A DNA stretch of 64,000 nucleotides from Owenia fusiformis (Eukaryota; Annelida; Polychaeta; Sabellida; Oweniidae), in NCBI GenBank assembly GCA_903813345.2, contig CAIIXF020000012.1:6781615-6845614 (forward strand). Direction: 5' to 3'. The notes under the pieces are model-generated. The model saw only the letters and a program-made list of their open reading frames with translations, was not told the origin of the DNA and did no database searches. Position 1 is the first letter of the stretch, and each line of letters starts with the position of its first letter. The position numbers and the translations under genes are program-made. Below, piece after piece: positions 1-64,000 of the stretch.

Positions 1-508
1 ACGACATTTCGACGTTTTCATTGTTGGAAAATATCGAGTTTCGATCCTGGGAGCCAATCCTCCTTGTATAAGTCATTGCGCATAATTAGATCACGTGATT
101 CAGTTTAATCGGGCGCTTCCAAATTGGTTATAGCAGGGGGAAGAAGGAGGTACGGATTCTGGATACCTGCTTAGGAGGATGAGAGTTTGCTAGAGTTACA
201 TATAATTAATAGATAAGTTGATACAATATGATGATTTAGTGCTGCCTTGAATATAATTGTACTGACACTGTACTTAATTTTTAATGCAATGTTTAGGTTA
301 GACTAAAAGGTTTTTTTAGATCTTGTGTCATGGCCATGGCCATGTTGGGAAATTTAAAAATAATATTTAAAAATGAATATAGGAAAGCCAGATTGTTTGT
401 TTAAGCATCTATATACAATTATTAATGATAAATATCAAATATTGTCAAAATGTTTTCTCTTTTGAATAAAGGAGCAATGAATTAATGAATGATATACGTT
501 ATGTTAGA

Positions 509-658
509 GTCATGATCAAGGATGTCTTTTACTTTTTCAAGTAAACGTTTAGTAATATGCTGAATGTGCATTTTCCAATTTAACTTTTCATCAATAAATA
601 CTCCAAGAAAATTAACGCTATTTTCTATTTTTATTGGAGCATTGTCAATATATAAAGG
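509..658 (-). mobile_element. Non-LTR retrotransposon RT fragment
   Basis: Read on the minus strand, 658 down to 509 gives an uninterrupted peptide with the motif VNFLGVFIDEKLNWKMHIQ. That is the typical segment just after the catalytic core of LINE reverse transcriptases (F-L-G-V-x-I-D-x-x-L-x-W). Only about 50 residues remain and the neighbouring palindrome at 661 interrupts it, so this is a dead fragment. Family cannot be assigned from this length. Confidence 0.7.
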
Positions 659-660
659 AT

Positions 661-795
661 ATCCTATGATTTATGAGTGATATGATTTTTATCCACGAAT
701 GGATATGATATCTGCACGAGCGAGCGTAGCGAGAGAGTGCAGATATCAACATCCATGAGTGGATTAAAATCATATCACGAGTAAATCATAGGATG
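661..795. repeat. Short palindromic (foldback/MITE-like) element
   Basis: The left arm from 661 (ATCCTATGATTTATGAGTGA...) and the right arm ending near 795 are imperfect reverse complements over about 60 bases. The centre is a GC-rich hairpin, with GATATCTGCAC and GTGCAGATATC around 705-747. It abuts the RT fragment, as expected for an insertion into it. Confidence 0.7.
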
Positions 796-2634
796 TTCTT
801 TTTATTCCATAGTAAAAGTCATCATCAGAATTGTCGGAAATTAAGTCATTTAATTCGAATTTTCCAAACGATCCGGCGATGTTGACACTTAGCCTCGTTT
901 TGAGTCTGAAGTAGCAAAAATCCATTAACCATCGCATACGACGTCGTATGTCATGGCTAAAAAACCGTATGCTATGGTTAAGTGAAAATTTGTCAAAAAT
1001 ATCATATTTTACCACTGATTACAAAAATACCGTTTTTATTTTCACATGTTATCCAATGAATATCATGCTAACTATGGAATAAGTATATTTATGTCATGGA
1101 TTAAATTTCTGCATATTTATTAATACAGTATCTTGATGTCAATTCGTGTTATTGTGGCAACTGACCTGTTTTCTGTTTTCTAAGGAGGAAGGGAACCAAT
1201 TTTTAACATTACCCCTTAACCTATAAAAGTCAATTTTTTATAGGTCAGAAGTAGAATTTTGAGATTAACGGTGTCAAATGCCTTTATCCTCCAAACATTA
1301 AGATTTCATCAATGCACAAAACATATGGACATTATAAAACGTGTTATTTTTAATGATTACTACATATCAAACAATCCCTTTTGAGAGAGTTTTGAGAGAG
1401 ATTTTTAACCAGTTAGAAATTATCGACGGGCTTGATTCATATTTTGTTACGTTGTCAGAGTTTCCATAGCAAAATTAGATTTTTGTCAAAAAATAACCAT
1501 TAAATTTTTTTTAAAGAAATAATAAGCAATATTTTTAATATATATATCACATGGTCATGGTAAACAATTGTGTTGACATCGTAGTTAGCACACATATAAT
1601 GTCAGTGATATCAATACACTTGGCGCAAGATGAGGTAGAATAGAAGAATTCATGGATTTCAAAATTTGCCCATTTACAAAAAATAAGTTGCGCAGATGAC
1701 TAAGAATTGGAGGTAATATATGTTTACACCATATTAAAGCACTGGCCTTAAACCCATTTATTTCAGGAGCCCTATCCTTAAGGTAGTATCCTTAGAAATT
1801 ATCAAGGACATTTCCAAAAATATGCATTTATTGCGAAAAACGCACATCTTTAACGACTGCTCAATCACTACTGTGCGATGTTTACAGAATAAACACAACT
1901 CAGATCATTTAGGTCCCTTTGTCATTTTTCCTATGTCTCTTTATTATTGTATAAACCATAGTAAGTCACATCACAGGGCCGTAGCCAACTTTCAGGAGGG
2001 GATGCGATGGCCAAAAAATCGGTCGTGGAATGCGATCATGGCATAAGCAACCCCAAGACAAGGATTCGTTTTGAATTTTACAAAAAAATGATGCAGCTTT
2101 CTTCAAAGTTGAGCTATAAACTTCAAATATAAAGCATTTTAAACCTATTTTCTTCTTCTATCTACTGGCTTTATTGTACCCATCGCACCCTACCCTTTGT
2201 AACGCCTATGCATTTATTTGAACTAAGCGAACCCAAAGATGCGACGGTTACGCCAGCCAATTATGACAACAGATTCTGACGTTGCCGTTGCCAAGATGAT
2301 AGGGAGTTTTAGCTTGCAATGTTTTACACAACCTAAACGTGAACGAAAGAAATTAAGCGATGTATTTATATAGACGATTTGTCATACGTATAGGTTGGCG
2401 TTTCGATTTTGCATGCTAATTCAAACGGCCTATTCTTGTATGAGGAGGGAGTTGAGGACACATAAACAAATACAAAAATAATGCAAAATGAAAACGAAAT
2501 TAGAACGAACCGTCTTTGCGATTTGGCAATTTCAGGCATTTTTGCCGCTCAAATTCCTACAGACAACAATTATATATTTCAACGTTTCCTTTTCATACTG
2601 AGTGTATAATAATTGATGTTGTAAATCTTTTTAG

Positions 2635-24992
<22,358 letters not shown>

Positions 24993-25189
24993 TCGTTATG
25001 TTGCTATTTCTGTACAAAGAACAAAGACAAACAATAGCAACGACAAACAACGAGAACAAAGTTGAGGTGTGGTAACGACACGACATGATGGATATGGTTG
25101 ATACTAAGGGACATGATAAGGAAGAAATGGATATAGAAGCGTTGATGGCTTAGAATTTACAATTTTCCACTAGTGTTTTAGCGCGTTAC

Positions 25190-25565
25190 CCCTTCCACCA
25201 CTGCTTTTTAATTTTTCTTGCATCAATATGTTGTGTTTTGATAATGGATATCTTTAAAAAATCGAGGGAATCACTCATTCCTTTAAAAGGGTTAACTGTG
25301 TGTCAAAAGACAACATATTGATGCAAGAAAAATTAAAAAGCAGGTGTGGAAGGGGTTGAAAATCAGGAAAACATTTCAGAAAAACATGTGGATGGGGTTG
25401 TTTGCATCTTCCCTGTCTCAAAGTCGAAATTATTTATCATCTCCCGGAGGGCTTTTCCTGGAGGTAACGCATTGGTCTAACATATGCACCTGTTAAAATC
25501 CTCAGATAGCCAGAATCCAACATATGACTGTTCAAAATCTGTTGCAATACTTTTGCTCATCCTTT
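25190..25565. mobile_element. Truncated copy of the 12198-12913 foldback element
   Basis: Contains the centre and right arm: TTTTTCTTGCATCAATATGTTG, TGATGCAAGAAAAATTAAAAA, CATGTGGATGGGGTTGTTTGC and CATATGACTGTTCAAAATCTG. Most of the left arm is missing. Confidence 0.8.
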
Positions 25566-25732
25566 ACTCTAATCTTGTTTCATTTAGAGGATATGTATTA
25601 TTCAAGAGATTTTATATGTAGTCATAATTATCAGAAATTGTATTATTCAAGAGATTCCATATGCAGTCATAATTATTAGAAATTGTATTATTCAAGATAT
25701 TTCATATGTAGTCATAGTTATCAGAAATTATT

Positions 25733-25948
25733 ACCACCTTGCCGGGTCAGTTCTAGGGGTTTTAGTGCTAGTTTAGAAGGCATTCATTTTACTATATCGA
25801 CCTGAGAAACGTGTGACGTCATAGTGGTGGTCCATATGGACCGGTCTAGAATATATTCTGGACCGGCAAATTTTCCCCGGGAAATGAGATATCGTTCAGT
25901 GTGTAAGATTTTCTTGCTATTTCAGCCCTGGTCGTTAACGGTGGTAAT
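25733..25948. mobile_element. Small TIR element inside the minisatellite
   Basis: Starts TTACCACCTTGCC and ends GTTAACGGTGGTAA, short inverted termini. The interior has AGACCGGTCCATATGGACC-like and GACCGGTCTAGAATATATTCTGGACCGG palindromes. No coding capacity. Confidence 0.55.
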
Positions 25949-25952
25949 AATA

Positions 25953-26053
25953 CAAATAACGTCATTTCTGCGAGCAATATAGTGAAATATTGGACCTTGG
26001 GCCTTTGGCCCTCGGTCCAATATTTCACTATATTGCCCTTAGAAATGACATTA
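25953..26053. repeat. Near-perfect ~100-bp palindrome
   Basis: AATATAGTGAAATATTGGACC is mirrored by GGTCCAATATTTCACTATATT, the centre being CTTGGGCCTTTGGCCCTCGG. The outer arms are ACGTCATTTCTGCGAGC and its near complement. It would extrude as a cruciform or be a foldback MITE. Confidence 0.8.
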
Positions 26054-26560
26054 TTGTACTATTGTATTATTCGAGAGATTCCATATGTAGTCATAATTAT
26101 TAGAAATTGTATTATTCAAGAGATTTCATATGTAGTCATAGTTATCAGAAATTGTATTATTCGAGAGATTTCATATGTAGTCATAATTATCAGAAATTGT
26201 ATTATTCGAGAGATTTCATATGTAGTCATAATTATCAGAAATTGGATTATTCAAGAGATATCTTATGTAGTCACAGACATTGGAAATTGTATTATTCAAG
26301 AGATTTCATATGAAGTCACAGATATCAGAAGTTGTATTATTCAAGAGATTTCATATGTAGTCATAATTATCAGAAAATGTATAGTCTTGCTCAAAGACTG
26401 TATCCACCTCCCCCCCCCCCCGTCACCTTCACTCTCTTTACCTGGCAATATACATTCAAGGTTTTTTAAGCAAGACTAGAAATTGTACTATTCAAGAGAT
26501 TTTATATGTAGTCATAATTATCACAAATTGTATTATTCAAGAGATTTCATATGTAGTCAT

Positions 26561-27024
26561 ATGTTTCCTAGGTAGGTAGAGAAGAAACTTTGAAATGTGA
26601 ACACCTGCTAATCTGAACACATTTTGCTAGCTGGTTCCAGAGGCATATGGGTTAGACAGGTTTTGTATTCATTTATTTGAGAAAATTTAAACATTTTCCC
26701 CCATTTTTACACTTTCTCAAATACCTTCACCAATTTATAACATATTGCAGATCTTTTGCGAGATACTATTGAGGCATCATTTGAAATGTTATGCTAGGTC
26801 ATTTTGAACACATTTCATTCTAAACAGTCAACATTCTAGTACCACGGTTACTTTTAGAGGATTAAAGAGAATAATACCTCCAAAGGGAAGGCAGTGCATG
26901 TATTCCGTTGAGGGTAAATATAGATGTTATCTTAAATTATGCTGATCATAGGGGTTGACATCCCCATTAGCTGACCATCAAAGGACAGTAAAACACTTTT
27001 GATTCCTTTAAAAAGAGTTCCACC
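26561..27024. other. Intergenic, nothing recognised
   Basis: AT-rich; no exon, RNA gene or clear repeat seen. Confidence 0.5.
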
Positions 27025-27204
27025 TTTGACATTTAGCGAGTTTGTTTTGGGACCGAAAAGCCACTAACATAGGTGATCTACAGGGTGGTCCAAAAAATGG
27101 GACTCTCGTATTTCAAAAATAAATATTGATTTCCTTGAGGAAAACATGTCATATTATATATCAGTGATAGGGAATTTACTTATCTTTAATTTGGTATATC
27201 ATGA

Positions 27205-27510
27205 GTCCACCCGCTATGGCTCAGTGGCAGAGTCAAGGTTACCACTATCGCTTGGGCCCCGGTTCGATTCCCAGTTCAGTCAAGTTTGTTTAAGCGTTAT
27301 GTAATTCTGGGTGTTTGACTGAGTGGTTCACGACTCGTATAAAAGGCTGTGGTGTACACTTGTATGTCTATGTACCCGTGCACACAAAAAAGAACACAGG
27401 GCTCCTCCAAGGAGGGGTTTCTGGCTCTCTCTTCGAGTGTATAAATACTGTAAAATACCAATGAGGTATTGCTCGCCAAATATGGCGGTAACCAAGAAAC
27501 AATACTATAG
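27205..27510 (+). mobile_element. tRNA-derived SINE, copy 2
   Basis: A-box-like TGGCTCAGTGGCAGAG and B-box-like GGTTCGATTCCC, then the same body as 8890-9229 (TGTTTGACTGAGTGGTTCACGACTCG, AAAGAACACAGGGCTCCTCCAAGGAGGGG, GAGGTATTGCTCGCC). It is inserted in the left TIR region of the mariner-like element. Confidence 0.85.
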
Positions 27511-27799
27511 AATGAGATCAAATTTATTAAAATGACTGTCAACCAACGTCCATGATATAAATGACGTCATTTTCGTTTCAAAACAGGTTTTCCGAAACTT
27601 GCAAAAACCAAGTTTTTTTTCAACTTGATTTACATAAACTGACGCTAATATGTCCACCATTTAACTCAATTATAGCCATCAATTATGGCCTAAACAAACT
27701 GCATCATTGACATGCTGTTGACACAGTGAATTCGACTTCTCAATAATTCTGTGCTTAAGGGACTGAGTAGATGTAAGTAGTTCTCCAAAAACGCTGTGG

Positions 27800-28168
27800 T
27801 TGCAGACGTTGACATCCGATTTTCCAATTATGTTGTTTTTGGACCATCCTGATATGAGCTCATTTTCAAAGCATTACATTTTCCAAGAAGATGGGGCTCC
27901 ACGCAATAGATCTCACAAGAGTGTCAAATGTCTCAAGGAAAATGTGCCTAGATTCACCCCCTTAATCACTGTCTCGCCCAGATCACCCGATTACCCAATG
28001 TCTGCGACTGCCACGTATGGGGAGGACTGGCAGAATTGGTTTACCATAAATCCTTACAATCTATTAAGTCCCTTAAGGACAGAATTATTGAGAAGTGAAA
28101 TTCATTGTCTCAACAGCATATCAATGATGCTATTGCCCAATTTAGGCCAAATTGAGGGCTACAATTGA
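27800..28168 (+). pseudogene. Tc1/mariner transposase remnant
   Basis: The open stretch reads HYIFQEDGAPRNRSHKSVKC and then SPRSPDYP, corresponding to the Q-D-N/D-G-A-P...H-x-x and W-P-P-x-S-P-D-L-N-P motifs around the second and third catalytic acidic residues. The N-terminal half is gone and the reading frame drifts after SPDYP. It cannot encode an active enzyme. Confidence 0.8.
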
Positions 28169-28720
28169 TCAAAATGGTGGACATAATGAACATCTGTTTA
28201 TGTAAATAAAGTTGACAATAAAACTTGGTTTTTGCTTGTTTTGGAAAACTCGTTTTGAAACGAAAATTTCATTTATATTATGGAAGCTGGTTGACAGACA
28301 TTATAATACATTTGAACTTATGATACACCAAATTAAAGATGAGTAAATTCCATATCCACAGGTATATAATATGACATGTTTTCATCAAGAAAATCAATAC
28401 CCATTTTCGAAATACGAGTGTCCCATTTTTTGGACCACCCTGTACTTTTAGAGAGGAAATGAGGACTTGAAGTTAATCTAGGTAATCCATGGGCTTAAAG
28501 TAACGCTTGAGTAAAGGAGTCATTTGATTGCTATTTAGCAATCCCCAAATGGATTACCTATGGGACTTTTGGCTGTTTTTTGAAACTATTGAGCTGCTTT
28601 TGGGTGTTACTTTAAGCCCCTGGATTAACTAGATTAACTCCAAGTCCTCATTTCCTCTCTAGAAGTAAACCACCTCTGTTAGTGGCTTTTCCGTCCCAAA
28701 AAAACTGACTAAATGTTAAA

Positions 28721-29124
28721 TAAACCTCTAAAATTCAAGAAAATAATAAGTTGCTTGCATCTGATACTCCCTTTAAGAGGTATGTGAGGATTAAAATACA
28801 TTTTTGTAGAAAAAAGAAATAACAATTAGATTTGCCATGAAGTGCAAGAATTAAAAGATGTGACCACGCCCATTTATTATGGTTTTTATGGGGTAGGGCA
28901 CTACTGAGTCATCGAAACTTAGGTAAAAGAGATCATATTCTTTCAAAAACCCAATTAATTTATAGTATTGGATAGACCTAACAAATGAATTCCAATCATA
29001 TAATTGTGATACAGCTACCCACATTTTTTTATTTTAACGCTGGCAACAAGAATTGCTTAAAAACAATCTATTTTATTTACTTCATAGAAATATCCGAGAA
29101 AGATAACTTTCCATGGATAATATG
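28721..29124. other. Intergenic, nothing recognised
   Basis: AT-rich sequence with no recognised feature. Confidence 0.4.
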
Positions 29125-29410
29125 TCCCCCACCTCCCCTTAAAATATTCATATAAATAAAAAATATGAGACCCTTAATGAAGCTAAAATAAGTTATTCTT
29201 TGTGGTAAATGTTCGAAAATAGGTGGCGCCACTATACCAAACTTAAAAGTTTGACCTAATTATCTGCCCAATCCACCTCAAATAAGTTTTGCTCATTCCT
29301 TGTTATGTTTGCCATGAGATATTGTTGGTATTTTCTTTCATTTTTCCATTTCCTTCGTTAAAAAAATATGTTATACCCCTACCCCCATGTTTGAAAATGA
29401 GTAGATTTAC
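29125..29410. repeat. Duplicated segment X (inverted copy at 38385-38670)
   Basis: Shares, in reverse complement, ATTTTCGAACATTTACC(A)-type sequence, GGTGGCGCCACTA, ATTGTTGGTATTTT and CCCCCATGTTTGAAAATGAGTAGAT with 38385-38670. Confidence 0.75.
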
Positions 29411-29868
29411 TCTAGAGAGTGCCTGGAACAGAATGATACCCTCAAACCTTTTTTTCCCAGCCGAGTAATGAAATCGGAGCTAGGGACAGCATCACTAAGA
29501 CATTTCATTATATTAATTTTCATTATTTTTATGGAGACGGCAGCTTCTCAAAAGATGCTATATCAAAATTTTAAAGCTCACTTCAGTTATTATTGAAAGA
29601 TGTGCAAGTGTGAAGGTTTTTCCTCCACCATTATCGGTTTTATCTTGAATAAACTTGCCTGTAGCAAAAAAATCTATTGCCAACTTTCTTCTCATAAATT
29701 AATTTAGTTTTGGCGTATAATGCAGTTCTGAAAAGACGCAGACATGTGTACATGTATGTTATATGGTTGTTATATGGAAATAAATCATTAATAAAAAAAG
29801 ACATTTCAATTTATTTTCTAAATATCTCTGTTTTATCTTTGTATTTCTTGCAAAAAGCTATCGAATGA

Positions 29869-31131
29869 CATCAAAATAAGATATTCAGTGCAATTTATTT
29901 ATTGATATGATGTCCATCAAATAAAACAACTACAGGGTGGGCCAAAAAACGCCACTTTTATCAAGACACCACAACTTTTTTATTTTCCAACCTACATACC
30001 CCAAATTTTACAATTATATAGTGTCAAGGGTTCTTAATAATAATATAATGCAACAAGTCCTTCAAGTTGGATTATATTTGATCTAAAAGGGGAGTTCAAT
30101 TGGTCCGCCACCCTAATTAATGATATATTTTAGTTTTAGTCGCCTTGCTGATAATGCAGTATCAATGAAATGTTAGCTAAGTTTTTTTAACCTGTCTTAA
30201 TTGCCAGCTTTAGTTGAGCAATTTTCTAGATGGGGTGCCTTCATACAATCTCCTGGAGACCTTCCCATACCCTATTCTCACTGGGGTTTGCATCAGGGCT
30301 ATTAGCTTAGCGATCATCAGGCCGTATCAGTTCAGGAACATTTTGCAAATTATGCTTATTTCTCATTGCACACCACATGTTTAAGTGAGACGCTGATGAC
30401 ATATTTTATTCAAGTAAAGGTATATAATTTATGATCCATGGCTAGATAACAACCTCAAGTCTCATTTGGTCTTCAAATTATGATTTAATATCAAAAAATA
30501 AAAAAGTTATAGCATTTTGAAAAAAAGTGGCGTTTTTTGGCCCACCCTGTATAATGGACAGATCTAACAAGAAAATGGCATCAGTCATTGTTACTCAATT
30601 ATCCAATTAATTAAAAAGAAACAACACACCCAATCCAATCCAGAACCTATATCACAATCAATGACCACAATAACAAGAGAAATACAAAGGCTTCAATTGA
30701 AACTTTTTATGTAATATCGTGAAAACGTCATCACTAAGCACAGCGTTTTATATTTCTCCAGAACTCATCTGCTAATCTTTAAGAATCACGTGCGTCATTC
30801 CAAGCATTTTTAGACAGTCTCGACTTGAGTTCTAGAAATTATTTTTACCACAAAAACATATAGGTATGTTAGTCCCGTGTGTTATCTTCAATAAGAAAGT
30901 CAATTGGATTATCTCTTAATCTGTCAATAATCCAGCCACCATCGCCAATTTGTCTTTGATTTTCTCTGGCTAGACTCACCATTCACTACTAGAAACTTGC
31001 AATAGTCACTTAATTTCATTATTTATCAAAATGTGTTGGTTGAATATGTTTGAAACTCGAATGACATACTATTGGATGACCCTGTCAATGTATATATTGT
31101 GATTAAACATGAAAATGTTGGTTGTCATACA
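29869..31131. repeat. Duplicated segment Y (direct copy at 38768-39451)
   Basis: Shared from ATCAAAATAAGATATTCAGT through GCTAATCTTTAAGAATCACGTGCGTCA to GAAAATGTTGGTTGTC. This copy contains an extra 617-base MITE (29933-30549) missing from the other. Confidence 0.85.
29933..30549. mobile_element. Mariner-type MITE, TA target
   Basis: Termini CAGGGTGGGCCAAAAAACGCCACTTTT and its mirror AAAAGTGGCGTTTTTTGGCCCACCCTG, flanked by TA on each side. No transposase frame in 617 bases. The copy of the host segment at 38821-38836 lacks it and shows the intact target. Confidence 0.9.
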
Positions 31132-31940
31132 TTTTTCTTTAGGCTTAACGGTTTTTATTGTCATATTAGCCATACATAGTTGAAATTAAAATGCATCATT
31201 TTAATGCAATTATGTAGATTTGTACTGTAAAACATATTTTAAATAGAAATAAAGATAGATTGAAAGATAAAAAAGATAAAACGCCTACTTTCTACAAGTT
31301 TTTCGCGAAGAAGTTTTTCACGATTGAAGAAGCACCAACTTTACATACTTATACGCGTTGTGTTTAAACGTAATTTACCAAAGTCACGAGGTTTGTTCTT
31401 TAAAAAAATCAAAAATATCAACATTTAACAAGAAGGATGGATTTAGCAATTTCACCTAGCCTTTTTGGGTGAATATTGTACAATCAGCAACGTCGTACAG
31501 ATGTATTACATGCATTTCTAAGTGTGATTCCTAGTTCTATGGACTTATTTTAGTTTCTCTTGTAATCATGGGGATGCGTTTAATTGATATTGTGATAGCC
31601 TTTATGTTGGTGCTAAATAAATCATTTTAGATAAAGCTCGGAGAAATACATTTTTATAATATCGAATGAATTATGTTACATTCAAGTGACACTTTATATT
31701 GCCTTCTTGTTGATTTACAGTTGCACAGTTGCAATGTGAATAGTTGTTTACTGATATCGATAAGTTTTATGATATAATACTCATACGTGTACTTTTGGAG
31801 AGAACTCGTGAATTTCACACGTTTGAGTCTTTATATCTTCATATGAATAAATGCAAAGTAGATTCTATTTTGAATGTCACAATCAAGTTTATTTAAAAAC
31901 TGCAATAGGTATATGATGCGCTGTGGTTAAAAGACTCAAA
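31132..31940. other. Upstream region of the polytopic-protein gene
   Basis: No canonical promoter element stands out. At 31277-31347 the words AACGCCTACTTTCTACA and GAAGAAGCACCAA repeat short stretches found inside the downstream coding region (32432-32450 and 32225-32240). That may be a trace of a degraded related gene copy. Confidence 0.35.
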
Positions 31941-34900
31941 ATGGCTAAAGGTTTATATCTATGTATTTGCATAGCTTGTGCCATCATCTCGCATGCATCA
32001 ATGGCACTATCAAAACAATATAGTTCTACTGCTACAGATGTGAGAGAGGCCTCATTAGACGGAACACAAGATAAACAAAACATCGCAAACCATTCTTTGG
32101 TGCCATGTAGTTATACAATCGAGCAAAATTCAAAAAGCCACTTTACTGAATTTGTCAACGATAGGAACATTAACTTTATGTACATTGAAGTAAATTTTTC
32201 GCGGAGAATGGAGACAGCACGATCGAAGAAGCACCAATTCTTTTCACCTGGCTATCTTATATGGACATATAAATCATTTCCGGGAGCAGGGTATCCTTTA
32301 CTTGGTTACCCATATGACGTCAAAATCCTCTCTCTCGGATTCCTAACGTGGTACGTGTACGATCATCTGCAGATTCATGTTGACGTTGCACCTGAAAATT
32401 GCTACGCAGAATGGGGTGACGATGGTACGATGGAACGCCTACTTTCTACATTTAGGGACTTGTCAAATCAAACGATATATGGAGATACTACATCGTGGTG
32501 TTATGGAATCAAATTCCAGTGGGACTGGATGAACAATCTCATCGTACATTGGATGCGAGTGGGTCGAGATTATACGGGATATATGTGCAGCACGTTGCCG
32601 GAAAGTCCGTTCCGTTTCAATGAGGTCATAAAACAAACTCGGTTCTTGTTCTTCCTGCAAGTTTGCGGCGTGATTCTCCTTTGTTACAGCCCATTACTGC
32701 TTTATATTTTTGATACAAGTGGTGAGAAAAAGAAAGAAGTCTGGTCATTTTATAGCTGCTTGAAGGAAGCGTTAATCGATGAAAGCGAAACGGACAGCAA
32801 GAAAAATGAAAATGAAGATGTCAGCGCAAGAGACACGCAGGACACAAGGTCTTTTGATAATATGCAATATGAGAACGAAACGGATGAAAATAAAGCGACC
32901 AGTGGAGATGGTGGAGACACCAATAGTGAGGATAAAATCAAGGAAAAATGTTATGGCTTCTCAAATTTAGCTTATATTGGGGAAAGCGAAATGGTCAATG
33001 CTGGGGGAAAAGTCAACATAAGGTTTGGACACAAAATGGACTCTGAGAATAAAACAGGTGATTCCAACAATAAAGATGAAGGAGAGGTCGACACAAAGTC
33101 TGAAGGCAATCTGAACTTTGAGAGTGACCGTGATATCGACGAGATTAAAACAGATGATTCGGATAATGAACGAATCTGTGGTGATGAAGAATATGTTGGC
33201 ACAAAGTCAGAAGACAATGGGAACTGTGACGAAAACCTTGGTATCAACGAGGAACAAGAATGTGATACAGACGAAGTTGCTGAATACTTTTTTCAGGGGG
33301 ATGTGCATTTATCCTTTTTTGTACTTTTGAATGGTTGTTTTGAAAAATTAAAAAACTCTGGTGACTTTAAGTTGAAATGGTTATTGAAGCTTTTCTTTCT
33401 GATTGTCATCGTCCCGTTTGTTCTTTATATCAAGATGATTGTATATTACTTCCTTTTGAGAGACGGTGTTCTTGCTCGGATGGAACAAGACATCCCTGTT
33501 GGATTCGTCGCGGTGCCGTTTGGCTTTGAAGCTAGCAGAAGGAATTGGTCATATTTCATGGGTGGACCTTATGTCATATATGGAGTGTTTTTTGTATTGG
33601 CAGGTATAGTACTTCTCTGTCTAAGTGATAACATTACTGTTTGCCTTTGTGCTAAGCTTGGGTCTAGCAGAGGTTCATATGATGAAGAAAGAGAAAAATG
33701 GAAATGGGTAGACAATAGACTGGAGCGCGTTCTTCATGATGCATTTCTAAAGCCCGGAGCATCTCATTTGCTCCAGTCTATAGATAATGCGGATATCGAG
33801 ATCCTAGGTGGAATAGAGTACATGAAGTTAGATGACAGTTTTAAAAAATTCACCAAAGCTTTGAAAGCACGCCTATACATGCTGTTCAACAAACATTTCT
33901 GGTCGCATTATTTCAAGACATGGGAAAAACGATTCATGGTCATCAGGTTCTGTAAACCTCGGTGTATATCTAAACATATTGAATTTTGTAATGTTGAATT
34001 CACCTCGGTCTCTGAATGCCTTTCGTGGTCTTTGCAGTACATGGTCTTTATCATATGTCTCATACCATGGTCAGTGTTGTGCTTTTTGGGATGCATGCTT
34101 GATTTGTTTTCATGTTTGATGATTTATGGTGTTCCGATTGTCTTTTTGACAAAAAGCCTATTCGTAAATTTCTTTTTCATCAGTCTGGACATTCTAATTC
34201 ATCTGAAATGTCTGTATTATATAACTCGATATAAGCTGCCCTTAATATACTTTATTCTGATAATATTTTCTATCTTGACGGGCACAATTTACATCTATAT
34301 CATGTTCTGCTTATATAACATATACGGATCATCTACCACATACATCTCACAGACTGTCGCTTTTACATTAATGGGTATTGTTGCTCATCCAGCCGAGGCG
34401 TCAACATATATAGTCGTTGTTGCTGCCATTGTTGGGTACATATGGAAAGCAATCGATGATTATAATTGTATTTATAGTGATCTCCTAGAACGAACCATAA
34501 AAATATCAAAAGCTATACAACATGACTCGGTGAAACTTAACGAATTTAAAACCCCAGGGATCAAGAAATCATTGTATTTCTTTTTGGTCGAAAAGCATAA
34601 GCCACCACGAGTTGAACACTTTCTTACGCTCTTGTACCTCTGTATCGTCATCTCTTTTATTTGGGTGGCTGTCACTGTTGTTCAAATATATAATCAGGAT
34701 TCCGAGTTAGATGGTGTCATACAGTTAGGATCATCTATTGTTTTTGGCTTAATTCCTCAGTTAATCGGGTGGTGTTTGCGTTCAAAATCATCTTCTCGAC
34801 GTGATAAATTGTTTGAAAAGAAACTACGACAGAGCATTGAGCAATACTGGAGTCTCTGCTCAAATGGGATAGAGCAATATGAAAACCTCTGCCCAGACGA

Positions 34901-34952
34901 AACTGAGCAAAATAGAAAACCTTGCTCCGACGGGACAGATATTTTATACTGA
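31941..34952 (+). CDS. Intronless ~1003-residue polytopic membrane protein
   Basis: A single uninterrupted reading frame. The ATG at 31941 has A at -3 and G at +4 and opens a signal-peptide-like stretch (MAKGLYLCICIACAIISHAS); an earlier in-frame GTG at 31923 is unlikely. A luminal/extracellular domain of about 210 residues with several Cys and N-x-S/T sites (SGYPYDVKI-like wording near residues 120-135) precedes TM1 (about 233-257). A strongly acidic, Asp/Glu/Ser/Asn-rich loop (about 260-445) follows. Then come hydrophobic segments at about 481-507, 543-570, 697-757 (two or three spans), 766-795, 804-835, 893-917 and 925-946. The C-terminus has three 11-residue repeats (SIEQYWSLCSNG type). 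I recognise no channel, transporter or receptor signature. The lack of introns suggests a retrocopy origin or an intronless family. Confidence 0.85.
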   Translation: MAKGLYLCICIACAIISHASMALSKQYSSTATDVREASLDGTQDKQNIANHSLVPCSYTIEQNSKSHFTEFVNDRNINFMYIEVNFSRRMETARSKKHQFFSPGYLIWTYKSFPGAGYPLLGYPYDVKILSLGFLTWYVYDHLQIHVDVAPENCYAEWGDDGTMERLLSTFRDLSNQTIYGDTTSWCYGIKFQWDWMNNLIVHWMRVGRDYTGYMCSTLPESPFRFNEVIKQTRFLFFLQVCGVILLCYSPLLLYIFDTSGEKKKEVWSFYSCLKEALIDESETDSKKNENEDVSARDTQDTRSFDNMQYENETDENKATSGDGGDTNSEDKIKEKCYGFSNLAYIGESEMVNAGGKVNIRFGHKMDSENKTGDSNNKDEGEVDTKSEGNLNFESDRDIDEIKTDDSDNERICGDEEYVGTKSEDNGNCDENLGINEEQECDTDEVAEYFFQGDVHLSFFVLLNGCFEKLKNSGDFKLKWLLKLFFLIVIVPFVLYIKMIVYYFLLRDGVLARMEQDIPVGFVAVPFGFEASRRNWSYFMGGPYVIYGVFFVLAGIVLLCLSDNITVCLCAKLGSSRGSYDEEREKWKWVDNRLERVLHDAFLKPGASHLLQSIDNADIEILGGIEYMKLDDSFKKFTKALKARLYMLFNKHFWSHYFKTWEKRFMVIRFCKPRCISKHIEFCNVEFTSVSECLSWSLQYMVFIICLIPWSVLCFLGCMLDLFSCLMIYGVPIVFLTKSLFVNFFFISLDILIHLKCLYYITRYKLPLIYFILIIFSILTGTIYIYIMFCLYNIYGSSTTYISQTVAFTLMGIVAHPAEASTYIVVVAAIVGYIWKAIDDYNCIYSDLLERTIKISKAIQHDSVKLNEFKTPGIKKSLYFFLVEKHKPPRVEHFLTLLYLCIVISFIWVAVTVVQIYNQDSELDGVIQLGSSIVFGLIPQLIGWCLRSKSSSRRDKLFEKKLRQSIEQYWSLCSNGIEQYENLCPDETEQNRKPCSDGTDILY

Positions 34953-35344
34953 ATTTGTCATGCATTTTCAAAATAATCTTAATGTTTAAAAAGTACTTGT
35001 CATGCGGGTTAAAGGGGCGTACTGCATTATTTTCTAATTCCACAATGCCCAGAGGCATTCATGAATCTATGGCTCTGTTTGGTTGCTTTTTACGTATTGC
35101 TTTATGTAAGCAGTCTTGTCTAATGTACAATGAAGCGTTCATGTTTTCTGTACGTATCATTCGATTTTGATTTAAGTGTCTTTATTTCAACTGTTGTAGG
35201 ATATGCTGATGATTTATATTAGTGGCCCTTGAACTCCACCGAATAAGTTTACAGAACTCGATAGACATTGCACATAAATTCTCCAGGTGTTGGAGATTTG
35301 ATTTTAACGTTAAGAAATGTTGTTTTTAATATTTCATTTTATAA
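34953..35344. other. Downstream of polytopic gene, nothing recognised
   Basis: Probable 3' UTR and flank. I did not find a canonical AATAAA here. Confidence 0.4.
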
Positions 35345-35922
35345 CCTTGTATACATCAGGTCATTTTACAATATAATAATATTTGTGAAAAATGATACAA
35401 TTTCAATTCTTGAACATTATTACAATAGTTTACAAATATAATGTACCATAAGTTGTTTAACCATTCATTAAAATAAGTATAGTTAGTGTCTTGTACCTTA
35501 TAGCCAAAGACAAGAGTTTTATACTTTTTCAAGCTTGATTCAATTTTAAAATGATCTAAAATATAATTTACAAGTTGGTCTATTACATTAAGTACTCTAT
35601 GACAATCATTGAAAGAACAAATGTTTATGGTCTTCTACTTGTCCGCAAATATCACACTTGTCATTAACACTTATTTTCCATCTTAGAAGTAATTGTTTGC
35701 ATGGCAAAATGCAATGTAAAGGTTTGTATTTAAAATTGGCCACTTTTTTATTTTTGGATTGCTTTAAGAGTATTCCGGTCTGTTGAAACAACATTTGACT
35801 ATTTTGAATTTCACAAGGATTAATCCAAAATGATTCCAAATATGTTTTAGTTGCTATATGCTCCATCAAGATTGAATATATGTCTCTACAACTCATTTTA
35901 ATTGCATGTTTATCCAAAACTC
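35345..35922 (-). mobile_element. LINE ORF2 C-terminal remnant (zinc-ribbon end)
   Basis: On the minus strand 35917-35606 reads through CRDIYSILMEH, FWINPCEI, FKYKPLHCILPCKQLLLRWK and CDICGQVEDHKHLFF. The last is the C-x2-C-x7-H-x4-F/C knuckle typical of LINE ORF2 C-termini. After one frameshift it continues SFNDCHRVLNVIDQLVNYIL to YNNLWYIIF-type residues near 35400. A foldback element interrupts its upstream side at 35926. Confidence 0.8.
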
Positions 35923-35925
35923 TTT

Positions 35926-36905
35926 GGCCAGTCTACGGCGAGCATTTTGGGAAGTCAGAGGGCCACTTGTTAGACATAATTTTTCTGAAAGATTACTTTA
36001 TGTAGCATCAATTCACATATGTCTGGGTCGTATTAGTTTGTGGACGAAGGATTCTGAGCCTTTTACCCCCCTAGAATAATATTTGAGGGGGTATTAGATT
36101 ATCATTCTATAACCATATTTAAATATTTGGTATAGTACTGATTCTTACATAATATGTCACTAGAACAATGGTCAAGTGTATCCTAAAATTATAGAGAGAT
36201 ACGTCGATTGGTTGTAGGGGTAGGGGTCAACAAAGCCATATTAAAAATACAAAATAGTACTTTATCATTACATTACTTATATTACAATGTCACACATAGC
36301 TTGGAAATGATTTTTGAATACTACTTGGAGCACTATAAATGCCTATTATTTCTCTGAAGCTGCAACAATAAAATCGGTAAGACTAAAAAGTGGTAAGGGG
36401 TAGGGGTCAACAAAGCCATATTAAAAATACAAAATAGTACTCAATCATTACATTCCCCATATACAATATCACACATAGCCTGGAAATGATTTTTGATTAC
36501 TACTTGGAGCACTATTACTGCGTATTATTTCTCTGAAGCTGCAAAAATAAGATTGGTGAAACTAAAAAAAATAACGAAAATATGCTTTTTATTTCGATAA
36601 ATTATATTTTCTCCCAAACCAATCATTATATCTCTCTATAATTTCAGGATACACTTACCCACTGTACTGGTGACATATTATGTAGAAATCAGTACTATGG
36701 CCAATATTTAATTGATCTTATAGAATGATAATTTAATACCCCCCTCAAATATTATTGTAGGGGGTAAAAAGGCTCAGAATCCTTCGTCCACAAACAAATA
36801 CAACCCAGACATATGTGAATTGATGCTGAATAAAGTCATCGTTCAGAAAAATTATGTCTAACAACTGGCCCTCAGACTTCCTAAAATGCTTGCTGTAGAC
36901 TGGCC
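35926..36905. mobile_element. Foldback element, ~980 bp, long inverted arms
   Basis: The arms start GGCCAGTCTACGGCGAGCATTTT and end mirrored AAAATGCTTGCTGTAGACTGGCC. They match for about 270 bases per side, including GACGAAGGATTCTGAGCC and AGTGTATCCT(A/G)AAATTATAGAGAGATA. The centre holds two tandem copies of about 185 bases (36212-36394, 36397-36575; GGGGTCAACAAAGCCATATT). No coding capacity seen. Confidence 0.85.
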
Positions 36906-37096
36906 TATCTATAATGCTTCAATTTACTGTCATAAAACCTTAAACTTACATTTGTATTAACATATGTACATCTGCTTGCCTCGCTAAATATTTTAATTCT
37001 ATATTGAAATGGCAAAGATTGCTTAACAGTTATATATTCTGCCATCCAATTGACACTAGATTTAAGCTTATTAAGAATTTCATCTTGGGTACACAT
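36906..37096 (-). mobile_element. LINE remnant continuing beyond the foldback element
   Basis: Minus-strand open stretch with LKSSVNWMAEYITVK and FYDSKLKHYR. Its 3' end abuts the foldback element exactly where the LINE fragment at 35345-35922 stops, so the two are likely one LINE split by insertion. The peptide alone is not diagnostic. Confidence 0.5.
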
Positions 37097-37097
37097 A

Positions 37098-37535
37098 AGG
37101 CCATAAGAAGTAGATTATTTGTTTTGCGCCCTGATTCGAATCATGCAAGGGTACAAGGAAAACAAACACAAACTCAAGAAAAAAAAACTTGTTTGCTGAA
37201 AATATATACATTTTATGTGCAGAAAAAGGGATGACATGCAAATTTGGAGTGATTACAAACTCATATCTATATATTTTATACATTATATTAAAACATAGGT
37301 ATTATTCAAGGGTAAAAAAATAAGAAAATACAAAATGTATGCCAAAGTTATCAATAACACTGTCAATTTTGACGCACGACAAATTATCCGCCATTTCGTC
37401 CGATTCTTATTGAACGAAATGCGATGGTACTTCCAGACCCTTGTGATTGCTATTTGGATGTGTTTGTTTTTTCTGATTTACTCAAAATCATGCAAGAAAG
37501 GGGACGCAAAACAAAGAATCTACTTCTTATGGCCT
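37098..37535. mobile_element. MITE with ~35-bp TIRs, TA target
   Basis: AGGCCATAAGAAGTAGATTATTTGTTTTGCG at the left and its near-perfect mirror at 37502-37535, flanked by TA on both sides. An isolated third terminus (AGGCCATAAGAAGTAGATTCTTTG) lies at 37574, probably from a solo or deleted copy. No transposase frame. Confidence 0.8.
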
Positions 37536-37649
37536 TAGATCATTAACATATAATATATTTGTTATTAAAAGTTAGGCCATAAGAAGTAGATTCTTTGTGA
37601 TTACTAAGAGTAACAAATCTACTAGGAACAAATCCTATTGAATGGAATA

Positions 37650-37800
37650 CTAACATGTTTAAGCAGAAAAGTAATGCTCCTATTAGAATTGCTCATCCAA
37701 AACACCCTGTTATCTTAATTGATGATCCTAAACAAGTCTCTGCTATGATTAGAGAATATTTGGCAAATGCAGGGAAGAAAATCGGAACAAATATCCCCCC
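37650..37800 (+). mobile_element. Retrotransposon-like coding fragment
   Basis: Plus strand reads NPIEWNTNMFKQKSN, HPVILIDDPKQVSAMIREYL and ANAGKKIGTNI. This fits the linker before LINE reverse transcriptase (D-D-P-x-x-V-A-x-x-x-N-E-Y-F-x-x-x-G). Short and isolated. Confidence 0.5.
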
Positions 37801-38384
37801 TTTTAATCTGATACTAATGCCATGCTTTTGATCCTCCATCTTTGCTGTCAAATGACATGAATGGAGTATTATAAATTGATAATGCAGATAGTGGAACATA
37901 GAAATCATTACACTTGACACTTGTTAGTTACATAATTGTGGCACCAAATTAATGATATCAGATAGTATGTCACATGACTTGTATATTGAATTTTATTGGC
38001 TTAACAGATACCTGAAAGTTGAACTAAGATTTAAGCAAAAAAGTGCAGATAAAGGTTTATTCCTCTGAAAATCACCCATTTCTAGTGCAGATAGGCTTTT
38101 CTAACCATGTTCATTGGATTCCTTAGGGTCTGTTTACCCAAGATCCGCTGAAAACTCAATTTTGCCAAAAATGTTAGATAGAGGTACGTATGTTGAACTC
38201 AGCCCACGATAGATCAACAAGATACCAGTGTATATATAAATGTAATAATAAAAGCAGTATATTCATTTTGAAAAATCAGATGAATTAATTTTCGTTCATG
38301 GGGAGATCATAACGGAGAGTGCAATTAGATACTTTATCTTACTTTGAGTAAAATGTGTGGTGAGTGAATTCGCTATGGGCAGTG

Positions 38385-38670
38385 ACGCCATCTACTCATT
38401 TTCAAACATGGGGGTAGGGACATAAAATATCCTTTTTAATTAAGGTTAATGGAAAAATATAAAAAATACCAACAATATCTCATGGCAAACATAAAAGGGA
38501 ATGAGCAAAAATTATTTGAGGTGGATTGGGCTGAGAATTAGGTCAAATTAAGTTCGGCGTAGTGGCGCCACCTATTTTCGAACTTTTACCAAAAAGAATA
38601 ACTTATTTTAGCTTCATTAAGGGTCTCATATTTCTTACTTACTATGAATTTATAAGGGGAGGTAGGGGAC
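38385..38670. repeat. Duplicated segment X, inverted copy
   Basis: Reverse complement of 29125-29410; see there. Confidence 0.75.
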
Positions 38671-38767
38671 ATAGGGATGATGGATATCATAATATGTCAC
38701 AATGCAGGAAGCAGTGCATAAAAAAATAAAGCTAGTATCGAATTAAGATAATAATAAGATTAATAAG

Positions 38768-39451
38768 ATCAAAATAAGATATTCAGTACAATTTATTTAT
38801 TGATATGATGTCCAACAAATAAAACAACTTTAATGGGCATATCTAACAAGAAGGCGTTGGTCATTGTTACTCGAGTATCCATTTAATTGAAAAGAAACAA
38901 TGTCTAACACCCCCCCCCCCACACACACACACACACACACTCACACGCACACACACACACACCCAATCCAATCCAGAACCAATATCACAATCCAGGACCA
39001 GGATAACAAGGGAAATACAAAGGTTACAATTGAAAAGATTTAGTAATATCATTAAAACATCTTCACTAAGCAAAGCAAAACGTTTTATATTTCTCCAGAA
39101 CTCATCTGCTAATCTTTAAGAATCACGTGCGTCAGAGAAAGCATTTTTAGACAGCCCTTAAGTTCTAGGAATTATTTTACCACAAAAACAAATGGGTATG
39201 TTGGCCCCATGTGTTATCTTCGATAAGAAAATTGGATTGTCTCTTAATCTGTCAATAATCCACCCACCATCACCAATTTGTCTTTGATTTTCTTGGGCTA
39301 GACGTATCATGCTAGAAACTTAGTCACTTAATTTCATTATTTATCAAAAAGCGTTGGTTGAATCTGTCTGAAACTCGAATGGCATACTATTGTATGACCC
39401 TGTCAATGTGCATATTGTGATTCAACATGAAAATGTTGGTTGTCTTACATA
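38768..39451. repeat. Duplicated segment Y, empty-site copy
   Basis: Direct copy of 29869-31131 without the MITE. Across the insertion point it reads AAAACAACTTTAATGG where the filled copy has AAAACAAC-TA-element-TA-TAATGG. Confidence 0.85.
38909..38963. repeat. (AC)n microsatellite with poly-C start
   Basis: A run of C followed by about 20 AC dinucleotides with two interruptions, inside duplicated segment Y. The other copy of Y has only a short ACACACC at the same place, so it expanded here. Confidence 0.85.
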
Positions 39452-40070
39452 TAAATCAAGGCAACAACTCAAACTTTGCGATAAGTTAAATATATATGTA
39501 GAAATACTGTTAATTGTACGTTTATATTTCACATCATTGTAAGTTCATTTTGTATCCTCCAACATACACTTAATAAGGTTTACAAAAACAATTGAAAATC
39601 ACAACAGAAATACCAACACTCAATCACTCAATCATATAACTCCACTGTCTGCAATTTAAGATAAAATTTAAAATTCACATTCTGGCCTAGCTTTTACTAA
39701 ATTATGTATCAATAATGTATGCCGATGTGTTGGAGGATACATATATATATAGGAAACATATTTATTTATGTGACTCATAAATATTAAACATCGCTTTCAA
39801 GAGCTGGTCGCGCATACATTTTATTAACGTGCTGCAAAATATCAACGCAATCGATACGTTATAGGTTAAGAAATTCGAGTTTATTTTTGATGAAAAAATG
39901 AAATATTTGTTAATTGTCCAAAAATCCATCATTAAAGCGATATTTTGAAAAAAGATAAGCAATGTCCCAAGCAAATACCTTGTGGAAGTGATTACTCGAA
40001 GTCTTGTCAACAAGAAATAACACATTGAATGTCCATGGAATCAATGTACTTGATTCATTATCTCTATATA

Positions 40071-40888
40071 TCGGGTGTCCCAATAAAAATGAGACACTTT
40101 TTGCCAAGTATTTTCTCGGCAACTAATAAACCCTATTCACTGAGAATTTGTACAAATTAGCCTGAGAGTATCATTACCAAGTTATACAATGATAAAAAAG
40201 ATCAAGTAAATATTCTGCGAGGAATAAGAGATTCAAAATAGCATGTCAAAAATCCCCATAACGGAGGCCTGTGATGAGACCTCTATAGTGTTTGTACCAG
40301 CTATCAGGTGATAGCATTTGTAAATAAGTCAAAATAGCTTGTCTGTGTGTCATGTCTGCTTAATTCATTTCATTCTTCCCAAATATCCAAAATCCATTCA
40401 TTCTTAAAATTCATTGGAGGTGATATTGTTAGAATAAATACGGAAAGGTATTGTGCATGAAAAGGATGAATAAGTGAGATTTACATCGATATTGGTTATT
40501 TTTACATACTGTTTTTAATTCAACAATACACACATAATAAGGAGCCAATCTCTTACATATTCATAGCATGAGCAGAAGATACCCAAGTGCCTCAGGAAAA
40601 GTTTTCAAATAATTTGGCTCATCCATTGCTGAGAAATCACTTGTCAAATTCTTCCCATTTTTGGTACAAACGCGATGAAAATTCTCATTGTATTGCTCCG
40701 GTATGGGACATTTTGATAGCTTTCTTGAATTTCTTAGTACTCATATAATGGTTATCTGATCTTTGTCATATTTTTGTACCTTGCTAACGATACTCGTGGG
40801 CTACTTTGAACAAATTTCCCCAAAATTTGGTTCATCAGTTGCCGAGAAAATACTTGGCAAAAAGTGTATCATTTTTTGTGACACCCGA
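40071..40888. mobile_element. MITE-like element, TA-flanked, ~70-bp TIRs
   Basis: TCGGGTGTCCCAATAAAAATGAGACACTTTTTGCCAAGTATTTTCTCGGCAACT at the left end is mirrored at 40830-40888 with few changes. TA lies directly outside each end. 818 bases with no transposase frame. Confidence 0.85.
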
Positions 40889-41395
40889 TATATCTCTATA
40901 TAAAATTCATTATCTCAAGTATATGGCAGATTTTTAAAATTATCGTACGATATACATTTTAAATACAATCACATCACCGAATTGAAAACTGGATGGTACG
41001 CACTACGCAGTATATTTTGTTTGAGTAATTATAGTGCAGAAATGGGATTGTCGATGTATGCATATTAATAGGACGCAAATTGGGATTAGTTAAAAATTAA
41101 CAAAACCTAGACTGTTTGTACACGACCTACTCGAGTCGTTAATAAAAAATCACAAGTACTCAGATAATGAATGTTTCACTTTTACTAAACGATTTCTACC
41201 GAAAACTCTTACCCTTTTACCTTCTGAATGCAAATTGTGATTTATTATAAAAAATAAGGCTCAAAAGTCAATTTTCCTCCAAGCCACGTGATCAATATTT
41301 GTACTAAAACGTGTTAAAGATACTCGACTCATTAGAGATTATCGTATTTGGATGAAACTATTTATGACTAATATTTCGCAGTTAAAACGGCGAGA
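40889..41395. promoter_or_regulatory. Upstream region of the mucin/sushi gene
   Basis: The 500 bases before the ATG at 41396 presumably hold promoter and 5' UTR. I cannot point to a TATA box or other defined element. Confidence 0.3.
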
Positions 41396-41444
41396 ATGGC
41401 GAAATATATCCTACTAATTTTCGTTGTGCTATCCACATTGTTAG
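41396..41444 (+). CDS. Exon 1: signal peptide
   Basis: ATG in GAGAATGG context, then 15 mostly hydrophobic residues and donor TTAG|GTGAGT, a perfect consensus, phase 1. Confidence 0.85.
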
Positions 41445-44400
41445 GTGAGTGTCTGTTTTATTTAAATAGTAAACATTTTAAGAAATCGCTTTGTCCCAAA
41501 CATTGGTAAATCATGTACCCATGACATGTCTGTAATGCCTAGGTCACATATGCTCCGATCCATCGGCCGGCGCCCGACCGATTGAGTGTTATGTTCAATA
41601 TTGTATTCAATTTCGAATAAAATACTCAATCGGCCGGGCGCCGTAGTGAAAATCGGAGTAAATGTGACCAAGGCATAACGCAAATTCGTTAATTGGCGTT
41701 CTACTTTTAATACGTTTCCTGTTTGAAAAAGATCATATTTGGACTATCAACATTCTATGTTGTGAATTTTTGAGCTTACATTGTGACAAGGAAAGATATA
41801 CTCTAGAATTCATGAAGATGTCATTTTCTATAAAAGTAAAGAACCACTATTGTTGAATTTCATACATGAAATTTTAGAAAAATTTATAAATAATTGCATC
41901 TCAAATCTTTAACACGTTTTGACTTTGACATTTTTTCGGGTATGGGAAAACATAATTGATTTAAATTGATCCCCCAAATTGTGTTCATATTGTTGTATGA
42001 TAATATATAACAATTTACAACGATTGTAATTTTTATCTTTAGCTCAATTATATTCTACAATTGTAGTCATACATTCCAACGAAAACAATAATCATGGACG
42101 AAATTTCCAGTGTTCGGGTGTTGCAAGGTCACTGGTGATCCACTCGATTACGCTGGTTACCAAAACGGTTCGTTTTGGTAACAAAATGTCGGAACATCGA
42201 AGGTACGATTTTTCTTTTTTCCTTATTCCATACGTTGTAGGCAGAATTCCCACGACATTTTTAACACAAATGTGTATCAGTATCATATGCTTAAGAAAAT
42301 GTACATATTTGCGAACAAATAGTTCAGAAGACAACAGAATCGTCGATTTAATTACTCACTTAAGTTACATAAACGGTTTTCGAAAAACGGTCAGATCTGC
42401 ACTTTTAACCCAAACCGTTTATGTAACTTAAGTGACGAATTAAATCGACGATTCTTTTGTCTTCTGAGCTATTTTTTCGCAAACATGTACATTTTCTATA
42501 ACATATAATACTGATATACGTTTGTGAGAAAAAAAGTCGTGGGGATTCTGCCTACAACGCGTGATATAAGGAAAAAAGAAAAATCGTACCTTCGACGTTC
42601 CGACATTTTGTTACCAAAACGGTTTGTTTTGGTAACCAGCGTAATCGAGTGGATCACCAGTGAAGGTGAAATACCATGATAAAAAATCACGTGTTGTATG
42701 ATGTATTGAACCAAGCACTTCTTGGAAGTAAGGCTCTCTACACTCCCTGTCACTTCCCAGACATAATTATGTTTAATTGAATTTATAAGTGTCGACTTTG
42801 CACCTTGGGATGATCATCTGAACAATAAATGTACCACCCAAATTTAAAACATAGGACAAACATAGAATTGTCTGGTTAAAACACTAAAACCTAAATTCCA
42901 GCTCGATTCCATTAACGGCTTAAAGTTTAAACCACTTTGGCTTGTAATGCAGTCTTACAGTGCCCAATAATTCCATTATGTGATATCTGAACCTTTTTTA
43001 AATTTAAAAAATGAAAGATGTCGGGAAATTTGAATATCGGAGAAATAATTTTTTTCCCCAATTTTTTCTAAAATCGTTTTAAAAGTCATGAAAAATAGTA
43101 AAACTTTACATAGAGCCTATAATATCCTAGGCTGTTTTCATTTTATTCAGTATTGAGACAATGATTGAGATATCTACAGGGTAGTCCAAAGATTCGTGGC
43201 TGATTTTCAGTACGGTATTGAGACTATTGTTTAGATATCTACATGGTGGTTTACAATAGTTAGATCATTGATTAATCTTATGCAGAAAAAGTAGTCTATT
43301 CCTCATCTAAAATACACCAAATCTTTCCTGAAGCAGTCAATTTAATCGTGTTATGAAGAATGACGGCCATTTTGAAATTCAGCCGCAATCTTGAAAACTT
43401 CCTCTTGACTATATCTCTTTTTCCTTCCCTATATATCGACGCCATCGCCTAACGACAGTAGAAGCTATTCATTTTGACAACGTAGATAGACTGTCTGAGA
43501 CAGTAAGTAACAAAATGATGTCATGGTTCTCTTTTTCCTGATAACCTTTCAATTCTAGATATTTTTTCTGAAACCTCAAAGCAATCCTAACATCCAAATT
43601 ATGTACATGATAAGGTTTTATAACTGTAAACTGTAGATCGAACGGATACGTCCACGATGTTGAGTTCGTCATTAACAAATTCGACCTAATCACTTGCAGA
43701 TTTATCCACGACATCTCCATCAAGTGGTACAACAATTGGAACTTCAACAGCAGTATCTCCAGCCACAACAACGGCAACCCCAACAAAACCACCGAGTACT
43801 AAACATACACCAACAGTGCCTCCAACCACACAACAAACGAGTACTAAACCTGGAGCTACAACAACAGTACCGTCAACCACACAACAACCAAGTACTAAAC
43901 CTACACCAACAGTGCCTTCAACCACACAACAAACGAGTACTAAACCTACACCAACAGTGCCTTCAACCACACAACAAACGAGTACTAAACCTGGGGCTAC
44001 AACAACAGTACCGTCAACCACACAACAACCGAGTACCACATCTGGAGCTACAACAACAGTACCGTCAACCACACAACAACCGAGTACTAAACCTGGACCT
44101 ACAACAAAAGTACCGTCAACCACACAACAACCGAATACAACAAAAACACCTTCAACCACACACCAACCGAGTACAACACTTGGGACAACAACACTTTCTC
44201 CACCATCTGGTAAACATTATTCTATTGTAATTGTAAAGTTTTTATTGGTATTTGTATGAAAGACTATTGCATGTGCGTGTCAGATTTGCGATGACGTAAG
44301 TCACTTGGACAAGTATTAAAGTTATTTGAACAGTTTCCCAAGGACTTATGAGGTGGGGGGTGTAAATCATTGTCCAAACCATATATTCCTTATGTATTCT

Positions 44401-47400
44401 TGTAATTTTCAGTATATTTCTTCCCAATTTACTTTACTTTTCCTTTGGTAAAAATGTAAGTAATAATATTCCTGCGATATCATTTATTACAGAACCCCAA
44501 CAACATGAAAATCTACCAGGGCGTAGTTTGAACATAAAGTGCCATGTTTTGCATAACACTGTGAATTTTTCCTTACATAATCTTTTCTCTAGGCTTCCCA
44601 TGTCCGATTCCACAACTGAGAAATGGATTTATAAACCATACACATTCAGATGATTCCCAGCATTATCCCCCAGGAGCAAATTTGACCTATACATGTGACA
44701 AAGGATTCTGGGTAATTGGAAAGAAAAATGGTGTCATAACCTGCAATGTTAGTGGAACGTGGGAACCTAAGATTGATCAATGCAATGGTAAGGTTACTAT
44801 AAAATTTTGAATAACTTAATCTTAATCATGTTAATTAACGCTTTATAGCTCATCTTGTACCTATTGCATTACAACTACCAACATTTAGCTTAAATAAATA
44901 AATAAACAAATAAAAATATTAACTGACTGACTGGCTGGCTGGCTGGCCGGCTGGCTGGCCGACCGACCGGCTCACTCACTCACAATAAGTAAATCATCAT
45001 AACATTGAAGAAGTTACCATTACATCCCAGCAGTTATCCTTACACAGTAACATATATACTTACTTTAAGTAATAATTATAAGATCCACTTTAAACATTTA
45101 TCACTATATTTCAGTCGTTGACTGTGGTTGGCCGGGTCCTATACACAACGGGAACGTTTCCGTGCCGCAGAATTGTACAAAGTATAACTGTATAGCCAGT
45201 TATCGATGCAAGAGGAACTTTGCCTACAATGGCAAGACTGTGGTATGTTATATTCTGTTGTATATTATATATTTTGTAGGAGGATGATACCCCCCCCCCC
45301 AAACGTTTCGCAAGCTGAAATTACCATCGGCTCGTTAAAGTCTATTTAAGCCTGAATCTTAGTAATAATTTCCTAATACTTATTTTTTCAAGTATATTGA
45401 ATTTTTAGAGCGAACCGACCCCTTGGGCAAAAGTTCTTTCAAAATCACGCAGTTTTTCACTTTTCTGAGCACTTTTCAAGTGATTTTTGGCCAAAATTGT
45501 CAAATGTGACCTCCCTGGAATTAAGATGGCCTGAACTATTTTGCTGCTTTAGGTTTGGATAAAATGTCTAGAGAGGGGTGAGTGGAATATGACCGTTGCA
45601 GCGTGCACTCCAACCGCTGGACCAACAAGTCCCCAGAATAGAGGTCAGTCCAGTTATCTTTTATTAACTCAGTTCATCAATCTCCCGTCCCTACATATTG
45701 GTAAATTTACGAATCTGTTCGCTTAAAAAATGATTAAATGCATTAGAAATATTCACTTTTGCAATGAGTTTAATATACAACCTCGATTGATTAAGGTGGG
45801 CCAGTCATGCACAGTTTGGACAATGACGTAATGGTGCGCAATTAAGTCTGGACATTGACGCCATGCGCAATGTAGTCTTGACATTGACGTTATGTGTAGC
45901 TGAGTCTAGACATTGACATCATACGCAACTCATATTGACGTTAATATGTGCAACTGAGTCTAGACATTCACTTCATGCGCAACTGAGTCTGGATATTGAC
46001 GTCATGTGCAGTTGATTCTTTACATTGACGAATTCAGTCATGCGCAATTAAGTCTGGACATTGACGTCATGTGTCACATAGTATGGACATTGATGTAATG
46101 CATTACTAAGTCTGGACATCTACATAATGCGCAAATGAGCTTGAAAACGTCACTTCTAACCTTAATACTTTTTAAACAGATGCTTTTTGCATTTTATTAG
46201 GTGTTGCAGTAGCCCTTGGTATACTTATAACAGCCATAGTGTTATGTATCCTGGTCATTGCAATTATGATTGCGTGTAAAAGGTCAGTAGTAGAGAATAG
46301 TAGTACTACAAGTAGTATTGTGTTTTGGAGAGAAGGAAAAGATACTCCATAATTTTATTTATTCTTTCACCCCGATCCTCCTTAGGAGTGGACAAATTGT
46401 ATATCTGTATATAGGCAGGACACAAGACATTATACATCTAAAAATGTCATTTCGGATACATGCATTGAAATTGTTTATGTTTCCCATAATGCATTGTAGG
46501 CGTGGCATGCAGGGTAGTGATGATGGGAACTACGTTCCTCCACATCGAAGAATCACATCAAGTGTACCAGCATTCATTAGGAATAAAAATCCATTTAGGT
46601 AAGAAGATGATACGTTCTTGAACTATCGTGGTTTGCTCTGGACATCGTTGCTCATATATCTGGAATATTGGGGTCTTCATAATAATCCGTATATTGTCCT
46701 AATTGTAAGAATTATAAAATTATTCATAAAATTGGCAACGTTGTATGTCCTAATTGACCATCTTAATACATTTCCAAATTGCAGACTTTCAAACATTTTC
46801 CAATTGTCCAACTTAAACATTTTTCAATTGCCTACTTAACAATTCTCAAGTTACCACCTTTATACATTTCCCAACTGCCTTAATGCATTTCCAATTGTCC
46901 ACCTTAACACACTTCTTTTTTGCCCACACTAATTATCTTCAATATTGTCCACCTGACAGATATACATATCCATATTGCTCACCTTAATTCACTTCCTTAT
47001 TGCCCATCTTAATGCAGCTCCCAATTGACTACCTTAATATATTTCCATATTGCCCACCTTAATACACTTCCTTATTGCCCACCTTAATGCAGTTTCTTAT
47101 TGCCCACCTTGATGTAATTCCCTATTGCCTACCTTAATACATTTCCATATTGACCGCCTTAATACACTACCTTATTGTCAACATTAATGCATTTCCTGAT
47201 TGCCTACCTCAATAAATTCCCTTATTGCCCACCTTAATACACTTCCTCTTTACCCACCTTAATCTATTTACTGCAGGCGACAGAGAAACGAGGAAGAGAA
47301 TGAGATGAATAGAGAATTCAATAATCCATTGAGCAACGGTGCTCCTCCAAGTAACAGCGAAAACTACTCGTATGAAGTTCATCCAAACCTTGACAACCGA

Positions 47401-47499
47401 ACCTATGGCACAAGTGCCCAGTTCCGTAACGCGTCGACCACCGATGACTCTCACGTGACACTTGATGTTCCAAAGGGATCCCAACAGTCCGAGATTTGA
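41396..47499 (+). CDS. Mucin-like, two-sushi type I membrane protein, complete
   Basis: Eight exons: 41396-41444, 43700-44209, 44593-44787, 45115-45242, 45553-45643, 46201-46282, 46500-46598 and 47277-47499. They join in frame to 458 codons plus TGA. Order: signal peptide (MAKYILLIFVVLSTLLG), a Thr/Ser/Pro stalk of about 170 residues, CCP/sushi 1 in one exon, CCP/sushi 2 over two exons, a membrane span (VAVALGILITAIVLCILVIA) and a cytoplasmic tail of about 115 residues with NYVPPHRR and NYSYEVHP. Sushi domains occur in complement regulators and adhesion receptors. The stalk would be heavily O-glycosylated, so a cell-surface binding role is inferred. Tail tyrosines (NYSYEV, RTYG) could be phosphorylation sites. 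AATAAA signals lie at 47767 and 47780. No specific orthologue recognised. Confidence 0.88.
41536..41678. repeat. Palindromic MITE in intron 1
   Basis: TGCCTAGGTCACATATGCTCCGAT and CGGCCGGCGCCCGACCGATTGAGT are mirrored by ACTCAATCGGCCGGGCGCCG and ATCGGAGTAAATGTGACCAAGGCA. About 55 bases per arm around an AT-rich loop. Confidence 0.8.
42129..42663. mobile_element. Foldback element, 535 bp, near-complete palindrome
   Basis: TCACTGGTGATCCACTCGATTACGCTGG at the left is exactly mirrored at the right end. Arms of about 250 bases also match through AAATGTCGGAACATCGAAGGTACGA, GTCGATTTAATTACTCACTTAAGTTACATAAACGG and their complements, with only a short spacer. It lies in intron 1 of the mucin/sushi gene. 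Open frames on both strands mirror each other. Confidence 0.88.
42664..43699. other. Rest of intron 1
   Basis: AT-rich; two loosely similar stretches near 43150 and 43215 (ATTGAGAC...GATATCTACA) form a weak duplication. Nothing else recognised. Confidence 0.45.
43700..44209 (+). CDS. Exon 2: Thr/Pro-rich mucin-like stalk
   Basis: Acceptor CACTTGCAG, donor TCTG|GTAAAC, phase 1-1. It encodes about 170 residues of imperfect repeats such as KPTPTVPSTTQQTST and KPGATTTVPSTTQQPST. Threonine, serine and proline make up most of it and there is no cysteine. The repeat is also clean at DNA level, so length probably varies between individuals. Confidence 0.88.
44593..44787 (+). CDS. Exon 3: sushi (CCP) domain 1
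   Basis: Acceptor TTCTCTAG, donor AATG|GTAAGG, phase 1-1. FPCPIPQLRNGFINH, LTYTCDKGFWVIG, GVITCNVSGTWEPKIDQC: four cysteines and the conserved C...NG...Y.C..GF...G...C...G.W....C frame. Confidence 0.92.
44890..44982. repeat. Tetranucleotide microsatellites (TAAA)n and (CTGG)n
   Basis: Intronic TAAATAAATAAATAAAC run followed by GACTGACTGGCTGGCTGGC and related CCGACCGACCGG, CTCACTCACTCAC tetramers. Confidence 0.85.
45115..45242 (+). CDS. Exon 4: sushi domain 2, first part
   Basis: Acceptor ATATTTCAG, donor GTG|GTATGT; phase 1 in, 0 out. DCGWPGPIHNGNVSVP, SYRCKRNFAYNGKTV. A second Cys pair (PQNC, YNC) adds a short extra loop to the domain. Confidence 0.88.
45553..45643 (+). CDS. Exon 5: sushi domain 2, last part
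   Basis: Acceptor GCTTTAG, donor AGAG|GTCAGT; phase 0 in, 1 out. VWIKCLERGEWNMTVAAC completes the C...G.W...C end. A short PTAGPTSPQNR linker to the membrane follows. Confidence 0.85.
45820..46135. repeat. Minisatellite with repeated CRE-like TGACGTCA
   Basis: About ten degenerate units of roughly 32 bases of the form GTCTGGACATTGACGTCATGCGCAACTGA. Several units contain an exact or one-off TGACGTCA, plus ATGCGCAA. In intron 5 of the mucin/sushi gene. Confidence 0.75.
46201..46282 (+). CDS. Exon 6: transmembrane segment
   Basis: Acceptor TTTATTAG, donor AAAAG|GTCAGT; phase 1 in, 2 out. VAVALGILITAIVLCILVIA plus MIACK, a single membrane span ending in basic residues, which orients the tail to the cytosol. 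Confidence 0.88.
46500..46598 (+). CDS. Exon 7: juxtamembrane cytoplasmic tail
   Basis: Acceptor CATTGTAG, donor TTTAG|GTAAGA; phase 2-2. RRGMQGSDDGNYVPPHRR then ITSSVPAFIRNKNPF, a basic, serine-containing tail. Confidence 0.8.
46745..47270. repeat. ~28-bp minisatellite in last intron
   Basis: About eighteen degenerate units of CACCTTAATACATTTCCTTATTGCC. They fill the last intron almost up to the acceptor of exon 8 and may supply its pyrimidine-rich tract. Confidence 0.85.
47277..47499 (+). CDS. Exon 8: cytoplasmic tail and stop
   Basis: Acceptor TACTGCAG; phase 2 entry. RRQRNEEENEMNREFNNPLS, ENYSYEVHPNLDNRTYG and GSQQSEI followed by TGA at 47497-47499. Polar and acidic, with several tyrosines. 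Confidence 0.88.
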
Positions 47500-47766
47500 T
47501 CAAATCTTAGAGATGATCGTCATAATTTGAGATTTGATCGTACAAATCCGATCTCGTAGATTAGTTCAGCCTATCATATGTATCTTGGATATCAACGTTT
47601 CAAATTATAATCCATGACGTTGTCAAGATTCACCCTTAATTACAGGCAAATTCGAGATCTGATAGAATATTTGATACATTTGATAAGAAATGAAACCATT
47701 TTCAGCATGGGCTTGTGGGCGATAGAAATATTTTTTATGAAGACGGCTACTAGTTTTTAAAAATTA

Positions 47767-47785
47767 AATAAAAAAATCTAATAAA
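47767..47785 (+). terminator. Polyadenylation signals of mucin/sushi gene
   Basis: Two AATAAA hexamers at 47767-47772 and 47780-47785, about 270 bases after the stop codon. Confidence 0.6.
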
Positions 47786-49251
47786 GCTATACCTCTGCTG
47801 CTATCTTTATATATCTGCCTAAAACCTGAGTTCTTTTAGCGTGAAGTATGACAACCAATCAGCAAATATTAGGGCCTGGTAACCATGACAGCAATCTCCA
47901 TAACTTACATTAATTTATTTTGGTTTCTGTTTTGAAAGAAACTCACGGTGGTGCGTAGTGCGTGCCATCGTAGAAGAATATTCACTTGGAAACATGTACA
48001 TACGTGAAGCGTGTGTATAGTCAGGAGTTAATAATCGAGGCAAATAGATTGGACAAAGAAGGCGATACAATGATATCATTAGATTTCTATTTCCACGTTC
48101 AACTGAAAAATTGATCGTGGGTCATTCTTTCTGCCAGTAACATTGAACTGAAATATAATTGTAATTCTATGAATAATGAATATCCAAATGTTTTGTGATT
48201 GTATCGTCGCTGTAAAACCACTCATTGTGTTTATTGCAAAATTGAGTTATACTCTTGAAGTCAAAAGAAAAGTTAAATTTTTAGACTGAGGATGGAAGTA
48301 ATCTAAAAGGTTTTATTTTAAGGGCTGGGGATGGGGTAAATCCAAAATGAATATCACTTAAAAACAATGAATGAGGATAGGGGTAAAGGAAAAGTTTCAT
48401 TATGGTAGGGTAGAGGATAGAGTAAGGAAATTAATTTCGGTTTTGCAGATTTGTTAACTTAAATCTGTGTATGACATGTATTTGAACGAAAGTGTTTGTG
48501 ATTATTTAGTATTAATATAAAACACTACGATTTATATATGTAAATGTTTGGTTTTCAAAACCACTATTTTTATTTATTGTATTCATTTCCCTAATAATTT
48601 TTAATGAATCATGATTTTAATACAACACATATCTTCTAAAATTTATCATTGACAAGTTGTAAAATATTCTAACAAATTTTAACAACTGCTCAATTGATCA
48701 CAATTCATAATCTAGGTCAATTCATGCTCACCTTATGCTATCCACAACTCCACAAACAAGACCTTGTTTTACTGTTCAGGAAGATCTGCCGCCCCCTAAC
48801 TGTTTAAGGGTTAATATAAAACACTACAACTGATCACATTTCATTATCTAGGTCAATTTATATTTTCCATAAACAAGTCCTTGCTTTAGTGTTTAGGGGT
48901 CAACCATCACACTAATTGATTCAGAGCAAAAAAGATGCTGAGCAATTGTACATATGTTTTACTAGTTTCTCAGAGACATTGCATTATATGTGTACTTTCT
49001 ATTTCAAATTTTGACGTGCTTTAATTCAGATTGCATCAAGTCTCTAATTCCCCTCACCCCCCCCCAAAAACAAAACTTGTAGACAAGTTATTTTTATTTG
49101 ACGATGGGGGGGGGGGTTATTATACAAGGACCAGAACCAGACAGATAGAAATAATATTTGGCATCAATCAGTGTAGATGTTTCATCTTTACTATAGCAAC
49201 CTTAATTTGACTGCACTCAATGCATGTGATCCAAGAACTGGTTACAGTATA
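47786..49251. other. Intergenic, little structure
   Basis: A weak duplication relates 48515-48790 and 48810-48905 (AATATAAAACACTAC, ATCTAGGTCAATT(C/T)AT). Short poly-C and poly-G runs near 49060-49115. No gene seen. Confidence 0.45.
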
Positions 49252-49253
49252 TA

Positions 49254-49519
49254 CAAGGTGAACCAAAAAAAGGTAACCCCAACAATTGTACATGTATGTC
49301 AATAACTCAGTCATTCAACATGGGTATCAAATCATATTTGACACAATCATATTTGTTCAAAATGGCCACCAAATTGTGACCACTAGGGATAGACCACTGA
49401 AACTTGGTAGAATGGCAATACATTGGGCAAGGCCTTATTGTGCCGAAAATGACACTAAACCCATGCTGAATGAATGAGTTATTAAGATTTGTTAGGGTTA
49501 CCTTTTTTGGCTCACCCTG
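49254..49519. mobile_element. Small mariner-type MITE, TA target, internal palindrome
   Basis: Ends CAAGGTGAACCAAAAAAAGGTAACC and GGTTACCTTTTTTGGCTCACCCTG, TA outside both. The interior folds back too: AATAACTCAGTCATTCAACATGGG against CCCATGCTGAATGAATGAGTTATT. Confidence 0.85.
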
Positions 49520-50169
49520 TACATGCACTAAAACATTTAAGCATTTGATGCGTGCTACTGTAGTAACTGACTTTAAACTAGGCTAACACACAATCCTATT
49601 GTATTCCATATATAGGCTATATGACAATCCTTTTGTATATAATATATATATAATAATTATATGACAATTCTATTGTATTCAATATAGAATAAACGGTTTT
49701 GTAATCAAAAAATGATTTTATGTTTAACCCATTTCATGGTGAATCAAATGCTATTGACCTAAAAAAATTATGAAAGGAAATACATATAATACAAAATAAA
49801 TGTATTAATAATGGCTGAATGTCCTTAATGATGATATGACGATACTGGGTACTTGTTGAAAGGATACAAATAGAGGTTTTATAATACAAAGCTATCTCAG
49901 TTTTGCATTATTAATGAGTATCGTTGCATGAATATCCAGTATTCAGTAACAAACAAAAGTTATTTTTCTATCACTTAGAAACAAGGCATTAACATGCTAA
50001 ATTCCGTGACCTACCATTTGTTAGAGATGCTGAATACCAAACACCAACCGCCGAATGCCAATCGCTGAACACCGTTCACAAAAAAGTTGAAGACTATGCT
50101 GGGTTATATAAGACTGATATTGGAACCAATCCATTGGAAAATTTGGTAGTTGGCCATGATATTTAGAGA

Positions 50170-50283
50170 ATATGTCACTATCGTTGCATATATGCCCGAG
50201 GGTTTCAGTGATATATGGCCCGACCTTGGGAGGGACATTGATCACTGAGAACCGAGGGCATATGTGCAACTATAGTGACATAA
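50170..50283. repeat. Short palindrome
   Basis: TATGTCACTATCGTTGCATATATGCCC is mirrored by GGGCATATGTGCAACTATAGTGACATA around a 55-base loop. Confidence 0.75.
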
Positions 50284-50287
50284 ACGA

Positions 50288-50548
50288 TTTATAACATACC
50301 TATGATGATCTAGTCTAGTCAGAGAGTATCGTTTTCTTATCTAATTGACTAGCAATGGTTCGGAAATGATGATTTATTCCCATGTTTGTATCTTACGAAT
50401 GTACGAGTCAATTTGACCTAGGCCTAATGTATGACGTAGTCCCAGCGCTTGACCAATCAGAAAGTTAGCGGGCGCGGGCTTTTCAAAAGTTATATTGGCC
50501 CGCTCTCTTGTGAACAGTTTACACTAGGTATGTAGGTATGTTATAATA
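50288..50548. mobile_element. TIR-bounded element, ~260 bp
   Basis: TTATAACATACCTATGATGATCTAGT at the left and ACTAGGTATGTAGGTATGTTATAA at the right. The interior includes AGCGGGCGCGGGC and GGCCCGCTCTC. No coding capacity. Confidence 0.6.
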
Positions 50549-50554
50549 CATGTT

Positions 50555-51050
50555 ATGTATACCTGGCCTTCATATTACATGATATGGTACAACTGACCAT
50601 GATAATACATGAAATGGTAGAGATGGCCTTGATATTACATGAAACTGTACACCTGGACCTGATTTTACATAAAATTGTACACCTGGACCTGATTTTACAT
50701 GAACCTGATTTTACCTGAAATTGTACACCTGGACCTGATTATATATGAAATTGTACACCTGGACCTGATTTTACATGAAATTGTACACCTGGACCTGATT
50801 TTACATGAAATTGTACACCTGGACCTGATTTTACATGAAAGTGTACACCAGGACCTGATTTTACGTGAAAGTGTACACCTAGACCTGATTTTACATGAAA
50901 TTGTACACCTGGACCTGATTTAACATGAAATTGTACACCTGGACCTGATTTTACATGAAACTGTACACCTGGACCTGATCATTTTACATGAAATTGTACA
51001 CCTGGACCTGATATTACATGAAATTGTACACCTGGACCTGATTATACATG
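50555..51050. repeat. 30-bp minisatellite
   Basis: About sixteen units of ACCTGGACCTGATTTTACATGAAATTGTAC, decaying toward the left. The unit is a multiple of three and leaves an open 74-codon frame of a 10-residue repeat; I regard that frame as incidental. Confidence 0.9.
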
Positions 51051-51062
51051 TACAAAAGGCAC

Positions 51063-51552
51063 TATTAGCTGCTGATCCTATTCAAGATTAAAGTTGGCAA
51101 TGATACTGCATGAAACACTCTGAAGGTTGATTAACAAACTGGGAGAATTCATTATGTTGTATGTCCCACATTTAGTGTGTTGCCGTATTAGCTGCTGATC
51201 CTATTCAAGATTAAAGTTGGCAATGATACTGCATAAAACACTCTGAAGGTTGATTGACAAACTGGGAGAATTCATTATGCTGTATGTCCCACATTTAGTG
51301 TGTGGCAGTATTAGCTGCTGATCCTATTCAAGATTAAAGTTGGCAATGATACTGCATAAAACACTCTGAAGGTTGATTGACAAACTGGGAGAATTCATTA
51401 TGTTTTATGTCCCACATTTAGTGTGTTGCCGTATTAGCTGATGATCCTATTCAAGATTAAAGTTGGCAATGATACTGCATGAAACACTCTGAAGGTTGAT
51501 TGACAAACTGGGAGAATTCATTATGTTGTATGTCCCACATTTAGTGTGTTGC
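51063..51552. repeat. Four ~123-bp tandem repeats in the HIRA 3' UTR
   Basis: Units from about 51063, 51188, 51309 and 51432, nearly identical: ATTAGCTGCTGATCCTATTC ... CATTTAGTGTGTTGC. The array ends five bases from the HIRA stop codon, so on the minus strand it would form the start of the 3' UTR. Confidence 0.88.
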
Positions 51553-51556
51553 AATA

Positions 51557-51670
51557 TCAGGTGATCAATGTGTCCAATTGTTCTTGATATTCAGTGAAGA
51601 GTCTTTGTAACCTCAGATTAGAACCAATAACTGGTAAAATTTCCTGTAGAAGTTTGCGTTTACATACACC
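51557..51670 (-). CDS. HIRA: HIRA last exon
   Basis: Minus-strand acceptor AATTCCAG, phase 0. GVCKRKLLQEILPVIGSNLR then LQRLFTEYQEQLDTLIT and TGA (51559-51557). Strongly HIRA-like, ending within a few residues of the usual C-terminus. Confidence 0.93.
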   Translation of the reverse strand, partial: GVCKRKLLQEILPVIGSNLRLQRLFTEYQEQLDTLIT

Positions 51671-54600
51671 CTGGAATTAAAAAAGTTTACAAAGTTTATG
51701 TTAGGGTCAATCATACACCATGACCAATATAAATGTTGCAACAACAAGTTTTGTGGAAATGTTCAACAATTGCAGTAAACCTCATAATATAAATGTTATT
51801 GAATTTTCAATATGAAAAGGTGATACAATACAAGAGGGTGAAATAGTTTATACAATATGTTAAAAAAAATTCTCCAAGGTAAACATCTTGGAATCATAAC
51901 TCAAAGCTAGGCATCGACATGTAAAATGTCACTACCTGCCATTTGCTACAGACACCAACTGCCACGCATTGTCTACAAAAAAGTTGGTGACGATGACGAA
52001 ATGTCACTATTTGTGGTGGTGACATAATGACACTGCCTGCTGTTAAAAATTCTTATGAAATCCTGTTAATCTCTGTGTCTGAGGATGAACACAGGCTTGA
52101 TGCACGACAATACTTTAAAACTTACCAATATTTTTGATTGCCAGTTGTTTGTTTTACTTTTGTACAATGGTCCTAACAGATCATCACATATCTCACGCAA
52201 CTTATTTTCAATACCTAAAAAAATGAAGGCATTGTACTGAGCTCGGGGGAACTAAAAATACACAATAATCAATTTTTGGTTTGATTCCAAAAACACTGTG
52301 ATATGGTATGTATAGTATATATACCACAGCATGCTACCATATAATATGATATGGCTTATAAGGTAAGGTAAGGTAAGGTATAATATTGTGCGGTTTGACA
52401 AATAATGGCATTCTATACAAAGTGTGGTATTGGGTAGACATTGTATACTTAATATTATTAAATGGTAAGGTTTCAAACAACAAGGCATTTACATGATAAA
52501 ATATTATGCCTTTGTCACTTGAATAAGGTACAAGAGTGAGTTACAACTTGTTAAAGACACCAACATCGATCCGGACCAGCAAACATTTGCGAGTCACAAA
52601 AACATTGACTACAACAATATGTCACAGCGTTTTAAATGGTGAAATTATAAAAATCAACCTTCAAATTCAAATTAAATTAGCAAACAGACTTGAATAATAG
52701 TTTCGAGCATCCGACACCTTAAAACCCCATAGTTCTTTTTCAGCATAAAATTACATACCTTCTTGTGCTAAGTACCGTAGATAAGTCGAGAGCCAGAACC
52801 TATACTCAGTAGATGACTTCAAAGCTAATGATAGATTCACTTGGTTTTCTAAATGACTAATCGTTGTTGATTGTTGAAGTGTGGGGTCAGTTTGGAATAT
52901 TCTATTGGCTTGACTTCCAGCTCTGCAAATTAGAAAATTGCAAATTTTACAACACAATTAACTGAAAATCATGTATTTATACATAAAATTCTCTTGTTTA
53001 CACTGAGCATCTTTTGTCCATATTTCTTTTCTTATTGTTTTACTCAAGTGTGGTTTATGGCCCTTTATTGCAAAGCCGTGGCATGTCCATGTGATATTTA
53101 ATATTTTCTATAAAATAAGTACTGTATGGGTCTTGGTAAAAAGAAAAAGTACCATCTAAACATTGGAATTACAAATAAGCTGTATCAATAAATTATATTG
53201 TATTTCATCGAATTTGTCTGTCTTGTCTTCCTTTCATATAAGCTTATAAATTATGCATAATAAAGTTGGATTAACTGACAAATGCAGCAACAAACATACT
53301 TATTTTTCTGTTGTTGTAAAGTTGCTAAGGGGCCTTTAGAATGGCGTCCATCTTGTGGTAGACAGGAGTGATGATCTGATAATTGTGTCAAGGGGTCTTC
53401 ACGTCTTGGTATGGATAACCTAAGAAAGAGTTGTACATATGAGGTTTCTTATAATATTACAATAAGATTTCTTGAAATATTACAATATCTATTATGGATA
53501 ACCGAAGAAAGTGTCATGTACAAAAGAGTTCTTAAAATCACATCCATCACATCCAAATAGTTATTCTGTCAATATATTCACCCTTTTTACAGTGTACTTA
53601 CCAGCAACCAAGGTCAGGTTTAAATGTGTACAATTTATTGTTGGATAGTGTCACAATTGGGAATCCTTCCTCAGTTACATTCCCACTAGTCAGTGTTACA
53701 GAACCTGAAAATATACAATCACATTACAGTGATCTCCCAAGTATTAAAGCAAGTGGGCATTGCACCCACTTGAGATTTTGATAATAAACTTGCACCCCCC
53801 CCCCCAATTTATTTGTTTGCATGCACTTGAAAATGAGAAAATGCGAAAAATAGCCATATTTTGACCAAATTATGTCTAAATTGAGAATTTTACACCCACT
53901 TGAGAAAATATCCTTAGGAGTACACTGATATTTGATACATGTATGTGGTAGAACCTGTTAAGTGGAACACCTCTGTAAGTGGAACATTTTTCATAGAAAT
54001 AAACATTTTTTTTCATAGAAATAAACATTTTAGATTGAACTACATGATTAAAATATATACAGTAACTTTTTGCATAAAACAAAATAATATAAAAAAGCAT
54101 CAAATCTAGACACCTGCTTCTTGAATAATCTTACCAGATATTATTGCAGCTAAAGATTCATTGCGTATCACAGTTGAGATCTCCGGAATTTTCCTGTAAA
54201 ATAAAAAATTTACTTCATATACTTCAAGTCAAGTGGCGTGCCCACTATTTTTTATAAAGGGATAATTGTACTTTATATTTTGTATTTATTAATAAAATTC
54301 ATCACACTTATAAAACAGTGTATTTGTGCTAAACTGACCAAATTTCACGATGATTGGTACATGGTGGTAATCTCTTAAAATGACAGCCTTAGTGTCATTA
54401 CTTATTGAACGGCCTATATAAAGAACACTAAAATTCAAAACAAGACACAATTGAAATTAATCTTGGTTGAAATATTTAATCAGTTGATAAGTTTTTTAAA
54501 ATCAATTTAATACTCTCAGGATGTCCCATTTAGACAGTCTTATCCCCATGGGTGGATCTAAACATTACAACGGAGGGTGACTTAAAACAGACTCCTTCAA

Positions 54601-54923
54601 TTTTAGGCAAATTATTTTGAGACCGCTTCCAAAAGACCCTTTTTTGCAGGTGTACTTTTTAAAATAGGCCAGAAGCCTATCATTTGATCCCTAGATCCAC
54701 CAATGCCAATGTACATGAATTTCAACACTCAGGCTTTAAAGTGGTATATAACACAACTTACCAGATGTATAATGAACCCCTACATGTGACCAACATGAGG
54801 TATTCTCCATTGCAAGTCAGAACTGCAGCCTTAGCGTCAAATACCATTGAAGGCAAGAGCTTTCTACCAGGAAGACTATAGAGGTTGATTGAGCAATCTG
54901 CACACGCAGAACACACAATATTG
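51557..54923 (-). CDS. HIRA: HIRA histone chaperone homologue, C-terminal seven exons
   Basis: Minus-strand exons, 5' to 3': 54923-54762, 54193-54135, 53704-53602, 53419-53300, 52922-52759, 52214-52126 and 51670-51557. They have AG/GT borders and consistent phases, giving 269 residues plus stop. The peptide matches the HIRA C-terminal domain, with ISHLENQVNLSLALKSSTEY, WLSTYLRYLAQEG, LREICDDLLGPL, LLQEILPVIGSNLRLQRLF and TEYQEQLD. HIRA deposits histone H3.3-H4 independently of replication; this domain is the one that binds CABIN1 in vertebrates. The WD40 half and B domain are not found up to 64000. The gene therefore starts beyond the window, with the lectin gene in an intron, or is a 5'-truncated copy. 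Upstream of the first exon seen is the 19-copy partial-exon array. Confidence 0.9.
52126..52214 (-). CDS. HIRA: HIRA exon, second from end
   Basis: Acceptor TTTTTTTAG, donor TTG|GTAAGT. IENKLREICDDLLGPLYKSK then TNNWQSKIL; phase 1 in, 0 out. Confidence 0.93.
52759..52922 (-). CDS. HIRA: HIRA exon, third from end
   Basis: Acceptor TAATTTGCAG, donor AAG|GTATGT. QTDPTLQQSTTISHLENQVN, SLALKSSTEYRFWLSTYLRY; phase 2 in, 1 out. Confidence 0.93.
53300..53419 (-). CDS. HIRA: HIRA exon, fourth from end
   Basis: Acceptor CTTTCTTAG, donor AATAA|GTATGT, phase 2-2. LSIPRREDPLTQLSDHHSCL and GPLATLQQQKN. The D-P-L-x-Q-x-S-D-H stretch follows the conserved GCW of the previous exon. Confidence 0.88.
53602..53704 (-). 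CDS. HIRA: HIRA exon, fifth from end
   Basis: Acceptor ATTTTCAG, donor GCTG|GTAAGT; phase 1 in, 2 out. VTLTSGNVTEEGFPIVTLSN then LYTFKPDLGC, the G-x-P-I-V-x-L-S-x-x-x-x-Y-x-F strand of the HIRA domain. Confidence 0.9.
54135..54193 (-). CDS. HIRA: HIRA exon, sixth from end
   Basis: Acceptor TATTTTACAG, donor TCTG|GTAAGA; phase 2 in, 1 out. KIPEISTVIRNESLAAIIS. Confidence 0.85.
54762..54923 (-). CDS. HIRA: HIRA exon that seeded the satellite
   Basis: Acceptor TTGTATTATTTCAG, donor ATCTG|GTAAGT, phase 2-2, 162 bases. IVCSACADCSINLYSLPGRK, VFDAKAAVLTCNGEYLMLVT and RGSLYIW, matching the HIRA segment that precedes the W-D/K-x-P linker. It is the only copy of this sequence with the full 3' half and a donor. 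Confidence 0.88.
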
Positions 54924-57826
54924 CTGAAATAATACAATGATTGTAATATAAATATTGCATGTTAGAACTGCAGCCTTAGCGTCAAATACCATTGAAGGCA
55001 AGAGCTTTCTACCAGGAAGACTATAGAGGTTGATTGAGCAATCTGCACACGCAGAACACACAATATTGCTGAAATAATACAATGATTGTAATATAAATAT
55101 TGCATGTTAGAACTGCAGCCTTAGCGTCAAATACCATTGAAGGCAAGAGCTTTCTACCAGGAAGACTATAGAGGTTGATTGAGCAATCTGCACACGCAGA
55201 ACACACAATATTGCTGAAATAATACAATGATTGTAATATAAATATTGCATGTTAGAACTGCAGCCTTAGCGTCAAACACCATTGAAGGCAAGAGCTTTCT
55301 ACCAGGAAGACTATAGAGGTTGATTGAGCAATCTGCACATGCAGAACACACAATATTGCTGAAATAATACAATGATTGTAATATCAATATTGCATGTTAG
55401 GACTACAGCCTTAGAGTCAAATACCATTGAAGGCAAGAGCTTTCTACCAGGAAGACTATAGAGGTTGATTGAGCAATCTGCACATGCAGAACACACAATA
55501 TTGCTGAAATAATACAATGATAGTAATATCAATATTGCATGTTAGGACTGCAGCCTTAGTGTCAAACACCATTGAAGGCAGGAGCTTTCTACCAGGAAGA
55601 CTATAGAGGTTGATTAAGCAATCTGGACATGCAGAACACACAATATAGCTGAAATAATACAATGATAGTAATATAAATATTGCATGTTAGAACTGCAGCC
55701 TTAGCGTCAAATACCATTGAATGCAGGAGCTTTCTACCAGGAAGACTATAGAGGTTGATTGAGCAATCTGCACATGCAGAACACACAATATTGCTGAAAT
55801 AATACAATGATAGTAATATAAATATTGCATGTTAGGACTGCAGCCTTAGTGTCAAACACCATTGAAGGCAGGAGCTTTCTACCAGGAAGACTATAGAGGT
55901 TGATTGAGCAATCTGCACATGCAGAACACACAATGTTGCTGAAATAATACAATGATAGTAATATAAATATTGCATGTTAGGACTACATGCATGTTAGGAC
56001 TACAGCCTTAGCGTCAAACACCAATGAAGGCAGGATCTTTCTACCAGGAAGACTATAGAGGTTGATTGAGCAATCTGCACATGCAGAACACACAATGTTG
56101 CTGAAATAATACAATGATAGTAATATAAATATTGCATGTTAGGACTACATGCATGTTAGGACTACAGCCTTAGCGTCAAACACCAATGAAGGCAGGAGCT
56201 TTCTACCAGGAAGACTATAGAGGTTGATTGAGCAATCTGCACATGCAGAACACACAATATTGCTGAAATAATACAATGATTGTAATATCAATATTGCATG
56301 TTAGGACTGCTGCCTTAGCGTCAAATACCATTGAAGGCAGGAGCTTTCTACCAGGAAGACTATAGAGGTTGATTGAGCAATCTGCACATGCAGAACACAC
56401 AATGTTGCTGAAATAATACAATGATAGTAATATAAATATTGCATGTTAGGACTACATGCATGTTAGGACTACAGCCTTAGCGTCAAACACCAATGAAGGC
56501 AGGATCTTTCTACCAGGAAGACTATAGAGGTTGATTGAGCAATCTGCACATGCAGAACACACAATGTTGCTGAAATAATACAATGATAGTAATATAAATA
56601 TTGCATGTTAGGACTACATGCATGTTAGGACTACAGCCTTAGCGTCAAACACCAATGAAGGCAGGAGCTTTCTACCAGCAAGACTATAGAGGTTGATTGA
56701 GCAATCTGCACATGCAGAACACACAATGTTGCTGAAATAATACAATGATTGTAATATCAATATTGCATGTTAGGACTGCTGCCTTAGCATCAAATACCAC
56801 TGAAGGCAGGAGCTTTCTACCAGGAAGACTATAGAGGTTGATTGAGCAATCTGCACATGCAGAACACACAATATTGCTGAAATACTACAATGATTGTAAT
56901 ATCAATATTGCATGTTAGGACTGCAGCCTTAGCGTCAAATACCATTGAAGGCAGGAGTTTTCTACCAGGAAGACTATAGAGGTTGATAGAGCAATCTGCA
57001 CATGCAGAACACACAATGTTGCTGAAATAATACAATGATAGTAATATATAGTGATGAGGTATTCTCCATTGCAAGTCAGAACTGCAGCCTTAGCGTCAAA
57101 TACCATTGAAGGCAAGAGCTTTCTACCAGGAAGACTATAGAGGTTGATTGAGCAATCTGCACATGCAGAACACACAATGTTGCTGAAATAATACAATGAT
57201 AGTAATATCAATATTGCATGTTAGGACTGCAGCCTTAGCGTCAAATACCATTGAAGGCAGGAGTTTTCTACCAGGAAGACTATAGAGGTTGATAGAGCAA
57301 TCTGCACATGCAGAACACACAATATTGCTGAAATAATACAATGATAGTAATATATAGTGATGAGGTATTCTCCATTGCAAGTCAGAACTGCAGCCTTAGC
57401 GTCAAATACCATTGAAGGCAGGAGCTTTCTACCAGGAAGACTATAGAGGTTGATTGAGCAATCTGCACATGCAGAACACACAATATTGCTGAAATAATAC
57501 AATGATAGTAATATATAGTGATGAGGTATATTCTCCATTGCAAGTCAGAACTGCAGCCTTAGCGTCAAATACCATTGAAGGCAGGAGCTTTCTACCAGGA
57601 AGACTATAGAGGTTGATTGAGCAATCTGCACATGCAGAACACACAATATTGCTGAAATAATACAATGATAGTAATATATAGTGATGAGGTATTCTCCATT
57701 GCAAGTCAGAACTGCAGCCTTAGCGTCAAATACCATTGAAGGCAAGAGCTTTCTACCAGGAAGACTATAGAGGTTGATTGAGCAATCTGCACATGCAGAA
57801 CACACAATGCTGCTGAAATAATACAA
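54797..57826 (-). repeat. 20-unit array of HIRA exon acceptor halves
   Basis: Including the real exon there are 20 units containing AGGTTGATTGAGCAATCTG or a one-base variant. The first seven are spaced exactly 145 bases; later ones are 145-165. Each has about 110-130 bases of exon, the splice acceptor and about 35 bases of intron. Three variants can be seen: plain 145-base units, units with a doubled CATGTTAGGACTA, and five units near 57050-57720 that keep a little more exon (GAGGTATTCTCCATTGCAAG). Differences between units are few. Confidence 0.92.
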
Positions 57827-57887
57827 GACTTGGCAATAACATAAAAATGTCACCCACTTCCATTTACAACATATGCTGACCATTGTT

Positions 57888-58058
57888 ACAGGTGCCAAAT
57901 GCTGTCACAGATGCCAAATGCTGTTACAGATGCCGATTGCTGTAAAAGATGCAAAATGCTGTTTCAGATGCCAAATGCCTATACAGATGCCAAATGCCTA
58001 TACAGATGCCAAATGCTGTTACAGATGCAAAATGAAGTTACAGATGCTGAACTCCAAC
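57888..58058. repeat. 19-bp minisatellite
   Basis: Nine units of GTTACAGATGCCAAATGCT with a few changes, close to the HIRA array. Confidence 0.88.
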
Positions 58059-58849
58059 CACAGAGCATCAGCTGCAAATTAGATGGAGACTATAACAATA
58101 CGCCAACACTTCTGAAGGTAACAATGTTGCATCATAATTACAAGAGTGTTAAGTTACACTGTAGTGTAAGTGGTAATTTTGTCTAATCATTTAATTTGCC
58201 TATTGCATAATTTTTGCCAGGTTCAAAAATTAAATGTCGGAAATACTATCTTCATAATGTCATCCAATGGGAAGTTTCTTGTAATTAGGAAAATAAAAAT
58301 TAAGAAATGACAAAATCTGACCATTCGGCAAATTAAACATTCTGATAAAATACCACTTATACAGTATTTAATTAACAGTCAGTGACCTCCTGCTTCTGAA
58401 TTTATATTGCCCTTCTGAAATTTCGATACTATATGAGTATCCATGTTTATGAAAATTTTTTCATTATAAATTCAAAGTTAGTTTGTAATAACAATAGGTG
58501 TATTGATTACGTTGCATGCAAAATTACCATCAGAAATGTTTTGTTTCTCTATTTGTCTCTAATCATGCAAATCATGTTATCGAAAAAATGCAATTGTGTA
58601 ATACTAAATAATTCACCAATATATACTTATCTTGATCTGACAGATGTAATTGCTGCCAAATCAAGAAGTCAATAAAAGATGTTAAGGCCTAATGTTATGT
58701 GTTACTAATGAAACAAGGGGCATAAAAATCGTGCATTATCTTCAACTAGGACACATTTTGGGTTGGTGGATAATTTGAAAGCAAATCAACAAAATCAGAG
58801 ATTTTATTTCGTATTATTAAAGAAGGCTCACGTAATCAAATTAAATAAA
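58059..58849. other. Between HIRA array and lectin gene
   Basis: Presumably contains the promoter and 5' UTR of the lectin gene at its right end. No TATA-type element or HIRA exon recognised on the minus strand. Confidence 0.4.
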
Positions 58850-59156
58850 ATGGAGATGGAATTGTTATCAGCGTGCTTCTTTTGTCTGCTTTTTGTGAAG
58901 GATGCTATTTCGACTCAGTTAATAACCACAGGGGTAACAGTAAGAGCGAGGATGAATGTTAAGATAATTGACGAGCCTAATGAAATAATTATGAACATTA
59001 ACACATGGAACCTTTGCATGCTCCTGTGTGTCCAGAAAAACACATGCCAGGGGTTTAACTACCATGCCGATTCCTCCAGATGTGAGATGTATACAATAGT
59101 GGGTTGCAAGATCTTTGATAATTTAACAGGATGGAGATATGGTTGCATTGAAACAG
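58850..59156 (+). CDS. Lectin gene exon 1: signal peptide and PAN/apple-like domain
   Basis: ATG in AAAATGG context; donor ACAG|GTTTGA, a weak donor, phase 1. About eight cysteines; C-x3-C, CQGFNYH and RCEMYTIVGC give the PAN-like impression. Domain assignment is moderate. Confidence 0.75.
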
Positions 59157-61814
59157 GTTTGAATTTTACATTTAACAGAGAGTATTACATATCATTTTAC
59201 AATTACTGTAAATACAATTAATTTGGCTATGGTTTCAATTAATGATGGATTGGTGGATTCAGAAAAGCTGCCTAATTAAATATCCATCAAATTTCAGTTT
59301 GGAATTTTTGTCCATTCAAAAATTAAACTTCTTACCCCCTTTACCTGTCAACATGTCATCAATTCTACATTATTCCAAAAGAAATACAGAAAATATCTTA
59401 GTAAATACCTGTCCTAATGACATAAATGTTGACATAAGTTACTTAAGTCCTGAATCTGCTAAATTAAATAGCTGCCGATATTTGAAATTGAGCAAATCCA
59501 TCAAATTAAGCAGTATCAAAATAAGTGTATCAACAGTGCTTAGAGGTAGTACCATAACTAAAAGGAAATCTCAACAAAAGAGTGGTATCGATATGGAGAA
59601 CTGAATTCAACAATGTTTTTCTCTTAGACCAATTATTGAAAACATTCTGTAAAAAACACGGTCCTTTATGTAATGTTTACTGATTGGCAACAATTTAATG
59701 CAAAAATTATTTAGTATATTTTATATGACTGTTGTTAACATTTTTTGTTTTTTAGTTCAACTGTTTTTTGTTCCTTTAAACCAATTCTTCAGAATGAAAT
59801 AAAATGTCTTTCCGAACCTCGTTTGAACATAATAGCATATACAACATTTTCTTACACCTCTCAATATTATAGTTTTACAAAGGAAATTTCGTCAGATTTA
59901 ATGAAAAGTATGCAAAAACTTAAAAAAACAACCCCCCCCCCAAAATAGATAAAAATTAAGATAAATATTTTATTTCATTAACAAGATACCTTTTAAAATC
60001 AACCAATCTTTCCTTCGTACAATTACAATATTGAGACCTAAACAAATTGTGATTATGTCGTTTTGTTCCAATGAGGTTCGGATAGATGTTTCATTTCATT
60101 CCAAACATATGATACCAAAAACAAAAAAAGAAGTATCTGATGTGTTTTCTAAACAATATAGAGAAAAGGATATATATATGTTTCAAATTATAATGTTACC
60201 ATCCAAAAGATGACCATTAAATTGACGATGTGTAAAATGTTCAGAATGTTTTGATGACTGGTTTAAGAGAAGCGCGTGTTCAAAAAGTTCACCATATCGA
60301 TATCTATCCTTTGTTTCAACTTTAGAATAACTTGACTCATAATAACACCTTGTCATGTTTATTTTCTAAAAATCCCTAAAGTGCATACTTTATTTCAAAA
60401 AGACTATAGATTTTTACAATATTGCATCATTTTTCTATAAATGTGGTTATCAGATTTATTATATGGGAGAATTACAACACCCCTACCCCCCACCCTTTTA
60501 TGCATTTTTCCTCTTAAATAACTTCACCAGTTTTAACATATCACAGATCTTTTGGAGTCATAAAGGATACATTTTTAGGTCAATTGTACATGTTGCTTGC
60601 AATTTTGTCATCTCTTATACATCTGATTCTTCCTTCAATATCTCTTCTTGAATTAGAATTTTTCTAGCATTTTTTCTAGAATCACATCTTGTTAGATAAC
60701 ATTCTAGATTCTAAAAATGTTAGAATACTGCATTTCTAATGCTGGAGTTCAAACTTCAAATCCTCTGGAGCATAATACATAAATATGGGAGAACAAACAA
60801 AAATTCCTTGAATTCGACCTAGCTAAAGTCAATATGATTTCAGATCAGCAAAGAAATACAACAATCAGGAACATCAATATAGCACTTAATAAACCTACAT
60901 ATCAGTCTAGCACCTATGATGGGATTGCTTTTAATGAGCCTGCTGGGTTGGCAGAAAAGGCTGTAGATGGTATCAGAAACACTCTATATGGAGATGGTTC
61001 ATGTTCGCATACAACTCCTGAACCAAAGACATGGTGGATCGTTGACCTAAGAGAGTCATATCGCATTAACCAAATTATTATTTGGAACCGACTAAATTAT
61101 GGTAAGGGCCTACCTAAATATTTCAATGTGCGTAGTTACAGCTATTAAAAAGATTCATGTTTCATTAACCCTTTCCCGATGTGAATTTAAGAGGAAAATG
61201 TTGGACCGGTGACGGATAAGTTATGGCGATTTTCAGGTAACTGGAAATGGGGTACACCTCAGGACCTATACTTTAAATTTTACCACTAAAATACAATTTT
61301 TATTAAGCTGCAGTATCACATGTCAACTTGTCAAAATCTGGTGTAAATAGAACTGGAGATATTGTCATTTTTCTTTGATGTATGTAAATAAAAATAGTGG
61401 TGCCAAAAGGAGCCTTTCGTCCTGAAAGGTATTATGTAATAAGTCTTCGTTGTGAGAGGGTTAACCAAAAAACTTGGTAATTCCGAGAGCTTTGAAATCT
61501 TCAGAAAACATACTTAATTGTATTTTAGTGATAAAATTTAAAGTACTCTAATTCAATGATATTTTCTTTTTCAAGAGTTCAGACTCCATGACTTTTCCAT
61601 TGACACAGCCTGTCTGTTTGATGGAGTGAACCCAGACAACACAAACTGGTGCAGACAGCATCTGCAGGTCGGGACATTGAATGACAACCCTACAGCCATT
61701 GCACTTCCACCATCCGCAGTTGGTAGATTCGTAAAGATACAAATGGATGAACAAGGTGTCTTAGTTTTATGTGAATTTGAGGTCTACGTAGAGTATGCTG
61801 CTACATGTGTTTAG
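58850..61814 (+). CDS. Secreted PAN/apple-like + F-type lectin protein, complete
   Basis: Three exons, 58850-59156, 60844-61101 and 61576-61814, join in frame to 267 codons plus TAG, with phase 1 junctions. A signal peptide (MELLSACFFCLLFVKDAIST; the preceding M-E is also possible) leads into a PAN/apple-like domain (WNLCMLLCVQ, CQGFNYHADSSRCEM). An F-type lectin (FTP, fucolectin) domain follows: NIALNKPTYQSSTYDG, AEKAVDG, TWWIVDLRESYRINQI and a C-terminal GRFVKIQMDE. The His...Arg...Arg sugar-binding frame is kept with substitutions (see findings). F-type lectins bind fucosylated glycans, often in innate immunity. No membrane segment, so secretion is inferred. AATAAA follows at 61852. Confidence 0.88.
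59242..60240 (+). other. Intron 1 with unassigned open stretches
   Basis: Two open stretches on the plus strand (59242-59604, 120 codons; 60031-60213, 60 codons) have coding-like composition (PSNFSLEFLSIQK; NEVRIDVSFHSKHMIPKTKK) but no recognised family. They have no good splice borders and are separated by stops. A decayed mobile element is the likeliest explanation. Confidence 0.3.
60844..61101 (+). CDS. Lectin gene exon 2: N-terminal part of F-type lectin
   Basis: Acceptor TGATTTCAG, donor TATG|GTAAGG, phase 1-1. ALNKPTYQSSTYDG, AEKAVDGIRN, DGSCSHTTPEPKTWWIVDL and INQIIIWNRLNY are canonical for the FTP domain. Confidence 0.93.
61576..61814 (+). CDS. Lectin gene exon 3: C-terminal part of F-type lectin
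   Basis: Acceptor CTTTTTCAAG; phase 1 entry. FRLHDFSIDTACLFDGVN, GRFVKIQMDEQGVLVLCEFE and VYVEYAATCV, then TAG at 61812-61814. Confidence 0.9.
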
Positions 61815-61851
61815 ATCCCTGGACTATTCATAGAGAAAAGATTTATCTCTT

Positions 61852-61857
61852 AATAAA
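61852..61857 (+). terminator. Polyadenylation signal of lectin gene
   Basis: AATAAA 38 bases after the stop codon; more AATAAA-like words follow at 61880-61890 and 61984. Confidence 0.6.
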
Positions 61858-62541
61858 GCAAGGATGGTCATATCAGATAAATAAATAACTGGCTATTAGA
61901 GCTAAACAATATACAGAGTATGATAGTGCCTAATATGTATTCGAACATGACTGTATTCACGCCTTCTATAAACTGTGAAAAAAATAAACATTTCACCCAG
62001 GGTATATTCCTGAACAATGCCCCTGGTAATACGTGTAATGTGTGACATCACAACGGCGGACAGTAGTAATGGCGGACCAAAATGAATATTCGAAACATTT
62101 TGGTGAGTTTTTCATGTTCGAATCGTAATATAGACCTCAGAACAGGTGAAATATCGTTGAATACACCCCTTAGGACTAGGCACAAAAGCTTTCGAACCCC
62201 TTACTCCCTTTGATTGTTCGGGATACAGAAAACGTTCGTGCCTAACCCTGCTGGGTGTATTCAGAAAATTTACATGACTAGTTTCTATTTATATTTTATC
62301 TATTGCTTTCTATTGTTAATATTGAATATTCTCTCAGTGCTCATACATATAAATAGTAGATTGTTATATACAATGTGAGACCTTACATTTAGACATTTCA
62401 GTGAGTATGATGTACAGTGTAACCAAATGTTTTTTTGAAGTCATTTTTTTGTGTCATGTTGAGCCAACTATCTTTAAATATTTAATGATTTTATGCTCTC
62501 TCTTGTATATTAAAATGTAAATAAACTCATATTGCTAAATT
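61858..62541. other. Intergenic, nothing recognised
   Basis: Contains ATGGCGGACCAAAATG near 62070 but no sustained reading frame. Confidence 0.4.
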
Positions 62542-62913
62542 TAAAGTGGCAATAAGGACTGTAGAATAAATAAGAAAGTTTTTTCATTTTTTCTGAGCTA
62601 TCAAGGCAACATTTGGTTTAACATCTTCTTTGACATACCTATTTTCTTAAAATGTATGTATATTATCAATTTCAGCTTTAAGAAGTGTAAATTCAGTTCA
62701 AAGCTTCAAAAAGGGGACTTCCACTTTCATATTTTTAAGATCCACCATGTTTCAAGAGGAATATCAGCTAAAATAATGTTTATCTAGGGGGTTTCTTTGT
62801 AGATAATAAAAATAGATGTTAGTCTTGATGAAATATCCAAACTTAAACATATTTTAACACTGGTCCATGGTCGTTGAATGACCCCTCTGCACTAATTATT
62901 GCACCTTTAATCT
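62542..62913. mobile_element. MITE-like repeat, copy 2
   Basis: Second copy of the element at 14996-15358, about 48 kb away, in the same orientation. Confidence 0.75.
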
Positions 62914-63269
62914 CATGGTCTTATTATTCAGCATTTTTGTTTGCTCCAGAGTACACGGGGAGATATGCGGAGTAATAAAATAGGACTCATGGCAGTACTC
63001 ATTTCAGTAATTTTTTTATTCATTGAAAAAAACATTTGAAAGCAGTTACATTAACATATACAATATACATAATATCATTGGAGTCACACAATTTTCCATC
63101 ATATTCAGTAAATATTAGTAATAAGCAGTGATGACATGAGAAGTGATTTATTGCATGTTTTAGTACTAGATGAGTACTCAAATGATGAGTAATAAAATAC
63201 CGATAATCTTATTGATTTTTCATTACTCAATGAGCACTCATAAACATGCCGAGTACTCAGTTACTAAAC

Positions 63270-63353
63270 TGTGCAAAATAAGTACTAAATTAGCACTCGT
63301 GGCATGAGTGCTCATGAGCGCGCTTTCGCCAAGTGCTAATTTAGTACTGATTT
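63270..63353. repeat. Palindrome with repeated AGTACT/AGCACT words
   Basis: CAAAATAAGTACTAAATTAGCACT is mirrored by AGTGCTAATTTAGTACTGATTTTG around CGTGGCATGAGTGCTCATGAGCGCG. The preceding 150 bases also carry many GAGTACTCA-type words. Confidence 0.75.
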
Positions 63354-63474
63354 TGTACTTATTGAGGGATCCCTGTGTATGGAACACCTGTTAATAACGA
63401 ACAGTGTTGTCCAATTCGACAAGCTTATCCACTTAAAATAAATTTGATTACAGTTGGCTAGAGAATATATAAGG

Positions 63475-63591
63475 GTTATGCACTGGCAGGTTTTGGATAC
63501 AGGGAATATCCCAAGGGATACACAATTTATATACAAGATGTATTGTATATCCCAAGGGATATTCCATGTATCCAAACCGACTGTGCATAAC
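63475..63591. repeat. Palindrome
   Basis: GTTATGCACTGGCAGGTTTTGGATACAGGGAATATCCCAAGGGATA is mirrored by TATCCCAAGGGATATTCCATGTATCCAAACCGACTGTGCATAAC. Open frames on both strands here are mirror products. Confidence 0.85.
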
Positions 63592-63592
63592 T

Positions 63593-63780
63593 GGTGTATC
63601 TCATACTTTTTTAAACTTTTTCAAACTTTTGAAGTTTCCGGGAGCGGGATGGATATATTATATCTGCCCGCATTTGGCCTGGAGCGGGACATATACAATA
63701 TATCCTGCCCGCTCCTCAGATATGATATATATTCCCGAGTAATATCTACCCCAAACCCACTTAAGTATGAGATACACTCA
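63593..63780. repeat. Nested palindromes
   Basis: TGTATCTCATACTT (63595) pairs with AAGTATGAGATACA (63763). Inside, GGAGCGGGATGGATATATTATATCTGCCCG pairs with its variant ending GATATATTCCCGAG-side sequence, and GGAGCGGGACATATAC with TGCCCGCTCC. Confidence 0.7.
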
Positions 63781-64000
63781 GAATAACCTCCAAATGCATT
63801 GTCTATATGTACCACATTTGGATGTTAGCACTTTGTAGAGGTGCCATTAGACAATGATTTTAATATCTTCTTGCAAATTAGGGAGAAAATAGTGGGATCA
63901 ATAAAGACAATTCTTTAAATAAAAAAAATAAAAATAAAAACATGTATTTAAACAGACATAATGCATCTTCAAATATTATGTCTCACAATTTCGCCCAGAG

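Follow-up and report, generated by a model that had tools for sequence, protein, structure and literature searches.

The window analysed here is a stretch of 64,000 nucleotides (C12:6781615-6845614) from an assembly of 498 Mb in 525 contigs, and part of a HIRA gene lies on its minus strand. A spliced alignment of human HIRA against window positions 51401-64000 and C12:6845615-6868000 gave 29 ordered pieces on the minus strand, at C12:6833180-6866503. The pieces for human residues ~560-696 were forced and, when joined, contained one stop; most of them were excluded from counts; 22 HIRA exons were retained in the edge-copy test and 21 in splice-site scoring and the enrichment test. The exon at 54762-54923 encodes part of HIRA, as judged by matches to PDB 5yje_A (E 2.4e-5) and Pfam Hira PF07569 (39.8 bits, cut-off 25). 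The initial annotation had allowed that HIRA might be expressed from a different locus. This was unsupported, as Pfam Hira and the human protein matched the C-terminal HIRA domain only at the array locus. The HIRA features in the window are:

51063..51552, minus strand: four tandem 123-bp units (96% matches) that begin ~5 bp past the HIRA stop codon, in what is presumably the 3' UTR
51566..51670, minus strand: last HIRA coding exon as aligned; stop TGA at 51559-51557 by eye
53300..53419, minus strand: HIRA exon with a decayed acceptor-edge copy that starts 119 nt before the acceptor
54761-54760, minus strand: donor of the intact HIRA exon, score 11.5
54762..54923, minus strand: intact HIRA exon, 162 nt, phase 2, the innermost array unit, placed by spliced alignment and by PDB and Pfam matches
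54924..57826, minus strand: half-exon satellite of 19 truncated units, each with the acceptor and the first ~113-131 nt of the exon and without a donor

Twenty tandem acceptors lie on the minus strand at 54809-57826 of the window. TTGTATTATTTCAG is exact in 19 of the 20, and the exception (56877-56890) is a single T to G change. Each truncated unit holds ~113-131 nt of exon and then runs into the next intronic tail; unit lengths are 145 bp (n=11), 161 bp (n=3), 162 bp (n=4) and 163 bp (n=1). The tandem array has a TRF score of 4235, far beyond chance, and the DNA of the intact exon gave at least 20 matches in the 498-Mb assembly, all at the HIRA array. It occupies the 3' end of a 9,955-bp HIRA intron and, since HIRA is on the minus strand, lies upstream of exon 54762-54923 in transcription. 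It is near certain that this anatomy is that of a half-exon satellite. The claim of 19 extra copies with the acceptor and none with the donor was confirmed (the best internal GT scores only 4.8), and the 110-130 coding bases proposed for each copy were refined to about 113-131 nt. Within the same intron, plus-strand ORFs at 58712-61814 include a PAN domain and an F5/8 type C-like domain and are probably a nested gene opposite HIRA.

Splice sites were scored against a reference of 74 acceptors and 72 donors from HIRA, clathrin, VCP and two EEF2 genes of the same genome. Nineteen of the 20 array acceptors scored 9.7-11.3 and one scored 7.2, compared with a reference median of 10.4 and range of 2.6-15.3 (n=74). 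No good donor was found inside the truncated units, in which the best GT scored 4.8 against 11.5 for the true donor and a reference 10th percentile of 6.1 (n=72). The truncated units, with strong acceptors and no good donor, are therefore half-exons, and the scores bear out the earlier picture of about 20 usable-looking 3' splice sites before one usable donor. In the HIRA phase, the reading from each of the 19 upstream acceptors towards the true donor reaches a stop after 39-89 codons. Every upstream acceptor thus leads to a stop, and long exons would not yield HIRA protein.

These stops contradict the idea that the copies are real coding repeats kept in a long HIRA isoform, to which we attach almost no probability. 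The exon-derived parts can be read without a stop in the HIRA frame, but translation from any of the 19 upstream acceptors ends within 39-89 codons and the frame is shifted by the 145-, 161- and 163-bp units. The initial observation that the copies contain no stops in the HIRA frame holds over the 102 shared exon columns; only ~0.4 stops are expected among the 20 minor alleles, so stop-free copies are no evidence of coding. An exonic VNTR would keep an open frame through the repeats, and from each upstream acceptor a stop was found instead. Mutually exclusive exon clusters are likewise tandem exon copies in an intron, but they need complete exons with both splice sites, whereas the truncated HIRA units lack one of them, with donors of at most 4.8.

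We also considered an intron gain or loss under way, in which the units would serve to build a new intron or exon, as happened in potato RdRp and has been proposed for the amphioxus globins. In potato, tandem duplication across an intron-exon boundary, as in the HIRA array, produced a new intron, and intron gain was put forward as a model for mirages, the boundary minisatellites of amphioxus (PMC3087553). In potato, however, the duplicated exon segment acquired a donor and the new intron is spliced. The HIRA duplicates appear to supply usable acceptors and no usable donor, since cryptic donors in the units score at most 4.8, below the reference 10th percentile of 6.1, and no upstream acceptor gives an in-frame product. 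We consider intron gain at this array very unlikely.

The truncated units fall into three types, which run BBBABAACCACCAAAAAAA from the outer to the inner end. Type B (4 of 19) extends deeper into the exon and type C (4 of 19) carries a 17-bp internal duplication. Unit 9 is identical to unit 12 and unit 18 to unit 19, and there are 17 distinct sequences among the 19. The block ACC is present twice, and this block and the identical units are as would arise from duplication of several units at once. Similarity to the native exon is highest in the units at both ends (97-100%) and lower in the middle of the array (down to 93%), with a mean identity of 95.8% for the 19 truncated units over 102 exon columns. 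Ahead of the exon, the outermost unit agrees with the others over the final 14 nt only, and the inter-unit filler is absent from the outer flank of the array.

The diversity of the units bears on a possible assembly artefact, in which the assembler inflated a short array or heterozygous copies. The array is seen in a single assembly, its true copy number may differ, and a mis-assembled mirage is reported for the amphioxus draft (PMC3087553). Against this, the 17 distinct sequences, their three types and structured order, and the comparable arrays at several loci described below make an artefact highly improbable.

Eighteen of the 102 exon columns are variable: 7 of 34 at first, 4 of 34 at second and 7 of 34 at third codon positions. 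Of the 20 minor alleles 8 are synonymous and 12 non-synonymous, against an expected synonymous share of 0.28 (P=0.32), and no codon bias or other sign of selection was found in the copy variants over the 102 shared exon columns. The copy variation in these columns fits drift. The intronic tail has 2 variable columns of 26, compared with 18 of 102 in the exon part, a small difference that leaves room for weak constraint. A coding function of the copies was rejected on the basis of the missing codon bias and the read-through stops. By eye, the site that is CTGAC at the native exon reads CTAAC in units of types A and C, and type C has the motif twice, 38-60 nt upstream of the next acceptor. We take CTAAC to resemble a branch-point motif, and this may be a branch-point change.

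A functional role for the array as a regulator of HIRA splicing was also weighed. Competing acceptors would slow splicing or divert transcripts to degraded, stop-containing forms and so tune the HIRA level. All 20 acceptors score 7.2-11.3, inside the range of real acceptors, and a stop results from each upstream acceptor choice; the branch-point-like CTAAC would fit as well. The copies nevertheless show no sign of selection, and they are half-exons without a partner donor. Of the interpretation in the initial annotation, the splice-site anatomy stands, and the copies show no sign of selection behind the proposed regulation. Similar arrays in an unrelated housekeeping gene and in an EGF gene further point to a general mutational process, and we regard the regulator as unlikely. 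The arrays found at other exon edges are:

C12:6862150-6863384 (L003:150-1384): second large HIRA array, on the intron side, from the donor half of exon C12:6863333-6863415
C12:15414600-15415230 (L028): clathrin heavy chain donor-half array, by exon C12:15415168-15415313
10610..10717 of the window, plus strand: intact EGF-like exon adjoining a decayed donor-half array (boundaries by eye)
10648..11520 of the window, plus strand: decayed EGF donor-half array with a 122/235-bp period (by eye), overlapping the 3' part of the exon

The second HIRA array has 12 tandem donors, one native and 11 in half-exon copies, with a period of 106 bp in 10 of 11 steps and 104 bp in one, and any decoy donor leads to a stop. 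The idea that its 106-bp units are poison exons was rejected: their cryptic acceptor scores 0.8, below the lowest reference acceptor (2.6). Clathrin was picked before its locus was seen, and its protein search had already shown one partial copy before the locus was fetched. Its array has 9 tandem donors (one native and 8 copies; 70-bp period, 98% matches). Each decoy leads to a stop, and the best AG in the first repeat unit scores 2.6. Seven of the 8 decoys score 8.6 compared with 6.8 for the native donor, so the donors there may plausibly compete, and not every array need be 'silent'. In the EGF array several copies contain stops (by eye). The edge copy at HIRA exon 53300-53419 is 48 nt long with 81% identity and crosses the edge, with CG in place of the acceptor AG. 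No exon-edge arrays were found in the two EEF2 genes, and no half-exon rows were seen for ATP1A in a protein search only. Exon-edge arrays thus recur across genes in this genome.

Three further observations concern these genes. A VCP array of 21-114-bp units with GTATGT-like motifs (C1:2675279-2675788, L031) begins exactly at an exon donor and contains no exon bases. Another VCP exon is present twice (C1:2677966-2678160 and 2678366-2678557), both copies matching human VCP ~393-459 and 72-73% identical to human; these are perhaps mutually exclusive exons. A Na,K-ATPase exon (human residues ~129-170) occurs six times at C10:26077305-26083731 with ~0.8-2.2-kb spacing, perhaps as a cluster of alternative exons.

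By BLAST, copies that cross the edge were found within the same gene for 4 of 152 exon edges in five genes. The 572 comparisons of an edge with another gene gave 2 short matches, neither crossing the edge; 36 EEF2-paralogue comparisons, of which 30 had matches, were set aside. Four of the 8 arrays in the five genes touch an exon edge compared with 0.83 expected (P=0.005), for arrays of period at least 20 and at least 3 copies that were listed by hand under thresholds chosen after the arrays had been seen. The count was 3 of 7 (P=0.017) without the 54924-57826 array and 2 of 5 (P=0.035) for the non-HIRA genes. In the strictest count, with the 54924-57826 array dropped and the abutting VCP array taken as touching no edge, it was 2 of 7 (P=0.12). 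A preference of tandem arrays for exon edges is therefore suggestive only.

Twenty 10-kb segments, set at fixed positions on C1-C10 as a random control, contained 12 arrays (period at least 60, at least 3 copies). None of the 12 was an evident exon-edge array, 5 being read in sequence (L006 and L010 at one end only) and 7 by unit consensus only. The control segments are without gene models, so this is no proof of absence, and a genome-wide claim is unsupported. By eye, L006 and L010 were coding-repeat-like. A 149-bp x 7.5 array (L011:3936-5055, C4; 97% matches) has a unit that by eye resembles a tRNA gene.

The closest known systems are the mirages of amphioxus. These minisatellites at intron/exon boundaries are described in Adh3 and the globins BflGb6 and BflGb9 (PMC3087553), and reported in PGBD5 with troponin C cited (PMC3902484). 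Mirages are tandem copies over one exon edge, acceptor or donor, with an intact exon at one end, like the HIRA array; their units are 81-100% identical and they are reported not to disturb splicing (PMC3087553, PMC3902484). BflGb6 is nearly the HIRA case, with a 150-160 bp unit made of the intron 3' end and the exon 5' part (PMC3087553). The marks of a mirage recur here. The 19 truncated units all cross the acceptor, as tandem copies spanning an intron/exon boundary, and the authentic exon at 54762-54923 remains intact beside them, in frame in the spliced HIRA alignment. The units are partly homogenised within the cluster (9 with 12, 18 with 19), and acceptor and donor boundaries are both affected, given the donor-side arrays in HIRA and clathrin.

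HIRA differs from the amphioxus mirages in having two large arrays in one gene, one on the acceptor side and one on the donor side. The known mirages are reported for cephalochordates, whereas the genome with the HIRA array looks protostome by its UbdA-type Hox peptides. In two Hox genes (C1:18.02 and 18.08 Mb) the homeodomain is followed by QAIKEINEQ and QQIKDLNES, which we take to be UbdA peptides of protostome Hox genes; the pair recalls lophotrochozoan Lox2 and Lox4. That the genome is not amphioxus is well supported. A COX1 search of the assembly gave no match. The HIRA array has 20 units and BflGb6 3-6. For amphioxus, polymorphism and normal splicing have been demonstrated, whereas the HIRA array is seen in the sequence of one assembly. 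No mirages outside cephalochordates were found under that name in the open-access literature searched. Human variable internal tandem repeats at exon-intron boundaries are likewise boundary repeats able to alter splicing, but differ in their ~30-bp units x ~4, recent segmental duplications and transcript evidence of altered gene structure (PMC2812944). Relative to the known mirages, the branch of animals, the number of copies and the recurrence are new.

The HIRA array is therefore most likely a mirage-type minisatellite, produced by tandem duplication across one exon edge, with mostly silent acceptors and a near-neutral existence. A stretch made of the HIRA intron's 3' end and ~115-130 nt from the start of the following exon would have been duplicated in tandem and then amplified, presumably by unequal exchange or slippage. 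Because the duplication crosses one exon edge only, the complete exon stays at the donor end and half-exons stack on the intron side, and because the complete exon is retained the message can stay intact. Both HIRA arrays, clathrin and the EGF exon have this same layout, with the complete exon outermost and the partial copies on the intron side. Since the layout follows from geometry, the placement needs no selection, which need only spare the complete exon.

The spliceosome most likely pairs the sole good donor with the nearest acceptor by exon definition (162 nt). The remaining acceptors would be mostly silent, their rare use giving transcripts with early stops, and the array is probably close to neutral. 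Such arrays would be tolerated because half-exons have no partner splice site and one intact exon is always left. The similar arrays at other exon edges argue that this genome is prone to such mutations, and against special HIRA regulation.

A bolder and rather doubtful extension is that exon-edge duplication is preferential in this lineage, perhaps coupled to transcription or splicing. Many genes would then carry half-exon satellites, tolerated since exon definition ignores half-exons, as a large reservoir for new introns and splice-site copy-number variation. Transcript support is needed for gene models and copy numbers in the vicinity of such arrays. The arrays are natural splice-choice experiments in essential single-locus genes, with up to 20 near-equal acceptors for one donor or 9-12 near-equal donors for one acceptor, and they allow one to ask how strict exon definition is, how wrong choices are cleared and whether they feed intron gain. 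If the recurrence holds, exon-edge satellites would be no lancelet oddity but a side effect that tandem duplication generally has in animal genomes rich in repeats.
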